Shown here: positions 1 through 64,000 of the stretch, one piece after another
Layout of the letters: each line of letters opens with the position of its first letter
Numbering within the stretch: the stretch's first letter is position 1
Source of the DNA: an uncultured Dehalococcoidia bacterium
Lineage (GTDB): Bacteria > Chloroflexota > Dehalococcoidia > Lucifugimonadales > Australimonadaceae
Reading direction: 5' to 3'
DNA length: 64,000 nt
Assembly (NCBI GenBank): GCA_958295525.1
Contig: OY282355.1
Coordinates: 248,001 to 312,000 of the forward strand
Position numbers and translations under genes: made by a program
Notes under the pieces: model-generated
Told to the model about the DNA's origin: nothing
Seen by the model: the letters and a program-made list of their open reading frames with translations, nothing else
Database searches by the model: none

Positions 1-2597
1 TCGTGGAACGACTGGACGCGGTTGTGGAGGCGCTCCGTGAGGGCGAGCCCCGCGTCCACTTGAGTGTCGGGCCACATATTGTGCAGATGGATAAAGGCGT
101 GCTCCGAGCCGATGCGGTCGACCCGCCCGAAGCGTTGGATGAGGCGCACCGGGTTCCAATGGAGGTCGTAGTTGAGGACGCGGGCGCAATCCTGGAGGTT
201 CTGTCCTTCGGACACCACGTCGGTGGCGAGGAGCACGCGCGCCTCCGGGCCGCCCGGGGGAGCGCCCCCGTTGGAGCGCGGGGAGAAGCGCCGCGCGGTC
301 TGCTCGACCTGATCGCGGTTCGAGCCGGAGAGACGGGCGATGGACGGGTCGCCGCCAGGGTTCAGTTGGGCGTAGAGGTAGTTGATAGTGGTCTCCGCCT
401 CGGAGAAGACGAGCAGTTTGCCGGACTTCACGTAGGGGCGTTCGAGGAACTCGCGGAGCGCGCCGAGTTTGCTGTCGTCTTCCGGGCCGATGCCGCGCAT
501 GCGGCTCAGCAGATCGCTCAGCACGGCGTGGTCCGCGTCGAGGTCGGCCGTCCAGTCGGCGAGGCGGAAGTCCGAGGCGGGGTGCGCGAGTTTGCTCCGG
601 TTCCCGGCGTTCGCGGCGCGCCGGCGTTCTTCTTCCTGACGCAGGACGTCGAGCAGTTCGTCCGAGTCGAACGCTTGCCCTGCGAGCATTCGGGTCGCCG
701 TTTGCCCGATGGGGACGTAGCCTGATTCGAGGGCTAGCTTGAAGTTGCGGTTGCTCTGATCGAGCGCGTTGAGGGTGGAGCGGAACGCTACGATGCTAGA
801 CTCCAGGCGTTTGAGCAGTTGGACGCGCATCAGGCGGGCGATGCGGTCTTTGGCGCGGAAGAGGTCGCGGTATTCCGGCTTCCCGCGGGCTTGCGCGGTT
901 ACGTATTCGGCGGCGCGGTAGCGCGCTCCTTGATGGGCGTTCAGCAGGGCCATCAGGTCAGGCAGAGCGCCGGCCTTCTCGTAGACCTTGTCCAGGGCGT
1001 AGGCGAGGTTGTCGAGGCGGGGTTCGGGGAAGCGGACGGGTTCGCCGTTCACCTCGGCGGTTTGTCCGTAGAGTTCGGCGATGTCCTTGCGGCGGCGGCG
1101 TATGAACACCGGACGCAAGACCTCCTCGACGTCGGCGCGGGGGACGCTGGGCGGCGGCGGTTTGTTCATCGGCGCGGGGCCTATTCTCCCGTTCCGTTCC
1201 CAATCCGCGTAATCGGCGCGGTAGTTCTCGTCCTCGGCGCGGCTCTCGCGCCAGCGCTGGGCGTTGCGGAAGTACTCTTCGAGGCTGACGGGCTCGATGT
1301 CGAGGCCATGCGCGGTTTCGTCGAGGAAGAGGCGCAACTGGCGGTAGATGTCCATCGGCCCCAGGTTCTGGGGAGTGGCGCTGAGCAGGACGACTTTGCG
1401 CTCGCCTGACTCGAGGTAGTTTCGGAGTCCGCGCGAGCGGCGGTTGTCGTTGCGGAAGTTGTGCGCTTCGTCCACCAGCACGGCCCCGCGGTTCGGATAT
1501 TTGTCGCGGAGAACGACGCCTCCGCCGGGCGCGTCCGCGTCCAGATAGCGCCCCAAGTCTTCGTCGTATTCCTGTCCGGGGGGCTCCCCGATCATACTGT
1601 GGGAGACGACCTCCGCGCCGAGCCCGAAGCGCTCGTTGAAGCGGCGCCACATTGGGACGAGCCCGGCGGGGCAGAGGATGAGCGGCGGCCCGTCGTTCGG
1701 GCGGCTCACGCGCAACTGGCGCAGGATTTCCGCCCCGATGAACGTCTTGCCGAGCCCGACGACGTCGCCGATGTAGCAGCCGCCGTGGGCCTCGATCATC
1801 CGGAGCGCCTGCGCGACCGCGTCGATCTGGAAGTTCGCCAGTTCGTCGGAGCGCGCGGGCGCGAGCGGAAGGCTTTCTCCCGCTTGATCGCCGTAGAGTT
1901 CGTAAAGCGCCTTGAGGTAGACCTCGTAGGGCGTCGTATGCGCGAGCGCCCAGGAACGGTTCAGTTCCGCGACGATCTCCTTGCCGACGTCGGCGGAATC
2001 CTCCCAAAGTTCGTCGAACCAGCGGCCCAACTCCCGCATCTCCGCGTCGCCGGTCACGCGCACGTTCAATTCGGTGTTGTGGGTGAAGCCCGCGAGCGTG
2101 AGGTTGGACGACCCCACGACCGCCGACCCTAACTCGGCGTGGCTTTCGTACCAGCAGAGGTACGCCTTGGCGTGGAGCGGGCCGCGCGCGTAGGAGCGGA
2201 CCTCCACGCGCCCGGCCGCGACGAGGTCGCGCAAGGCGGCGACGGCGCGCTCCGACGCGGCGTCCTGCGGCATAAGGGAGGCGGCCTTGCCGACATTGGC
2301 GGCGGCGCGGCGCGCCAGTTCCTCGCGGTCGCGGCGGCGCACCGCGGCGTCCGCCTCTTGCCGCGCGCGGATCGCCTCCGCCTGCTGCAGCCCGTAGGCG
2401 ACCTGCTCCGTGATCTGCTTGTCCGCATGCCCGACGAGAATGCGCGCCTTCCGCAGGCCGGTCAGGCTCTCCGCGACGGCCTCGAAGCCGCTGATGAAGA
2501 AGTAGCCGACGGCGAAGTCCGCGCGCGAGGAACTCGCCAGCATCTCCTTGAGCCGGTCGAGCAGAGGCGGGTCGGTGCGGGCGTGCAGGATGTTCAT
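1..2597 (-). CDS. PLD-nuclease / SF2 (SNF2-like) helicase, partial
   Basis: About 865 residues are visible and the gene runs off the left edge. I translated it by hand from an ATG at 2597. An N-terminal phospholipase-D-like domain carries HAKAY (about residue 139) followed by GSSNLT, the usual HxK nuclease signature. A superfamily-2 helicase follows, with Walker A GDVVGLGKT (about 280), a DEAH box VLVDEAHNFRN (about 370), LSATP, LLATDVVSEGQNLQ and motif VI LIQRFGRVDRIGS (about 822). Helicases fused to or paired with PLD nucleases drive ATP-dependent restriction (CglI, NgoAVII) and resemble the DISARM helicase DrmD. The methyltransferase at 4138-7329 is a plausible partner. No good Shine-Dalgarno precedes the start; TACACT lies about 37 nt upstream. 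Helicase and PLD assignment is firm, the role in defence is inferred. Confidence 0.88.
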   Translation of the reverse strand, partial: MNILHARTDPPLLDRLKEMLASSSRADFAVGYFFISGFEAVAESLTGLRKARILVGHADKQITEQVAYGLQQAEAIRARQEADAAVRRRDREELARRAAANVGKAASLMPQDAASERAVAALRDLVAAGRVEVRSYARGPLHAKAYLCWYESHAELGSAVVGSSNLTLAGFTHNTELNVRVTGDAEMRELGRWFDELWEDSADVGKEIVAELNRSWALAHTTPYEVYLKALYELYGDQAGESLPLAPARSDELANFQIDAVAQALRMIEAHGGCYIGDVVGLGKTFIGAEILRQLRVSRPNDGPPLILCPAGLVPMWRRFNERFGLGAEVVSHSMIGEPPGQEYDEDLGRYLDADAPGGGVVLRDKYPNRGAVLVDEAHNFRNDNRRSRGLRNYLESGERKVVLLSATPQNLGPMDIYRQLRLFLDETAHGLDIEPVSLEEYFRNAQRWRESRAEDENYRADYADWERNGRIGPAPMNKPPPPSVPRADVEEVLRPVFIRRRRKDIAELYGQTAEVNGEPVRFPEPRLDNLAYALDKVYEKAGALPDLMALLNAHQGARYRAAEYVTAQARGKPEYRDLFRAKDRIARLMRVQLLKRLESSIVAFRSTLNALDQSNRNFKLALESGYVPIGQTATRMLAGQAFDSDELLDVLRQEEERRRAANAGNRSKLAHPASDFRLADWTADLDADHAVLSDLLSRMRGIGPEDDSKLGALREFLERPYVKSGKLLVFSEAETTINYLYAQLNPGGDPSIARLSGSNRDQVEQTARRFSPRSNGGAPPGGPEARVLLATDVVSEGQNLQDCARVLNYDLHWNPVRLIQRFGRVDRIGSEHAFIHLHNMWPDTQVDAGLALTERLHNRVQSFH

Positions 2598-2683
2598 TGC
2601 GTCAAGAGGGGGTTGGCCTGTGAGAGTCGCCGAGTGTAGCATACCCGCTCGCAGGCGGGCGCGGGTTAGCGCGGGCTTCGTGG

Positions 2684-2710
2684 TTGACAAAGGCGGCGTG
2701 ATGGTATAAT
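2684..2710 (+). promoter_or_regulatory. Sigma70-type promoter for the 2767-4052 gene pair
   Basis: Perfect TTGACA (2684-2689) and perfect TATAAT (2705-2710) separated by 15 bp. Transcription would start near 2717, about 50 nt before the ATG at 2767, which has a strong AGGGAGGAGG ribosome site. The short spacer is the only departure from consensus. Confidence 0.75.
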
Positions 2711-2766
2711 GGCCGCGTCGCCATAGAGCGGGGCGTTGCCGTGGGCGCTCAGGGAGGAGGAGCCTG

Positions 2767-3672
2767 ATGTCCGGCGCAGGATTCATTCAGCTGAGGCTGA
2801 CCGGCCCTCGCTTCGAGGATGGCCAGATCCCCTTGGAATTCTTGGGCGATCTGGCGGCGCTCCGGGAGATGATCATCGACGTGGCCAGATGGCGGTTCTT
2901 GCAAGAGAACCCAGGGCGCCACCGTGTGCCAAAAGGCTTCGCCGAGAGCGTTTCCCTGAACCTCGCAGGCGTGGAGAAGGGAAGCGCCGCCCCAATCATC
3001 CCCTATGTGGAGCGCGCAATGGACTCCGTCGTTGACGCCATCAGTTCGACCGGCTCCGATGAGGGCGCCGATGTGGGCTTGGAACCCTCGCATCTGGCCC
3101 ATTTCAGCCGAGTGGGGCGCGGCCTGAAAGACGGAGAGGCGATGGAGTTCGGATTCCCCGGGCGGCGGCCGGCGCGCCTAACGCAAGAGACGAGACACAG
3201 GCTTCTCTCAAAGGCGACGGCAAACGGGATCATTAACAGAGAAGCCCGTTATGACGTGGAGTTCCGCGGCAATCAGTTGGTGGAGGCTAATGAGGTTAGC
3301 CTGTTGGACCCTCTTGACGTTTCCGCGCGATTAGAAGAGTTTAAGAATATGAAAAACGGCTGGTTCGAGGGCGACGGCATTGCTCCTAGCCCTGACGGAC
3401 TCGATTGGCTCGCCTCTGAATTCAAGCGTCAGTACGCTGACGACGCTCCTTCTCCGCGCTTGTACCCCACTTTCGAGGGCGGAGTGCAAGCGGAGTGGTC
3501 ATTCGGCTCGAACGCGATAGTTCTGGAAATTGACCTCAGCGAGCGCACGGCGGACTGGTTTTGGTTCGACAGGGATTCCGACGCCGAGGAGGAACGCCGG
3601 CTGAATTTGGATGACGGCGACGAATGGGTTTGGCTCGCCAACGAAGTGCGGAGCAAGGCTGGAACCGAATGA
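2767..3672 (+). CDS. Hypothetical protein, first gene of a two-gene cassette
   Basis: The 301-residue product has no family I can name. It is soluble, with no signal peptide or membrane segment. The N-terminal part (1-110) contains LEFLGDLAALREMIIDVA, a probable helix. The C-terminal part (190-290) is rich in Trp and acidic residues, with NGWFEGDG, PTFEGGVQAEW and ADWFWFD. The start is set by AGGGAGGAGG six bases upstream and a near-consensus promoter. The stop overlaps the next start by four bases (ATGA), so the two are probably translated together. The pair lies between a PLD-helicase and a DNA methyltransferase, both on the other strand, so it may be a cargo, control or toxin-antitoxin-like module of that locus. 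That is inference from position only. Confidence 0.75.
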   Translation: MSGAGFIQLRLTGPRFEDGQIPLEFLGDLAALREMIIDVARWRFLQENPGRHRVPKGFAESVSLNLAGVEKGSAAPIIPYVERAMDSVVDAISSTGSDEGADVGLEPSHLAHFSRVGRGLKDGEAMEFGFPGRRPARLTQETRHRLLSKATANGIINREARYDVEFRGNQLVEANEVSLLDPLDVSARLEEFKNMKNGWFEGDGIAPSPDGLDWLASEFKRQYADDAPSPRLYPTFEGGVQAEWSFGSNAIVLEIDLSERTADWFWFDRDSDAEEERRLNLDDGDEWVWLANEVRSKAGTE

Positions 3673-4052
3673 ACGACGCGACGTTGCTCCACCGGCAGAT
3701 CCACCCGGACTTTGTCCAAGCCGGGACGATCACCTCGCAAGTCTTTCGCCTTACGCCGAAAGACAAAGGGCGGTTGTCGGTGTACGACGGAGACCAGATC
3801 ACCGCCGACGAGGCTTGGCGGCATTACACGAGCGAACTGGGGTACCCGTCCTGCGGCGTCATGGCCGTTTCGGTCGGCGAGTGCAAGGCGTTGGGCTTGT
3901 CGGTTGAGTCTGATCCTGCTCGTTATCCGGAGCATGCAGTCATTATTTTCGAGGGATTGAGAGGAAGCGCTCTTAAGCGGAAGTCGGATGCATTGACAGT
4001 TGCCGCCGACAACAGAGGCTGGCAATACCGCGCAGGCGAGTCAGTCGCATAA
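3669..4052 (+). CDS. Hypothetical protein, second gene of the cassette
   Basis: The 127-residue product starts at the ATG overlapping the stop of the 2767 gene (ATGA), in preference to an upstream start inside that gene. It begins MNDATLLHRQIHP, and contains SQVFRLTPKDKG and SVYDGDQITADEAW. It is soluble and mixed in composition, with no recognised catalytic motif. Translational coupling to the 301-residue protein suggests the two act together. A small partner coupled to a larger one next to a restriction-like locus could be an antitoxin, adaptor or immunity protein, but nothing in the sequence proves this. The 85 nt after the stop hold only low-complexity C-rich sequence. Confidence 0.7.
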   Translation: MNDATLLHRQIHPDFVQAGTITSQVFRLTPKDKGRLSVYDGDQITADEAWRHYTSELGYPSCGVMAVSVGECKALGLSVESDPARYPEHAVIIFEGLRGSALKRKSDALTVAADNRGWQYRAGESVA

Positions 4053-4137
4053 CGCCACGCCCCGCCACGCCCGCTCGCAGGCCCCCGCGCTCCATCTCCA
4101 CAATGCCCCACGCCCCTGCCCCCTCCCCCTAGCCCCC

Positions 4138-7100
4138 CTAGCGCAGGCTCTTCGCCTTGGCGAGGCGCTTCGTCACCAGGTCGCGCACCGCCTCGTACAC
4201 GCTGTCGCGCTCGCCTTGCGTCAGCCCCAGCGCGTCGAATACGGCGTCGTCCACCATCCGACGCTCAGGCGAGGGATCTAGTACGTCCCATCGCGTCGAA
4301 CGGAAGATGCTTTCGTCGAAATCAGGCAGTACAGTTGGGTCAGTTATTAGCATATTGCTATATTCATAACTTGCAATTTCTAGCACTCCACCTCCAAAGT
4401 TAACTCTGCCATAGACATTGATTAGCATTTGAAAAAAGGTTGAATTCATTGCGCCGCAAATGCGGTTGGCAGCAGCATGCATCCCATATATTTGATAGAG
4501 CACGTTGTTTGTTCTGATGGATGGTTGGTGAAGAAACGCATAAGCAGTCGTGTCTATCAGTCGAATTGTTGCGATAGGTGCAGTTAGTGCTGGTATCAGA
4601 CTGTACCAAGGCTTCCGCGCTGCACAAGTCGGTAGGCGGCTCAACCCTTGCGCCTCGCCGTGGCGGATGTAGTCGAGGGCGGCGGTTCCGGCGAGGCTCT
4701 CCCTCTCTTCGTTGCAGAGGAAGAGGCGGCAGGGGAGCGTTGCAGGGTCGACGAGGATGCTGCGCGACTCTTGGGGAGAAGTCATCACGGGCGCGAGGAA
4801 GCGCTCCTCAATGCCCCAATAGGCGATCTTGTCGCGGTTGAGGTAGAAGAAATCGTTCGCCCCAGAGGTGATCCCGCGTTTGACGGTTGCGGCGTCGCCG
4901 AGGCGGACGAGTTTGCCCGCGCCTTTGGCGAGGATCGCGTGATAGACGTCGGGGGCGCGGAGGTGGACCGCGCCCCACTTGTCGGCGGAGGAAAGGCGAA
5001 ATTCTAAAAATTGCGAAGGCGGCTGATTTGGCCGCTTGATAGCGGCCAAATCAGCCGCCTGGGTCGCCGGTGAATCGTTGGTTGCGATAATCTCGCGCCG
5101 TTTGGCGGCGTCGGCCAGCGCCAAGTCAAACTCGGCGCGCAGGGAGACGAACCGCGTTTGGCCGCCCGGCTCCGGCGGCGTCTTTTGGATGACGCTAATA
5201 ATGGTGTTGACGTCGGCGGTGGAGAACTGCCTTTCGACGGCGCTTTCGTAGACGGCGCGGACGGAGGCGTTGGCGAGGAGGTGCGCTTTCAGCGGCTCGC
5301 CGTAGGCGACATCCAGCCATGAGTTGGAGCAGATGAAGACGTGCATGCCGCCCGGGGCGAGCAGTTGGAGGGCGCGGAGGTAGAAGTAGCAGTAGAGGTC
5401 GGAGCGGCCTCGCGCGGCGGGCGCGTACAACTTCTCCAATTGCGCCTTCGCGCCGCCGATCTCCTCCTGCCGGACGTAGGGCGGATTGGCGACGGCGATA
5501 TCGAAGCCGCCGCGCTGGGCGAAGACGTCGGCGAACTCGACGCGCCAGTCCACGACGCCTGCCGCGCCTGCCTCGTCGAGCGCGTCGGCGAGCGAGCGCT
5601 TCGCGTCGTGAACGTCGCGTTCGGCGTTGGCTTTGGCCTGGCCTGATGCGGCGAAGTGGCGCTCCTTCGCGCGGCCCAAGGCGTCGGCTTTCTCGAGGAC
5701 GGCGCGGCGGAACATATCGGGGTAGGCCGCCGGGTTGGGGTCGGGGGCGAGGAGGCTGTCGCCGCAGACGACCTTGAAGTCGAGGTTGGGGAGCGGCTGC
5801 GGGCGTTCGCCCTCGTGCTCGACAGCGAGGGAGAGCCAGAGGCGGAGCATTGCGATGTTGACGGCGAAATCGTCCTTGTCCGCGCCGTGGAGGTTGCGCT
5901 CGATGACGTGCAGTTTGAGGTTGTAGAGGTAGTTGGGGCTGTTGCGGAGCGCGTCGGCGTCGAGCGCGGAGACGAGTTCGACGAGTTCTTGCATCATCCC
6001 GAGCAGGTAGGCGCCGGAGCCGCAAGCGGGATCGACGACGGTCAGGGAGCGCAGCGCATCGCGGACGGACGCGGCATGGTCGGCGACGCCCAATGAGAGG
6101 ATGCGGTCGTCCACGAACGCAGCGAGGTCGGCTTGGCCGAGCGCGGGGATTTGGTTGGCGAGATAGCCCTTGAGCGCCTCGCGGCACATAAAGGCGACGA
6201 CCGGGCGGGGCGTGTAGTACGCGCCGGACGAATGCCTTTCGGTGACGAGTTCCTCGAACACCTTGCCGAGCATCTCGGGGTCGACGGCGACCTCGACGTC
6301 GAAGGGGGTGGACTCCATCACCGTGAAGTTGAACCTGCCGAACAACTCGCAGAGGACGGGCCGGACGGCCTCGTCGGGAACGGAGACGCCGCCGCGCCGG
6401 TCGAGGTCGGTTTCGGCGAAGAGTCCGCCGTTGAGGAACGGGACTTTGCCGATGAACGCGGCGAGAGGCTTGCCGTCCCAATTGAAGTCTTGCGATTGCG
6501 GATTGTTGAGGCCGGCGAAGAAGAGCGGGACCAGCCGACCGACGTAGAAGCCGGCGCTTCCCCGGTTGGCCTGATAGTCCTTCCAGAGCGCGTTAAGGTA
6601 GTCAAGCTCGCCGTTGAACGTCAGCCATCCCTTGCGGGAGAGGAAGTAGACGAACATCAGCCGGTTGAAGAGCGTGAGGACGAACAGGCGCTTCCGTTCG
6701 GCCTCATCCTCCGCGAACCCCTGAACTGAATCTATAGCGGCCTCGAACAGGTCGCGGTATTTGCGGAAGAAGGCGTCGGTCACGCGCTCAACGTCGAATG
6801 CGTCGTCGAGCGCGCGGCGCAGGTTGCGCGTCTTTGTCCATTCGGCGTAGATGTTGGCGATCTGCTGAACGGCGGTGCGCCTGGGCAGTCCGCCCTCGAC
6901 GACCATCCGGCGGAGCGTCGGGCGCGTCCCTGCGAACGCCGGTCGGACGACGTGGAATTGCGCCGCGCTTGCGGGCGGCGCGCAGGTGAAGACGAGCAGG
7001 AGGTCTTCGCCGAGGCTGTCGGCGATGCGTTTCGCCGCCGCCGCCGCCTCGGCTGCGCGAACGCGGTTTGGAGGCGCCTTGCTCTCGGCGAGGTCTACGT

Positions 7101-7329
7101 AGCAGACGTGAACGCCGTCGAGCGAGGCGATGCGGCGAGCGTCGGGCGGGAGTTGGACGTTCCCGGCGGCGGAGTCGAGGTTGACCGTGCCGGATGCGTA
7201 TTCGAAGTCGAGCGCCTCGACGAAGAGGCTGCGAATGGCGCGCTCGCGCTCGTCGGGAGAGGCCGCGCCGAAAACGCGCTCGATGGCGTCGTTCACTTCA
7301 TGGGCGTCGTTCAGGTCGGCGATGGGCAT
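4138..7329 (-). CDS. Eco57I/type IIG-like adenine-N6 DNA methyltransferase
   Basis: The product has 1063 residues from the ATG at 7329. A longer frame to 7482 exists but its first 51 codons are REP-repeat sequence, so I reject it. The SAM-binding motif DPACGSGAYLL lies near residue 431 and the catalytic NPPY motif near 614, diagnostic of N6-adenine methylation. TERHSSGAYYTP (about 362) is the usual motif before the catalytic domain in Eco57I-type enzymes. The C-terminal third should hold the target-recognition domain. The N-terminal 250 residues (ESKAPPNRV, LLLVFTCAPP) resemble the accessory region of such enzymes; I see no certain nuclease triad. Residues 757-771 are encoded by a perfect 20-bp inverted repeat. 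It would modify host DNA, possibly as partner of the PLD-helicase. Confidence 0.88.
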   Translation of the reverse strand: MPIADLNDAHEVNDAIERVFGAASPDERERAIRSLFVEALDFEYASGTVNLDSAAGNVQLPPDARRIASLDGVHVCYVDLAESKAPPNRVRAAEAAAAAKRIADSLGEDLLLVFTCAPPASAAQFHVVRPAFAGTRPTLRRMVVEGGLPRRTAVQQIANIYAEWTKTRNLRRALDDAFDVERVTDAFFRKYRDLFEAAIDSVQGFAEDEAERKRLFVLTLFNRLMFVYFLSRKGWLTFNGELDYLNALWKDYQANRGSAGFYVGRLVPLFFAGLNNPQSQDFNWDGKPLAAFIGKVPFLNGGLFAETDLDRRGGVSVPDEAVRPVLCELFGRFNFTVMESTPFDVEVAVDPEMLGKVFEELVTERHSSGAYYTPRPVVAFMCREALKGYLANQIPALGQADLAAFVDDRILSLGVADHAASVRDALRSLTVVDPACGSGAYLLGMMQELVELVSALDADALRNSPNYLYNLKLHVIERNLHGADKDDFAVNIAMLRLWLSLAVEHEGERPQPLPNLDFKVVCGDSLLAPDPNPAAYPDMFRRAVLEKADALGRAKERHFAASGQAKANAERDVHDAKRSLADALDEAGAAGVVDWRVEFADVFAQRGGFDIAVANPPYVRQEEIGGAKAQLEKLYAPAARGRSDLYCYFYLRALQLLAPGGMHVFICSNSWLDVAYGEPLKAHLLANASVRAVYESAVERQFSTADVNTIISVIQKTPPEPGGQTRFVSLRAEFDLALADAAKRREIIATNDSPATQAADLAAIKRPNQPPSQFLEFRLSSADKWGAVHLRAPDVYHAILAKGAGKLVRLGDAATVKRGITSGANDFFYLNRDKIAYWGIEERFLAPVMTSPQESRSILVDPATLPCRLFLCNEERESLAGTAALDYIRHGEAQGLSRLPTCAARKPWYSLIPALTAPIATIRLIDTTAYAFLHQPSIRTNNVLYQIYGMHAAANRICGAMNSTFFQMLINVYGRVNFGGGVLEIASYEYSNMLITDPTVLPDFDESIFRSTRWDVLDPSPERRMVDDAVFDALGLTQGERDSVYEAVRDLVTKRLAKAKSLR
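5017..5060. repeat. Perfect 20-bp inverted repeat inside the methyltransferase gene
   Basis: Arms 5017-5036 and 5041-5060 are exact reverse complements around a 4-nt loop, TGAT. It sits in frame and adds about 15 codons (AADLAAIKRPNQPP) after motif IV. The stem is longer and more perfect than the intergenic REP-like elements and has a different sequence (core GGCTGATTTGGCC). Confidence 0.85.
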
Positions 7330-7376
7330 AGCGGGGCGTAAGCCTATATCAGGGCGCCCGCTCGGCGCAAGCGGTA

Positions 7377-7646
7377 GGTTCCCGCCTACGCGGGAATGAC
7401 GTGGCGCCTGGGGCGCTTCCAGTAGGTTCCTGCTTCCGCAGGAATGACGCGGCGCGTGGGGTGATTTGGAGACGGGGCGCAACGCGCCCCGTCCGGCGCT
7501 TGCGCGCCTCTGGATTCCCGCTTGCGCGGGAATGACGAAAATGGGGGCGAGATTCCCGCCTACGCGGGAATGACGGGAAGGAGGCGAGATTCCCGCCTAC
7601 GCGGGAATGACGGAATGGGGGCGGGATTCCCGCTTTCGCGGGCAGG
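7377..7646. repeat. Cluster of REP-like palindromes
   Basis: About six copies of an element with consensus ATTCCCGCCTACGCGGGAAT, a short palindrome usually followed by GACG. A related 10-bp inverted repeat (GACGGGGCGC, loop AAC) lies at 7471-7493. Both orientations of the element recur in other gaps of the window. Confidence 0.9.
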
Positions 7647-7673
7647 GCGAATGTGGGAATAGCGCGAAAAGGG

Positions 7674-7703
7674 TTGACTCGTTCCAAATGGTTGTTCTAT
7701 GAT
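7674..7703 (+). promoter_or_regulatory. Promoter of the small-RNA candidate
   Basis: TTGACT (7674-7679) and TATGAT (7698-7703) with an 18-bp spacer, pointing into a stretch with no plus-strand gene. Start of transcription is expected near 7710. Confidence 0.65.
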
Positions 7704-7709
7704 GAGGAC

Positions 7710-7792
7710 AATCCGGCGGCGCCGGAGGTGGTCGGTTCGAAGGAATCGGCGGGAAGGGCTGAGGTCTATTGGCCTGAGCCCTTCTTCTTTTT
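7710..7792 (+). ncRNA. Candidate free-standing small RNA, about 83 nt
   Basis: A promoter at 7674-7703 leads into three hairpins and a U-tract. Hairpin 1 is TCCGGC/GCCGGA with loop GGC. Hairpin 2 is an 8-bp stem with two G-U pairs, GTCGGTTC/GAATCGGC, closed by loop GAAG. Hairpin 3 is the terminator at 7756-7792. No plus-strand gene follows and the next coding sequence converges from the other side, ending at 7859. No open frame with a ribosome site is evident. It resembles signal-recognition-particle RNA only superficially: the conserved GGAA loop and flanking asymmetric bulge are missing. Function unknown. Confidence 0.55.
7756..7792 (+). terminator. Rho-independent terminator
   Basis: Stem GGGCTGAGGT (7756-7765) against GCCTGAGCCC (7772-7781), with one internal mismatch, followed by TTCTTCTTTTT. 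Confidence 0.7.
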
Positions 7793-7858
7793 CGCGCTAG
7801 GCGAGAACGAGGCCATAGCCCTTGACTTGCCCGTTCGCCATCCGGCGCAGGCAGTGGA

Positions 7859-10800
7859 TCACAGCGTGACCTTTTTGTACAACTGGGGCAGGCGGCGCGG
7901 GAGTTCCGAGATGTCGGGCAGGACTTCGTAGTTGAGGTCGCCGGTCATCGTGCGGAGGTAGTCGTGGCCGTTGCGGTCGACGGTGAGGCAGAAGGGCGTG
8001 ATGTCTTTCTGGCGCGCCTCCATCAGCGCCATGCGCGTGTCCTGAACGGCGTACTCCTTCTCGACGCCTTCGCGCGAGTAGCCCCTGTCCTGCGGGCGCC
8101 CGTCGCTGATGACGAACATAAACTTCGTTTTGGCGTCGACGTTCGCCAGTTTCGTGGCGGCGTGGCGAATGGCGGGGCCCATCCGCGTCGCGTGGAGCGG
8201 GGCGACTTTGTCGAGGCGGCGCTTCACGCGGTCGGTGAAGAGTTCTTCGACCTCTTTGATGACGTAGAACTCGACGTTTTCGCGTCCGAAGCCGGAGAAG
8301 CCGTAGACGCCGTAGCGGTCGCCGATGGTTTCGAGCGCGGTCATCAGGAGAACCATTGACTCTTTCTCGACGTCGATGATGCGCTTGTAGGGCCGGCGGG
8401 CGGTTTCGCCGCGGCGGGCGCGGAGCCAGGCGGTGTAGGCGACCGGGTCGCCTGGGGCGGCCGCGTCGGCGTCTTTCGCGCTCTCCTCGACGGCCTCGGC
8501 GGTGGAGGCGCTCATATCGAGGAGGAAGACGACGCCCACGTCGCGCTCGTCCTTGTTGCGGCGCCAGTAGATGCGCTCGTCGGGCGTCATCTGGTTGCGG
8601 ACGTCTATGAGCGCCTCGATGCCGGCGTCGAGGTCGATGTCCTCGCCTTCCGGGAGGCGCTTGACCTTGCGGTACATTTCGGGGCGAACGGACTCGAACT
8701 GGCGCCTGATCTGCTCCAGGAGGCCGGAGTAGGCGTGAATCGTCTCGTTGTAGAAGGCGGTTTCGCCGGAGACGGCGACGCGCTCCTGCACGATGCACCA
8801 GCGCGGGCGGTAGTCGTTGGCGCGGAAGTCCCATTCGTCGTAGGCGTAGGAGCGTGGCTCCAGCGCCTCGAGGGGGCCGCCGTCCTCGTCGACGTGGGGA
8901 ATTTGGTTGTAGCCTGAGCCCGCCGGATTCTGCGGGGCGTCGGCGCCCATCTCCTTCATCATATTCGCGGCGACGGTGGTCACTTCCGCGTCGTCGGCGA
9001 AGTCGATTTCGGTGGACTCGCGGAGCGCCTGCTCCAGTTCGGCCTGAGAGATGCCCTGCGCGCTTTCGGAGCCATCCTCGTCGCCGGGCTCGGCCTGCCC
9101 GCGCATCTGGGCGAGGAGTTGCACCATCTCCGGCTTGAAGTCGCCGCGGTAGTCCACGTCCTCCGGCGATTCGTAATCGTCGCCCGGGGTCTCGTCCCGC
9201 GCCTCCTCGGCCTCCGCCTGCAGACGGCTGACGACTTCCTCGAGCGTCGGTTCGTCGAACGCCGCAAGGGTCAGGTCGACGTCTTCCCAATCGTCGAGGG
9301 GGATGAGTTCGTTGGGGACTTGCGAAAGCGCGTGGCGCATCCGCAGGGCGGCCTCGGCGGAATCCTGCACCGTGGCGGAGGGGTCGCGGAGGGCGCGCAG
9401 CAGTCCCGCGAGTTGCCGCGCCTGGCGGACGTAGCGGGAGGGGACGCGGGCGCCGGCGGTTTTGCCCAGGCTGGCGCGAATCAGCGTTTCGACCAGCGCC
9501 TGCCGCGCGGGCATCATTTCGACGGGCGCGCGCCGGGCGAGGGCGTCGCTCTGAACGCGGGCGTAACTGGAGGCCAGCCCGCGGTACTGCGCGACGATGC
9601 GGCTGTCCACTCGCGCGCTCTCGGCGGTCGAGAAGAGGTCGGCCGCCAGCGCGCGGTCGGGGAAGAGATCAAGGAACGACGCGACTTCCGTCGAGCCGGG
9701 CTTCGCGCCCAGCCCCTCGGCGAGCCCCTCGCGGTAGTCGTTGAACAAGGCGGACGGCGCGTGGAAGCCGAAATCGAAACTCTGAAACTCCAAGTGCCCC
9801 ACCTGGTGCGTGGCGACGACCTTGAGCCAGGCGAAGTTCTCGCTCTTGGAGTCGTGGAGGTCAACGGTCGCGGGGAGAAAGACGCTCTTGCCGTCGGTGG
9901 TGGCGAGTTCGACGGAGACCCAGCCGATGTTGCGGTGGGTGATGTCGTCGGCGTGCTGCAACTCGACTTCCGACCCCGCGAGCGCGTTCGCGTACATACG
10001 CAGCAGCCCGTGCACCTTGTCGAGTTCCACGCTGGAGGAGAGTTGGTCGAGCAGCGCTTCGGCGCGGGCGGACTCGAGGCGGAAGTAGGCGACGCCGGCG
10101 TCGGGGTTGTCGCGCAGGAACTCCACGCCTTTGCCGAACCAAGCGTCGAGTTGCGCGGGGCTGATGCGGCTCAGCACGCCGGGCGCGGTGCGGAGGAAGG
10201 CGCTCACGGCCTCGGCGGACGTGTCGGCGAGGTCTTCGGCGCGCTCCAGCACGACGGTTTGCAGGTCGTGGGGAAGCGAGGCGAGCGACTGCGCGCTTTC
10301 GGTCATAAAGCCGGAGACGTTGGGCAGCCCCTGCCGGGCGAGCCGCTCGCTGAGGGCGAAGTAGCGCGGGCGCAAGCGGCGGTCGAGGTTCGGCCCGACG
10401 CGCGACGCCGCCTCGAAGGAGCCCCGCACCTCGCGCCAACTCGTTTCGGCGAGCACTTTCGCCAGCGAGATCAACTCCTCGCGCTCCGCCACCGCCGGAA
10501 GCACGCGCTGGCCGAGCGCGAGCGCCTCGGCGGCGAGATCGTAGGAGCGGGAGGAGAGCGTCTGCACGAGCCCGACGAAGAGTTGCAACTCGTGAAAGTT
10601 GACTTGCCGCGCGAGGTCGCCGCTCACGTCGAAGAACCTCGCCGCGAGGCTGGACGATTTCCACGTGCCCTTGGAGAGCCCCTTGCCGAGCGCCGCCCAT
10701 CCGGCGATGTGCCGGGGCGCGAGCGTCGGGAGCACGCCGGGGCTGGCGCGGAAGTACGAGGCCGCGATGACGGGCGCCTCCGCCGTGAGTTCGACGCCGC

Positions 10801-11092
10801 TCTCCGCCCAGCGCTCGAACTGCGTGAAGCCGATCGTCTCGACGACTTGCGGCGACGCCTTGAAGTATTCGGCGGCGGACTCCCATGCGCGAGGCCCCTG
10901 CCGCGCGATGCGCGCGCCTTCCTGCGCCCAGCGGAGCGCGGGCGCAGGCCCCAGCGAGGATTCGACCTGCTCGCGGACGCTCTCGTAGGCCGTCAGCAGC
11001 GCGGAAGGGTGCTTCCTCAACTCATGGATGACGCTCTCGCGCTCGCCGGTCATTGCGCCTCCTGCTTCCCCGCTCGTTCCTTCCGCGCTCAT
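7859..11092 (-). CDS. Large VWA-domain protein with N-terminal helical repeats (NorD/CbbO-like)
   Basis: The product has 1077 residues. The start at 11092 overlaps the NUDIX stop (ATGA); the frame extends further upstream only as a shadow of that gene. The C-terminal domain (about 850-1070) is a von Willebrand A fold with the metal-site motif DMSAS (about 857) and ISDGRPQDRG, as in NorD and CbbO. Residues 30-330 form about six helical repeats of 35-40 residues, each with a core like YFRASPGVLPTL. The middle (about 640-780) is acidic. Family members normally work with a MoxR-type AAA+ ATPase that remodels a metalloenzyme, but no such ATPase lies nearby. At 1077 residues it is longer than typical NorD or CbbO. 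Role as a chaperone/scaffold is inferred. Confidence 0.8.
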   Translation of the reverse strand: MSAEGTSGEAGGAMTGERESVIHELRKHPSALLTAYESVREQVESSLGPAPALRWAQEGARIARQGPRAWESAAEYFKASPQVVETIGFTQFERWAESGVELTAEAPVIAASYFRASPGVLPTLAPRHIAGWAALGKGLSKGTWKSSSLAARFFDVSGDLARQVNFHELQLFVGLVQTLSSRSYDLAAEALALGQRVLPAVAEREELISLAKVLAETSWREVRGSFEAASRVGPNLDRRLRPRYFALSERLARQGLPNVSGFMTESAQSLASLPHDLQTVVLERAEDLADTSAEAVSAFLRTAPGVLSRISPAQLDAWFGKGVEFLRDNPDAGVAYFRLESARAEALLDQLSSSVELDKVHGLLRMYANALAGSEVELQHADDITHRNIGWVSVELATTDGKSVFLPATVDLHDSKSENFAWLKVVATHQVGHLEFQSFDFGFHAPSALFNDYREGLAEGLGAKPGSTEVASFLDLFPDRALAADLFSTAESARVDSRIVAQYRGLASSYARVQSDALARRAPVEMMPARQALVETLIRASLGKTAGARVPSRYVRQARQLAGLLRALRDPSATVQDSAEAALRMRHALSQVPNELIPLDDWEDVDLTLAAFDEPTLEEVVSRLQAEAEEARDETPGDDYESPEDVDYRGDFKPEMVQLLAQMRGQAEPGDEDGSESAQGISQAELEQALRESTEIDFADDAEVTTVAANMMKEMGADAPQNPAGSGYNQIPHVDEDGGPLEALEPRSYAYDEWDFRANDYRPRWCIVQERVAVSGETAFYNETIHAYSGLLEQIRRQFESVRPEMYRKVKRLPEGEDIDLDAGIEALIDVRNQMTPDERIYWRRNKDERDVGVVFLLDMSASTAEAVEESAKDADAAAPGDPVAYTAWLRARRGETARRPYKRIIDVEKESMVLLMTALETIGDRYGVYGFSGFGRENVEFYVIKEVEELFTDRVKRRLDKVAPLHATRMGPAIRHAATKLANVDAKTKFMFVISDGRPQDRGYSREGVEKEYAVQDTRMALMEARQKDITPFCLTVDRNGHDYLRTMTGDLNYEVLPDISELPRRLPQLYKKVTL

Positions 11093-11727
11093 GCGCTCGC
11101 CTCCCGACGGGCCAAGTCTTCGCTCGTCTCCTGACGCGCCAAGTCCAAGAATTGCCCCAGTATCCACGCCGTCGCGCCGTAGACCAGATAGCGCCCGTAG
11201 GCGTAAGCATCCCGCCGCGCCACCGACCCGCCGGGCAGCAGCCGCGCCTCGTGGCGGACGGCCTCCGGCGCGAGAAGATGCGCCAGCGGAATCTCGACGA
11301 CCTCCGCCACCTCGTTCTCGTCGACGACGAACGGGTAGGGGTGCGGCACGACGCCGACGGCGGGCCAGACGAGGTAGTCGGTGCGCGTCAGCACGGGGTG
11401 CATCCGGCCAAGCACCTCGACGTCCTCCGGCGCGACGCCCATCTCCTCTTTCGTCTCGCGCAGGGCGCAGGCCAGCATATCCGTGTCGCCGTTCTCGTAT
11501 TTGCCTCCCGGGAAGGCGATTTCGCCCTGATGCAGGCCGACGTTCTGGGAGCGCACGTTGAGAATGACGCGCCACTCGCCGCCGCGGCGCTGGAGAGGGA
11601 TGAGGACGCCGGCGGGCTTGGCGTCCGCCGCGTTCTCCGGCGCGGCGGGCTCGAGGCGGGCGAGCGCGATGCGCGCGCGCTCCACCGCGGCGGACGCCGC
11701 GTCAGGGGCAATCGTCGTTGTCGGCAA
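11089..11727 (-). CDS. NUDIX hydrolase, CoA-pyrophosphatase (NudL/UPF0035) type
   Basis: The 212-residue protein carries GEIAFPGGKYENGD followed by ALRETKEEMGV, the NUDIX box (GG..., REtkEEmG) that binds the metal ions for diphosphate cleavage. LNVRSQNVGLHQGE just before it matches the UPF0035 pattern of coenzyme A pyrophosphatases, which split CoA to phosphopantetheine and adenosine bisphosphate. Asp replaces the first Glu of the box. The proposed start is a TTG at 11727 with GAGGAG about 11 bases upstream; no in-frame ATG lies closer. Its stop overlaps the VWA gene start, so both are co-translated, an unusual pairing. Substrate could be another nucleotide diphosphate. Confidence 0.82.
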   Translation of the reverse strand: MPTTTIAPDAASAAVERARIALARLEPAAPENAADAKPAGVLIPLQRRGGEWRVILNVRSQNVGLHQGEIAFPGGKYENGDTDMLACALRETKEEMGVAPEDVEVLGRMHPVLTRTDYLVWPAVGVVPHPYPFVVDENEVAEVVEIPLAHLLAPEAVRHEARLLPGGSVARRDAYAYGRYLVYGATAWILGQFLDLARQETSEDLARREASA

Positions 11728-12070
11728 CGCGCTTTCGCTCCTCGTCGTAGAACTTCCGCAACGCCATCGCCGCCGCTTCGCGGCGACCGCAAGTGTAGGA
11801 GTCTATCACGCCGCCGCGCCGTCCCGTGAGCGCGCCCCTGCGCTGCCCTGTCGTTCCCGCGTAGGCGGGAACCTCGCCCCCGGACAGGGCGGCGGCGCGG
11901 CGCGCAAGGCGCAAGCCCGCCTCCTAGCGCGCAGCCTGCCAATCGGCGCAGGCGATTTCCATTCTGATGAAGTTGCGCCCGCCGCGGCGCACAGGCCGCG
12001 CCTCGCGGAAGCCGCAGGCGGCGTTTGCTAGAATCGGCGGGCGGCGGAACGCTGCGGGGAGTCAGCGCGT
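11728..12070. other. Intergenic gap with one REP-like element
   Basis: One REP-like palindrome lies near 11849-11876. TAGAAT at 12029-12034 could be a -10 box for the epimerase gene at 12071, but no -35 is seen. Nothing else is supported. Confidence 0.5.
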
Positions 12071-13030
12071 ATGGAACTGAGCCGGGGGAACAGATCGTTG
12101 GTCACCGGAGGAGCGGGATTCTTGGGTTCGCGCCTCTGCGAGCGGCTGCTCGCGGATGGGGACGAAGTCCTGTGCGTCGACAACTACTTCACAGGCTCGC
12201 GGGAGAATATCGCGGCTTTGCTGCCGAATCCGGGATTCGAGGCGCTCCGGCACGACGTCACCTTCCCGCTCTACGTGGAGGTCGACCGGATATACAACCT
12301 CGCCTGCCCCGCCTCGCCGGTGCACTATCAGTTCGACCCTGTGCAGACGACCAAAGTGAGCGTTCACGGCGCGATCAATATGCTGGGGCTGGCGAAGCGG
12401 GTGCGCGCTCCTATTCTGCAAGCGTCCACCAGCGAAGTGTACGGCGACCCGGGGGTGCATCCGCAAACGGAGGACTATTGGGGAAACGTGAACCCCATAG
12501 GGCCACGCGCCTGCTACGACGAGGGCAAGCGGTGCGCCGAAACGCTGTTTTTCGATTACCGGCGGCAGCACGGCATGCCCATCAAAGTCGCGCGGATATT
12601 CAACACCTACGGCCCGCGCATGCAGCCCAACGACGGGCGGGTCGTCTCAGGGTTCATCGTGAGCGCGCTCAAGGGGGAGCCGGTCACCGTGCACGGCGAC
12701 GGGAAGCAGACTCGCTCCTTCTGCTACGTCGACGACCTCGTGGACGGCTTGGTCAGGATGATGAACACGCCCCGCGAGGTTACGGGGCCGATCAATCTCG
12801 GCGGCACGAGCGAGATTTCAATGCGGGAACTCGCGGATCTGGTGATTCGGATGACCGGGTCCAAGTCCCGGGTGGTTCACGCGGACGCGGCGGAGGACGA
12901 CCCTCGCCGCCGGCAGCCCGACATTACGGCGGCGCGGAACGTCCTCGGATGGGAGCCGACTACGCCGCTGGAGGCCGGGCTGCGGAAGACGATAGATTAC
13001 TTCGAGCGGCTGCTTGGGACCTCCGCATAG
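12071..13030 (+). CDS. uxs: UDP-glucuronate decarboxylase (UDP-xylose synthase), SDR family
   Basis: The 319-residue enzyme has the Rossmann motif [12 protein letters not shown] at residues 13-24, [11 protein letters not shown] (typical of UDP-xylose synthases), STSEVYGDP and the catalytic YDEGKR (YxxxK) near residue 150, then [11 protein letters not shown]. It would convert UDP-glucuronate to UDP-xylose using bound NAD, for cell-surface glycan synthesis. Length equals the usual soluble form. It stands alone; the gene downstream converges from the other strand. UDP-glucose epimerase activity is the alternative, but PASPxxYQ and the FNTYGPRM stretch favour the decarboxylase. Confidence 0.88.
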
Positions 13031-13088
13031 CCCAATTGCTTCTCCCGCCGCGCTCTCGCCCCGCCGCAGCGGATGGTTCCCGGCGCGA

Positions 13089-15602
13089 CTAGGGCCGCCA
13101 TCGCTTTAGGCGCAGGCTGTTCGTGACGACCGATACGGAACTGAACGCCATTGCGAGCGCGGCGAGCATCGGATTCAGAAAGCCGTGCTCGCCAAGCGCC
13201 CAGCGCAACGCATCCGGCGCGCCGCCGTTTCCCAGCGCGAGGTTCAGCGCGCCCGCCGCGACGGGAATCAGCAGCAGGTTGTAGCCGAACGCCCACGCCA
13301 AATTCTGCCGGATCGTCCGCATCGTCGCCCGCGAGAGGCTGACCGCCGCCGCGACGAGCCGCGTGTCAGGCGACAGCAGCGCGACGTCCGCCGCTTCTAT
13401 CGCCGCGTCCGTTCCCGTTCCGATGGCGACGCCCACGTCGGCCTGCGCGAGCGCCGGAGCGTCGTTCACGCCGTCGCCGATCATCGCCACTCGCTTGCCC
13501 TCCGCCTGCAACCGCGCGATTTCCGCCGCCTTTCCGCCGGGCAAAACGCCCGCCATCACGCGCTCGACGCCGACTCGCGCCGCGACGTTCTCGGCGACGG
13601 CGGGCGCGTCGCCGGAGAGCATCGCCGTCTCGACGCCCATCGCCTGCAGCATTCGCACGGCTTCCGCGGCCTCGGCGCGGGGCGCATCCTCGACGCCCAG
13701 CAGCCCAATCACCTCTTCGTTCCGCAGCACGATGACCGGCGTCTTCCCGCGCTCCGCGAGCACGCGGGCGGCGGACTCCGCCGTTCCGCCTATGGAGACG
13801 CCCGCCGCGCGCACGAGGCCCAGTCCGCCGACGGCGACGGAGTCCACGCCGACGTTCGCTCTGGCGCCAAGTCCGGGCGCCGATTGGAAGCCGGTCGCGG
13901 GCTCGAGCCGCAAGCCGCGCTCGCTCGCCTCGCGCGCGATGGCCGCCGCGACCGGGTGCTCGCTTTGCGCCTCGACCGCGCCCGCGAGCGCGAGGAGTTC
14001 GTCCTCCGTAACCTCGCGCGGGAGAACCTCCGCGACTCGCGGCTTTCCTTCCGTGAGGGTGCCCGTCTTGTCGAAGACCGCGACGTTGATCCGCTGCGCT
14101 TGCTCCAGCGCTTCGGCGTCGCGGATGAGAATTCCCCGCCGCGCTCCGGCGCCCGCGCCCACCATAATGGCGGTCGGCGTAGCCAGTCCGAGCGCGCACG
14201 GGCACGCGACGATCAGGACGGCGATGGCGTTCAGCATCGCCGCGCGCGCTGCGGGCTCCGGCCCGAACGCCCACCATCCCGCGAACGTCAGCGCGGCGAT
14301 GATCAGCACGCCCGGGACGAAGTAGGCCGCCACTTTGTCGGCGAGGCGCTGGGCGGGGGCGCGGGAGCCTTGCGCCCGCTGCACCAGCCGGATGATCTGG
14401 GCGATGGCCGTCGCGCCGCCCACTTTCGCCGCCTCGACGCGGACGGAGCCCGATGCGTTCACGGAGCCTCCGAGCACGGCGTCGCCGTGGCGCTTCTCGA
14501 CGGGGACGCTCTCGCCGGTGAGCATTGACTCGTCCACTGCGCTCGCGCCCTCGATGACGACGCCGTCCACGGGGATGCGCTCGCCCGGTCGCACGAGGAC
14601 GACGTCGCCCGGGACGACGCCGCTCGCGTCAATGTCCTCCTCGACGCCGTTGCGCGTTACGCGCGCCGTTCGGGGTTGCATTCCGATGAGGGCGCGCACG
14701 GCTTCCGACGCGCTGCCCTTGGCCCGCGCCTCCAGCATTCTTCCGAACAGCGCCAGCCCGATGATGACGGCGGAGGTGTCGAAGTAGACCGCGCCGCCGC
14801 CGAACGCTCCGCCGGTGAGGGCGACCGCCGCGCTGTAGAGATAGGCGGCGGACGACCCCAGCGCGATGAGCGTGTTCATATTGGACGTCCGATGCCGCAG
14901 CGCGCCCCACGCGCTCGCGTAGATATGACGCGCCGCCCAGAACTGCACGGGGGTGGCGAGCGTCAACGCGACGATATTCGCCCATTGCGTTCCGATCGCC
15001 CGTTCGACGGACGGGACGAGCATCAGCGCCATAATCGCCGCGGCGCACACGATGCTGAACGCCGCGCGGTTCCGCAGCGACCGGATCTCTGCGCGGCGGG
15101 ACAGCCGCTCCAACTCCGCGTCCATCGCGTCGGAGCCGGCGACCGCGGCGCCGGGGAATCCCGCATCGGCGGCGGCATCGCGCAGCGCGGCGGGCGAGAC
15201 GGCCCCCGGAACGACGGTGACCTGCGCCTGCTCCGCCGCTAGGTTCGCCGAGACGCGCAGCACGCCCTCGACGCGCGCGAGCCGCTCCTCCAGCGCAGGG
15301 GCCGAGGCGCCCGCGCTCAGGCCGGAGAACGTGAGCGCGACGCTCTCCTCGGCGACGCCGTAGCCCGCCGACCGCACGGCGTCGCGCATCGCGGCCACGC
15401 GGCGCCCGGAGGGGGCGAACGCCACCGCCGCCGTCTCCGACGCGAGGTTCACCACGACCTCCGACACGCCCTCGACCCGCGCGAGCGCGCCCTCGACGGC
15501 GCTCACGCAGGCGGCGCAGGTCATCCCTTCGATGGGGAGGACGGCGCGCCGCTCTCCTGCGGCGGAAGCGGGGGAAACGGGTTGCGCGGTTTCGGCGGCC
15601 AT
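13089..15602 (-). CDS. copA: Copper-translocating P1B-type ATPase
   Basis: The 837-residue protein starts at the ATG 15602 (GAAGAG just upstream). Two heavy-metal domains come first: one with [13 protein letters not shown] (CxxC near 27-30) and a second degenerate one (about 90-160) lacking the cysteines. Then follow the membrane core with [13 protein letters not shown] (CPC near 466), the phosphorylation site DKTGTLTEG (about 506), [10 protein letters not shown] (HP motif) and [12 protein letters not shown] (about 704). This is a Cu(I) efflux ATPase of the inner membrane. It is divergent from the Act operon, whose haem-copper respiratory partners need copper homeostasis. No adjacent regulator is seen. 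Confidence 0.93.
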
Positions 15603-15752
15603 TGGCTCTTCACGTCTCGGCGTGCGCTCATAACGATACCACTCCGCGCTCCGCTCCGCCGAGGGGACTTGGGCGGGACGTCGCGACGTCGCCTTTGGGA
15701 ATGAGGATGCAGGGATGCGGCGAGCGTCTGCGAAATTCATCACAAGCGAAAG

Positions 15753-15781
15753 TTGACACTCAAGGGCGTTCTGCGTTAAGG
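15753..15781 (+). promoter_or_regulatory. Probable promoter of the act/ccm operon
   Basis: Perfect TTGACA (15753-15758), 17-bp spacer, weak -10 TTAAGG (15776-15781). It lies about 105 bp before the first operon gene in the 285-bp divergent gap shared with the copper ATPase. Confidence 0.5.
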
Positions 15782-15887
15782 TTCCTATGCCGCTCGCGCT
15801 CCGCAAGGAGCGTTCACGGCGAATCCTTGATTAGAGACGCGGGGCTCGGGAGTTCGAGAAGAGCGCGAGAGCCCCCCGGCATATGGA

Positions 15888-16190
15888 ATGACCGGCCCAG
15901 ACCCCGCCTTCATAGGATCGTCCGATTGGGCAAGCGCCGCCGATCTGCTCGCGGCGCTTTGGTTCCTGCTCGGATCAGCCCTCGGATTCGGCGCCTCGAT
16001 GCTGCTGGCCCACGGGATGATTCCCTCGCTGGCCATATCGCGGGACATCCCCGAGCGGACGGCGCGGCGCATCCGCATCCCCCTCTATGGGGCCGCGCTC
16101 GTGTTCCTGGGGCTCGGGCTCTATGCGATAATGCTGTTCGTCGACCGGCTCTCCCTCATCTCCGAACTGTTCTACAGGGGGGCGCAGTAA
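15888..16190 (+). CDS. Small two-helix membrane protein heading the act operon
   Basis: A 100-residue protein with two hydrophobic helices (about 18-45 and 68-88) joined by a basic loop RDIPERTARRIRIP. I do not recognise the family. It precedes actA by 26 nt and reads the same way, so it is likely co-transcribed and may be an accessory subunit or assembly factor of the alternative complex III. No haem or metal motif is present. Ribosome site is weak. The reading frame is supported by its composition and by the operon spacing. Confidence 0.65.
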   Translation: MTGPDPAFIGSSDWASAADLLAALWFLLGSALGFGASMLLAHGMIPSLAISRDIPERTARRIRIPLYGAALVFLGLGLYAIMLFVDRLSLISELFYRGAQ

Positions 16191-16216
16191 CGCCGTCACC
16201 GGCGGAACGCGAGCGC

Positions 16217-16792
16217 ATGGGCAACACGCTGATCAAAATCGCCGTCCCCGTCATCGGGCTGGCCGCCGCTCTGGTTATCGCTCTCGTCGGATACTTCGTC
16301 GTCCAGTCGTGGTGGTCGCAGCCTCCGGCGGTTCTGGGATTCGGCGACGGGCCGACGCAGCCCATCGCGTTCCCCCACACGGTGCACGTGACCACGGCGG
16401 GGCTGGACTGCCAGTTCTGCCACCGCACCGTCTCGACGGACGAGGCCGCGGGCGTGCCCGCCGTCGCCCAATGCCGCTTCTGCCACGACTTCACGCGAAT
16501 CACCGGCGAGCAGTCGGAGTCGCCGACCGCCGAGGCCGAGATCGCTAAACTGATCGGCGACCTGATCGAAGGGCCCGACCCGGTCAACTGGGCGCGCGTG
16601 CACCGGCTGCCCGACCACGTGCAGTTCGTCCACGCCCCCCACATTCAGCAGGGATTCTCCTGCTCCACCTGCCACGGCGACATCGCAAGCATGGAAGTCG
16701 TGGAGCAGGTTCGGAACTTGAAGATGCGCGATTGCGTCGACTGCCACCGGAACAACGAGGCGCCGACCGATTGCACGACGTGCCACTACTAG
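16217..16792 (+). CDS. actA: ActA, pentahaem cytochrome c of alternative complex III
   Basis: The 191-residue protein has one N-terminal membrane anchor (about 8-30) and five CxxCH haem sites: CQFCH (about 65), CRFCH (about 86), CSTCH (about 150), CVDCH (about 173) and CTTCH (about 186). It is the electron-accepting multihaem subunit of ACIII, which oxidises menaquinol and passes electrons to periplasmic carriers. A longer frame starting at 15602 is rejected because it overlaps the preceding gene; MGNTLIKIAVPVIG gives a proper anchor. The next gene begins 14 nt downstream. Five haems and the position before actB make the assignment strong. Confidence 0.93.
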   Translation: MGNTLIKIAVPVIGLAAALVIALVGYFVVQSWWSQPPAVLGFGDGPTQPIAFPHTVHVTTAGLDCQFCHRTVSTDEAAGVPAVAQCRFCHDFTRITGEQSESPTAEAEIAKLIGDLIEGPDPVNWARVHRLPDHVQFVHAPHIQQGFSCSTCHGDIASMEVVEQVRNLKMRDCVDCHRNNEAPTDCTTCHY

Positions 16793-16805
16793 ACGGGAAG
16801 AGCGA

Positions 16806-19049
16806 ATGCCGCTGACGCGCAGACAATTCCTCAAGTGGGCAGGCGCCACAGGCGTCGGAGCCGTCGTGTTCAACGGCTGCCGCGTGCCCGACCACGAAAT
16901 CGCCGTCCAGAGCCCGGTCGAGATGCCGGAAGACCTCGTCACCGGCCGCGACAACTACTACGCCACCGCCGCGCAACTGGGAACCGCGAGCGAGGGGCTG
17001 CTCGTGCGGGTGATGGAAGGGCGCGCCAAGAAGATCGAAGGCAACCCCGACCACCCGGTCAACACCGGCAAGCACGGGATTCGGGCGGAGGCGCTCCTGC
17101 AGGCGCTCTACCACCCGGACAGGATCAAGCGCCCGCTCCTCCGCATCGCCAAGGGCGGGCCGTTCCGCCGTATCACGTGGCAAGAGGGCATCGAGCGCCT
17201 CACGGCGATTCTGCAGGCGCGGGAGCCGGGCCAGACCCTGATCGCGACGCCGCCGCTGCGGGGCCGCATCGCCGACGTCGCGCGCGGATTCGCCGAAGGA
17301 TCCGGCGCCCGTTTGCTCGGCTTCGATCCGCTGGGCGGCGACCAAGTCGTCCGCGAGGCGGCGCGGAGGCTCTACGGCCAAACGGCGCAACCCGACTTCG
17401 ACATCGCGCGCGCCGCCTATGTTCTGAACTTCGGCGCCGACTTCCTGGGAACGTGGGGCAACCCCACGCGCTACGCCCGCGGCTACGGCGAGTTCCGGCA
17501 AGGCGCGAGGCGCTCCCGGGGCAAACTCACGCATATCGGCGCCCGCTACTCCGTCACCGCCGCCGCCGCCGACCGCTGGGTGTACGCCCCCCCGGGCTCC
17601 GAGGGGCTGATCGCAATGGCCGTCGCCAACGCCGTCCTCGACGGCGGCGACCTGCCGGACGCGGACGCGGCGCGCGCGCTGACGGGCGGACGCGGCGCCG
17701 CCGCGCTGCAAGCGTTCGCGCCCTCCCGCGTCGCCGCCCAGACAGGCGTCAGCGAGGACGTCATCCGCGAAATCGCCCGGGAACTTGCCGAATACAAGCC
17801 CGCGCTGATCATCGGCGGCGGGCCAGCCGCGGCGCAGGCCAACGGCCTCTTCAATATGACGGCGGTCTACGCGCTCAACGCGCTCGCCGGGTCGGTGAAC
17901 CGCCCGGGCGGGCTGATCTTCAATCCGCCCCCGCGCTCCCAAGAGGTTCCCGCGGCGTCGCTGCGCGAATGGAGACAGGCGCTGACCGATATGCGCTCCG
18001 GCGACGTCACCGCCGTGCTCGCGCGCGACGCCAATCTCGTCCACGGCCTCCCGGGCGCGCTGGACGCAACGGGCGCGCTGCGGAGCGTGGACACAATCGT
18101 CAGTTTCTCCGCCTTCCTAGACGAAACGGCGGAGATGGCCGACCTCATTCTGCCGTGCAGCACCCCGCTCGAGGAATGGGGAACGGACGAGCCGAATCCG
18201 GGGCCGGGCTACGCGACCATCGGGTTCCAGCAGCCCGCGGTGAACGCTTACCACGACACGCTGAGTTTCGGCGACGCGCTGCTCCGCGCGGCGGGCGAAT
18301 TGGGCGTCGCGGCCCTGCCGTGGGAGAATATGCGGGAGGCCACCCGCGCGCTCGCGCAAGAGTTGCACGAGCAGCGCCGCGGCTCCGTCGTTCAGCCGAC
18401 GTTCGCGGAGTTCTGGAAGCGGACGCTGGAGCGCGGCGGCTGGTGGGACACGGGCGCGACGGCGGACGCAAGCCGCCCCGCGCTGCCGCAATTGCCCGCC
18501 CAAGCCCCCGGCGTTCCCCAATCGGCGGACGCGAGCCGCTACCCTTACTTCCTCGCCGCGTTCGAGGGCGTCGGCGTCGGCGCGGGGCAGTACGCCCACC
18601 TCCCGTGGGCCCAATCCGCCCCCGACCCGATCACGACCGCCGCGTGGGGAACGTGGGTGGAATTGAACCCGCATACGGCGGACGAGTTGGGCGTGAAGAA
18701 CAACGACATCGTCATCGTGGAGTCGGCGACGGGGCGGACGCTCCGAGCGCCGGTCTACATCAGCCCGGCCGCGCCGCCGCAGGTCGCGGCCATCCCGATG
18801 GGGCAAGGGCACCGCGCCTTCACGGGATACGCCGCCCGGCGCGGCGCGAATCCGCTGGATATTATGGAGCCGGCGGAAGAGGCGGAGACGGGCGCGTTCG
18901 CTTGGGGCGCGACCCGCGTCCGCATATCGGCGACGAACCGCCGGAACGTCGTCCCGAAGTTGGAAGGCATCGAGCCGGCCCGGCAGTTGCACGGCGAAGA
19001 ACTCATCTTCACCCACACCCCAGGCCGCAAGTCCGAGCAGGATCACTAG
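16806..19049 (+). CDS. actB1: ActB1, molybdopterin-oxidoreductase-like subunit
   Basis: The 747-residue subunit begins with a Tat signal (TRRQFLKWAGATGVG) ending at a cysteine (FNGC), so it may be lipid anchored. The rest follows the molybdopterin oxidoreductase fold: GNPDHPVNTGKHG near 85, LIIGGGPAAAQANG near 345 and a C-terminal dinucleotide-like domain with WVELNPHTADELGV. In characterised ACIII this domain binds no molybdenum cofactor and shapes the iron-sulfur wire. Here B1 and B2 are separate genes rather than one fused actB. SD is GGAAGAG. Confidence 0.92.
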   Translation: MPLTRRQFLKWAGATGVGAVVFNGCRVPDHEIAVQSPVEMPEDLVTGRDNYYATAAQLGTASEGLLVRVMEGRAKKIEGNPDHPVNTGKHGIRAEALLQALYHPDRIKRPLLRIAKGGPFRRITWQEGIERLTAILQAREPGQTLIATPPLRGRIADVARGFAEGSGARLLGFDPLGGDQVVREAARRLYGQTAQPDFDIARAAYVLNFGADFLGTWGNPTRYARGYGEFRQGARRSRGKLTHIGARYSVTAAAADRWVYAPPGSEGLIAMAVANAVLDGGDLPDADAARALTGGRGAAALQAFAPSRVAAQTGVSEDVIREIARELAEYKPALIIGGGPAAAQANGLFNMTAVYALNALAGSVNRPGGLIFNPPPRSQEVPAASLREWRQALTDMRSGDVTAVLARDANLVHGLPGALDATGALRSVDTIVSFSAFLDETAEMADLILPCSTPLEEWGTDEPNPGPGYATIGFQQPAVNAYHDTLSFGDALLRAAGELGVAALPWENMREATRALAQELHEQRRGSVVQPTFAEFWKRTLERGGWWDTGATADASRPALPQLPAQAPGVPQSADASRYPYFLAAFEGVGVGAGQYAHLPWAQSAPDPITTAAWGTWVELNPHTADELGVKNNDIVIVESATGRTLRAPVYISPAAPPQVAAIPMGQGHRAFTGYAARRGANPLDIMEPAEEAETGAFAWGATRVRISATNRRNVVPKLEGIEPARQLHGEELIFTHTPGRKSEQDH

Positions 19050-19064
19050 GGGAGCAGGAGCGCA

Positions 19065-19781
19065 ATGGCGACTCGCGCGCAGACCCAACCGAAACCGCCC
19101 GCCCACAAGTGGGGGATGGTCATAGACCTCGACCGCTGCACGGGCTGTCAGGCGTGCGTCATCGCTTGCCAGGCGGAGAACAACGTCCCCATCAACGACG
19201 AGAAGTCGTTCCTCGACGGGCGCGTGATCGAGTGGATCCGCGTCGAGCGCTACTGGGAGGGCGACTTCCCCGACGTGAAGGCGCGCTTCCTCCCCGTCCT
19301 CTGCCAGCACTGCGACAACGCCCCGTGCGAGTCCGTGTGCCCCGTCTACGCGACCTACCACAACAACGAGGGGCTGAACGTGCAGGTGTACAACCGCTGC
19401 GTCGGCACCCGCTTCTGCGGCAACAACTGCCCCTACCACGCGCGCCTCTTCAACTACTGGGAGCCCGTCTGGCCCGAAGACCTCCGCAATCAGTTGAACC
19501 CCGACGTCACAGTGCGGACGCGCGGGATTATGGAGAAGTGCTCCTTCTGCATCCAGCGCATCCGCAGAGCGACCCGCGGCGGCAAGAAAGTGGAGGATCA
19601 GGCGTTCAACCCCGCGTGCGTGCAGGCGTGCCCCACCGACGCGATGACGTTCGGCGACCTCCTCAACGAAGACTCCCGCGTCTCGCGGATGTGGGAGGAC
19701 GAGCGCGCCTACCGCGTCCTCGAGGCGCTCGGCACGAACCCCAGCGTGAAGTACCTGAAGCAGGTGGACGCCGATGCATAA
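19065..19781 (+). CDS. actB2: ActB2, four-cluster ferredoxin-like subunit
   Basis: The 238-residue protein is an NrfC/DsrO-like ferredoxin with four cysteine sets: CTGCQACVIAC (about 25), CQHCDNAPCESVCP (about 83), CVGTRFCGNNCPY (about 112) together with CSFC, and CVQACPTDAM (about 185). It lacks its own signal peptide, as expected if exported with the Tat-bearing B1 subunit. In fused homologues this is the C-terminal half of ActB. It begins 15 nt after actB1 and its end overlaps the next gene by eight bases. It would carry electrons from the quinol site toward ActA haems. Confidence 0.92.
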   Translation: MATRAQTQPKPPAHKWGMVIDLDRCTGCQACVIACQAENNVPINDEKSFLDGRVIEWIRVERYWEGDFPDVKARFLPVLCQHCDNAPCESVCPVYATYHNNEGLNVQVYNRCVGTRFCGNNCPYHARLFNYWEPVWPEDLRNQLNPDVTVRTRGIMEKCSFCIQRIRRATRGGKKVEDQAFNPACVQACPTDAMTFGDLLNEDSRVSRMWEDERAYRVLEALGTNPSVKYLKQVDADA

Positions 19782-21162
19782 CGCGCATCACGCCGAGCAA
19801 GAGATGCAGGCCGGGCCGCTGCCGACCCATCAGGACGTCGCGCGCGACGTCCTCGGCCGCTTCCAAGACCTCGGCCACCGCTACTGGGGCTGGGTCACCG
19901 TGCTCGCCTTCCTCTTCCTGCTGGGAGTCGTGGGGTTCGTCATCCGCCTCTCCGAAGGCTTCGCCGACGAGAACCGCGCGAACTGGGGCTACTTCGTCGC
20001 CACGCTCGCCTTCATCGTGACGACCTTCACCGCGATGCCCGTCATCTCCGCAGGGCTGCGCCTCGCCAAGGCGAACTGGCGCCGCCCCCTCACCCGCGTC
20101 ACCGAGAATATGGCCATCACCGGCCTCCTCGTCGTGCTGATGCTGATTCCCGCCCTCGTCGCCCTTCCCTCCATTGACGGGCGGTTCAGCATCTGGTTCG
20201 AGTTTCCGATGGGCGCGCCCGGCCTATGGGACGTCATCGGCTACGGAACGCTCGCGCTCATCGGGCTGGCGCTCCTCTGGGGCGTCGCGCTGCCCGACCT
20301 CGCCGCCGCGCGCGACCACCTGCCGGACACGCCCCGCCGCCGCGTGATCAGTTGGCTGTCGCTCGGATGGGTGGGCAGCCTGCGCCAGTGGCGCGTGCTC
20401 TATCAGGGCGCGCTGCTCGCCGGCGCGATGTACCTGCTGACGTACCCCCTCGTGCAAACGCTGATGGTCTCCGACTTCCACCACGGGCTGCTGCCCGGCC
20501 TGAAGGACGCGATCATTCCGGCCACGGTCGTCGTCAACGGCTTGCAGGGCGCGGTCGGGCTGACGCTCGTCACGATGTATCTGATGCGGCGGCTCGGCAA
20601 CTACGAGAAGTACTTCAGCGTCGAGCAGTTCTGGGCGCTCTCCAAGCCCCTCCTCGCCTTCTCGCTCCTCTGGTTCTACTTCTGGTGGGCGAGTTTCATC
20701 ACCTTCTGGTACGGGCGGCAGCCCGGAGAGAGCGAGATCATCCGCCTCATCGTGCTGGACGAATACCGCGCGGCGCTGATGGTTTCGTTCGTGCTGAACT
20801 TCATCGGCCCGCTCGTCGCGCTCGTGTGGAACCCCGTGCGCCGCAGCGTCTGGGGCCCCGCGCTCGTGGGGACGGGCGTCGTCATCGGCGCGCTCGTGAA
20901 TCAGGTGCGCCTCTACGTCTCCGCCTTCTCCGTCGCCGACCCCAGCCAGCACGTGCTGGACCCGCGCCCCGCGACGCAGTGGCCCGCCGCGCCCGACCTG
21001 CTCATCATCATCGGCGCCATCTCCGGGTGCGCGCTCCTCTTTATGCTCGTCAGCAAAATCATCCCCGTCGTCTCCATCTGGGAGATCGGCGAGGGCCTGC
21101 GGCTCGTGAAAGTGCGGCGGTACCTCAACCGCTACGCGAGAGTCATAGCCAAGTCGCACTAG
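19774..21162 (+). CDS. actF: NrfD-family membrane subunit, ActF-like
   Basis: The 462-residue protein is almost entirely hydrophobic, with about ten membrane helices. Of the two NrfD-type subunits here it is the less canonical. SVEQFWALSKPLLAFSLLWF and YFWWASFITFWYG recall ActF, so I call it ActF-like, although in the usual operon actF follows actE. The N-terminal 30 residues are soluble and His-rich (MHNAHHAEQ). The start overlaps actB2 by eight bases. NrfD proteins bind quinone at the membrane face; ActF is thought to be a structural or proton-pathway homologue. The F versus C naming could be checked by phylogeny. Confidence 0.78.
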   Translation: MHNAHHAEQEMQAGPLPTHQDVARDVLGRFQDLGHRYWGWVTVLAFLFLLGVVGFVIRLSEGFADENRANWGYFVATLAFIVTTFTAMPVISAGLRLAKANWRRPLTRVTENMAITGLLVVLMLIPALVALPSIDGRFSIWFEFPMGAPGLWDVIGYGTLALIGLALLWGVALPDLAAARDHLPDTPRRRVISWLSLGWVGSLRQWRVLYQGALLAGAMYLLTYPLVQTLMVSDFHHGLLPGLKDAIIPATVVVNGLQGAVGLTLVTMYLMRRLGNYEKYFSVEQFWALSKPLLAFSLLWFYFWWASFITFWYGRQPGESEIIRLIVLDEYRAALMVSFVLNFIGPLVALVWNPVRRSVWGPALVGTGVVIGALVNQVRLYVSAFSVADPSQHVLDPRPATQWPAAPDLLIIIGAISGCALLFMLVSKIIPVVSIWEIGEGLRLVKVRRYLNRYARVIAKSH

Positions 21163-21186
21163 CGGCGAAAGACGGACGACGGCGCA

Positions 21187-22560
21187 ATGTACCACCGCAG
21201 AACGCTCACCGACGCGCAGATCAACAGGGAACTCCTGGACGTGGTGTTCAGGACGCCTATGTGGTGGGTCGCGATCGTCTCCGTCTTGGGAATCATCGTC
21301 GCGGGCGCCGCCAGCGCCTTCGGCTTTATGATGAACCAGGGGCTGGGCGTCACCGGCCTGCAGCAGCCCATCTTCTGGGGCTTCTTCATCACCAACTTCA
21401 TCTTCTGGGTCGGCATCAGCCACGCCGGAGTGATGATCTCCGCCATTCTCCGCCTCAGCCAGGCGGAGTGGCGCAGGCCGATGGTGCGCGCCGCCGAAAC
21501 GATGACCGTGTTCGCGCTCACCGTCTCCCTCCTGCAGCCGCTCATTCACGCGGGCAGGCCGTGGCGCATCTTCTACTGGGTGTTCCCCTACGACTGGGCG
21601 CGCGGCATCTGGCCCGACGTCCGATCCCCGCTCGTCTGGGACCCGACCGCCATCATCACCTACCTCACCTCCAGCACCCTCTTCGTCTACACCGCGCTCA
21701 TCCCCGACCTCGCGGTGATACGCGACCGCAGCACGGGATGGCGCCGGACGGTCTACGGGATCCTCTCGCTCGGCTGGCACGGCAACCCGCGCCAATGGAA
21801 ACTGCAAGGCATCGCGGGCATTCTGCTCTCCGCGCTCATCCTGCCCGTGTTCGTCTCCGTCCACAGCATCGTGTCGTGGGACTTCGGCGTGAGCCTCGTC
21901 CCCTCATGGCACACGACGGTGTTCGCGCCCTACTTCGTCATCGGCGCCGTGCACTCCGGCGTCTCGGCGGTCGTCACGCTGATGATCGTGATGCGGAAAC
22001 TCTACAAGTTGGAGAACTTCATCTGGGAAGAGCACATAGACGCCGTGGCCCGGCTGCTCATCGTCGTCGCCACCGCGTGGATGTTCTTCTTCTGGCTGGA
22101 CATCGTGTTCGGCCTATGGCTGCGCGAGGAGCAAGAGATCACGGTTTGGCAATTGCGTATGTTCGAGCCGCCGTGGAGTTGGCTGTTCCTCGCGTTCATT
22201 ATGTTCTCCTACATTATTCCGGTGCCCCTCTGGCTGTTCCGCCGCGTCCGCCGCAGTTTCACGTGGATGCTCTGGACGAGCCTGATGGTCAACGTCGGAA
22301 TGTTCCTGGAGCGGCTCATCATCATCGTGCCCGCCCTGATGCGGAAGGGCCCCTGGACGTTCACGTTCGACACCTACAGGCCAAGCGCGGTCGAGGTCAC
22401 GATCATCGTGGGCTCCATCGCGCTGGTGGCCTTGCTGCTGATGCTGTTCAGCAAGTTCTTCCCCCTCATTCCCCTCTGGGAGGAGAAGGAAGGCCAGAAA
22501 CTGATAGACGAGGTCAAGGTCGGCGACCGCGTCATTCCCGCGCTCGTGAAAGAGCATTAG
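21187..22560 (+). CDS. actC: ActC, quinol-binding NrfD-family subunit
   Basis: The 457-residue protein has about ten membrane helices and landmark stretches of ActC: FWVGISHAGVMISAILRL (about 75), HAGRPWRIFYW (about 118), and WHTTVFAPYFVIGAVHSG (about 240) with the His-rich quinol pocket. It oxidises menaquinol at the periplasmic side and hands electrons to ActB2. It starts 24 nt after the ActF-like gene and precedes actD. Presence of both NrfD paralogues, duplicated and adjacent, is seen here in the order F-C instead of C-D-E-F. Confidence 0.9.
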   Translation: MYHRRTLTDAQINRELLDVVFRTPMWWVAIVSVLGIIVAGAASAFGFMMNQGLGVTGLQQPIFWGFFITNFIFWVGISHAGVMISAILRLSQAEWRRPMVRAAETMTVFALTVSLLQPLIHAGRPWRIFYWVFPYDWARGIWPDVRSPLVWDPTAIITYLTSSTLFVYTALIPDLAVIRDRSTGWRRTVYGILSLGWHGNPRQWKLQGIAGILLSALILPVFVSVHSIVSWDFGVSLVPSWHTTVFAPYFVIGAVHSGVSAVVTLMIVMRKLYKLENFIWEEHIDAVARLLIVVATAWMFFFWLDIVFGLWLREEQEITVWQLRMFEPPWSWLFLAFIMFSYIIPVPLWLFRRVRRSFTWMLWTSLMVNVGMFLERLIIIVPALMRKGPWTFTFDTYRPSAVEVTIIVGSIALVALLLMLFSKFFPLIPLWEEKEGQKLIDEVKVGDRVIPALVKEH

Positions 22561-22602
22561 ACGGCGAAGGGCGCGAACCCGGCCCGGCGAGGAGCGAATC
22601 CG

Positions 22603-23115
22603 ATGGCGAACACGAAACTGATGGGGCTGTTCCAGGAACCTGAGCAGGTCGCCTCGGCGATGACCCAACTCAAAGACGACGGCTTCCCCGCCGAGGACCT
22701 CGACGTCTACTCCGGAAGCCCCTTCCCCGAAGGGTCGTTCGGCGAGCACGAGCCCGAGACGCGCCTCTATATGTTCCCCCTCGTCGGCGCGCTCGTCGGC
22801 TTCGCCATCGGCCTCCTCTGGACGGCCGGCACGCAGATCTCCTACCCCCTCGTCACCGGAGGCAAGCCCCTCCTCAGCATCCCCCCGATGACCATCATTA
22901 TGTACGAGAACACGATGCTCGGCGCCATCATCTTCACCGTGCTCGGCGTGCTCTTCGAGTCCCGCCTTCCCCGCCGCAAACTCGGCCTCTACGACGAGCG
23001 CATCACCGAGGGCTACATCGGCGTCATCGTGGACTGCCCCGAAGACCGCGCCGCGAAGGCCGAATCCCTCCTCACGGGCGCGGGCGCCGAAGAGATCAAG
23101 AGGGACGAGGGCTGA
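22603..23115 (+). CDS. actD: ActD, DUF3341 membrane subunit
   Basis: The 170-residue protein has the DUF3341 layout: a soluble start with LMGLFQEPEQVASAM, two membrane helices (about 65-82 and 105-123), an LYDERITEG stretch and a C-terminal soluble lobe with GVIVDCPEDR. ActD is a peripheral-to-membrane subunit of ACIII thought to stabilise the ActC-side cytoplasmic face. It is preceded by a good GAGGAGCG... purine stretch (GCGAGGAGCGAATCCG). Eight bases separate it from actE. Confidence 0.9.
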   Translation: MANTKLMGLFQEPEQVASAMTQLKDDGFPAEDLDVYSGSPFPEGSFGEHEPETRLYMFPLVGALVGFAIGLLWTAGTQISYPLVTGGKPLLSIPPMTIIMYENTMLGAIIFTVLGVLFESRLPRRKLGLYDERITEGYIGVIVDCPEDRAAKAESLLTGAGAEEIKRDEG

Positions 23116-23122
23116 GATAGCC

Positions 23123-23785
23123 GTGCGCTCCATCCGCCGAAACAACGCCCTCCTCCTGGCCGCCGCCGCGCTGCTGGCCGCCCTCGCCGCCGCCTGCTCG
23201 CCCGGCGACCCGTTCCGCTCGACCGGCTCCTACCCCATCGACGTCTTTCAGGAGATGCACTACAACCAAACGCACAAGGCGCAGGAGCCCCCGCGCTTCC
23301 TGCCCCCGGAAGACTCCTACCCCGTGCAAGGCGGCTTCATCCCCGTCGAAGAGATCGAAAACATCGCCGAAATGCCCAACCCCCTCGACGGCGACCCCTC
23401 CGCTATGCGGCGCGGCGCGCTGCTCTACAAGCAGAACTGCGCCGCCTGCCACGGACTCCTCGGAGGCGGCGACGGCTACGTCGGCGGCGTCCTCGCCGAC
23501 TACAACGTCAACCGCCCGCCCGCGTTCGGCGGCGCAGGCGGCGTGTCGGTCGTCCGCGACACGGGAACAACCGAGATTCCCCCGGGCGAGGCGTACCGCC
23601 GCGTCTCCGCCGGATTCGGCTTTATGCCCGCGTTCGAGGCGCTGCTCTCCGAAACCGACCGCTGGGCGCTCGTGTCGCTGCTCGACGCCGAAATCGCCGA
23701 GCGGCAGGCCGCGCTGCAAGCCGTCAACGACATCCCCGAAGAGCGGCGCGCCCTCGAACTCCTGCGGCTCCGGGGCCAACTCTAG
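23123..23785 (+). CDS. actE: ActE, lipoprotein monohaem cytochrome c
   Basis: The 220-residue protein starts with a lipoprotein signal (lipobox AAAC, Cys about 26) and holds one haem site, CAACHGLLGGGDG, near residue 105, with a probable axial Met in FGFMPAFEALL. ActE is the monohaem subunit that passes electrons from ActA to soluble carriers or the terminal oxidase. The start used is a GTG at 23123 (GTGCGCTCC), 8 nt after actD. Directly downstream are the cytochrome c assembly genes that would attach its haem. Confidence 0.9.
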   Translation: MRSIRRNNALLLAAAALLAALAAACSPGDPFRSTGSYPIDVFQEMHYNQTHKAQEPPRFLPPEDSYPVQGGFIPVEEIENIAEMPNPLDGDPSAMRRGALLYKQNCAACHGLLGGGDGYVGGVLADYNVNRPPAFGGAGGVSVVRDTGTTEIPPGEAYRRVSAGFGFMPAFEALLSETDRWALVSLLDAEIAERQAALQAVNDIPEERRALELLRLRGQL

Positions 23786-23805
23786 GCCGGGGCGGAGAAG
23801 CCGAC

Positions 23806-24390
23806 GTGCCGCGCGCCGCCGGAAGATCCGCGCTGGGCGGCGGAATCCCGCGCCTCTCCCGCGCCGCCGCGCCGGCGATTCTGCTCGCCGCCGCGTTCGC
23901 CGTCGCGCTCGCCCCCGCCGCCCGCGCCCAAGTCTTCGAGGAATTGCCCCCGCAGTTGGAGGCGCGGGCGCGGGCGCTGTACGCGGGCGTTATGTGCCCC
24001 CAGTGCGCCGGTCAGACGCTCGACCAGTCGTCCGCCCCCATCGCCGATGCGATGCGGAGCGTCATACGAACGCAATTGCTCGCGGGCGCGGAGGACGGCG
24101 CCATCATCGCCGCGCTCGTCGAATCCTATGGCGAGGCCATTCTCGCGTCGCCGCCCGCCCGGGGCTTCTCGCTGCTTGCGTGGCTCGTGCCCCCGATTGC
24201 GCTGCTTCTCGGCGCCGCGGCGGTCGCGGTCGCGCTCCGCAATATGCGGGCGCGCGGCCCGGACGCCCAGCCCGATACGGCTGCGGCGCCGCAGGCGTTC
24301 GAGACGCAGACGGATGCGGAAACGCGCGATTTGCCCTTCGACCTCGTTGACCTCGAGTTGGGCGCCGACGCTCCGGCGGCGAAGGAGTAG
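23806..24390 (+). CDS. ccmH: CcmH-like cytochrome c maturation protein
   Basis: The 194-residue protein has a signal peptide (to about residue 42, ARAQ), the redox motif MCPQCAGQTLDQSSAP near 63-78, and a C-terminal membrane helix (about 122-145). This is the CcmH signature (RCxxCQ...S) in variant form. CcmH keeps apocytochrome CxxCH cysteines reduced for haem ligation by CcmF. A GTG opens the frame 20 nt after actE, and ccmF follows six bases after the stop. It presumably serves ActA and ActE haem attachment. Confidence 0.88.
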   Translation: MPRAAGRSALGGGIPRLSRAAAPAILLAAAFAVALAPAARAQVFEELPPQLEARARALYAGVMCPQCAGQTLDQSSAPIADAMRSVIRTQLLAGAEDGAIIAALVESYGEAILASPPARGFSLLAWLVPPIALLLGAAAVAVALRNMRARGPDAQPDTAAAPQAFETQTDAETRDLPFDLVDLELGADAPAAKE

Positions 24391-24395
24391 ACGCG

Positions 24396-26405
24396 ATGGC
24401 GAACCTCGGCTCCGCCGCCATCCTCATCGCGCTGATCCTCGCGGCCTACGGCGCGCTCGCGTCGTTCGCGGGCGCGAAGCGGAGCAACGCCGCGGCCGTC
24501 GCCAGCGCGCTGCGCGCCAACTACCTGGCGGCGCTCGCGCTCGCGGTCGCCGTCGCCGCGCTCGTCGCCGCGTTCCTGCAAAACGACTTCAGCATCCGCT
24601 ACGTCGCCGAGAACAGCAACCTGGCGATGCCGCGCGTCTACACCTGGGTGGCCTTCTACGCCGGCAACGGAGGCTCGCTCCTCTACGTCGCGTTCGCCCT
24701 CAGCGGCATGGCCGCGCTTGCGATGGCCGTCGACTCCGCGCGGCTCGGCCCGCTCCGCCCCTACGCCAACGGCGTGCTGATGCTCATCCTCCTCTTCTTC
24801 CTCGCCGTCCTCTTCTTCCTCGCCAACCCGTTCGCCGTACTCGAGCGCGCGCCCGCCGACGGGGAAGGCATCAATCCCCTCCTCACCCACCCCGGAATGT
24901 TCGCCCACCCGCCGCTCATAATGACCGGCCTCGTCGCCGTCGCCGTCCCCTTCTCGCTGGCCGTCGCCGCCTTGCTGCGCGGACGAGTGGACGACGACTG
25001 GGTGGACGCCGGGCGCGCGTGGGGGCTCGTCGCGTGGGTTCTGCTCGCCGTCGGCCTCTTGCTCGGCTCGTGGTGGGCGTACACGATTCTCGGCTGGGGC
25101 GGCTATTGGGCGTGGGATCCGGTCGAGAACGCCGCCTTTATGCCCTGGCTCGCGCTCACCGCCTTCGTCCACTCCATAATGGTGCAAAAGCGGCGCGGTA
25201 TGTTCCGTATGTGGAACATCGCCCTCATCAACATCAGTTTCACGCTCGGCGCGTTCGGCATATTCATCAACAGAGGCGGGCCCGTCCCCTCCGTGCATTC
25301 GTTCGGAGCCTCCACGCTCGGCTGGGTGTTCCTCACGTTCCTGGGCGTCGTCGCAGTCGCGTCGTTCGGACTCTTCTTCTACCGGATGGCCGTCTTGCGG
25401 AGCGCGTCCCCGCTGGAGTCCGCCCTCTCCCGCGAGGCGGCGTTCCTCGTCAACAACCTCCTGCTGCTTGGCGTCGCGTTCGTAACGATGTGGGGCGTCG
25501 TCTTCCCCCTCATCTCCGAACTGGCGACGGGGCGCTCGATCACGGTGGGCGAGCCGTTCTTCAACCGCGTCAACGGCCCGCTCCTGATCGCGCTCGTCTT
25601 TCTTATGGGCGTCGGCCCCCTGCTGCCGTGGCGCTCCGCGACAAAGGAAAGCGTCCGGCGCGCGATCGTCCTGCCCGGGGGCGTCGCTCTGGCCGTAACC
25701 GTCGCCGCCGCGCTCGCCTTGCGGATAACTATGCCCGTCGTCTTGATCGGCGCCGCCGTCAGCGCGTTCGCCGCCGTCAGCGTCCTGCAGGAATGGGTTC
25801 GCGGCGCGATGGCGCGCCGCCGCGCCGCCGGCGAGCCGCTCCCCCTCGCGTTCGCCCGCCTCATCGCGTCCAACCGCCCGCGCTACGGCGGCTACGTCGT
25901 CCATCTCGCCGTCGTGATGCTCGCCTTCGGAATCATCGGCTCCTCCTTCTACAACGAGGAGCGCGACGTGTTCCTCGCGGTCGGCGAGCAGGCGCGGATC
26001 GGCGCCTACACCGTCGAGTTCGTCGGAATGCGCTCCGCGGCCTTCCCCGACCGCACCGAGCGCATCGCCGACCTCCGTGTCGAGCGCGGCGGAAACGACC
26101 TCGGAACGCTCTCCGCGTGGCAAGGCGTCTACCCCGCGTTCTCCATCCTCTCGACCCGCGCCGGCATCCGATCCACCCCGCAGGAAGACCTCTACGTCAT
26201 CTTCAGCGAACTGCAGCCCGACGGCCGGACCGCGGCGTTCCGCCTCCTCGTCAATCCGCTCGTCTGGTGGATGTGGGCCGCCGGGCCGTTCGTCATTCTG
26301 GGAACGGTCATCGCTCTGTGGCCCGCGCGCCGCCGCGCCGCCGCGTACTCCTTCCCCCCCATCCCGGGAACGCCCGCGAGCGGCGCGGCGCAGCCGGCGC
26401 AATGA
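24396..26405 (+). CDS. ccmF: CcmF cytochrome c haem lyase
   Basis: The 669-residue membrane protein has about 14-15 helices and the WWD haem-handling motif (WGGYWAWDPVENAAF) near residue 234, preceded by WWAYTILG and followed by an external His. CcmF is the holocytochrome c synthase of system I, joining haem to CxxCH. It lies between ccmH and a small CcmI-like gene, whose start overlaps the ccmF stop (ATGA). No ccmABCE is seen in the window, so the rest of system I must be elsewhere. Length matches the family. Confidence 0.93.
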   Translation: MANLGSAAILIALILAAYGALASFAGAKRSNAAAVASALRANYLAALALAVAVAALVAAFLQNDFSIRYVAENSNLAMPRVYTWVAFYAGNGGSLLYVAFALSGMAALAMAVDSARLGPLRPYANGVLMLILLFFLAVLFFLANPFAVLERAPADGEGINPLLTHPGMFAHPPLIMTGLVAVAVPFSLAVAALLRGRVDDDWVDAGRAWGLVAWVLLAVGLLLGSWWAYTILGWGGYWAWDPVENAAFMPWLALTAFVHSIMVQKRRGMFRMWNIALINISFTLGAFGIFINRGGPVPSVHSFGASTLGWVFLTFLGVVAVASFGLFFYRMAVLRSASPLESALSREAAFLVNNLLLLGVAFVTMWGVVFPLISELATGRSITVGEPFFNRVNGPLLIALVFLMGVGPLLPWRSATKESVRRAIVLPGGVALAVTVAAALALRITMPVVLIGAAVSAFAAVSVLQEWVRGAMARRRAAGEPLPLAFARLIASNRPRYGGYVVHLAVVMLAFGIIGSSFYNEERDVFLAVGEQARIGAYTVEFVGMRSAAFPDRTERIADLRVERGGNDLGTLSAWQGVYPAFSILSTRAGIRSTPQEDLYVIFSELQPDGRTAAFRLLVNPLVWWMWAAGPFVILGTVIALWPARRRAAAYSFPPIPGTPASGAAQPAQ

Positions 26406-26767
26406 CCATCCTCGTCCTCACGCTCCTCGTTTTCGCCGCGGTCGCCTTGCTCGCGCATCCCTTCTGGGCCGCCAGGCACGGAGGACGAAGCCTCGGCGAC
26501 CCCGCCCGCGACTTGGAGGAGGGCGTCCGCCGCGCCCGCGACCGCGTGTACGAAGAAATGCGCGCCCTCCAGCAGGAATACTTCCTGAACAACGCCGCTG
26601 AGGAGGACTACCGCGCCCAGTTGCATGCCGCCCGCGTCCGCGCCGCGGAACTCCTGAACCAGCAGCGCAGCGCCCGCGAAACCGCCGACGCCATCGAGCG
26701 CCGCGTGGACGCCGAAATCCGCGGAACGGCGGAGCAGACCCCAGCCGGAAAAGAGGACGAGGCGTGA
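26402..26767 (+). CDS. Small membrane-anchored coiled-coil protein (CcmI-like position)
   Basis: A 121-residue protein with one N-terminal membrane helix (MTILVLTLLVFAAVALLAH) followed by a charged, probably coiled-coil region rich in Arg and Glu (about 35-105). ATGA overlaps with ccmF upstream and GTGA with the next gene downstream, so it is embedded in the operon. Architecture and position match the N-terminal anchor part of CcmI, the apocytochrome chaperone, but no TPR repeats are present. Functional call is inference. Confidence 0.72.
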   Translation: MTILVLTLLVFAAVALLAHPFWAARHGGRSLGDPARDLEEGVRRARDRVYEEMRALQQEYFLNNAAEEDYRAQLHAARVRAAELLNQQRSARETADAIERRVDAEIRGTAEQTPAGKEDEA

Positions 26768-28017
26768 AGCGAGCCGCTTTCGTTGCGCTTCTCCTGTCCG
26801 CGCTCCTCTTTGCGCCCGCGTCCGCCCTCGCGCAGTCCGGCGGCGCCGTCGAAATTCGCGGGCGCGTGCTGCACGGCGCGGACAGCCCCGCGTTCGACCC
26901 CGCCGATGCGCGCGTCACCCTCAACGTCTTGGACGGCGGAGCCGCCGTTTCCCAAGAGTCGGCCTCGCCCGACGCAACCGGCGCGTTCGCCTTCCGCGCC
27001 GTCCCCGCCGAAGACCGAACGTTCTTCTTGTCCGTCGAATATCAGGGCGCGGTCTACTCCGCCGTCCGCCAATCCGGCGACCTCGGCGAGCCCATCGTCG
27101 TCACCGTGTTCGACTCCACCCACGACACGTCCGTCCTCGCCGTGCAGAGCCACACCGTCGTTGTGACCGGCGCGGTCGGAGACGAGGGGTTCGTGGAGGT
27201 GCTGGAGCGCGCCATCATCCGCAACGACAGCGACCGCTCGCTCGCGCCCGACCCCGACGCGGAAGGGCCCGCGATGCTGAGCTTCCTGCGGTTCGCCCTT
27301 CCTCCCGGCGCCTACAACCTGGACGTGCGCTCCAACATCGTCGGCGGGCAAGTCTTGGAAGTGGACAAAGGCTTCGCCCTCACCTCGCCCGTTCCCCCCA
27401 CCGGAGGCGGCGAGCCGCACCGTTTCGAATTCGTCTACCGCCTCGACTACGACGAGCCGACGCTCGATCTCTCGCGGACGATGCGCTTCGGCGCGGAGTC
27501 GCTGCGGTTCGTCGCCCCGGCGGACGTCGGCGCGCTCTCCGCGCCGCAGCTGGACGACCTCGGCGCCGCGGACTTCGACGGACGCCTCCTGCGCCTGCTC
27601 GAGGGGCAAAACATCGCCCCCGGCGAGGTCGTCCAAATGGCCGTCTCCGGCCTCCCGCTGCCCTCTGCGTGGGACGCCGCCCGCGGGACGGCGGGCGAGT
27701 GGTATGTCCGCTACGCCGCCCCCGCCGTCGTCGGAGCCGCCGCCGCCGTTCTCTTCCTGCTCGTGTTGCTCCGCAAGCGCGCGCCCGACGCCGGACGCGA
27801 GCAGTTGCTCGCGCAAGCCCGCGCCCTCCGCGCCGCATACGACGGCGGAGCGCTTGGCCGGTCGGCGTACGAAGGCCGGACGCGCGCGATCCGCGACGCG
27901 CTCACGCGGCTGGAAGTCCGCGAACGGCTGGCGCAGGCGAGCCCCGAGGCGCTCACGCGGCTGGAAGCGCCCGAACGGCTGGCGCAGGCGAGCCCCGAGG
28001 ACGCCCCGAAAGATTGA
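26764..28017 (+). CDS. Envelope protein with carboxypeptidase-regulatory-like domain
   Basis: The 417-residue protein starts with a GTG overlapping the previous stop (GTGA). A signal peptide ends near ALAQ (residue 24). A beta-sandwich of the carboxypeptidase-regulatory or CNA-B kind follows (about 27-130: GRVLHG, ATGAFAFRAVPA). A single membrane helix lies near residues 318-340, then a short cytoplasmic tail with two exact-frame 17-residue repeats (LTRLE...LAQASPE). It ends the act/ccm operon. Members in similar positions may help cytochrome assembly or sit next to the complex; the role is unknown. Confidence 0.7.
   Translation: MKRAAFVALLLSALLFAPASALAQSGGAVEIRGRVLHGADSPAFDPADARVTLNVLDGGAAVSQESASPDATGAFAFRAVPAEDRTFFLSVEYQGAVYSAVRQSGDLGEPIVVTVFDSTHDTSVLAVQSHTVVVTGAVGDEGFVEVLERAIIRNDSDRSLAPDPDAEGPAMLSFLRFALPPGAYNLDVRSNIVGGQVLEVDKGFALTSPVPPTGGGEPHRFEFVYRLDYDEPTLDLSRTMRFGAESLRFVAPADVGALSAPQLDDLGAADFDGRLLRLLEGQNIAPGEVVQMAVSGLPLPSAWDAARGTAGEWYVRYAAPAVVGAAAAVLFLLVLLRKRAPDAGREQLLAQARALRAAYDGGALGRSAYEGRTRAIRDALTRLEVRERLAQASPEALTRLEAPERLAQASPEDAPKD
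27901..28002 (+). repeat. Two 51-bp tandem coding repeats
   Basis: 27901-27951 and 27952-28002 are near identical and encode two 17-residue units at the C-terminus of the preceding envelope protein. Confidence 0.85.
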
Positions 28018-28064
28018 CTTCGTTCGCCCGCATCCCGCCTCCGCGCAGGATCGAGGCGCAGTCC

Positions 28065-28093
28065 TTGACACTTGAGCGCAACGCCCCTACGAT
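28065..28093 (+). promoter_or_regulatory. Promoter of the amidohydrolase operon
   Basis: Perfect TTGACA (28065-28070), 17-bp spacer, TACGAT (28088-28093). A GGAAGGAAG ribosome site precedes the ATG at 28141. Confidence 0.75.
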
Positions 28094-28140
28094 TGCGGCG
28101 TCCCGCGCGGGAAAGCCGGGCGCGGGGGAAGGAAGACGCT

Positions 28141-29349
28141 ATGCCGGAAGAGAACGTTCGGGCGGACAAACTCGGGGGCACGGCCCGCAGGCGCAACGAG
28201 AGCGTGCGCGAGGTTCGCGCCGGGGCGCAGGGCGCCTACAAGTACATCTCGGCGGATAACCACATTGACCTCGTGTGGTACCCGCGCGACATCATCCAGT
28301 CGCGGATCGCGGGCAAATTCAAGGACGCCGCGCCCAAAATCGTCGAGTCGGACAAGGGCACGGCGTGGCAGTGGGAAGGCGACATCCACGCTTTCGCGGC
28401 GGACGGCAAGGACTGGGCGAAGTACGCCAAGCGGTTCGATCCGGTGGAGGTGGAGGAAGGGAAGTTGCCGCCCTCCGATCCCGAGGTGCTCCTCCAGCAC
28501 ATGGACATCGGCGAGTTGTACGCCGGGGTGTTCTACGGGAACACGCGGAAGTGGACGTTCAAGGACAAGGAGTTGGAGAAGGCGGTCTACCAGGCGTTCA
28601 ACGACTGGGCGATCGAGGCGTGCGCGCATGCCCCGGACCGGCTGTTCGTGCTCCCTTGGCTGCACGCGGCGTTCCCCGAAACCTGCGCCGACGAACTGCG
28701 CCGGCTCGCCGACCGGGGCGTCCGCGCCGTCGAGTTGAGCCCGAACGATATGGCGGAGGGCGTTTGGTCGCCCGTTTGGGAGCCGGTGTGGGATGCGGCG
28801 GAGGAGACGGGAACGGTGATTTGCACGCACATCGGCGACGCGGCGGGCACGCCGTACCCCCCGAACGAGCACGGGCAATCGCTGGCGCACTTCTCGCAAG
28901 TGCCGTTCAATCCGGCGGGCAAGCACATCGCGCAATTCGTGTTCAGCGGGATATTCGACCGCCACCCGAACCTGCACGTTTCGGTCGCGGAGTGCCGGAT
29001 TGGATGGCTGCCCTTCCTCTTCCAGTGGATGCAGCGGTGCCACAGCGACCGGACGCCGGACTCCATCCATCCGCTGCGGGAGGAGCCCCTGCACTACCTG
29101 AAGCGCAATATGTCGTTCACCTTCGAGGAGGACTACATCGGCGCGAAGATGATTCCCGACCCGGAGTTCCTGATTCGGGACAGCGTGATCTGGGGCTGCG
29201 ACTACCCGCACGAGCAGGGGCAGACCTGGCCGGACGCGACCCCGGCGATGGAGCGCATGTTCACGGGAACCGACCCCGACTTGGTGCATGAGGTCGTCTG
29301 GGCGCGGGCGCAGCGGATATTCGGCGTCCACGGGCCGAACGGAGCGTAG
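28141..29349 (+). CDS. Amidohydrolase-2 family metal-dependent hydrolase/decarboxylase
   Basis: The 402-residue protein is a TIM-barrel amidohydrolase of the ACMSD/amidohydrolase-2 group. SADNHIDLV near residue 38 occupies the N-terminal metal site, with His in THIGDAAG and FDRHPNLHV, and Asp in GCDYPHEQG near 353. These enzymes use one metal for hydrolysis or non-oxidative decarboxylation of aromatic or keto acids. I set the start at 28141 on the GGAAGGAAG site; upstream sequence is promoter. It heads a tight five-gene operon with RidA-like, ThDP-decarboxylase and amidase genes. Substrate unknown. Confidence 0.83.
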   Translation: MPEENVRADKLGGTARRRNESVREVRAGAQGAYKYISADNHIDLVWYPRDIIQSRIAGKFKDAAPKIVESDKGTAWQWEGDIHAFAADGKDWAKYAKRFDPVEVEEGKLPPSDPEVLLQHMDIGELYAGVFYGNTRKWTFKDKELEKAVYQAFNDWAIEACAHAPDRLFVLPWLHAAFPETCADELRRLADRGVRAVELSPNDMAEGVWSPVWEPVWDAAEETGTVICTHIGDAAGTPYPPNEHGQSLAHFSQVPFNPAGKHIAQFVFSGIFDRHPNLHVSVAECRIGWLPFLFQWMQRCHSDRTPDSIHPLREEPLHYLKRNMSFTFEEDYIGAKMIPDPEFLIRDSVIWGCDYPHEQGQTWPDATPAMERMFTGTDPDLVHEVVWARAQRIFGVHGPNGA

Positions 29350-29351
29350 CA

Positions 29352-30527
29352 ATGCCCGAGAACCGCTACAAGAAGGAAGTCCTCCTCGCCGACGAGCGCA
29401 ACCGCAACACGGCCGCCGTCCTGCGGTACGGCCCCTACGTGTTCCTCTCTTCGTCCGACGGCCACCGCGACCTGGTTACGCAGCGGGTGGACCCGGAGTT
29501 GGACGGGCAGGCGATTCCGCAGTGCAACAACGCCTACGGGCGGCAGGCGCGCCGCCTCGAGCAGGTCGGCTACGGCGGCGACGCGGCGGTTTGGATCGAA
29601 AACTTCACGTCCGGGCAGTCGTGGCGCTTGGAGCGGATGGCGACGTGGCCCGACCATTTCGGCGAGGAGGGGCACAAACTCGCGGTGAGTTTCGGGGCGC
29701 AGTGCAAGATGGCGGGCGTCAATATGCTCACCGCCGTCGTGATGGCGATGACCCCGGACTTGGAGCGGCAAGTGTTCGTGCATCAGCCGCACCGGGGCCG
29801 CGCCTCGCGCATCACGCGGTGCGGCGACTTCACCTACGTCATTGGCGTGCGCGGGCGCTCCAATCCGTTCACGGACGAGGAAGCGGAGGAGGAGGTTCCG
29901 GAGCAGTTCGAGACGGAGTTGTTCTACACCTACGAGTGGCTGCGCTCGCACTTGGAGAAGGGCGGCGGAAGTTTGGACGACTTCGTTCGGACGGACTGCG
30001 CGCTCAAGCGGACGCGCGACGCCGAGCCGTACTACGCCGGATTGAAAGAGCGGTTCGGGGGGCGCGTTCCGTTCGCCGCCTACTCGGTGGGCACGCTCCT
30101 CGGCGGACGCGGCCTAATGGAGATCGGCGGCGTCGCCGTCAACCCGGGCGGAGCGAAAGAGACGGCGTGGCTCGCGGAGGATCCGAACCGGGCGCAAGCC
30201 GTCCGCGCCAACGGCCTCGTCTTCGCGTCGGGGGCGTCCGGCCTCGCGGACGAGCGCACGGGCGCGACGCGGCAGGAGTTGCACGGCGACCGCGAGGGGC
30301 AGGCGCGGCAGGCGCTCCGCCGTTTGGACGCCGCCCTCAACCGCTTCGACACGTCGTTGGAGAGCGTGCTGCGCCTCGACGTGTTTCTCGACGACATCTA
30401 CTTCGAGGACGAGTTCGTCGCGCTTGCGGGCGAGTTCTTCGGCGCGGATCCGCCGGCGATGAACGTCGTAGGCGTGGATCTGCAAGGCAACGCCGAGGTC
30501 GAACTCTCGTGCATCGCGGGGGCGTAG
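29352..30527 (+). CDS. Triple RidA-like (YjgF/UK114) domain protein
   Basis: The 391 residues divide into three domains of about 125 residues that each read as RidA-like: one at 1-125 (YGPYVFLSSSDGHRD), one at 130-255 (CGDFTYVIGVRGRSN, with an EPYYAG-type ending) and one at 265-391 (ANGLVFASGASGLAD ... VLRLDVFLDD). RidA proteins are normally about 130 residues and trimeric, hydrolysing reactive enamine/imine intermediates. A fused trimer is plausible, with three active sites at domain interfaces. The neighbours suggest deamination of a nitrogen-containing acid. The fusion is directly read; the function is inferred. Confidence 0.72.
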   Translation: MPENRYKKEVLLADERNRNTAAVLRYGPYVFLSSSDGHRDLVTQRVDPELDGQAIPQCNNAYGRQARRLEQVGYGGDAAVWIENFTSGQSWRLERMATWPDHFGEEGHKLAVSFGAQCKMAGVNMLTAVVMAMTPDLERQVFVHQPHRGRASRITRCGDFTYVIGVRGRSNPFTDEEAEEEVPEQFETELFYTYEWLRSHLEKGGGSLDDFVRTDCALKRTRDAEPYYAGLKERFGGRVPFAAYSVGTLLGGRGLMEIGGVAVNPGGAKETAWLAEDPNRAQAVRANGLVFASGASGLADERTGATRQELHGDREGQARQALRRLDAALNRFDTSLESVLRLDVFLDDIYFEDEFVALAGEFFGADPPAMNVVGVDLQGNAEVELSCIAGA

Positions 30528-30531
30528 AGCG

Positions 30532-31053
30532 ATGACGCAGCCGGAGCCGGTCGCGCGCGGAGTTGAGGCGTCGGTGATCGCCGCGGAGTTGCGCGCGCTG
30601 GGGATAGACCACGTCATCTGCATACCGGACTCGTATCAGAAGACGCTCATCGCCCTCCTGCAGGACGATCCGGCGATCCGGTTCATCACCGCCTGCACGG
30701 AGGACGAGGCGATGGGGATCAACGCCGGCCTCTACGTCGGCGGCAAGAACCCGATGCTCGTCATTCAGAACAACGGCATCTTCGCCTCGATCAACACGAT
30801 CAAGGCGATTCCGCTGGACGCCCGCGTGCCGACGTTCATCTTCGTCGGGCAGTATCAGCGCGACCCGGCGCTTCCGATAGAGGAGAGCAAGTCGCGCGCC
30901 GTCCGAATGGTGGAGCCGACGCTGGACGTTTGGGGGGTTCCGCGCTACCGGCTGGAGGGCCCGGAGGACGTCGGCAATATCCGCGCCGCCTACGAGCGCG
31001 CCCACGAGACGATGGGGCCCGCGGCGTTGATCGTCGGCGCGCCGACGCTGTAA
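30532..31053 (+). CDS. ThDP-decarboxylase alpha-like subunit (sulfo/phosphonopyruvate type)
   Basis: The 173-residue protein has the N-terminal pyrimidine-binding half of ThDP enzymes: CTEDEAMGINAGLY near residue 58 holds the Glu that activates the cofactor, followed by PMLVIQNNGIF. It matches ComD (sulfopyruvate decarboxylase alpha) and the N half of phosphonopyruvate decarboxylase in length and layout. It starts five nt after the RidA gene and is followed four nt later by the beta partner. It would decarboxylate a 2-oxo acid; the substrate is not shown by sequence. Confidence 0.83.
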   Translation: MTQPEPVARGVEASVIAAELRALGIDHVICIPDSYQKTLIALLQDDPAIRFITACTEDEAMGINAGLYVGGKNPMLVIQNNGIFASINTIKAIPLDARVPTFIFVGQYQRDPALPIEESKSRAVRMVEPTLDVWGVPRYRLEGPEDVGNIRAAYERAHETMGPAALIVGAPTL

Positions 31054-31057
31054 GCCT

Positions 31058-31621
31058 ATGGAACGCAACGAAGCGATCAACATCCTGGCGGAGGGGCGCG
31101 GCGGCGCCGTGTCCGTGGTTACGATGCAATCGGTCTACCCGTGGCATCAGGCGGGGCAGGGCGAGACGCTGCACATTGACGCATCGCAGTGCATGGGCAG
31201 CGCGTCGTCCATCGGGCTTGGGCTCGCGGCGGCGCGCCCCGACAAGAAAGTGATGGTTTTGGACGGCGACGGCAGCCTGCTGATGCAACTCGGCTCGCTG
31301 GTGACCATCGCCGGGCAGTCGCCCGAGAACTTCTATCACTTCGTGTTCGCCAACAGCCTGCATCAGAGCACGGGGAACCAGCAATTGCCCGGCGCGGGCC
31401 GGTTCGACTGGACGGCGCTCGCCAAGGGAGCGGGCTACGCGGACGCGCTGCGCGTGGAGGCCGCGGAAGACCTGATCGAGCGGCTCCCGCGGATCTGGGC
31501 TATGCGCGGGCCCGTGCTCATCGAACTCGTCATCGAGCGCGAAGACCGCGAGCCGCTATGGGCGGGCGTGCCGATGGCGAAGCAGACCGCGCTCCTCAAA
31601 GAGCAGTTGGCGGCGTCGTGA
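31058..31621 (+). CDS. ThDP-decarboxylase beta-like subunit
   Basis: The 187-residue protein has the diphosphate-binding motif GDGSLLMQLGSLVTI near residue 68, continuing to FANSLHQSTGNQ (the GDGS...N pattern that binds magnesium and ThDP). It is the ComE-like partner of the preceding subunit; together they make the split form of sulfopyruvate or phosphonopyruvate decarboxylase. The stop overlaps the amidase start as GTGA. Enzyme family is firm, identity of the 2-oxo acid open. Confidence 0.85.
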   Translation: MERNEAINILAEGRGGAVSVVTMQSVYPWHQAGQGETLHIDASQCMGSASSIGLGLAAARPDKKVMVLDGDGSLLMQLGSLVTIAGQSPENFYHFVFANSLHQSTGNQQLPGAGRFDWTALAKGAGYADALRVEAAEDLIERLPRIWAMRGPVLIELVIEREDREPLWAGVPMAKQTALLKEQLAAS

Positions 31622-33036
31622 GCGGCGGCCTCTGGCGGCTCTCCGCCGTCGAACTGCTGGACGGCTACCGCCGGCGCGACTTCTCGCCCGTCGAAGCGGC
31701 GCAGGAAGTCTTCGAGCGCATCGAGCGGCTCGACCCGAAGTTGAGCGCGTTTCTCTCGCTCAACGCGGACGACGCGATGCGGGCGGCGCAGGCTGCGGAA
31801 GCGGCGTGGATGGGCTCCGGCGAGCGCGGGCTGCTCTGCGGCGTTCCGATTTCGCTGAAGGACAGCATCGAGATGGCGGGCCCGCCCACCACCTACGGCT
31901 CGCTGCCGTTCGCGGACAACCGCCAGCCCGACTCCGAGATCGCGAGGCGCATCCGCCGCGAGGGCGGCGTGCTCATCGGCAAGACGAATCTGCCGGAGTT
32001 CGCGCTGCACGGCGCGGTGGACAACCGCCTCAGCCCGCCCGGGCGCAACCCGTGGAACCTGGAGCATACGTGCGGCGGGTCGAGCGGAGGCGCGGGCGCG
32101 CAGGTCGCGGCGGGGCTCGGCCCGCTCGCCATCGGGACGGACTCCGGCGGCTCCGTTCGGATGCCCGCAGCGATCAACGGCGTTTTCGGCCTCAAGCCGA
32201 CCTATCAGCGCATGCCGTCCGTCCAAACGTGGCGCGCCGCGCCCGGGCGCTCGCACAACGGCCCGCTGACGCGCACGGTGCGCGACGCCGCGCTCGTTCT
32301 GCAGGCGCTCGCGGGCGCCGACCCGCGCGACGGCGAATCCAACTTGCCGCCCGTCGCCGACTACTTCGCGTTCGCTTCAGGCGACTTGCGCGGGCTGCGC
32401 GTCGCCGTGAGTCACGACTTCGGGCGCGGCTTCGCAATGGACGCCGAGGCGCTCGCGCTCGTTCGGGAGACGGCGCGCTTCTTCGAGGACGCGGGCTGCA
32501 TCGTGACGGAGGCCGATCCGCCGACGATAGAGGAGCCGGAGGAACTGGAGCCGGGGGTGTGGGCGTACTCCGGCGACCACTACGCCGCCGCCGAGGCAAT
32601 GATTCCCGGCTTCCTCGAAAAGCATCTGGACGATCTGAGCGATGTCGCGCGTCCGGTGTACGAGGCGGGGCCTCGCGCGAAAGCGTGGCAATACCGCCGC
32701 GTCGTCCGCCGCAACCGCGCCTACGGCCTGCGCGTTCAGGAGTGGTTCCGCGCCTACGATTTGCTGCTGAGCCCGCAGATGGGCCCGGCGCAGCGCGTCG
32801 AGGATGTCCGGCTGCCGGACAGGTCGCGTCCGCCGCAGAGTTTCAACACGCCGTTCAACCACGCCTACAACCCTGCCGCCGCCGTTCCCGTGGGCTTCCA
32901 TTCGAACGGCCTGCCGCTGGCCGCGCAGATCGTGGGGCGGCTTGGCGACGACGTAGGCGTCCTGCGCGCCGCCGCCGCGCTGGAGCGCGCCCGCCCGTGG
33001 GGGCATCGCTGGCCCCCGCTCGCGGAGGAGAGGTAG
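31618..33036 (+). CDS. Amidase signature family hydrolase
   Basis: The 472-residue enzyme, starting at the GTG that overlaps the preceding stop, has the Ser-cisSer-Lys triad: PISLKDSIEMAG (Lys about 81), HTCGGSSGGAGAQ (about 160) and IGTDSGGSVRMPAA (about 180). It hydrolyses an amide, possibly releasing ammonia from an intermediate made by the upstream operon genes. Length is normal for the family. GatA of the tRNA amidotransferase is unlikely since no gatB/C is nearby and the operon is catabolic in type. Confidence 0.88.
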   Translation: MSGGLWRLSAVELLDGYRRRDFSPVEAAQEVFERIERLDPKLSAFLSLNADDAMRAAQAAEAAWMGSGERGLLCGVPISLKDSIEMAGPPTTYGSLPFADNRQPDSEIARRIRREGGVLIGKTNLPEFALHGAVDNRLSPPGRNPWNLEHTCGGSSGGAGAQVAAGLGPLAIGTDSGGSVRMPAAINGVFGLKPTYQRMPSVQTWRAAPGRSHNGPLTRTVRDAALVLQALAGADPRDGESNLPPVADYFAFASGDLRGLRVAVSHDFGRGFAMDAEALALVRETARFFEDAGCIVTEADPPTIEEPEELEPGVWAYSGDHYAAAEAMIPGFLEKHLDDLSDVARPVYEAGPRAKAWQYRRVVRRNRAYGLRVQEWFRAYDLLLSPQMGPAQRVEDVRLPDRSRPPQSFNTPFNHAYNPAAAVPVGFHSNGLPLAAQIVGRLGDDVGVLRAAAALERARPWGHRWPPLAEER

Positions 33037-33072
33037 GCGGGAGGGGGTGGGGGGATGCGGCGACGGGTTATG

Positions 33073-33678
33073 CTAAGAGACGACACCAATCGCGACCAAC
33101 AAGGACGCGACTCCGAGTATCCCGACTATTACGAACCCTGCGACAGCGATTCGCTTGAGTCCTTTGAGGTCTCGCGCCACTAGGGATTGCGCGGTGTCTA
33201 TGCAAGAAGCGACTTCTTGCTTGGTGGCGACCTGAGACAAAGCCTCTGTCAGTTCGCGTCGCATATCCTGCGTGGCGGAATCGGCGCTGGCGACGACCGA
33301 CTCCATTGTGTCCAAACGAGGAATGACTTCTTGCTTGGTGGCGACCTGCGATAAGGCTTCGGCCAGTTCGCGTTGCATGTCCTGCACGCCTGAACCGGCG
33401 TTGGCGATGGCCGACTCCAGACGGCCCACTGCCGCCGAGATCTGTTCGGCTGCTTGTCCTAAGGCTTGTTTCGCCTCGCCCTCCAGCGATCCTACCTGGG
33501 CTGCGACCTCCCGCAAGCGGCCCACCACCGAAACGAGTTCTTCGCATAGGCTATGGACCGCATACAGGGCAGTCTCATAGCCTGTCGCCTTTTCGTCCAG
33601 CCGCTCCAAAGTCACTATGATCTGGGAAGCGGACTCCTCGATTTCGAGGAACTTCTGAACGTGCTCATCGCTAGCCAT
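33073..33678 (-). CDS. Coiled-coil protein with C-terminal membrane anchor
   Basis: The 201-residue protein begins at ATG 33678, inside the stop region of the upstream helicase gene (8-bp overlap), so it is translationally coupled to it. Most of it is helical coiled coil. Two 38-residue units (period 114 bp) each read LSQVATKQEV. A single membrane helix closes the C-terminus (about 178-198, IAVAGFVIVGILGVASLLVA). I recognise no enzyme domain. A membrane-tethered coil coupled to a helicase-nuclease is a common shape for phage-defence effectors, but also for structural proteins; the role is inference. Confidence 0.7.
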   Translation of the reverse strand: MASDEHVQKFLEIEESASQIIVTLERLDEKATGYETALYAVHSLCEELVSVVGRLREVAAQVGSLEGEAKQALGQAAEQISAAVGRLESAIANAGSGVQDMQRELAEALSQVATKQEVIPRLDTMESVVASADSATQDMRRELTEALSQVATKQEVASCIDTAQSLVARDLKGLKRIAVAGFVIVGILGVASLLVAIGVVS

Positions 33679-36600
33679 TGACCTTCTCCTCGGCGCGAGC
33701 CAGTGAATCCGACAAGTTTCGCGCCAGCCATGCCACAAGCGGAGCGGCGGCATCGTCCGAAACCAGCGCTGCTATGCGCCGCGCCAGAATCCTATCAGTT
33801 ACAGGGTTCTCCGCGATAGCCTTCAAGAATGGGCCAATCTCGGCCGCTCCTCGCCTCATCACTGTCTGAACCGCCGCGACAAGAGCATCCTCTAGAACTC
33901 GGCGCTCCACGCTATACAGGTTATCCGCAGCACTAAGAGCCGCGTGGATATTCTGATAGGCGATGTCGGCGTTCGGGCTGTTCGCCAAGAGTTCCGCCAC
34001 GCCTCGCAAGAGCAAAAGCCCGGGTTGGTCAGGGTACGATTCCAGCAACCGAGCGGATGAGCCTCTCAGGGCGGCTGCGTCATTCGCCGTCGTAACTCCG
34101 TTGAGAATATCCTGAACGCAATCTATGCCTGCTTGGGTAGACTGTACTACGTGGTCGAGAGAATCGCTGAATTGCGACGATTGCAAATGGTGCAGAATGT
34201 GCGTGCGTATGTCCTGGCCACTGACGGCGTTTTCCGCCGCAAGGAGCATTTCCCGCAACGAATGGCGACGCGCTTTTTCGATATGTTCATATATGAACTG
34301 TAACAGGAGTTCAGTCGCCGCCAATGTGAAGTCTTTGAGGCCTGACGGACCATTATCGCGCAAATTTGCAAACGCATCGCTTGCGTAAGAGATTTGATAT
34401 GAATGAAAGTACTGCTGCAAACTTTCCGCAATAACGCCGCACTGATCTATGGCATTCGTAGTGACAATAAATTGCTCTGCCGAATGATCAACTATGTAGT
34501 CTTGGACGATGCCAAGTATGATCAACCGATGCAATGCTTTCTCTGTTCGCGTTTGCTTCGTTCGCTCTTGCGAATGAGAAACGGAGACTGTGTCGAACGG
34601 AACAACGATTTCCTGCGCTATTCCAATGTTGTCCATTGTTCGCAGCACTAGGCGGATGTCCTCTTGGTCTTCCTCGAGCCCCCGATAAGCCTCGGCGTGA
34701 AACCATAGGGCTTGCCGCACATCGTTGCGAGTCCATCCTTGTACAGCCTCCCGTATCATCTCAATGGGTGTCTCAGGGCTCAGTAACCTGGACATTCCAT
34801 CACGTGCGTCATTAGAGAAGATAAGCCCGCAAACGGCTGTCTTGCCGTCACGTCCGGCTCGTCCGGCTTCTTGGTAGAAGGATTCGATGGACTTCGGAAG
34901 GCCGAAATGCACGGTGTATCGCACATTGGGTTTATCCACCCCCATACCATAAGCGCTTGTGGCGGAGAGCAATGGGGTGCGATTGTGTTTGAACGCATTG
35001 GCCACATCGCGCTTATCCTGGTTCCAGTTGCCGGACCAGTAATTGGGGCGCTGCCCGCTGTAGATATCTACTTTCACGTGAAATTGACGCTGTATCTTTT
35101 CTTTGATGTCCGTCACGCTGCCGGTGCCGTTCACAGTCGGGCTGAATACTATCCCCGATTGCGTCTCCTCCCCCCGCAAGTCGAAAAAGGCAGCGTCGCT
35201 AACGCCCAGTTCACTGGGGAGTCGTCGAATTAGCCCGTATAACCGGCTCGTTTTGTATTGCGGCTCGCCACGTATGACGATAAACCTGAGTTCAGGGCGG
35301 TCGAAACTCGTAGGCGTGATGATTGCATTTATTTCGTTTAGATCCAACTCGCGTTGAGTGTCTTTGAGGACCATTTTGCTTGCAGTTCCGGTCAAAGCGA
35401 CAAGGGGCGGCGTTTTATCTCCGAAGGAGCAAAACATCCTCGCATTCGAAGCGAGATTCAAGTATGAGGTTCGGAAATCATGTCCCCATTCCGATACGCA
35501 ATGCGCTTCGTCAATTGCAACGGCGGAGATCGGCGCCACTGCAGTCAAAGTCCGTAGTCCTTCGCGAAAGTCGGCGATCTGGAAGCGTTCGGGCGCAACA
35601 TACGTGAACAGGTAATGTCCCCGGGTCATCAGTTGTTCTCGCTGCCTCAGCGTGTTCCTGTCCGTTTGGCTATGGATGCCGAGGCAACGGTCAATGCCGG
35701 CCTTGCCCAGGTTATCAATTTGATCCTCTATCAGCGCGATGATCGGATCGACCACAATGCAGCGGCCTGGCCGCAGTAGCGCGCTCAGTTGGAACGCGAT
35801 TGACTTGCCTGCTCCTGTAGGCAGCAAGACAACGGAATCCAAACCACAAAGAGTCCGTTCAATAGTCTCCCACTGACCTTCTCGGAAGCCATGCTTTCGG
35901 AAGAGATAGAGCAGGAACCATTCAACAATGTCCCGGTTTGGCGTAGAGGAATCCATAGGATTAGCTGTTGTGAATTCCGCCATGACAGACCCGGGGAAGC
36001 ATATATCGGATACAGTGAACACAGGCGCGCCTGAAATCGCTTCAACGGCTTCGCTTCCTAGCCCAATAATGATGCAATTGGCAGAAGGTTCGCCTTTTAC
36101 TATGCTGACGCTTATCTTTGAAGTTGGCTCCGGTTCATCGTAGAGATCAAATATCTTGTGAATCAACGCCGCGCAATTCTCGACGGCCTCTCGCGCCGCC
36201 TGCAGGATGAGATCTGAATCCATCCCTTTTGGCGGCGCAACCTCAATTGTCCAAGGTTCTTGGACTTGAAGCCAGCCTCCCAGCAAAGCCCGCAGCACGG
36301 TCAATTGCATTTGGTGCGTGAGTTTGCCGAGCCGCAAGGCGCGGATTAGCGCGTCATTTTCCATTGACGCTCCTGACGCTCCTGATGTCGCCTGACTCAT
36401 CATTCCCCAGAGCGTTTGAAGACGAGCCCCGTGGCCTGCGAGCATTTCGCTTGCCGGTATCCTCACGACTCTGATTCCTGAATTCAGGAGCAGCCGGTCG
36501 CGCCGAGCGTCCGCTTGCACGGATTCTTCATGCTGCTGTCCATCGATCTCAACGACGATAGCCTCGCCCTGGTGGTGGGTCACCAGAAAGTCGACTCTCT

Positions 36601-37168
36601 GGTTGCCATCTTCGAAGTCGGGGGCCAACGACGAAATGCCTACCTGCTCGACGATGCTCCAGCCGGAGGCGCATGCCTGCTGGCGGAAGAGGTTGGCGAA
36701 CATCTCCTCCGCGTTGCTTTCGAATCGCGTTGGAATATAGGGACATGTAGGGTCGGCGGCGGTTGCTTGCAAAGCCTGCGTAAGCGACTCAGAGGTCGGC
36801 GTGACGCTCCCGCAGCGCTGGATGACGAATTTTTCCAATTCCGGCGTAGTGTAGGCGAAGGCGCCGCGAGTCAGCAGGTTTTCGACGATGGAGAACAACG
36901 TGCGGCGCTCGCTTGACAACCGAGTCTGAGGCGCGTCGCCAGGGTAGTCGAGGCGCCACTGCGACGCGAGCATCAGGACGTGTTTCTGGTCGTCGCGCAG
37001 TTCGGCCTCATACGCTTGGGCGACGATGCGCTCGGTCTGATGGTTGGATTGGAACGCGATGACTTGAGCGTTGTCGGACATAGCCCGCAGGCGGACCTGC
37101 CTCGGAATGTCCCACGGCGAAGGCGCGCCTATGAGTCTGCTTGCGCGGGAATGCGCCTCGCTAGTCAT
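33671..37168 (-). CDS. RecQ-type helicase with N-terminal PD-(D/E)XK-like (DUF559) domain
   Basis: The product has 1165 residues from the ATG at 37168; the longer frame to 37318 enters REP repeats and is rejected. An N-terminal DUF559/Vsr-like domain shows SNAEEMF, VDFLVTH and VVEIDGQQH (about 203), the spacing of a PD-(D/E)XK nuclease. A RecQ-family helicase follows: LPTGAGKSIAF (about 448), IDEAHCVSEWGHDF (about 553), LTGTASKMV, GMGVDKPNVR and EAGRAGRDG (about 768). About 400 further residues have no domain I can name. TACACT ends 10 nt before the start. Codon and base use turn AT-richer from 34.1 to 36.4 kb, hinting at transfer. Confidence 0.85.
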   Translation of the reverse strand: MTSEAHSRASRLIGAPSPWDIPRQVRLRAMSDNAQVIAFQSNHQTERIVAQAYEAELRDDQKHVLMLASQWRLDYPGDAPQTRLSSERRTLFSIVENLLTRGAFAYTTPELEKFVIQRCGSVTPTSESLTQALQATAADPTCPYIPTRFESNAEEMFANLFRQQACASGWSIVEQVGISSLAPDFEDGNQRVDFLVTHHQGEAIVVEIDGQQHEESVQADARRDRLLLNSGIRVVRIPASEMLAGHGARLQTLWGMMSQATSGASGASMENDALIRALRLGKLTHQMQLTVLRALLGGWLQVQEPWTIEVAPPKGMDSDLILQAAREAVENCAALIHKIFDLYDEPEPTSKISVSIVKGEPSANCIIIGLGSEAVEAISGAPVFTVSDICFPGSVMAEFTTANPMDSSTPNRDIVEWFLLYLFRKHGFREGQWETIERTLCGLDSVVLLPTGAGKSIAFQLSALLRPGRCIVVDPIIALIEDQIDNLGKAGIDRCLGIHSQTDRNTLRQREQLMTRGHYLFTYVAPERFQIADFREGLRTLTAVAPISAVAIDEAHCVSEWGHDFRTSYLNLASNARMFCSFGDKTPPLVALTGTASKMVLKDTQRELDLNEINAIITPTSFDRPELRFIVIRGEPQYKTSRLYGLIRRLPSELGVSDAAFFDLRGEETQSGIVFSPTVNGTGSVTDIKEKIQRQFHVKVDIYSGQRPNYWSGNWNQDKRDVANAFKHNRTPLLSATSAYGMGVDKPNVRYTVHFGLPKSIESFYQEAGRAGRDGKTAVCGLIFSNDARDGMSRLLSPETPIEMIREAVQGWTRNDVRQALWFHAEAYRGLEEDQEDIRLVLRTMDNIGIAQEIVVPFDTVSVSHSQERTKQTRTEKALHRLIILGIVQDYIVDHSAEQFIVTTNAIDQCGVIAESLQQYFHSYQISYASDAFANLRDNGPSGLKDFTLAATELLLQFIYEHIEKARRHSLREMLLAAENAVSGQDIRTHILHHLQSSQFSDSLDHVVQSTQAGIDCVQDILNGVTTANDAAALRGSSARLLESYPDQPGLLLLRGVAELLANSPNADIAYQNIHAALSAADNLYSVERRVLEDALVAAVQTVMRRGAAEIGPFLKAIAENPVTDRILARRIAALVSDDAAAPLVAWLARNLSDSLARAEEKVNG

Positions 37169-37178
37169 AACGCCGGGC

Positions 37179-37184
37179 AGTGTA
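37179..37184 (-). promoter_or_regulatory. -10 box of the RecQ-like gene
   Basis: TACACT on the minus strand, 10 nt before the ATG at 37168, leaving little or no leader. Confidence 0.4.
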
Positions 37185-37252
37185 CGCTTGCCTCCCCTCA
37201 TTCGCAACTGCATCGCCGGGCTGGCGGGGTAGGAGGCGCTGCGCGCCACGCT

Positions 37253-37314
37253 GGATTCCCGCCTACGCGGGAATGACGATGGGGGGCGAGGTTCCCGCCT
37301 ACGCGGGAATGACG
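37253..37314. repeat. Two REP-like palindromes
   Basis: Two copies of the ATTCCCGCCTACGCGGGAAT element in the gap between divergent genes (37169-37405). The rest of the gap shows nothing else. Confidence 0.9.
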
Positions 37315-37405
37315 GCAAGGGGTGCGGCGGCTGGACCCGCTAGGCGGAGCGCCGCCGCATGGAGTATCGTATGCGAGGCGCGCTCATAGGGCGCGGGCGA
37401 GGCTT

Positions 37406-38497
37406 ATGCTCGATATATTCAACGACCCCACCCTGCAACGCTGGATAGCCCTCGGCGTGTTCGCCGCGTTCACCGTCCTGGCGGCGGCCCACTACGTCGT
37501 CGTGCGGTTCATCAGCCGCCGCATGCGGAAAAGCCGGGCGCAGAGCCTCGCCGCCGACGTCACGCGAGCGGTCGCCCGCGCCGGAACGCTCTTCATATTC
37601 ACGCTCGGCGCACTGGCCGCCCTCGAGGTCTGGCCCGGGCTGGACGAATGGCGCGGACGCATCGCGCGCGGCGTTCTGATTGTGCTCACGGCCATCACCA
37701 CGATGGGGGCCGCCAACGTATTCAACGCAGTGGTCGGCTGGTACACCGTCTGGATCGCTCCCAAAACCCACAGCAGAGTGGACGACACGCTGCTGCCGGT
37801 CGCGCGGCGAGTTATTCCCGTGCTCATCTACGGCATGGGCGGCTTGATCATTCTGCAAACGCTGGGCGTCAACATCAGCCCGCTTCTGGGCGGAATCGGC
37901 ATATCGGGCTTGGCGGTCGCGCTCGGCCTGCAGCCCACGCTCAGCAACTTCTTCGCGGGCACGAACGTCCTCACCGAGGGCTCCTTCTCGCACGGCGACT
38001 ACATTGAGTTGCAAGGCGGCCCCGCCGGATACGTCGAATCCGTTGACTGGCGCAGCACGAAGATACGCACGTGGCTCAACAACTACGTCGTTATCCCGAA
38101 CTCCGTGCTTGCCAACACGATTATGGTCAACTACAGCCGCCCCGACCCGCGAATGAACATCCTCCTCTATTGCGGCGTGAGTTACGACTGCGACCTTGCC
38201 CGCGTCAACGAGGTGGCGCTCGAAGTCGTCCGCCAAGTCATCGCCGCCAACGACGAGGCCGACAAGTCCGCGGAGCCGTGGTTCGGATTCGAGCGCTTCG
38301 GCGACTCCAACGTGGAGTTCTGGGTGTTTCTGCAAGCGCGCGACCGCATCGGCTCATTCGTCGTGACGAACGACCTCGTCAAACGGCTGCACGCGCGGTT
38401 CCGCGAAGAGGGCATCGAGATCAACTATCCGGTGCGGAAGGTGGTCTACGACGCTCCGCCGCCGCCGAATCTGCCCCCCGGAGCGCGCGGCTCGTGA
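37406..38497 (+). CDS. MscS-family mechanosensitive channel
   Basis: The 363-residue protein starts at ATG 37406 with MLDIFNDP and has four to five membrane helices. The MscS pore and beta domain are clear: GGIGISGLAVALGLQ near 165, then NYVVIPNSVLANTIM near 222. It opens on membrane tension during hypo-osmotic shock to release solutes. Its stop overlaps the start of a trehalose-phosphatase gene (GTGA), linking efflux with synthesis of a compatible solute. The upstream 80 residues of the longer frame are discarded. Confidence 0.9.
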   Translation: MLDIFNDPTLQRWIALGVFAAFTVLAAAHYVVVRFISRRMRKSRAQSLAADVTRAVARAGTLFIFTLGALAALEVWPGLDEWRGRIARGVLIVLTAITTMGAANVFNAVVGWYTVWIAPKTHSRVDDTLLPVARRVIPVLIYGMGGLIILQTLGVNISPLLGGIGISGLAVALGLQPTLSNFFAGTNVLTEGSFSHGDYIELQGGPAGYVESVDWRSTKIRTWLNNYVVIPNSVLANTIMVNYSRPDPRMNILLYCGVSYDCDLARVNEVALEVVRQVIAANDEADKSAEPWFGFERFGDSNVEFWVFLQARDRIGSFVVTNDLVKRLHARFREEGIEINYPVRKVVYDAPPPPNLPPGARGS

Positions 38498-39291
38498 TCG
38501 GCCCGCCCGGCCTGTGGGAGCGCCGCCGCGACGCCCTCGCGCTCCTGCGGAACGCCCCGGCCGCAGCGCTCACGGACATAGACGGCACGATCGCCCCCAT
38601 CGCCGCCAAGCCGTCCGCCGCCGCCGTCCTCCCCGCCGCGAGGGACGCGCTCGCCGCGCTCGCCGATCGCGTCAGCGTCGTCGTGCTCACCGGAAGGAGC
38701 GCCGCGACCGCCCGGGCGATGATCGGGCTGGACAACGCCGTCTACTCCGGCAACCACGGGACAGAGTGGCTCGTCGCGGGGGAGCGGAGCGTCGAGCCCG
38801 CCGCTCTTCCCTACGTCGAGCGCGTGCGCGAGATAGCGCAAGCGGCGGAGCGAGGCGTCGGCGCGGCGGGCGTTTGGATCGAGGACAAGGAGGTCAGCCT
38901 CTCCGTCCACTACCGCAACGCCCCGGAGCCGGACGCCGCGCGGGCCGAGATCCTTGCTTTCCTCGACGCGAACGCAGCGGATATGGCCGTGCGCGAGGGC
39001 AAAATGATCGTCGAGGTTCGCCCTCCCGTCGCGCTCTCCAAAGGCGAGGCCGCCCGTTCGTTCATCCGCCGCGAGCGCATCGCCTCCGCCCTCTTGCTGG
39101 GCGACGACCGCTCGGACGCCGAGGCGTTCGCGGTCGTTCGCGCAATGCGCGGCGCGGGGGAGATTCGGGCCGCATGCGCCGCCGTCTCGCCGCGGGACGC
39201 GCCCCCGGAACTGCTCGCCTCCGCCGACTACGTCCTAGAAGACCCCGCCGACACCGCCCGCCTCCTCGCCTGGCTCGCCGAGGAGGTGTGA
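38494..39291 (+). CDS. otsB: Trehalose-6-phosphate phosphatase
   Basis: The 265-residue HAD-superfamily enzyme has the nucleophile motif TDIDGTIAPI near residue 27, LTGRS (motif II) near 66, and the acidic LLGDDRSDAEAF (motif IV) near 206. NHGTEW near 90 and VEVRPP near 172 are typical of OtsB. It removes phosphate from trehalose-6-phosphate. The start is a GTG overlapping the MscS stop. No synthase otsA is adjacent, so the substrate is made elsewhere or the fused partner is lost. Mannosylglycerate-type phosphatase is possible but less likely. Confidence 0.88.
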   Translation: MIGPPGLWERRRDALALLRNAPAAALTDIDGTIAPIAAKPSAAAVLPAARDALAALADRVSVVVLTGRSAATARAMIGLDNAVYSGNHGTEWLVAGERSVEPAALPYVERVREIAQAAERGVGAAGVWIEDKEVSLSVHYRNAPEPDAARAEILAFLDANAADMAVREGKMIVEVRPPVALSKGEAARSFIRRERIASALLLGDDRSDAEAFAVVRAMRGAGEIRAACAAVSPRDAPPELLASADYVLEDPADTARLLAWLAEEV

Positions 39292-39323
39292 CGTCGGAGG
39301 GGCGAGGGAATCTTGCGCGCCTT

Positions 39324-40400
39324 CTACGGAGCAGGCGCTGGCGTAGCCGGCAAGGGTTGAACGCGGATGCGGAACGTCAGCAGGATGTCGCCTGTCCGCC
39401 ACGGCTGGTCCTCCACCGCCCAAGTCAGCGTTCCGGCCTCGCTGTCCGTCGTCGCATCGCTCGGCAAGAGCGTCAGGATGACGTCTCCGTCGTCAATGAA
39501 TTCCAGCACGAGATCGGTTAGAGGAGAGTAAGGGCTGAGCGTGAGCGTGAGCGCTCCGTCTTGCCATATCAAGCCTTGAATCTCCGTCCAACTGTCCAAT
39601 GTTCCTCTGGCCAGGAAAACCTTGTCCTGCTGACGCATCGAGTCATACGGTCGATTTGGAATGAACGTTGCATCATTTAAGACGAGCCCAAGGCAAACTG
39701 TCTGTTTACTTCCCCATCCGCGCACTGGCGTCCTCATCCATCCATAGAATTGCACACGCATGCAATGGCCTTTTCCTTTGTCCTCGATGCTCATGATTCG
39801 CCATGCGCCAAAGCCTTGTTGAAAAAAGAATGGATCATCGTATGCCGGCGCTCTAACGCTGTCCCTAGCAATTTCCGACAGAACCGATCCTTTTCCGAAG
39901 TAATCCTCTACCCTGTCATCGATCGTCGCCCCCCATATCCAGCCCCCGACGCCAGTTATCCCGACTGCTGCAAGAGGAACCAGCATAATAATTCTCCATT
40001 GACTACGAATTCTGCCAAGCAGTCTGGCGCTGGTTATTGGCGCCATAAACCATGTAGGCACAGAAGCAGTAGCAGCAAGGAAAAGCGCCCATTCCCAGAC
40101 ATACCCTTCCCAAAACCCACTCGCCAGAACCCACACAGAAAGAATGAAGACGAAGATCATTGGGCTAGTCGCTATAACTAATGCAGTGAATTTATGACGA
40201 AACGTGAGCGTTCCATGTTGCCTAGATGTCCGCAAATTCTCAATTGCACAGACGATTGGGGCCGCGATAAAGCCCACGGCATGCCAGATGATGAGCAAGG
40301 TGACCCACAAGGTGCTTGGCTCCCATTCCAACGTGGTCCCCAGGGAGAAAAGAAACCCCTGTGCGCCCATTGATAATATGTACCAGACAGCAAACATCAA
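39324..40400 (-). CDS. Hypothetical multi-pass membrane protein
   Basis: The 358-residue product has four to five membrane helices in its first 160 residues (MMFAVWYILSMG, HAVGFIAAPIV, FVFILSVWVLA, IIMLVPLAAVGITGV), then a soluble C-terminal domain (165-358) ending in LLTFRIRVQPLPATPAPAP. GAGGAGG precedes two adjacent ATGs at 40400 and 40397; either may start. Base composition is AT-richer than the neighbours. I recognise no family. It heads a run of short minus-strand genes of similar type. Confidence 0.65.
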   Translation of the reverse strand: MMFAVWYILSMGAQGFLFSLGTTLEWEPSTLWVTLLIIWHAVGFIAAPIVCAIENLRTSRQHGTLTFRHKFTALVIATSPMIFVFILSVWVLASGFWEGYVWEWALFLAATASVPTWFMAPITSARLLGRIRSQWRIIMLVPLAAVGITGVGGWIWGATIDDRVEDYFGKGSVLSEIARDSVRAPAYDDPFFFQQGFGAWRIMSIEDKGKGHCMRVQFYGWMRTPVRGWGSKQTVCLGLVLNDATFIPNRPYDSMRQQDKVFLARGTLDSWTEIQGLIWQDGALTLTLSPYSPLTDLVLEFIDDGDVILTLLPSDATTDSEAGTLTWAVEDQPWRTGDILLTFRIRVQPLPATPAPAP

Positions 40401-40425
40401 TCCTCCTCGTGAGTGGTGCGAAGCG

Positions 40426-40641
40426 CTAGGAAGCCGCCCCTCCGTCGTCGTCGCTGGCGACGATGGCGCCGACGCCTGAGGATTCGACGGATGTTCGGGC
40501 GACGCCGGCGCCGGAGAGGAGGTAGCGGTAGGCCTCCGTCAAGGAGGCGAGGTCGATCTGCGCGGACGCCTGCCCGCTGAGGGCGCAGCGCTCCGCGCAA
40601 TGCCTGCGGGCGCGCCTAATCGCTGTCGTTCGCTTACTCAT
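40426..40641 (-). CDS. Small conserved-looking protein, 71 residues
   Basis: The product starts MSKRTTAIRRARRHCAE, with two Cys in HCAERCAL and a Leu-rich helix ASLTEAYRYLL. The start at 40641 is fixed by TATACT lying nine bases upstream (40651-40656), which leaves almost no leader. An upstream in-frame stretch to 40746 is rejected for that reason. Basic N-terminus and acidic C-terminus (SDDDGG) suggest a small regulatory or structural protein. Function unknown. Confidence 0.5.
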   Translation of the reverse strand: MSKRTTAIRRARRHCAERCALSGQASAQIDLASLTEAYRYLLSGAGVARTSVESSGVGAIVASDDDGGAAS

Positions 40642-40650
40642 CGCCGGGGG

Positions 40651-40656
40651 AGTATA
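40651..40656 (-). promoter_or_regulatory. -10 box of the 40426-40641 gene
   Basis: TATACT on the minus strand, nine bases before the ATG; a leaderless transcript is likely. Confidence 0.5.
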
Positions 40657-40706
40657 CGCTATTCGCACTGGGGCGCCACAAGCGGCGCGGGAGGTGAAGC
40701 CAAGCA

Positions 40707-41387
40707 TTAGAACCCACCTCCTATAGAAAATAGATAGGCCCACCAAGCGCCATAGATAACTATCATCAGCATGAGAACAGACAGAACGAAATAATATCGA
40801 AAATTTGACCTCATACTAAATTTAGCAGTGTATGCGATAATCTGCACAGTCATTATGCTCAAAGATACAATTCCTGGCTCGAATGAATCCATTCTTCTTG
40901 ATGAATTAAGGATCACAAAAGATAGTAGCATGAACACCAGTATCACTAGTACGCCAAACAGGATATTCCTCAGAGAATGACCAAATGAACTGTGCCGTAT
41001 ATGAATGAGTAACATACCAGAGAGTAACAATAACTCAAGCGTAATTACGACGCCAAGATCAAAAACGAATTCTTGCGCAGCCCATGAATATCCAGATACA
41101 ACCTGCACAACTAATGCTGTCAGAATTCCGTTCGTATACACGAACCGACGCAGTGGTTTCTCCATTTCATTGGACAGCGCGCGCATATGTGTGCTCAAGA
41201 AATGGACAACAAACGCCAGCAAAGACAAAGATACGGTGACCTCTATGAACAAACGAGTGACTGACTCTGAAGCGTTGTTGCCTACTATCACGAGTAGTCC
41301 GAAGAACGCTACGACCGCAAGGATCGAAAGGCAACATGCCCGAAGACCTATCCAGCAGAGAGCCACCATGTTTTCCAGGTTCACCAC
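40707..41387 (-). CDS. Hypothetical AT-rich membrane protein
   Basis: The 226-residue product is very hydrophobic with about seven membrane helices and few charged residues. It begins at a GTG (41387) with AGAGG nearby; an ATG at 41369 is an alternative start. Its composition (Ile, Ser, Leu, low Ala/Arg) and AT content are unlike the GC-rich neighbours, a sign of recent acquisition. No domain recognised. The helix count alone cannot support a transport function. Confidence 0.6.
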   Translation of the reverse strand: MVNLENMVALCWIGLRACCLSILAVVAFFGLLVIVGNNASESVTRLFIEVTVSLSLLAFVVHFLSTHMRALSNEMEKPLRRFVYTNGILTALVVQVVSGYSWAAQEFVFDLGVVITLELLLLSGMLLIHIRHSSFGHSLRNILFGVLVILVFMLLSFVILNSSRRMDSFEPGIVSLSIMTVQIIAYTAKFSMRSNFRYYFVLSVLMLMIVIYGAWWAYLFSIGGGF

Positions 41388-41453
41388 AACCTCTTGCAGC
41401 CTTTGGCGTGCCGGTAGGTGTTGGGGTGGCTCTGACGGTGAGCGTCCGCGCGC

Positions 41454-42587
41454 CTACCCGCCTTGTCCGACCGCCCCGAACGGCACGACGCGGGAGTCCG
41501 ACGCGGCGAACGCGAGGATCACCGGATCCCCCGCCCGCAGATCGGCGCCGGGGTGCGCGGACGCTTTCACGACGGCGCCTTCCGCCTCCGCTTCGCAGTC
41601 CAGCGTGCTGCCGAGGAACACCACGCTCGTCAGCGAGCCCGCGAGGACGTTGACGTCGTCGTCCTGAGGCGGCCGCTCCTTCAGCAGCGCGACGTTCTCC
41701 GGACGCACGGCCACGGCCACCGGCGCGCCTTGCGCCAGCGCCTCGCTCGTCACGCAGCGCAGCGCGCCTTGCGCCGTCTCGACGACGGCGGTCCCTCCGG
41801 CCTCCGCAGGCGCGCTGACTTTCCCCTCGAAGAAGTTCGCGGTTCCGATGAACTCCGCCGCGAACCTGTTGCGCGGCGACTCGTAAATCTCGCGCGGCGG
41901 GCCGTACTGAATCAGCCTGCCGCCGTCCATCACCGCCACCTGATCCGAGAGCGTCAGCGCCTCCAACTGATCGTGCGTCACGAACAGCGTCGTGATGCCC
42001 AGGCTGGAGGTGAGTTGCTTCAACTCGTTCCGCATCTCCTCCCGCAACTTCGCGTCCAAGTTGCTCAGCGGCTCGTCCAGCAGCAGCGCCTTCGGCTCGT
42101 TGACGAGCGCGCGGGCGAGCGCGAGGCGCTGCTGCTGCCCCCCGCTCAGTTGCGGCGCCGGCCGCTTCTCCAAGCCGTCCAAGTGCACCAGCGCGAGCGA
42201 GCGCAGCACGCGCTCCCGCACCTCCGCGCCCGAGAACTTCCGCGGCCCCTGCTTCAACGGAAACGCCACGTTGTCGAACACGTTCATATGCGGCCAGATG
42301 GCGTAGGACTGAAACACCATGCCCATCGGGCGCCGGTGGGGCGGCATCCACTCTCCGCCGCGCCCCGACACCAGCACGGCGCCCTCCAGCGTTATCTCGC
42401 CCTCGTCCGGGCGCTCCAGCCCCGCGATGCACCGCAGCGTCGTGGACTTGCCGCATCCCGACGGCCCCAGCAGCGTGAAGAACGCCCCCGACTCAACGTC
42501 GAACGTGACGTCCTCGACCGCGTGGACTTCTCCTTGGTCGGTCTCGAACCGCTTGGAGAGATTGCTTACCCGAAGCGCTACCGCCAC
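41454..42587 (-). CDS. fbpC: ABC importer ATPase, FbpC/PotA type
   Basis: The 377-residue ATPase has Walker A LGPSGCGKSTT near 40, Q-loop FQSYAIWPHMNVFDN near 91, the signature LSGGQQQR near 146, Walker B LLLDEPLSNLDAK near 169 and the switch THDQLEAL. A C-terminal regulatory OB domain (about 250-377) is of the TOBE/FbpC kind. It powers import with the permease and binding protein directly upstream. FbpC-type systems carry iron(III), 2-aminoethylphosphonate or spermidine; the binding protein here favours iron. Confidence 0.9.
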   Translation of the reverse strand: MAVALRVSNLSKRFETDQGEVHAVEDVTFDVESGAFFTLLGPSGCGKSTTLRCIAGLERPDEGEITLEGAVLVSGRGGEWMPPHRRPMGMVFQSYAIWPHMNVFDNVAFPLKQGPRKFSGAEVRERVLRSLALVHLDGLEKRPAPQLSGGQQQRLALARALVNEPKALLLDEPLSNLDAKLREEMRNELKQLTSSLGITTLFVTHDQLEALTLSDQVAVMDGGRLIQYGPPREIYESPRNRFAAEFIGTANFFEGKVSAPAEAGGTAVVETAQGALRCVTSEALAQGAPVAVAVRPENVALLKERPPQDDDVNVLAGSLTSVVFLGSTLDCEAEAEGAVVKASAHPGADLRAGDPVILAFAASDSRVVPFGAVGQGG

Positions 42588-42602
42588 GATGACCTCCGCT
42601 CG

Positions 42603-44345
42603 CTATTGCCGGCTCAGCCGCTGGCCCGCGAGCCGCGTGAGCACGACGAGCACGATGATGAGAAGCACCAAGAGCACGCCCGCCGCCGCCGCGAGGTTCA
42701 GCCGCCCTCCGAAGAACTGCTGCCACACGTAGGCCGAGATGATCCGGTTGGAACTCGACTGCAGCAGCAGCGCGACCGTGAGTTCCCGCCCGCTGTGAAT
42801 CGCCACCCACAGCCAGCCCGCCACCAGCGACGGCGTAAGCAGCGGCAGAATGATCCGCCGGAACACGCTGAGCCAGGCGGCGCCGCTCATCGCGCCCGCC
42901 TCCTCCAACTCGCGGTGTATCTGGAACATCGCCCCGTTTGTCGTCCGCGTTCCGTAGGCGATGAACAGCGAAACGTGCGCGATGACGATCAGCCATATCG
43001 TCCCGTAGGCGGGCACCAGAATGAACAGCCCGATGATGAGCCACGCCAGCCCCATCACGATGCCGGGCACCGTGTGCGGCATAAAGGCCAGCATATCCAG
43101 AATGGACTTGCCCCGCGCTCTGCCCCGCACCACGAACCACGAGACGACCGCCGACAGCAGCATCGTAATGGCAGGCACGACGAGAATCAGCATCAGCGAG
43201 TTCCGCAGACCCTGCATGAATTCGTGGCGCCCTGGCCCCGTGAGGATAAAGCGGTAGGCGTCCAAACTGACGAAATCCAGCGCTTTCGGAAGCGGCGCCT
43301 GATAGAACGGAATCAGGCTCGCCCAGAGCAGGATGAACATCGGCAGGCCGAACGTCAGCACGAAGAACAGGATGATGAGCGCCGCGCTGACTCCGCGCCC
43401 CGTGCGCCCCAGTTCGATGCGGCGCGGACGGTAGCCCTTGCCCGTGACCGTGGCGAACCGCTGCTGAATCCGCGTCACGCGGTGATAGATGAATATCCCA
43501 ACGACGCCCAGTATCCCCGCAATCGTCGCCAAACTCGTGGCGAATCCGTAATCCGGCGGCGTCTGGCTCGTCGCGAGATAGATCCGCGTCGCCAGCACGT
43601 GAATGTCGGCGGGCATCCCCATCACGCCCGGAATCTCGAACACGCCGACGGTGGAGGTGGCGATATAGACCACGACGCCAAGTATCCCCGGCGTCATTAT
43701 CGGCAGCGTGACGTGGCGCGCCGTCTTGAACGTCCCCGCCTGCGACATCGCCGCCGCCTCTTCCAGCGACGGGTCCATACTGCGGAAGAGGCCGATCACC
43801 ATCAGAAAGATCGTCGCCGCCAGCCGCAATCCCTCGACGAAGATCATCGCGCCCATCGTGTTCGGATTGAACGGCCCCTTGTCCCAGTCCAGCAGCGCCG
43901 TGAACGGAAGATTCACGAGGCCCGTGCGCGGATTCAGCACCAGCACCCACGCGATGGCGAACATGCTCGCCGGCATCGCGCTGTTGATCACAATCGACAC
44001 GAATCCGAAGTTCCGCAGCGGCGTGTTCGTCCGCTCGATCAGCCACGCGAACCCCACCCCGATCACTAGGCCGACCGCGATGGAGCCGACCGAGAACCAG
44101 AACGTGTTGAGCAGCAACTCGTAGGTGAGCGGATTGGCGAACGTCTCGACGTAGTTGCTGAGCGTGAACGTTCCGCCGCGCTCCCCGGGCCCCGCCGTGC
44201 GGAAACTGAACCACAGCACCAGCACGAGCGGCGCGAGCACGAGAAACGCAAGCAGCGCTCCCAGCCAAGCGAGAACCGCCAGCGCCTGCGGATCCGTCCG
44301 CAGACGCGGACGCAGCGACCGCCCGATTGCGTGCTGCCCGATCAT
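42603..44345 (-). CDS. fbpB: Fused ABC permease, FbpB type
   Basis: The 580-residue protein has about twelve membrane helices in two homologous halves joined by a soluble linker near 290-310. Each half carries the binding-protein-dependent permease loop, for example EEAAAMSQAGTFKTARHVTL in the first half and LEEAGAMSGAAWLSVFRRI in the second. It forms the whole membrane channel alone, as in FbpB/AfuB. Its start at 44345 is 90 nt after the binding-protein gene stop and its end is 15 nt before the ATPase. Confidence 0.9.
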   Translation of the reverse strand: MIGQHAIGRSLRPRLRTDPQALAVLAWLGALLAFLVLAPLVLVLWFSFRTAGPGERGGTFTLSNYVETFANPLTYELLLNTFWFSVGSIAVGLVIGVGFAWLIERTNTPLRNFGFVSIVINSAMPASMFAIAWVLVLNPRTGLVNLPFTALLDWDKGPFNPNTMGAMIFVEGLRLAATIFLMVIGLFRSMDPSLEEAAAMSQAGTFKTARHVTLPIMTPGILGVVVYIATSTVGVFEIPGVMGMPADIHVLATRIYLATSQTPPDYGFATSLATIAGILGVVGIFIYHRVTRIQQRFATVTGKGYRPRRIELGRTGRGVSAALIILFFVLTFGLPMFILLWASLIPFYQAPLPKALDFVSLDAYRFILTGPGRHEFMQGLRNSLMLILVVPAITMLLSAVVSWFVVRGRARGKSILDMLAFMPHTVPGIVMGLAWLIIGLFILVPAYGTIWLIVIAHVSLFIAYGTRTTNGAMFQIHRELEEAGAMSGAAWLSVFRRIILPLLTPSLVAGWLWVAIHSGRELTVALLLQSSSNRIISAYVWQQFFGGRLNLAAAAGVLLVLLIIVLVVLTRLAGQRLSRQ

Positions 44346-44434
44346 TGTCTCCGCTCGCTCCCCTCAGAGCGGCGCGGAGGAAGCGGCGCCCGGCCAAACC
44401 GGGCAGCCGCCCCGCTCCGCGCCTGTTGCGCGGC

Positions 44435-45604
44435 CTAGCCCGTCGGCAGGCCGATCGCTTCCAAGTACCTGTTCGTGAGCCTGCCGAAGTGGTCGTTCAA
44501 CTCAGTCCCCGGCGCCACGATGGCGGAGCCCTTGGACTTCATCAGCCTCGCGTACTCCGTGTCTTCCGACAGCGTCAGGTCGGACGTCGGGCGCACCTGC
44601 GTCCAGAGCGCGCGGCCCTCCGGCCCCATCAGGAACGCCGCGAACAACTTGGCCGCGTTCGGGTTCGGCGAGCCCTTCGGCACAAAGTGATGCACCGGCT
44701 CCACCGACACGACCTCGACCGGCACGACGTCGAGCGGCGCGCCGTCCTCCCGCAGGTTCTCGAACGAACTCAGGTTGATCTCCAGCGCGCACGACACCTC
44801 GCCCGACGCCACGAGGTCGCCGACCGTGCCGTTCCCGCGCTGCGGGCGCAGGTTGTTCGCCTTCACGTCCGCCAGATACGCCGCGACCCGGTCTTCGTCC
44901 CACAACTGCGGGCGCGAGTTCCCGTACTCCGGAATGTTCGTGAGGTAGATGAACCCCTTCAGCCGGTTCTCCACCACGATCTCCCCGTCGAAGCGCGGGG
45001 CGAGCAGATCCTCGTAGGACGTGGGGAACTCGCTCCCCGGGAGCCTGTCCGTATTGCAGATCGGCGCGTGCGGCACGCCCACCTTCAGGAAGATGCGGTT
45101 GTCGGAATACACCAAGTTGGGGTCGACGTCGAGGAACTCGACGATGTCTGTCAGGTCTTCCGCCAAGCCCTCGTTGACCACGCGGTTGTCCCGACCGGGG
45201 TCGGTGACGTCGACTGTGACGCGTCCGGCCCCCGCCTCCGCGAAGAGGCGCGTGCGGAGTTCGGCGCTGTTCGCCGTGATCAACTCCACCCGCACGCCCG
45301 GGTAGCGCGCTTGGAAGGCGTTGATGATCGCCGTCGTCCGCTCCTCCGTGTCGGTCGTCGCCCAGACGATTCTTTCCTCTTCCTGCGCCGCCGCGTACAA
45401 ACTCTCCAGCAACGTCGGCTCCGGCGTCGGAGTGGCCGTGGCCTGCTGCATCGCCGTCGCCGCCGGAATCGGCGTCGCCGTGGGCGCGGGCGTCGGCGTC
45501 GGGTCGCTCCCGCACGCCGCCAGCAGCCCCGCCAGCGCAAGGACGGCCGCCGCCAGCGCCGCCGCCGATGCTCTCGTTCTTCTTCCGACCGCTCTCCTGC
45601 TCAT
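44435..45604 (-). CDS. fbpA: Iron(III)-type ABC substrate-binding lipoprotein
   Basis: The 389-residue protein starts at ATG 45604 (GGGAGG six bases upstream) with a lipoprotein signal ending AGLLAACGSD, then a PTPT-rich linker (about 35-65). The rest is a periplasmic binding fold, FbpA/AfuA like, with YAAAQEEERIVWATTD, PVEVVSVEPVHHFVPKG and SPNPNAAKLFAAFL. It would catch an iron complex or similar ligand outside the membrane and pass it to FbpB. Four 14-bp repeats precede the ribosome site (45624-45679). Confidence 0.87.
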   Translation of the reverse strand: MSRRAVGRRTRASAAALAAAVLALAGLLAACGSDPTPTPAPTATPIPAATAMQQATATPTPEPTLLESLYAAAQEEERIVWATTDTEERTTAIINAFQARYPGVRVELITANSAELRTRLFAEAGAGRVTVDVTDPGRDNRVVNEGLAEDLTDIVEFLDVDPNLVYSDNRIFLKVGVPHAPICNTDRLPGSEFPTSYEDLLAPRFDGEIVVENRLKGFIYLTNIPEYGNSRPQLWDEDRVAAYLADVKANNLRPQRGNGTVGDLVASGEVSCALEINLSSFENLREDGAPLDVVPVEVVSVEPVHHFVPKGSPNPNAAKLFAAFLMGPEGRALWTQVRPTSDLTLSEDTEYARLMKSKGSAIVAPGTELNDHFGRLTNRYLEAIGLPTG

Positions 45605-45623
45605 AGCATCCTCCCTTGACGAT

Positions 45624-45679
45624 CTTGCCTCAACGACCTTGCCCCGACAACCTTGCCCCGACAACCTTGCCTCGGCGAC
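45624..45679. repeat. Four 14-bp tandem repeats before the binding-protein gene
   Basis: Consecutive copies of a 14-bp unit, plus-strand form CTTGCCCCGACAAC (two exact, two with three or four changes), end 20 bp before the ABC binding-protein ATG. A fifth partial copy follows. Could be a regulator-binding array. Confidence 0.75.
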
Positions 45680-45825
45680 CTTGACGATGAAACGCCTTTG
45701 GCCGCTTGCTCGCTCCGCAACGCCCGCCTTCCGCGAACGCTCCATAACGAAACCGAACGCCCTCAGCGCATTTGCATACGCAACCTAGCGCTCCGCGCCC
45801 TCCGCGTCAACGCCTCGCCTTCCGT

Positions 45826-46100
45826 CGTCATTCCCGCGTAGGCGGGAATCCCGCCCCTTGCCCGTCATTCCCGCGTAGGCGGGAACCTCGCCCCTTGCTC
45901 CGTCGTTCCCGCGCAGGCGGGAATCCAGCGGCGCGCAAGCGCCCCTTCTCCGTCATTCCTGCGTAGGCGGGAATCCAGCGGCGCGCAAGCGCCGGACGGG
46001 GCGCGTAGCGCCTCGTCTCCAAATTACCCCACGCGCCCCGTCATTCCCGCGAAAGCGGGAACCTACTGGTGCCCCGTCGTTCCCGCGTAGGCGGGAATCG
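45826..46100. repeat. REP-like palindrome cluster
   Basis: About six copies of the ATTCCCGCGTAGGCGGGAAT element between the convergently read regions, with a GGACGGGGCGCG inverted segment as in the 7.4-kb cluster. No gene in 45680-46146. Confidence 0.9.
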
Positions 46101-46146
46101 CGCACGCGGGGAATTTCGGATGCGCGGCGCGGGGCGTCGTTTCCGC

Positions 46147-46899
46147 CTACTCTATGGCGAACACGACCCCCACGCGGGCGCTCACCTCGTACTCGCCGGG
46201 GAAGAGTTGGGTCGGGGCGGGCGCGGCCTCCGCCGCCGCGAACTGAATCCGCGCATCGGCGACGGGGTAGGGGCTGAAGTCGACCTCCTGCACGCCCGAG
46301 ACGCGCCCCCGCGCGACGCCCAACTGCTCGGCGTAGAGGTCGGCCCTCGCTTTGGCGTCCTCGATGGCGTTGATGCGCGCCTGCCGCTCCAGCGCCGCCG
46401 TGTCCTCCACGCGGAAGGAGACGCCGTCGACGCGGGTCGCGTCGCCTCCCGCCGCCGCCGCCCGGTCCAGCAGCGAGCCGACGCCGTTCAGGTCGCGCGC
46501 GGTCACGCTGATCGTGTTCGTCACGCGGTAGCCGATCAGTTCCTGCCGGTCGCTGCGGTAGTCGTAGCGCGGGCTGATGGAGAAAGAGGACGTCCGAACG
46601 TCGGCGTCGGCGACGCCCGCTTCGCGGAGTTCCGCCGCGACCGCCGCGATGGCGCGGGCGGCTTCTTCGCGCGCGTCCGCCACGCTTTCGGCGAGCGCCT
46701 CGACGCCGAGCGCGATGACTGCGATGTCGGGCTCGCCCGACGCCGTTCCGTAGCCGGTGACGCTGATGCCGCGCTGCGCTGCGGCGTCCGTGTCCGCGTC
46801 CCCGCCGTCGCCGGAGCATCCCGCCGCCAAAGCGGCGAGGGCCAGCGCCGCGCCGAGAACGGCGGGCCATCGGGCTATTCGGATTGATCGCGCGCTCAT
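46147..46899 (-). CDS. SIMPL-domain (DUF541) lipoprotein
   Basis: The 250-residue protein starts at ATG 46899 with GGAGGAGAG upstream. It has a lipoprotein signal (LAALAAGCSGD) and then the SIMPL domain from about 45: ISVTGYGTASGEPDIAVIAL, RTSSFSISPRYDYRSD, YRVTNTISVTARDL and a C-terminal EVSARVGVVFAIE. Members sit in the periplasm or outside and are linked to stress and interleukin-like kinase contact in eukaryotes; bacterial role is unclear. It stands alone. Confidence 0.88.
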   Translation of the reverse strand: MSARSIRIARWPAVLGAALALAALAAGCSGDGGDADTDAAAQRGISVTGYGTASGEPDIAVIALGVEALAESVADAREEAARAIAAVAAELREAGVADADVRTSSFSISPRYDYRSDRQELIGYRVTNTISVTARDLNGVGSLLDRAAAAGGDATRVDGVSFRVEDTAALERQARINAIEDAKARADLYAEQLGVARGRVSGVQEVDFSPYPVADARIQFAAAEAAPAPTQLFPGEYEVSARVGVVFAIE

Positions 46900-47237
46900 C
46901 GCTTCTCTCCTCCGTGAAACCTTTGCATACCTATCGCCCTGCCCGTCCCGCCCCATCGTCGTTCCCTGCCCCGTCATTCCCGCGCAGGCGGGAATCTCGC
47001 CCTGCGCCCCGTCGTTCCCGCACCCTGTCCCGTTATTCCCGCGAAGGCGGGAATAACGCCTGACTCCCCTCTCGATGGCGAGAGGCGGGACAGGACGATG
47101 GCGGTTTCGTTGTCCAACTACATTAACGCGGCGCGGGGGCGTTCGGTTTCATACAGGGACGCCGCCCCATTCTAGCCTATCCGTTCCCGCCGCTATAATG
47201 GGCGCCGGGCCCCTCACACGAGGCGCCTCTTCCGCCA
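46900..47237. other. Gap with REP-like elements and a -10 box
   Basis: REP-like copies at about 46972-46999 and 47029-47058. TATAAT at 47194-47199 is a perfect -10 for the signal peptidase gene; no clear -35. I see no gene here. Confidence 0.6.
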
Positions 47238-47813
47238 ATGAAGCCGTTCATCCGCGAATCCATCCAGACCGCCGCGCTGCTGACGTTCCTTCTGCTCCTG
47301 ATGCAGGGGGGCCTGCAGAACTACCGGGTGGAAGGCTCCAGCATGTTCCCGCTGCTGGAGTCGTCCGACGGCGTGTTCGTCAACAAGTTGTCCTACCTGC
47401 GGGTGGACGCGGCGCGGGCGGCGCGCTGGATTCCCGGGCTCGGCGCGGAGGAAGGCGAGCAGTGGCGTCCGTTCGGCGAGCCGGAGCGCGGCGACGTGGT
47501 CGTGTTCCGCTGGCCGCGCGACGAGCGGCAGTATTTCGTGAAGCGCGTGATCGGTTTGCCGGGCGACGAGATACGCATACGCCGCGGCGAGGTCTATCGC
47601 AACGGCGAGTTGCTCGACGAGCCCTACGTGGAGCGTCCCTCCGGCGAGACCATCGTGGAGCGCGTCGTGCCCGAAGGGCAATACTACGTGCTGGGCGACA
47701 ACCGGGCGCAAAGCGACGACTCGCGCCGGTGGGGCGGCGTGCCGGAGGAGAACATCGTCGGCAGGGTTTGGCTCGCCTACTGGCCGCTGAACCGGCTGCA
47801 ACTCCTCCGCTAG
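47238..47813 (+). CDS. lepB: Signal peptidase I
   Basis: The 191-residue protein has one N-terminal membrane helix (about 8-24), then the catalytic serine in VEGSSMFPLL near residue 36 and the general-base lysine in YFVKRVIGLPGD near 98. Box D/E LGDNRAQSDDSR near 153 completes the signature. It cleaves signal peptides from exported proteins, such as those of the SIMPL and ABC genes here. Length matches the short Gram-positive-like form. Perfect TATAAT lies 39 nt upstream of the ATG. Confidence 0.92.
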   Translation: MKPFIRESIQTAALLTFLLLLMQGGLQNYRVEGSSMFPLLESSDGVFVNKLSYLRVDAARAARWIPGLGAEEGEQWRPFGEPERGDVVVFRWPRDERQYFVKRVIGLPGDEIRIRRGEVYRNGELLDEPYVERPSGETIVERVVPEGQYYVLGDNRAQSDDSRRWGGVPEENIVGRVWLAYWPLNRLQLLR

Positions 47814-47845
47814 CCCGCGCCGGAGAACGCGGCTTGGCTTGCGGC

Positions 47846-47934
47846 GGGCTTGCCGATTCGCCGGTAGGCTTGCCGATTTTGCGGTAGCGCGCCGATTCGC
47901 CGGTGGGCTTGCCGGTTTTGCGATAGGCTTAAGA
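47846..47934. repeat. Degenerate 20-bp tandem repeats
   Basis: Four copies of about 20 bp with alternating cores GATTCGCCGGT and GATTTTGCGGT, each starting near GGCTTGCC, just before the tRNA. Confidence 0.7.
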
Positions 47935-47940
47935 GACGCC

Positions 47941-48015
47941 GCCCCCGTAGCTCAACGGCAGAGCGCCGGGCTTTTAACCCGGGCGTTACAGGTTCGAGTC
48001 CTGTCGGGGGCACCA
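47941..48015 (+). tRNA. trnK: tRNA-Lys (anticodon UUU), CCA encoded
   Basis: A 75-nt tRNA. Acceptor arms GCCCCCG and CGGGGGC pair fully, the D arm GCTC/GAGC, anticodon loop CTTTTAA with anticodon TTT, T arm ACAGG/CCTGT with TTCGAGT loop. Discriminator A then CCA at 48013-48015. No pathology is seen. Confidence 0.97.
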
Positions 48016-48020
48016 CTTTC

Positions 48021-48050
48021 ATCGTCGTTCCCGCGTAGGCGGGAACCTCG
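48021..48050. repeat. REP-like palindrome
   Basis: One GTTCCCGCGTAGGCGGGAAC copy directly after the tRNA. Confidence 0.85.
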
Positions 48051-48152
48051 CATCTCGGACAGGGGGGCCGCCCCCAGTCCGCGCCGCGCTTTGGGCGGGC
48101 GGCGGAGATTGCGGGAAGGTCTTCGATGCGAGAGGACGGGGCGGCGGCGTAG

Positions 48153-48158
48153 TACACT
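48153..48158 (+). promoter_or_regulatory. -10 box for the coiled-coil gene at 48178
   Basis: TACACT, 19 nt before the ATG. Leader about 12 nt containing GTGGAG. Confidence 0.4.
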
Positions 48159-48177
48159 GGATGTGGAGCATGCCGAG

Positions 48178-48882
48178 ATGACCGCAACGCCCATCGCCAC
48201 CGTAGAAGACCTGATGCGCGCGCTCGATGAGAACCCCGAGTGGGTGGAGGCTCTGCGCGTCCGTCTGCTCACGCGGGAACTTCTCGAACTGCCGCAGCGG
48301 TTCACTGAGATGGCCGCCACCGCTGCGGAGATGCAGCGGCAGTTCGCTGTGATCCAGCGGCAGTTCGCCGAAATGCAGAACGAGTTCGCTGAGATGCGGC
48401 GGGAGTTCGCCGAGATGCGGTCCATTCAGCAGAGGCTGCAGGACGACGTCTCGCCGATCAAGGGGGCGCACGCCCGCAGCGTCGCCATCGAGAACGCCGT
48501 CTTCCTCGCGCAGGATATGGGATTGCGGCTGACGCGCATCCTGAGCCGGGAGGATCTCGCCGCGCTCTTGCGCGCAGGAGACGTCGGCGACACGCCGGCC
48601 AACGTCATTCGCAGTTTCCGCAACGCCGACCTCGTTATGGAAACCGCCGACGAGTCCGGCGCGGACTGCTACGTGGCGCTGGAGGTTTCCTACACCGCAA
48701 ACGGACGCGACACGATACGGTCCGTTCGCAACGCCGGTCTTTTGGCGCGGCTGACGGGCAAGTCCGCCCGAGCCGCCGTGGCGGGCTTTCGCTTGGACAA
48801 CGAGATACGCAGCCCTCTGGACTCAGGCGAAGTTTTCTGGCATCAACTCGACGTGGAAGCGGCGTATCTCCCCGCCGAGTGA
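48178..48882 (+). CDS. Coiled-coil plus PD-(D/E)XK-like domain protein
   Basis: The 234-residue protein starts at ATG 48178; a longer frame overlaps the tRNA and is rejected. Residues 40-85 form heptads (QFAEMQ, EFAEMR) encoded by 21-bp repeats. The C-terminal half resembles DUF3782-like PD-(D/E)XK proteins, with ALEVSYTANGRD near 180 and an Asp in ADCYVALEV as candidate metal ligands. Such proteins are common in Chloroflexota and cyanobacteria as orphan nucleases of unknown target. Catalysis is inferred, not shown. Confidence 0.68.
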   Translation: MTATPIATVEDLMRALDENPEWVEALRVRLLTRELLELPQRFTEMAATAAEMQRQFAVIQRQFAEMQNEFAEMRREFAEMRSIQQRLQDDVSPIKGAHARSVAIENAVFLAQDMGLRLTRILSREDLAALLRAGDVGDTPANVIRSFRNADLVMETADESGADCYVALEVSYTANGRDTIRSVRNAGLLARLTGKSARAAVAGFRLDNEIRSPLDSGEVFWHQLDVEAAYLPAE

Positions 48883-48969
48883 CGGCGCCTGCCGCCGACG
48901 CGGGCATAGCGCGTCCCCGTAGGTTCCCGCCTATGCGGGAACGGTGGAGGGCGGGCGGGAGGCGCCTCG

Positions 48970-50823
48970 CTAACTGGCCTGGTTCCGCTGGTGCGGGCCG
49001 ATGTAGCCCATAATCACCTTTTTCATCTCGCTGTCCCAGGCGAACGCCATGCGGATGGAGTACTGGGGGTTGCCGCTGGTGCCCTTGCGGAGGTGCTGGG
49101 TGAGTTCGTAGGTCGCCCCGTTGTGCTCCGCCTTGTACCACTCGGGATACATTCCCATCGTCACGTAGGACTGGTGCGGCACGTAGGCCCAGCCGGAGCA
49201 CGCCTCCCTGAGGAGGATGTCCAGGTCGGGGTCGGAGCCGGTGGGGTTGGCGCGGATGTTGTGGTACTCCGTGGCGAGCCACGCCAGGGCGTCGTAGACC
49301 TCGCCGGGGCGCTGGAAGGCGGCGTCCTTGTTCGACTTGGAGTTCAAGGCGAACACCAACTGATCGGGGAAGCGGGCTTCCGCCGCGGCGATGGCGTCGC
49401 GCACGCTGTTGATCGGCGGCGGTTCTTCCTCGTCGTCTTGCCCCTGCATAGCGACGGCGGTCTTGCGCCACGACTCCTCGCGCTGGCGGCTCTCGTAGAG
49501 TTCCTGCTTCAGGTTGCTGATCTCCTCGCCCTGGTTCTCCTTCTCCGTCCGCAACTTGTCGTAGGAGAGTTGGAGCGTGTCGCGGGCTTGGGCGACCCGC
49601 GCGTTCTCGGCGGCGAGTTCGTCTTTTTCGCCGCGCAGTTTGTCCTGCGCCTGGCGGAGCGCGTCGAGCGTCTGCTTCACGCGCTCGTGCTCGGCGGCGA
49701 GTTCGTTCTTCTCCGACTCCAGCGCCGCATGGGCGTCGGCGGACACGCCGCCGTCGTCTTTGTCGGCTTTGTCCGTGGAACCGAGTCCGGGGAAGACCGG
49801 CTCGTCCGGCGCCTCCATTAACTCGTTCCAATCCTCAACGAGTTTCAGGATGTCCGCCTCGTACTCTTGGCGCTTGCCCGCGCGCGCCAGTTCCTCGTCG
49901 CGCGTGGACGCCTGCGGGCGCACTTCCTTGTACGCATAGAGCGCGGCGCGCAACTTGCCCGCGATTTCCGCCGCCTGTTCTAAGACGCTCGATTTGCCCG
50001 ACGCCTGTTCGAGCCACGAACTCACGTCCACGCCCAGGTACTGCATCTCCTCCTCGAACGGCTCCGACACTTCGTTGAGCGCGCGCGCCAGGAGTTCCTT
50101 CCGCTCCTTCTCGCCGTCTTCGATGGCCTTCTGGCTGATCGCAAACGCGGCGGTGATGAACTTCAGCGCCTCGCTCCATTCCGGCGCGTTGGGCGGCAGA
50201 TCGGTCAACTTGTCCAGCCATTCGGAGAAGAGAGGAGACCTGATCCGCGATTCGGATTCGGGGAACCTGCCGGAGAGCAGGCAAAGCATCAGCGCGACGT
50301 CGTTCTCGTTGAACTCGGCGTCGGCGTGCCGCTCCATAACCGCGTCCCGCTCTTCCATGCACTGGGACATCGGCCAGATAGCATCGACCGTCTCGCGCTT
50401 GGGGTCGTAGTCGACGGGGACGTCTTGGGCTTCGAGCCGCTCGCGGACGGCGGCGGCGAGGTCGTCATTGGACTCCGACCAGACTCGGAGGGCGAGAGCC
50501 GCAAGTTTGTCGTTGCCGCGCGCCAGGGCTCCGCAGACCGGGCCGACGAGCCGCGCGACCGGGGCGAGACTCGCCTTCCTGAATCCGTCCACCCCTATGC
50601 GGGGCTCGTTGTCAATAGCGGCGTTGAGCGCGTCACGAACGCCTTTGGCGATCTTGGGGCGGCTTTGCAGGACCGAGGCGACCACCGACTCCGTCCACTC
50701 GCGGCTGTCGCCGATTACGAAAAATAACCCGTGGATTGGCGCGCTTCTCTTTGATCCGGTGGTCATCGAGGCTCCTCTCTGCGCTATGCCGAGCGCGCTC
50801 TTCGGCGCGGCGTTCGTCGTCAT
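48970..50823 (-). CDS. Large coiled-coil protein, uncharacterised
   Basis: The 617-residue protein starts at ATG 50823 with a textbook AAGGAGG site. Its N-terminal 330 residues are helical. A charged coiled coil spans about 360-470 (KNELAAEHERVKQTLDALR and similar heptads). A compact C-terminal domain (about 490-617) contains GSDPDLDILLREACSGW and ends KKVIMGYIGPHQ. The upstream methyltransferase stop overlaps its start (ATGA), so the two are co-translated. Long coils with a small end domain occur in phage-sensing and in chromosome-organising proteins; no family is recognised. Role unknown. Confidence 0.68.
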   Translation of the reverse strand: MTTNAAPKSALGIAQRGASMTTGSKRSAPIHGLFFVIGDSREWTESVVASVLQSRPKIAKGVRDALNAAIDNEPRIGVDGFRKASLAPVARLVGPVCGALARGNDKLAALALRVWSESNDDLAAAVRERLEAQDVPVDYDPKRETVDAIWPMSQCMEERDAVMERHADAEFNENDVALMLCLLSGRFPESESRIRSPLFSEWLDKLTDLPPNAPEWSEALKFITAAFAISQKAIEDGEKERKELLARALNEVSEPFEEEMQYLGVDVSSWLEQASGKSSVLEQAAEIAGKLRAALYAYKEVRPQASTRDEELARAGKRQEYEADILKLVEDWNELMEAPDEPVFPGLGSTDKADKDDGGVSADAHAALESEKNELAAEHERVKQTLDALRQAQDKLRGEKDELAAENARVAQARDTLQLSYDKLRTEKENQGEEISNLKQELYESRQREESWRKTAVAMQGQDDEEEPPPINSVRDAIAAAEARFPDQLVFALNSKSNKDAAFQRPGEVYDALAWLATEYHNIRANPTGSDPDLDILLREACSGWAYVPHQSYVTMGMYPEWYKAEHNGATYELTQHLRKGTSGNPQYSIRMAFAWDSEMKKVIMGYIGPHQRNQAS

Positions 50824-51644
50824 TGCGTTCCTCCTTGCTCCGTCTCCGGTTGGGGAGCGGGCGCGGCCTGCGGTTTCACGGCCTTCATTGCAAGTATAGG
50901 CCAAAAGAAGCGAACGGCGCCGCTCTCTTCCGGCGCGATTCCAAATGCTTCCCTGGCGGACGGGGGCGCGCCGGCGAGCGCGCGCCCCAAGCGCGCGGCC
51001 TCATCTTCCGCCATTCCCGCCCGTTCCGTCCAGTCCGGATACTCCAAGTCCACGCGGGACAGGCCGGACTCGACGACGCGGAGGCCGGCGCGGCGGGCGG
51101 CCTCGACCCATTCGTCCGCGGGCAGATTGCGCGCGTGCGAGGGGTCGCGCCATACCTCGATTTCGTGCATCCACGCGGCGGCTTCGGGATCGTCCGGCGA
51201 CACGGTGTCGATCAGGATCAGTTCGCCGTCCGGCGCGAGGATGCGGGCGGACTCCGCGAGCCATGCGTCCACGTTCAGGAAGTGGTGCGCGGCGGTGCGG
51301 CAGACGATGAGGTCAACCGAGCCGTCGCAGAAGGGGAGCGACTCGGCGGCGGCGAGCGCCAGTTCGGTTCCGGGCGCGCCGCGCTCGGTTCGGAGCGACC
51401 GCGCTTGCTCCAGCATCTCCGGCGTGACGTCGGTCGCGATCACGCGGCCGCACTGCCCGGCGACCGCGAACGCGGAGAAGCCCGGGCCTGCGCCGACGTC
51501 GACCGCGACGCCGTAGCGCCGGGGACTGAGGAACGCCGCGGCGGAGACGAGGCTTCCGCCTCGGGCGTGCGTCTTGCTGTCGCGGTAGGAGGCGGCGAGG
51601 CGTCCGAATTGGCGCTGCGGCGCGCGCGCGGGCTGCGTCGTCAT
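50820..51644 (-). CDS. Class I SAM-dependent methyltransferase (UbiE-like)
   Basis: The 274-residue protein has the SAM motif VDVGAGPGFSAFAV near residue 47, an acidic DVTPEML near 71 and LILIDTVSPDD near 141, as in Ubi-type small-molecule methyltransferases. Its stop overlaps the start of the coiled-coil gene. The C-terminus is a Pro/Ala/Gln-rich tail. Substrate cannot be told. It is preceded by a small membrane-protein gene and a lactate permease on the same strand. Confidence 0.83.
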   Translation of the reverse strand: MTTQPARAPQRQFGRLAASYRDSKTHARGGSLVSAAAFLSPRRYGVAVDVGAGPGFSAFAVAGQCGRVIATDVTPEMLEQARSLRTERGAPGTELALAAAESLPFCDGSVDLIVCRTAAHHFLNVDAWLAESARILAPDGELILIDTVSPDDPEAAAWMHEIEVWRDPSHARNLPADEWVEAARRAGLRVVESGLSRVDLEYPDWTERAGMAEDEAARLGRALAGAPPSAREAFGIAPEESGAVRFFWPILAMKAVKPQAAPAPQPETEQGGTQ

Positions 51645-51652
51645 TCGCGCTC

Positions 51653-51823
51653 CTAGAAGGCCAGCCAGGCGAGGATGGCGGTCGCCGCCGCGACTGCGAG
51701 CCCGGCGAGCGTCACCCCGGGGTTTTCGAGCGTCACGGGGCCGAGGTACAGCAGCGGGAAACTGACGAGCGTTCCTGCGAGCGTCGCGTGGCGCAGTTTA
51801 GGTTTCGCTTCTTTGGGGATCAT
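51653..51823 (-). CDS. Small membrane protein, 56 residues
   Basis: Read by hand from ATG 51823: a basic start (MIPKEAKPKLRH) and two hydrophobic segments separated by PVTLENPG. It lies between the lactate permease (17 nt before its start) and the methyltransferase (8 nt after its stop), so it is operon-embedded. The small size makes the call uncertain, but composition and spacing fit a real gene. May be an accessory of the permease. Confidence 0.55.
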   Translation of the reverse strand: MIPKEAKPKLRHATLAGTLVSFPLLYLGPVTLENPGVTLAGLAVAAATAILAWLAF

Positions 51824-51840
51824 TGGGCTTGCCTGTCGCG

Positions 51841-53448
51841 TCACCTGGAGAGCATAGGGAAGAGCCGGATGACGATCAGCGCTTCGACGGCGATGAGTAT
51901 AACAAGGACGAGGATATAAGGAATGACGATGCGGAAGATGTCGCGCTCCTTGCCCGCGAGGCCGACCACTGCCGCGCCGACGAGCACCTTCGCCGGGGCC
52001 ATCGGGCTGCCCACGGACGCGCCGATGGACTGGACGCTGGAGATCGTCACCGCTCCGATGTCCAACGCGCGGGCCGTCTCCAATTGCAGCAGGCCGAACA
52101 TAACGTTGGAGTTCGTGTTGCTCCCGCTCATAAACGAGCCGAGGAGTCCGATGAACGGCGAGACGGCGGGGAAGAGCGGGCCGGACGCCGCCGCGACGCC
52201 CCGCGCCAGCAGCACGGTCATCCCCGTGTCCGCCATCACGACGGCCATCATCACCATCGTGGTCACGCCGATGGTGGAGCCGAGCGTCTGCGCGTAGGTG
52301 AGCCGCATCGCCTCCCGCGCCGCGCGGGGCCGCCAGCGCCCCGTGAGCGCGTAGACCGCAGCGCTCACCACGATGGAGAAGAAGATGAGCGGCGCGGGAT
52401 GGTTGAGGATGCGGAGCGGCGCGTAGTTCTCCTCCGCGGCGACCGCGAACCCCTGCGCGGTGACGAACGCGGGGTAGTCGAGGCTCCACTGGATATTCTC
52501 GACCGCCTCCTTGACGGCGGGAATCTGGGAGAAGGCGCTCAGGGCGATGAGCAGGAGATACGGCATAAAAGCGAGAAGGAAGTGCATCGGCCGCGCGTCC
52601 GGTTGACCGTCGGCGGCGGGCGCGGGCTTGCGGGGCGCGTCGTTCGCCGCGGCGCGGGGCAGCAGCGGCGTTCGCGCCAGCAGCGCGAGGGCGGCCATTC
52701 CCAGCACGGCGGGCACGGTGGAGGCGATCTGCGGCGCGCCCGCCCAGGCGAGGACGTACATCGCGGCGGCCATCAGCGCGCCGGAGACGACGACGATGGG
52801 CAGGCTGCGGCGCAGCGCGGCGAGCCCGCCCTGTATGTGCGCGACGAGCATGCCGCTGACGACGATGACGGGCGCGAACAGCAGCGCCATGTGCGGCGCG
52901 AGCGCCTCGCCCTCGATGCCCGTCACCAGTTGAATCGTGTAGTACGAGGAGCCCATCGAGCCGAACGTCACGGCCCAGCCGTGCCCGACGAGCGCCATCG
53001 CCGCGGCGCGGGCGGGCGGGAAGCCAAGCATAATGAGCAGCGGCGCGGACACGGCCACCGGCACGCCGAACCCCGTAATGCCCTGAATGAAACTGGAGAA
53101 CCCCCAGCCGATGAGGAGCGCCTGAACGAGCCGGTCGCTCGTGAGCGCGGCCATCGCCTGCCCGATAGCGTCTATGCCCTTCAGCCGGTGCAATAAGTTG
53201 AACAGGTAGACGGACGTCCACACGATGGTGAGAACGAACACGGCGAGGCTCAGACCCTTCGCGCTTGCGATGGCGACGTGATCCCGCGCCGCGCCGAACA
53301 CGAGCAGCGCGAGGGCGAGCGCGAGCAGCCAAGCGGCGGCCCCGGCGCGCGGCGCGCTCCAGTTCAGCCTCAGAATCGCGGCGATCAGGAGAATGACCGG
53401 CGACGCGGCCAGCAGCCAGTTGAGGAGATTGACGTCCGGGCCTGTCAT
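51841..53448 (-). CDS. lctP: Lactate permease (LctP family)
   Basis: The 535-residue protein starts at ATG 53448 (a TTG six bases further upstream is possible). It has about 13 membrane helices and the family marks FSSFIQGITGFGVPVAVSAP near 117, GHGWAVTFGSMGSSYYT near 155 and LLGSFMSGSNTNSNVMF near 440. It takes up L- or D-lactate or glycolate with protons. Length is normal. No lactate dehydrogenase is next to it. Confidence 0.92.
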   Translation of the reverse strand: MTGPDVNLLNWLLAASPVILLIAAILRLNWSAPRAGAAAWLLALALALLVFGAARDHVAIASAKGLSLAVFVLTIVWTSVYLFNLLHRLKGIDAIGQAMAALTSDRLVQALLIGWGFSSFIQGITGFGVPVAVSAPLLIMLGFPPARAAAMALVGHGWAVTFGSMGSSYYTIQLVTGIEGEALAPHMALLFAPVIVVSGMLVAHIQGGLAALRRSLPIVVVSGALMAAAMYVLAWAGAPQIASTVPAVLGMAALALLARTPLLPRAAANDAPRKPAPAADGQPDARPMHFLLAFMPYLLLIALSAFSQIPAVKEAVENIQWSLDYPAFVTAQGFAVAAEENYAPLRILNHPAPLIFFSIVVSAAVYALTGRWRPRAAREAMRLTYAQTLGSTIGVTTMVMMAVVMADTGMTVLLARGVAAASGPLFPAVSPFIGLLGSFMSGSNTNSNVMFGLLQLETARALDIGAVTISSVQSIGASVGSPMAPAKVLVGAAVVGLAGKERDIFRIVIPYILVLVILIAVEALIVIRLFPMLSR

Positions 53449-53504
53449 ACGCAAGCGTGAGGATAGCGCCTAGCGGCGCATCGCCGTTCCCGCTACCCGG
53501 CGCC

Positions 53505-53587
53505 CGTCGTTCTCGCATAGGCGGGAACCTCGCCCCCTGCCCGCCGTTCCCACCCCCATCATCATTCCCGCGCAGGCGGGAGCCTCG
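53505..53587. repeat. REP-like palindromes
   Basis: Two imperfect copies (GTTCTCGCATAGGCGGGAAC and ATTCCCGCGCAGGCGGGAGC) in the 186-bp gap between divergent genes. Confidence 0.85.
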
Positions 53588-53620
53588 CCCCTTGCCCCCG
53601 CGCCCGCCCCGCGCGTGCGC

Positions 53621-53626
53621 TATACT
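53621..53626 (+). promoter_or_regulatory. -10 box of accC
   Basis: TATACT, eight bases before the ATG at 53635; leaderless initiation is likely. No convincing -35 is found. Confidence 0.55.
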
Positions 53627-53634
53627 AACCGCCG

Positions 53635-55119
53635 ATGTTCTCATCCGTCCTCATCGCCAACCGGGGCGAAATCGCCTGCCGCGTCATCCGCGCCTGCCAG
53701 CGGCTCGGCGTCCGCGCCGTCGCCGTCCATTCGAGCGCCGACGCCAAAGCGCTCCACGTCCAAATGGCCGACCGCGCGATGCATATCGGCGGCGCCCCCG
53801 CATCCGAGTCCTATCTCAACGCCGACGCCGTCATCAAGGCCGCCAAGAAAGCGAAGGCGGAGGCCATCCATCCCGGCTACGGCTTCCTCTCCGAAAACCC
53901 CGCGTTCGTCGCCGCCGTCGAGAAGGCCGGGCTCGTTTTCATCGGCCCCTCCGCCGACGTCATCGCCCAAATGGGCGACAAGGTGATGGCGCGCAAACTG
54001 GCGAAAGAGGCCGGCGTCCCCGTCAGCCCCGGCACCGACGGCGAAATAGACGACTCCGAGGCCGAGGCCGCCGCTCAGGAGATCGGCTACCCGCTGATGA
54101 TCAAGGCGGCGGATGGCGGCGGCGGAATGGGCATTCGCGTCGTCCGCGAGCCATCCCAACTCGCCGAGGCGCTGGAGCGCGCCCGCTCCCAGGCGCAAGG
54201 CGCGTTCGGCAGCAGCCGCGTCTACCTGGAGCGCCGCATCGAAAACGCATCCCACGTCGAGGCGCAGATCATCGCCGACCACCACGGCAACGTCCTCCAT
54301 CTCTTCGAGCGCGACTGCTCAGTCCAGCGCCGCAATCAGAAAGTCATCGAAGAGACGCCCTGCGCGAAACTCACGCCTGCGACCCGCGAAGCGCTCCTCG
54401 ACTCCGCCGCGCGCCTCGTCAAGAGCATCGGCTACACCAACGCCGGCACCATCGAGTACCTGTTGGACGGCGAGGGCAATTTCTACTTCCTCGAAATGAA
54501 CACCCGCCTGCAGGTGGAGCACCCCGTGACCGAAATGGTGACGGGCATAGACCTCGTCGAACTCCAACTCCGCGTCGCGGCGGGCGAGCCGCTTGGCGTC
54601 GCCCAGAGCGAGGTCACGCGCAACGGCGCGGCCATCGAGGCCCGCATCTACCCCGAAGACCCCGTAATGCTGCTCCCCACCGCCGGCGTCGTCTCCAAAC
54701 TCGCCGAACCCTCCGGCCCCAACGTCCGCGTGGACAGCGCCCTCTACGAGGGCTACGAGGTCTCCCCCTACTACGAGTCAATGATGGCGAAACTCATCGT
54801 CCACGGGCCGGACAGGGAGTCCGCCATCGCCAATATGCTCGCCGCGCTGCGCGAGTACGTCATCGAGGGGCCCGTCGTCAACATCCCGCTCATCCGCCGC
54901 GTGCTCCGCCACAAGGACTTCCGGGACGCCGCCTTCGACAACGCCTTCCTCGAAAGAATGCTGGACGAGCCCCCGCCGCGCGACAAGGAACGCGCCGCCG
55001 CCATCGCCCTCGCCGTCGCCCTCGATCAGGAGCGCGCCCACGAGCCGCAGTTCAGCAAGTGGCGGATGCATGGCCGCCGCATGGCGATGGTCAACAGGCT
55101 CAACAACGGAGTGGCCTAA
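53635..55119 (+). CDS. accC: Biotin carboxylase subunit of an acyl-CoA/pyruvate carboxylase
   Basis: The 494-residue enzyme has IANRGEIACRVIRACQRLG near residue 6, the ATP-grasp glycine loop KAADGGGGMGIRVV near 155, and EMNTRLQVEHPVTE near 290, with HPGYGFLSENP near 80. It carboxylates biotin on the carrier encoded just downstream (stop-start overlap TAATG). No carboxyltransferase is adjacent, so it could serve acetyl-CoA, propionyl-CoA or pyruvate carboxylase. The C-terminus is about 40 residues longer than E. coli AccC, as in propionyl-CoA types. Confidence 0.93.
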   Translation: MFSSVLIANRGEIACRVIRACQRLGVRAVAVHSSADAKALHVQMADRAMHIGGAPASESYLNADAVIKAAKKAKAEAIHPGYGFLSENPAFVAAVEKAGLVFIGPSADVIAQMGDKVMARKLAKEAGVPVSPGTDGEIDDSEAEAAAQEIGYPLMIKAADGGGGMGIRVVREPSQLAEALERARSQAQGAFGSSRVYLERRIENASHVEAQIIADHHGNVLHLFERDCSVQRRNQKVIEETPCAKLTPATREALLDSAARLVKSIGYTNAGTIEYLLDGEGNFYFLEMNTRLQVEHPVTEMVTGIDLVELQLRVAAGEPLGVAQSEVTRNGAAIEARIYPEDPVMLLPTAGVVSKLAEPSGPNVRVDSALYEGYEVSPYYESMMAKLIVHGPDRESAIANMLAALREYVIEGPVVNIPLIRRVLRHKDFRDAAFDNAFLERMLDEPPPRDKERAAAIALAVALDQERAHEPQFSKWRMHGRRMAMVNRLNNGVA

Positions 55120-55535
55120 TGAAGCGCGTCCGCGTCAAAGTCAACGACGAGTGGTACGACGTCCGCGTCGGCGACCTCCATCAGAGCCCGGTGGAAGTCG
55201 AGGTGGACGGCGAAACGCTCCTCGTCGAGATCGGCGACCCATCCGACGCCGCGCTTCCCCCGAGGCGCCCGCCCCCTCCCAAGACCGAACTGCCCGGCCT
55301 GCGCGGCATCACGCAGGGGAACGACCGCGTCATCCGCTGCCCCCTCCCCGGCAAAGTCGTCTCCATCTCCGTCTCCAAAGGCCAGGAACTCGACTCCGGC
55401 GATGAGATATGCCTTCTGGAGTCGATGAAGATGGAGCAGAGCGTGCGAATGGCGCAGAGCGGCGTCGTCAAGGGCGTCAAGATCAAGAAGAACCAGACCG
55501 TGGAGGCCGGCCATCCCCTCGTGGAGTTGCAGTAG
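55119..55535 (+). CDS. accB: Biotin carboxyl carrier protein
   Basis: The 138-residue protein has a typical N-terminal module and Pro-rich linker (PPRRPPPPK near 53), then a lipoyl/biotin domain with LLESMKMEQ near 104, whose lysine is biotinylated. It starts at the ATG overlapping the accC stop. It carries carboxybiotin to a carboxyltransferase encoded elsewhere. Confidence 0.93.
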   Translation: MKRVRVKVNDEWYDVRVGDLHQSPVEVEVDGETLLVEIGDPSDAALPPRRPPPPKTELPGLRGITQGNDRVIRCPLPGKVVSISVSKGQELDSGDEICLLESMKMEQSVRMAQSGVVKGVKIKKNQTVEAGHPLVELQ

Positions 55536-55567
55536 CGCCCCGTCGCCGTCATTCCCGCTTCCCCGTT

Positions 55568-55634
55568 TCGTCATTCTCCCGTAGGCGGGAACCTCGCCCC
55601 CGGCTCCGTCATTCCCGCGTAGGCGGGAATCCAG
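55568..55634. repeat. REP-like palindromes
   Basis: Two copies after the accB stop (GTCATTCTCCCGTAGGCGGGA and ATTCCCGCGTAGGCGGGAAT). Confidence 0.9.
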
Positions 55635-55709
55635 CAGGCAAAGCAGTTTTCTTATGAAACCCTGCCTACCCCTGTGCTAGATTGGACGCGCGCCGAATCA
55701 GAGGCGGTC

Positions 55710-56882
55710 TTACGTGATTATCTTGGGCTTGGCGCTCCATTGGATCGGTTCACCTGTATCAGCGTCCGGCAACCCGTCAATAATAGGCGGTTTGTTCCCA
55801 TCTACTTTCGCCCAAGCAATTTGCTTCTGCGTAAGGCCAGTGGCAGCAAAGTGTCCTTCGAGAAACACCGTTCCTGTCAGGTTGGCAGCGCCTAGTTCAG
55901 CGTGGCGAAAGTCTGCTCCTTGTAGTCTAGCATAAGACAGATTCACGCTCCTCATCACAGCATCTGTGAATTTGGCGTATACCGCGCTCACACTTGATAG
56001 ATTAGCGCCAGTTAGGCTAGCGTCTGCTAGGTCCGCGCCATCCAGAATTGCGCCATCCAGAATTGCTCTGTACAAATGTGCTTTTGATAGATTGCTTCTT
56101 GTGAGCGTCGACCCAGTCAGGTCTGCGCCTTCAAAATTGCAATCAGTGAAATTCAGCCATCCCAACTTCAAACCACGCATATCCGCGCGAGATAGATCCG
56201 GCTGATACTTAGAATCTCTTTCGATCTGAATACGGTCTTCATTTCGGCTGCCTATTGCCTTAGCAGCCTCTTGGACATCCGGATGGAATAAACGATATGC
56301 CTGTGGATATGCATTCTCTTCACCTATCTCGTCAAACAATTCTTCAAGCCTCGATTGCGCTGCTTGATCCAATGGAATCGGGTTACGAACAAACGCGCAA
56401 AGCGCTTGCATTACTTGGACGTGGAGTTCTTTAGGATGCTCTTGCGCAAGATGATCTAATGCGTATATTCCTTCCAGACGAACAGACAGAATAGGGCTGC
56501 CGATCATTTCGACGCCTTTCTGGTAGCGTTCGTAGGTCAGGCTCCGTTGCGCCGCGTCCACCTGACGTTGCGCCGCGTCCACCTGCCGCTCCGCCGCGTC
56601 CACCTGCCGCTCCGCCGCGTCCACCTGACGTTGCACCGCGTCCACCTGCCGCTCCGCGACCCGGCTGCGCCAAACGGCCAAGACAAGGGCGACCACCGCG
56701 CCCAAGACGAGGCTGACGTTCCGCAGCGCCTCGCCGTTGGACTCCATCCCGCCGCTCCGCAGCCAGTCCCACCGCAAGCAAGCGAGGCCGAACCCAGCAA
56801 CCACTATTGCCGCCGTCAACGCAATGACTTGGCCAGCGCCCAACTCACGGAAGAACCTAGGCAACCTGTCCTGTATTCGCAT
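55710..56882 (-). CDS. Membrane coiled-coil pentapeptide-repeat protein
   Basis: The 390-residue protein starts at ATG 56882 with AGGAGG eight bases upstream and TATACT at 56903-56908. Two N-terminal membrane helices (about 16-35 and 54-72) precede a five-unit heptad coiled coil (RQVDAAE, about 77-112), a helical region, and a C-terminal run of pentapeptide repeats (about 230-345, e.g. ADLTG STLTR SNLSK AHLYR). Pentapeptide folds are right-handed quadrilateral helices that often mimic DNA or mediate contact. Membrane-coil-pentapeptide layouts occur in some defence effectors. The gene is AT-richer than neighbours. Role inferred. Confidence 0.8.
   Translation of the reverse strand: MRIQDRLPRFFRELGAGQVIALTAAIVVAGFGLACLRWDWLRSGGMESNGEALRNVSLVLGAVVALVLAVWRSRVAERQVDAVQRQVDAAERQVDAAERQVDAAQRQVDAAQRSLTYERYQKGVEMIGSPILSVRLEGIYALDHLAQEHPKELHVQVMQALCAFVRNPIPLDQAAQSRLEELFDEIGEENAYPQAYRLFHPDVQEAAKAIGSRNEDRIQIERDSKYQPDLSRADMRGLKLGWLNFTDCNFEGADLTGSTLTRSNLSKAHLYRAILDGAILDGADLADASLTGANLSSVSAVYAKFTDAVMRSVNLSYARLQGADFRHAELGAANLTGTVFLEGHFAATGLTQKQIAWAKVDGNKPPIIDGLPDADTGEPIQWSAKPKIIT
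56548..56652 (-). repeat. Five 21-bp tandem coding repeats
   Basis: Units 56548-56568, 56569-56589, 56590-56610, 56611-56631 and 56632-56652 encode the RQVDAAE/RQVDAVQ heptads of the pentapeptide protein. Confidence 0.9.
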
Positions 56883-56902
56883 ATAGGCATCCTCCTGTCG
56901 TC

Positions 56903-56908
56903 AGTATA
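56903..56908 (-). promoter_or_regulatory. -10 box of the pentapeptide gene
   Basis: TATACT on the minus strand, 20 nt before the ATG, with AGGAGG between. Confidence 0.55.
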
Positions 56909-57021
56909 GCGCCCATTGCCTCGATATGTTGCTGCTTAGCGGGCACGTCTCAAGGACTAGGTTGGCCTCTGCGCCGCTTATGGGTCTGTGCATCAGTACA
57001 CGCTAGGCATCCAGTTCGTAG

Positions 57022-57044
57022 AGTGAATGCTCATGGCATTCACT
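57022..57044. other. 9-bp hairpin over the stop codon of the next gene
   Basis: AGTGAATGC (57022-57030) pairs with GCATTCACT (57036-57044), loop TCATG. No U-tract follows on the minus strand, so intrinsic termination is doubtful. Confidence 0.6.
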
Positions 57045-57636
57045 GCCGTCGTATGCGTGCGCATCGTCGGCACCACCTCTTGCGCTGGAGCATCCGTCTC
57101 TTAGCACGGGAAAGAGATAACCTGTTTTCTGGCGATAGTCTTGGTTCGCTTCCTTTGACTTTATCAATTATCGCGTTGATAGTGTAATTCGCTATGTTAA
57201 AAGTCAACTTCGGGTCTTCCGTCGCAACAGTCGCCACCATCAGGATGAATTCGTTGATCACTCCCTCAGCTGACTCCCGAGCGGTAAATACGCCATCTTC
57301 ACCTTCACATAACGGGCAAACCCACCGATACGTGGTATGCCCGCCTGATGACCCCACCATAGGGAAATCTTTGAGCACGACCTCTTTCCCACAGCAGCGC
57401 GTGGTGTGTTTGAATCCCGGGTTGTGAACCACTGAGAAGTCCACAAGGCGGACAGGAGCACCCAGCGCGCCGCGTATCCAGAGTTTGCCGAACCGCACTG
57501 CTTCAGTCTCAGTGTTGAGTGGCAAGCCACCATCCCCGAAGTCAGGCTGGACAGCGATGACGCCGCCGCCATCCTCTGTGACGGCACGCCAACGGTATCC
57601 GCCGTCTACGCTTACCGGAACTATTGCTATCACCAC
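57040..57636 (-). CDS. Uncharacterised protein with possible zinc site
   Basis: The 198-residue product begins at one of two adjacent GTG codons (57636 or 57633) just after AAGGAGG. The middle holds RCCGKEV and VCPLCEGED, a CC...CxxC arrangement that could bind zinc. The C-terminus is strongly basic (RAKRRMLQRKRWCRRCARIRRQ), suggesting nucleic-acid contact. No family is recognised. It lies between pentapeptide and RCC1-repeat genes on the same strand with AT-richer sequence. A 9-bp hairpin spans its stop. Confidence 0.55.
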   Translation of the reverse strand: MVIAIVPVSVDGGYRWRAVTEDGGGVIAVQPDFGDGGLPLNTETEAVRFGKLWIRGALGAPVRLVDFSVVHNPGFKHTTRCCGKEVVLKDFPMVGSSGGHTTYRWVCPLCEGEDGVFTARESAEGVINEFILMVATVATEDPKLTFNIANYTINAIIDKVKGSEPRLSPENRLSLSRAKRRMLQRKRWCRRCARIRRQ

Positions 57637-57669
57637 GCCTCCTTGTAACCTATCTATTCTGCTAGCATA

Positions 57670-58863
57670 TCATGTTGCTGGCTCGACCGCGAACTTCTCC
57701 CCCTCCGGTGGCGACGCTTGGCCTTCCTCGTTGGTTCCCCAGCAGACGGCGCTGCCGTCGTTCCGCAGTGCGCAGGTGTGCTCCCCCCCGCTGGTAATTG
57801 ATGTGAACCTTTCGTTGGGCGGCGGTGATGCCGGCCCATCTTCTCTAGGAGTATACGACCTCGATCCCCAACAGGACACGCTGCCTGAAGTTCGCAATGC
57901 GCAAGTATACCCTCCACCGCTGCTGATAGAGGAGAATCGGTCACCAGACGGCGGTGATGCTTGCCATTGGAAGTTAGACCCCCAGCACACTGCGCTGCCG
58001 TTGGCGCGCAATGCACAAGTGTGGGAACTCCCACTGCTAATCGACACGAACTGGTCGCCGTCAGGCGGATCCGCCTGCCCCGTGTACCCCCAGGAAAAAA
58101 TTCCGGTGGCTCCTTCGTTACTTCCCCAGCAGACTGCGCCGCCGTCGAAACGGAGAGCGCAAGTGTGCCATCCGCCGCTGCTGATGGAGGCGAATCTCTG
58201 GTTAGGCGGCGATGTTTGACCATCTTCGTTGCCGCCCCAACAAACAGGGCTGCCGTCAGGACGTAGGGCGCAAGTATGAGACCATCCGCTGCTAATTGAC
58301 GCGAATCTCTCATCCGGAGGCGATGCTTGTCCGTCCTCATCGTTGCCCCAGCACTCGGGGCTGCCGTCAGGACGTAGGGCGCAAGTGTGCCATCCGCCGC
58401 TGCTGATGGAGGCGAATCTCTCACCCGGCGGCGATGCTCGCCCGTTGCCGTCATTCCCCCAACAAACAGGGCCGCCGTCGGATTTGAGTGCACAGGTATG
58501 GCTGCCTCCTGCGCTTATGGCGGTTGCGAGGCGCGCGTCTACGACGGGCGTAGGCGTAGGAGTCGCGGTCGGCATCGGCGTGGGCGTTGCAGTGGGCGCG
58601 GGCGTGGGCGTTGCAGTGGGCGCGGGCGTGGGCGTTGCAGTGGGCGCGGGCGTGGGCGTTGAGGTTGGAGTAGGAGTAGGCGTTGGAGTGGGCGTTGAGG
58701 TTGGAGTAGGCGTAGGAGTCGCGGTCGGCGTCGGGGTAGGCGTAGCCGTTGGAGTAGGAGTAGCGGTCGGCTCCAGCGTAGGCGTCGGCGTGGGCGTAGG
58801 AGCAGCGCACGCCGTGACGAGGATTGTCAGGATAAGGCCAACGGCCAAGAGCGGGCGAAGCAT
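57670..58863 (-). CDS. RCC1-like repeat lipoprotein with PTP linker
   Basis: The 397-residue protein starts at ATG 58863; AGGAGGG six bases upstream decides against a GTG 21 bases earlier. A lipoprotein signal ends at ILVTACAAP, followed by about 85 residues of Pro-Thr repeats, then seven RCC1-type repeats, each with a core like [14 protein letters not shown] then VCWG. Each repeat has a Cys pair, so disulfides are likely outside the cell. Such beta-propellers bind proteins or sugars. An unusual structured leader lies directly upstream (58899-59018). The propeller call is firm; ligand unknown. Confidence 0.82.
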
Positions 58864-58898
58864 GCAGAACCCTCCTGCGACCACGAGGTGAAGGCGCT

Positions 58899-59018
58899 TG
58901 CTACAGCGTTCCGTACCCAGACGCGAACCGACAGGAGGGCGCAGCGGCCCTCCCTCATTGGTTCAATGGTTCGCGGCGCCCTCGATAAGGCGCGCGGGTA
59001 ACATCGAACGCTGTAGCA
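58899..59018 (-). ncRNA. Candidate structured leader RNA / riboswitch-like element
   Basis: Nested helices: P1 is a perfect 13-bp inverted repeat, 58899-58911 against 59006-59018; P1b is TACCC 58914-58918 with GGGTA 58996-59000; P2 CGCGAACC 58922-58929 with GGTTCGCG 58968-58975; inside it P3 (7 bp, 58934-58940 / 58947-58953) and a small CATTG/CAATG hairpin; and a separate 5-bp hairpin P4 (58976-58980 / 58989-58993). This is a junction with two arms. Read on the minus strand it begins at the predicted transcription start and ends about 36 nt before the lipoprotein ATG. I do not recognise a known riboswitch. A MITE is the alternative, since no target-site duplication is seen. Confidence 0.6.
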
Positions 59019-59024
59019 TAAGGT

Positions 59025-59053
59025 ACTCTAGCAAAGGCGCGTGGCCGGAGCAA
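59025..59053 (-). promoter_or_regulatory. Promoter of the structured leader
   Basis: On the minus strand TTGCTC (59048-59053), 17-bp spacer, TAGAGT (59025-59030). The start would fall at about 59018, the outer edge of P1. Confidence 0.5.
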
Positions 59054-59177
59054 GCGGCGGCTATCCGCGACCGTGCGCTAGGAGCGTGACAACGATGCCT
59101 ATGCACACCTCTCCCCACCTCGGCCTATCCATCCGGCAGGGCGGCGCGGAGCGCCGCTCTCATTTCCATCCGGGGCC

Positions 59178-59530
59178 CCGTCATTCCGCGCAGGCGGGAA
59201 CCCCCGCCCCCGTCTCATCCTTGAATCCGCAGACGATTGGGATACGAGATTCCCGCCTACGCGGGAATGACGGGGGCGCAACGCGCCCCGTCTCCATATC
59301 ACCCAGGCGTCACGCCCTGACCGCGCAGGCGGGAATCCCACCCCCGTCTCCGTCATTCCCGCGCAGGCGGGAATCTCGCCCCCGTCCCCATCGTTGTTCC
59401 CGCGCAGGCGGGAACCCCACCCCCGTCCCGTCATTCCCCGCGTAGGCGGGAATCTACCCCTCCCGTCATTCTCGCGTAGGCGGGAATCTCGCCCCGTCCC
59501 CATCGTCGTTCCCGCGCAGGCGGGAATCCA
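59178..59530. repeat. Large REP-like palindrome cluster
   Basis: About nine copies of the ATTCCCGCGCAGGCGGGAAT-type palindrome and one GGGGGCGCAACGCGCCCC inverted segment. No gene is supported in 59054-59551. Confidence 0.9.
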
Positions 59531-59536
59531 GTAGGC

Positions 59537-59542
59537 TAGGAT
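59537..59542 (+). promoter_or_regulatory. -10 box of the Rieske gene
   Basis: TAGGAT, nine bases before the ATG at 59552; leaderless or near-leaderless. Confidence 0.4.
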
Positions 59543-59551
59543 GCGGCTGAA

Positions 59552-59914
59552 ATGATGCAAAAGCCTCCGGATGACGAGTTCGACCTCTGCGCGCTCAACG
59601 AACTGCGCGCGAAGGCCGCGCTCGCCTTCGACTTCGAGCATCCGCAATTCGGCAGGCACGAAATCGCCCTCTTCTGGGACGGCGAGCGCGTCGGCGCCCT
59701 CGACAACTACTGCCCCCACGAGGGCGCGATGCTCTCCCACGGCGTCGTGGAGCCGGGGCAAGTCGTCTGCCCGCTGCACGCCGCCGTCTTCGACGTCGCG
59801 ACCGGCGAGTGCCTCGACCGCTACACCGGCGACGCGCAAGCCTACGAGACCTCCGTCCGGGAGGGGCGCGTCTGGGTGCGCGCGCCCGGCGAGCGCCCCA
59901 TCCCCCGGCCTTGA
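59552..59914 (+). CDS. Rieske-type [2Fe-2S] ferredoxin
   Basis: The 120-residue protein has DNYCPHEGAMLSHG near residue 52 and VCPLHAAVFD near 71, the CxH...CxxH ligand set of a Rieske cluster. It lacks a signal, so it is cytoplasmic, as the small NirD/dioxygenase ferredoxin type. A one-base-pair ATG pair (MM) opens the gene; TAGGAT lies nine bases upstream. It stands alone, so the oxygenase or reductase partner is elsewhere. Confidence 0.9.
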   Translation: MMQKPPDDEFDLCALNELRAKAALAFDFEHPQFGRHEIALFWDGERVGALDNYCPHEGAMLSHGVVEPGQVVCPLHAAVFDVATGECLDRYTGDAQAYETSVREGRVWVRAPGERPIPRP

Positions 59915-60011
59915 CCATGCGCGCAGAGAATGCGCTCACGCCAGTGACCTCGCCCGCGAGAAGTTGGCAAGTTCTTCGCAGTCGCCGAAGCGTGCGAGCC
60001 CTATCTTCCGC

Positions 60012-60923
60012 CTAGCGCGCGGACGAGCCGCGAATCCGATCCCAGATCGAGTTTGCGCGAGCGTCGTCGTTGGGAGAGACGCCCGCCCCTTGCGCCGCCT
60101 CCGCTGCGCTGTCCGTTGCGGGTTGCGCCCCTTGCTCCGCCTCCGTTGCGCCGTCCGTTGCGTCTTGCGCGCCCTGCTCCGCCTCTTCCGCAACGCTGTC
60201 CGCTGCGGGTTGCGCGCCTTGCTCCGCCTCTTCCGCAACGCCGTCCGTTGCGTCTTGCGCGCCTTGCTCCGCCTCTTCCGCAACGCCGTCCGTTGCGTCT
60301 TGCGCGCCTTGCTCCGCCTCCCCCGCAACGCCGTCCGCCGCGGCTTGCGCGTCATCCGATGGCGCAGTGGTCTCTACGAGTTCCACGGATCCGGCGAGAT
60401 CTTCGCTCCACGTGAGCGCGTAGAGCCGCGAGGCCGCAGCGTAAGCGTCGCGCCGCGCCGCGCCGGACCGCAGCGGCTGCGCCACGACCTGCCCGAACGT
60501 GTGAATCCGCATCTGGCCTTCCGCGTCGGGGAACGCCCACCCCGCCAGCGCGTAGACGCCCGCGAGCGCCGGCAAACCCCCTAGCAGCACGGAGAGCGCC
60601 TGCACCCCCAAGACAACCCAACTCCCTCCGCCCAGCGCAAGGCCAACCGCAAGCAGCAGAACGCCTTGCCCCAACCTGTCCAGCGACCGCCCCGCGTCGA
60701 GAACTTCCACGGCGGAGACATTGCTCAGCGGCAGGAGCGTGAGAACGCGCGACCCATGCCCCGCCCCGGCGCGCGCCACGCGCCGGTTCGTTACGATCAG
60801 GGCGTCGCTCCCGGGAACGGCCTCGTCCAGCAGCCCCGCCCGCGCGTCCAAGACGAACTCAATTTGCTCGTCCGGCAGGCTGGGGACATCCTTGCAAATG
60901 CTGGGGGAATAAGGAGAAATCAT
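60012..60923 (-). CDS. Membrane protein with long Ala/Glu-rich tandem repeats
   Basis: The 303-residue protein begins MISPYSPSICKDV. Residues 20-75 look like a PH-like domain (DALIVTNRRVARAGAG, SNVSAVEVLDAGR). A hydrophobic stretch at 85-130 gives two membrane segments. From about 188 to 285 come seven units of about 15 residues (EEAEQGAQDATDGVA). TATCCT lies nine bases before the ATG. No enzyme motif is seen; repeat number may vary between strains. Role unknown. Confidence 0.65.
   Translation of the reverse strand: MISPYSPSICKDVPSLPDEQIEFVLDARAGLLDEAVPGSDALIVTNRRVARAGAGHGSRVLTLLPLSNVSAVEVLDAGRSLDRLGQGVLLLAVGLALGGGSWVVLGVQALSVLLGGLPALAGVYALAGWAFPDAEGQMRIHTFGQVVAQPLRSGAARRDAYAAASRLYALTWSEDLAGSVELVETTAPSDDAQAAADGVAGEAEQGAQDATDGVAEEAEQGAQDATDGVAEEAEQGAQPAADSVAEEAEQGAQDATDGATEAEQGAQPATDSAAEAAQGAGVSPNDDARANSIWDRIRGSSAR
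60075..60345 (-). repeat. Tandem 45-bp coding repeats
   Basis: About six units of 36-48 bp, mostly 45 bp, encoding the Ala/Glu-rich tail of the 60012-60923 protein. Confidence 0.8.
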
Positions 60924-60932
60924 CGGACGGCT

Positions 60933-60938
60933 AGGATA
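60933..60938 (-). promoter_or_regulatory. -10 box of the repeat-rich gene
   Basis: TATCCT on the minus strand, nine bases before the ATG at 60923. Confidence 0.4.
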
Positions 60939-61125
60939 CGGGCGCGGCGCGGCGCGGTCAACGCCTTGCGCGCGTTCTCTGCGATTAGAGCGGGTGCTAG
61001 AGTGGATGAGGCGCCCGCCGCCGCATGATCCGCCGGAGCGCCGCGCGGTAGAGGCGCTCCCTCCCCCCGCTCCTGCGCCTCCTGCTATACTTTGGCGAAT
61101 CCCCTCGAGGAGCGCGGATCGTCGG

Positions 61126-62139
61126 ATGAGCGTCGTTTATGTTGCGGGCTCGCGTTCGGGCGCGGGCGCCACGGCTGTGGCCTGCGGCCTCGCCGCGCTG
61201 CGCCGTGCCGACGGGCGGAGCGCCGCGCTCGTCAAGCCGCTCTCCGCGTCCGGCGACGCGGACCCTGCGTTCTATGGCCTTCTCGGCGGCTCGGCGGCGA
61301 CCGTGAGCGTCGAGGGCGCGCCGTCCGACGCGCAGTTGGACGAGGCCGCGCGAATTGTCCGGGACGCCGCGTTGGGCGCGGACGACGTGATCGTCGAGGG
61401 GCCGCCGCTCGACGCGGGGGGCGGAGCGACCGCCGGGCTCAGCGTTGACGGCGGAGCGTCGGCCGGGCTCGCGCAACGCATTGGCGCGCCGGTCGTCGCC
61501 GCGCTGTCTTATGAGCGCTCGCTCGACGGGAGCGTCTGCGCCGCGTGGCGGGCGGCCTACGGCGGCCTGCTCGCCGGATGCGTGATCAACAAACGCGCGC
61601 GCTACGCGGAGCGCGACGCCTGCGCGCGGCTCGCGCCGGAACTGACGCGTGGCGGCATGCCCGCGTTCGGCGTTCTGCCGGAGGAGCGCCTGCTGCTCGC
61701 GCCCACCGTCGGGCAGACCGCCGCGCATTTGGACGGGGTGTATTTCGCGGGCGAGGACGGCGCGGACGCCCTCATCGAGCATTTCCTGATCGGCGGGCTT
61801 ATCACGGAGTGGGGCGGCAACTATTTCGGGCGGCTGCCCAACCAGGCCGTTCTCGCGCGCGGAGGCCGGATGGACATTCAGATGAGCGCGCTCAACTTCC
61901 CGCTGAACGCGCTTTTTCTCACGGGATGCGATGCGCCGGCGCAGTACGTTCAGCAGCGCGCCGAGGAACTGGACGCGCCGCTGATCGCCGTGAAGCGCAA
62001 CACGCATGAAGCCGCCGCCGCGCTCGAAACGCTGAGCGAAGCCGTAACCTTCCGCCATCCCGCGAAAGCGGAGCGCGCCGGAGCGATGGCGCGGGAGCGG
62101 CTGGACGCCGCCGCCATTGGCGCGGCGCTCGGAGGCTAG
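61126..62139 (+). CDS. BioD-like ATPase fold with DRTGG domain
   Basis: The 337-residue protein starts at ATG 61126 (GAGGAG upstream, TATACT at 61085-61090). The N-terminal dethiobiotin-synthetase-like half has VAGSRSGAGATAVACG at residue 6; the usual P-loop lysine (GKT) reads GAT. The C-terminal half shows LARGGRMDIQMSALN near 245 and LTGCDAPAQ, the DRTGG domain of phosphotransacetylase regulatory regions. It may sense a nucleotide rather than hydrolyse it. PuuD-like amidotransferase follows by five bases. Confidence 0.75.
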   Translation: MSVVYVAGSRSGAGATAVACGLAALRRADGRSAALVKPLSASGDADPAFYGLLGGSAATVSVEGAPSDAQLDEAARIVRDAALGADDVIVEGPPLDAGGGATAGLSVDGGASAGLAQRIGAPVVAALSYERSLDGSVCAAWRAAYGGLLAGCVINKRARYAERDACARLAPELTRGGMPAFGVLPEERLLLAPTVGQTAAHLDGVYFAGEDGADALIEHFLIGGLITEWGGNYFGRLPNQAVLARGGRMDIQMSALNFPLNALFLTGCDAPAQYVQQRAEELDAPLIAVKRNTHEAAAALETLSEAVTFRHPAKAERAGAMARERLDAAAIGAALGG

Positions 62140-62143
62140 ACGG

Positions 62144-62836
62144 ATGGCGATCGTCGCGGTGACCACATCCAACGGCGGCAACGCCAAAAACTATGTCGAC
62201 CGACTCGAGTCGCGGGGCGCGACCGTGCGCCTGCTTACGCCGGAGCGTTTCGCCTCGCCGGAAGAGGCGATGGACGGCGTCTCCGGCCTCATTCTCACCG
62301 GCGGAGGCGACGTTGACCCTGCGCGCTACGGCCAGGATTCCAACGGATCGATGGGCGTGCAGCCGGAGCGCGACGCGATGGAGTTCGCGCTGTTCGACTA
62401 CGCGGCGCGCCGGAATATGCCCACGCTAGGGATATGCCGGGGGATGCAACTCGTCAACGTGGCGATGGGGGGCAGCCTCATTCAGGACATCCCCGGCCAC
62501 ACGCTGCCGGAATTCGAGTCCGCTATGCACGAGGTCTACGTGGCGCCCGGCAGCCGCTTCGCCGCGATCATCGGCGCGGGCGCCGTCTACAAGGTGAACA
62601 GCCGGCACCATCAAGGATTGCGCGAGGCGCAGCGGGCTCCCTCGCTGATGGCGTCCGCCTACCACCCGGAGGACGGCGTCGTCGAGGCGCTCGAGAGCCC
62701 GGAGCATCCGTGGCTCATCGCGGTGCAGTGCCACCCGGAGCGCGAGCGCGAGGTTCCGCGCAGTTTCGGCAAACTCTTCGACTGGCTCGCGGGGTGGGCC
62801 GAGCGGTACGAGGCCGGAGAGATGCCGCAATGCTGA
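62144..62836 (+). CDS. puuD: Class I glutamine-amidotransferase-like hydrolase, PuuD type
   Basis: The 230-residue enzyme has LTGGGDVDPARYG near 53, nucleophile Cys in LGICRGMQLVN near 97 and QCHPERERE near 200, the catalytic triad of peptidase C26. It hydrolyses gamma-glutamyl-GABA or related amides. GGAGG precedes its ATG. The next gene starts inside its last codons (7-bp overlap). Assignment to the family is firm, substrate less so. Confidence 0.9.
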   Translation: MAIVAVTTSNGGNAKNYVDRLESRGATVRLLTPERFASPEEAMDGVSGLILTGGGDVDPARYGQDSNGSMGVQPERDAMEFALFDYAARRNMPTLGICRGMQLVNVAMGGSLIQDIPGHTLPEFESAMHEVYVAPGSRFAAIIGAGAVYKVNSRHHQGLREAQRAPSLMASAYHPEDGVVEALESPEHPWLIAVQCHPEREREVPRSFGKLFDWLAGWAERYEAGEMPQC

Positions 62837-63390
62837 GGCGGCGCGGGCAAATTCCCTCGCAGGTGGACGCATCGGGCGAATGCCGCCATCTCTACCTCAG
62901 GCGGAGAGCGTCCGGCGCCGCCGCGAACGCCGCCGACGCGACCTGCGTTCACTGCGGCATGGAGTTCCGCCTCGCCTGGCAGTCGGACAGGGCGGGGCTC
63001 GTGCGCCCCACGACGCGCAACCTCATTTACGCCCTCGCCGGATTGGCGCTCTTCACGCTCACGCAATTCTTCGGGGTCTCGCTGGGCGGATTTCCCGTCT
63101 CGTCCATCTTCCTGGTGGTCTCCGTGCTCTTTTTCACGCGGACGCTGCTTGGCGGATTCGGCCTCTACGCGCAGCACGGATTCGTAACCGGCAAACTCGG
63201 CCCCGTCTACCGCCGCCCGCGGCTCAATCCGCTGCCGCCCAAGCCCTACGTAACCGCCGTCGGCGCCGTGCCCTTCCCCATAGACATCGAGACCTACCGC
63301 CGATTCGAGGAAGGGAACACGCTGCTCGTCGAGCACCTGCGCTGGTCGCGCCTGCTGGTGGCCATCTACCGGGGCGAGCGCAAGGGATGA
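62830..63390 (+). CDS. Membrane protein with zinc-ribbon-like start
   Basis: The 186-residue protein overlaps the puuD-like stop by seven bases. Near the N-terminus ASGECRHLY and TCVHCGMEF could bind zinc. Two membrane helices follow (about 64-82 and 88-106) and a soluble C-terminus with YRRPRLNPLPPKPY. No family is recognised; co-translation suggests it works with the amidotransferase-like protein. Role unknown. Confidence 0.65.
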   Translation: MLRRRGQIPSQVDASGECRHLYLRRRASGAAANAADATCVHCGMEFRLAWQSDRAGLVRPTTRNLIYALAGLALFTLTQFFGVSLGGFPVSSIFLVVSVLFFTRTLLGGFGLYAQHGFVTGKLGPVYRRPRLNPLPPKPYVTAVGAVPFPIDIETYRRFEEGNTLLVEHLRWSRLLVAIYRGERKG

Positions 63391-63467
63391 GCCGGACGCG
63401 CGCAGCGCGGAATTGGGGACGCCGCCTGCGCCCCCGCCGTCTCCTTCCTATCGAACGAACTCCCCCC

Positions 63468-63496
63468 TTGCATTCCAATAGCGGAGCATGTATTAT
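63468..63496 (+). promoter_or_regulatory. Promoter of the right-edge gene
   Basis: TTGCAT (63468-63473), 17-bp spacer, TATTAT (63491-63496), preceded by an extended TG. No gene lies between it and 63613. Confidence 0.5.
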
Positions 63497-63612
63497 TCCC
63501 GTCGGCGCGTGGATGGGCATGGCGTAGGCCCCGTCTCCGCGCGGCGGACGGCTAATGCGTAGGCGGCGTAGGCCCGCCTTATGCCATTCGTTCATCGGGG
63601 AGCAAAATCGGC

Positions 63613-64000
63613 TTGCAATCTGGACTTTCGCGTGTGTTGGCCGCAGCGGCAATTGCGGCGGCGGCCATTGGCGTCGCGCTTTTCGCCGTCACGCCCGCGC
63701 AAGGGCAAACGGGCATCGGAACCGCAGGCCTCGGGTCTGCGGCGGTTACTCCTACGCCCACGCCGACGGCGACGCCTGCTCCCGCGGGCGGGCCCGGCTC
63801 CCCCGTCGTCAACCCCGGAGACCCCAACGAGCCGGAAGAGCCGGGCGAGCGGGGCTGCGCAGGGCCCGGAAGCGTCAACGACCCCGGTAATCCGTCTCCC
63901 AATCCGCTCAATCAGCCCTCGTCCCCGCCATGCCTTCCCGATCCTCCGCCGGCGCCCACGCCTACGCCTACGCCCACTGCGACCCCTACCCCTACGCCTA
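63613..64000 (+). CDS. Secreted Pro/Thr-rich protein, partial at right edge
   Basis: About 129 residues are visible, read by hand from a TTG at 63613 with GGGGAG ten bases upstream. A signal peptide ends around TPAQGQ (residue 36). Then come PTPTPTATP linkers, a Pro/Gly/Asn-rich stretch with two Cys (ERGCAGPGS, PPCLPDPP) and more PTPT at the window edge. The linkers match those of the RCC1-like and iron-binding lipoproteins in this window, suggesting another surface protein. The functional domain lies beyond the edge. The start is uncertain. Confidence 0.6.
   Translation, partial: MQSGLSRVLAAAAIAAAAIGVALFAVTPAQGQTGIGTAGLGSAAVTPTPTPTATPAPAGGPGSPVVNPGDPNEPEEPGERGCAGPGSVNDPGNPSPNPLNQPSSPPCLPDPPPAPTPTPTPTATPTPTP

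Follow-up and report, generated by a model that had tools for sequence, protein, structure and literature searches.

In the preQ1-II, SAM-II and SAM/SAH riboswitches, a strand of the upstream folded domain sequesters the Shine-Dalgarno (SD) sequence as a pseudoknot. Ribosomal-protein leaders, such as those of S15 and S4, place translation under the control of a protein via SD-proximal pseudoknots, and c-di-GMP riboswitches (GEMM-I/II) are multicopy leaders often found before genes for surface and secreted proteins. To our knowledge, few regulatory RNAs have been described from uncultured Chloroflexota, that is, from Dehalococcoidia and their relatives. Two Chloroflexi-linked motifs, Chloroflexi-1 (RF01698) and pan (RF01749), are found in Weinberg et al. 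2010 (PMC2864571), where the sole entry for Chloroflexi-1 is Chloroflexus aggregans. Here, we analyzed a structured element in a 64,000-nt stretch of DNA from an uncultured Dehalococcoidia bacterium (hereafter the window). Judged from sequence comparisons, it is probably a cis-acting 5′-leader RNA, in which an anti-SD strand would switch between an SD mimic in helix P6 and the true SD, and so control translation initiation.

The element lies on the minus strand at 58899-59018, from P1 to P1′, and is matched by our third-round covariance model at 127.8 bits (E-value of 1e-27 in the window, a rough figure given the short calibration of the models). Its 120 nt fold on the minus strand at −67.1 kcal/mol, compared with −45.5 ± 3.5 kcal/mol for dinucleotide-shuffled sequences (z = −6.1), of which none among 200 was as stable, and the first two homologues reach z-scores of −5.6 and −7.1. 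The initial annotation of this locus had proposed a 13-bp perfect terminal helix, a 5-bp helix, an 8-bp helix around two hairpins and an extra hairpin, and all of these are present where it had placed them. P1 joins a 5′ arm of 13 nt, TGCTACAGCGTTC (59006-59018), to a 3′ arm, GAACGCTGTAGCA (58899-58911), which forms with it an inverted repeat of 100% complementarity and is followed by a conserved AAG. P2 pairs 58996-59000 with 58914-58918 over 5 bp, P3 is a variable hairpin (58976-58993) that some copies lack, and P4 pairs 58968-58975 with 58922-58929 over 8 bp, enclosing P6 as well as P5, a small hairpin (58956-58968) that is inconsistent between copies. The 5′ strand of P6, GGAGGGC (58947-58953), is the SD mimic; its partner (58934-58940) is included in the anti-SD, GCCCTCCTGT (58931-58940). 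This anti-SD is also complementary to the SD of the downstream gene, GCAGGAGGGT (58869-58878, same strand), a match that the initial annotation did not contain. The 3′ end of the 16S rRNA of the window genome is GGATCACCTCCTTT, so that the SD is plausibly real; moreover, as the P1 arms enclose the anti-SD and leave out the SD, pairing of these two strands would create a pseudoknot, provided that P1 stays formed.

The promoter had been predicted to start transcription at the outer end of the terminal helix. The −35 box TTGCTC (59048-59053, minus strand; usually TTGACA in the relatives) and the −10 box TAGAGT (59025-59030, minus strand), separated by a 17-nt spacer, are both weak and are not called by a strict consensus promoter scan in the window, yet the −10 box, which ends 6 nt before P1, keeps its distance in other copies (36 of 48 have it 5-6 nt ahead of P1). 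At the other end, the ATG at 58863-58861 lies 35 nt after P1, where about 36 nt had been estimated, and across copies the start codon mostly falls 4-10 nt past the SD. The element thus stands between promoter and start codon on the gene's own strand, the placement expected of a cis-acting translational leader. No intrinsic terminator or sign of transcription attenuation was found in this stretch of the window. Upstream of the promoter, at 59170-59440, there are several short palindromic repeats (TTCCCGCGCAGGCGGGAATC-like), with similar letters at other loci of the genome.

The element belongs to a multicopy family, which the initial annotation had not recognized. BLAST returned only two true relatives, one in the same genome (70%), upstream of another lipoprotein gene, and the other in a sister species (80%), whose P1 is wholly different (CCATACCACTTC/GAAGTGGTATGG) and still fully complementary. 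We therefore built covariance models in three rounds, from the window element and these two relatives, then from 11 copies and then from 42, the divergence between copies being so high that such models are required for alignment. A genome-wide search with the exact inverted-repeat pattern gave no match, because P1 sequences differ between copies. The first model found eight more significant copies within the genus. Among 147 genomes of the order, 22 had a match to the second model. The third gave matches in 12 of the 14 genomes of a further genus of this order, with as many as 8 copies in one genome, as well as in 22 of 393 genomes of a class sample and in 10 of 301 of a phylum sample, nine of them outside the window genome's class; these copy numbers and this phylogenetic range are lower bounds, since the large scans scored 7-20 candidates per genome, those of class and phylum 7-10. 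In total, we collected 94 distinct matches in about 50 Chloroflexota genomes of several orders and classes, with nine copies in the window genome itself; the pattern matches are in uncultured Dehalococcoidia and Chloroflexota MAGs. Three low-scoring matches of the first model (L027, L034 and L037), devoid of promoter, P1 or SD, were discarded as chance, and a fourth (L036) was retained merely as a core without P1. The latter (L036:1501-1553; G001:C75:21696) has a P4-P6 core with a canonical anti-SD, while P1 and SD were not found; it lies 2 kb from a full copy and is perhaps a decayed one. Some copies are arranged in pairs, either divergent, head to head and less than 200 nt apart (G139:C9:45835-46332 and G153:C115:66611-67152), or successive, as at L080:5583-5711 and 7694-7774, where two elements, one of them shortened, precede paralogous Thr-Pro-rich lipoprotein genes; this locus looks identical in place to G036:C1:2021583-2027473.

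The absence of a known class, as the initial annotation had it, was borne out by Rfam 15: the only match in the whole window is a tRNA outside the element, and across 24 element loci no family overlaps any element, either at gathering score or at a relaxed threshold of E ≤ 1. We likewise found no description of such an RNA among open-licence PMC papers, a search in which absence is not proof. One locus carries a described RNA nearby, namely DUF3800-VI (52.9 bits, gathering 35; L035:1002-1054, minus strand, G000:C1 about 2484216-2484268), with roughly 450 nt between it and an element copy located downstream, in front of a DNA methylase gene.

Multiple copies with long terminal complementarity would also fit a mobile element, such as a MITE or a transposon end, whose terminal inverted repeats stand before genes by chance, an alternative that the initial annotation had itself raised. 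The nine copies of the window genome are nevertheless not near-identical, with a full-length identity of 55-78%, about that of shuffled sequence (59%), and their terminal arms are unrelated. Each sits in the same setting of promoter, leader, SD and gene, with a constant start codon context, and every helix covaries. The methods used gave no element match in viral contigs, phages or plasmids, among which distant relatives would escape. We thus rejected the MITE or IS reading, which we regard as extremely improbable.

Compensatory changes, by contrast, are what a structured RNA leader predicts, and they are massive in every modelled helix among the homologues; together with the negative Rfam result, they support that reading of the locus. 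Over the 94 distinct matches, two-sided changes occur in all 37 modelled pairs, amounting to 779 cells, a count that none of 500 shuffles attained (222 expected); when the partners are displaced by 1-3 columns, at most 168 remain. Pairing reaches 95% over the ten outer pairs of P1 and 82% over the next three, 92% of cells in P4, 80% in P6 and 72-76% in P2 (72%) and P3, which is missing from many copies, although all these levels are inflated by the fitting of the alignments to the covariance models. Every pair of P1 and of P4 covaries, as does P2. In a test that leans little on the alignment, the P1 arms of a copy pair with each other at a mean of 11.9, compared with 5.3 when combined with the arms of other copies (0 of 2000 permutations), such that the sequence of the 13-bp outer helix varies from copy to copy and its complementarity is kept. 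P6 is less regular, as up to 40% of copies lack the pairing at single positions, which makes the SD-mimic half of the model less certain than the pseudoknot. A further tail pairing (CC...GG, helix 9) that could hide the SD locally shows mostly one-sided changes and was left out of the final model.

The pairing of the anti-SD with the SD is supported in the same manner. The anti-SD complements the SD of its own gene over 7-16 nt in 89 of the 94 distinct matches, for instance as GCCUCCUAGCGG:CCGCUAGGGGGU, GCCUCCUCACGG:CCGUGAGGAGGU and GCCUCCGUUGUUC:GAGCAACGGAGGU; about five matches, some of them truncated, show no clear complement. The two strands display 82 two-sided cells compared with 29 in shuffles (0 of 500), the pairing itself not being part of the covariance models, which did include its sequence columns. 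Covariation also holds for the SD-distal (outer) half taken alone, most of which lies beyond the 16S-pairing bases and which has only two end columns in common with modelled pairs (40 compared with 15 in shuffles; 0 of 500). In addition, three positions, located in the 5′ strand of P6, in the anti-SD and in the SD, change in concert, as G-C-G in 45 copies and A-U-A in 11. The computed anti-SD:SD duplex beats the 16S:SD duplex in 92 of 92 copies (means of −23.1 and −10.0 kcal/mol), and the local P6 fold reaches −12.6 kcal/mol. A conserved structure able to hide the SD, a further feature expected of a cis-acting translational leader, is thus present. As far as aligned sequences can tell, covariation shows the pairings of P1-P4, of P6 and of the anti-SD with the SD to be real.

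Based on these pairings, we propose a model in which the transcript would begin at P1, and this helix would enclose P2, P3 and P4/P5/P6 in a single domain. The 5′ strand of P6 resembles an SD and would compete for the anti-SD strand: in the ON state, the anti-SD would pair with this mimic and leave the true SD free, while in the OFF state its partner would be the true SD past P1, over 7-16 nt, in a pseudoknot hiding the ribosome-binding site. We infer that in the cell only one of the two pairings can form at a time, that their balance responds to a signal and that OFF is the repressed state. An SD held in a covarying pairing could also act as an RNA thermometer, in which melting of the anti-SD:SD duplex frees the ribosome site. 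Most known RNA thermometers are short hairpins, imperfect and mismatched, whereas this pairing is elaborate and very stable (mean of −23 kcal/mol), and a thermometer would have no need for a competing SD mimic, which makes this explanation improbable.

The presumed regulated gene in the window (57670-58863, minus strand, ATG at 58863) encodes a protein of 397 aa with a lipobox, in agreement with its initial annotation as a lipoprotein, followed by a Thr-Pro-rich linker and seven RCC1 repeats (RCC1_2, 1.6e-55). Further along, at 55710-56882 on the minus strand, an ORF resembles, by eye, a membrane protein with pentapeptide-like repeats. Among 78 matches with an open frame past the SD, a simple lipobox rule identifies 35 lipoproteins, and 17 more products have a signal or membrane segment; the same rule picks 2 of 44 greedily chosen ORFs in the window, or 3 with a lenient start, a rough comparison as the two ORF sets were picked differently. 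Some of the short frames downstream of elements are probably not genes. Of 58 proteins scanned with Pfam, five have RCC1 repeats, three trypsin-like domains and two are DNA methylases, the remainder being mostly without family or consisting of repeats alone.

These targets, together with the distribution of conserved bases, bear on the nature of the signal. Conservation is strongest in the outer P1 pairs and the 3′ flank (YGCnACAG ... CUGUnGCAAG-n-RCC), in P6 and in the SD, while the unpaired bases within P1, internal junctions included, are little conserved over 92 copies. One possibility is that of a metabolite riboswitch, in which P1-P4 and their junctions would form the ligand pocket and the pseudoknot the expression platform, as in preQ1-II or SAM-II. 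A multicopy SD-pseudoknot leader before several unrelated genes would allow one signal to control a regulon, as this possibility supposes; the weakly conserved junctions are nonetheless unlike known aptamers, and the genes encode mostly orphan envelope proteins with no metabolic pathway, so that we consider it rather doubtful. Alternatively, a trans-acting protein could recognize the outer P1 and the 3′ flank and set the translation of envelope genes. The concentration of conserved bases in precisely these parts (YGCnACAG/CUGUnGCAAG and the flanking RCC) and the predominance of lipoproteins or membrane proteins among the targets speak for such a protein, which we hold as a tentative possibility, given that conservation of the P1 bases does not exceed about 93% and that some copies vary freely there. 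With conserved bases in the outer P1, the 3′ flank, P6 and the SD, and no internal pocket seen, we slightly favor a protein or a physical cue, with P1 and its flank as the site of action, over a classical metabolite pocket.

Taken together, the element is common and highly diverged, and covariation supports its fold and its switch alike; it is best read, from comparative sequence data, as a class of translational leader, so far undescribed, that would sequester the SD. It seems moderately likely that this class is Chloroflexota-wide and defines a regulon of surface proteins, with as many as about nine leaders in a genome, controlled by anti-SD exchange in response to a new signal or a new RNA-binding regulator. 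The family brings together little-known envelope proteins as a putative regulon and offers testable pairs for both the on and the off state, and its covariance model can be used to seek the full distribution together with the trans factor or ligand.

Compared with described systems, Chloroflexi-1 and pan are candidate structured RNAs of the same phylum, and neither matches the element in the Rfam searches. The element resembles GEMM-I/II in being multicopy and in preceding genes for surface proteins, but it has no sequence or structure match to them in those searches. Unlike the S15 and S4 leaders, it occurs in many copies per genome, before genes for lipoproteins, membrane proteins and DNA methylases rather than ribosomal proteins. 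With preQ1-II, SAM-II and SAM/SAH it shares a predicted SD-sequestering pseudoknot; it differs from them in having no Rfam match and no conserved binding pocket that we could see, as well as in its size, in the genes it precedes and in its architecture, which combines a 13-bp P1 starting at the predicted +1 with helices P2-P6.
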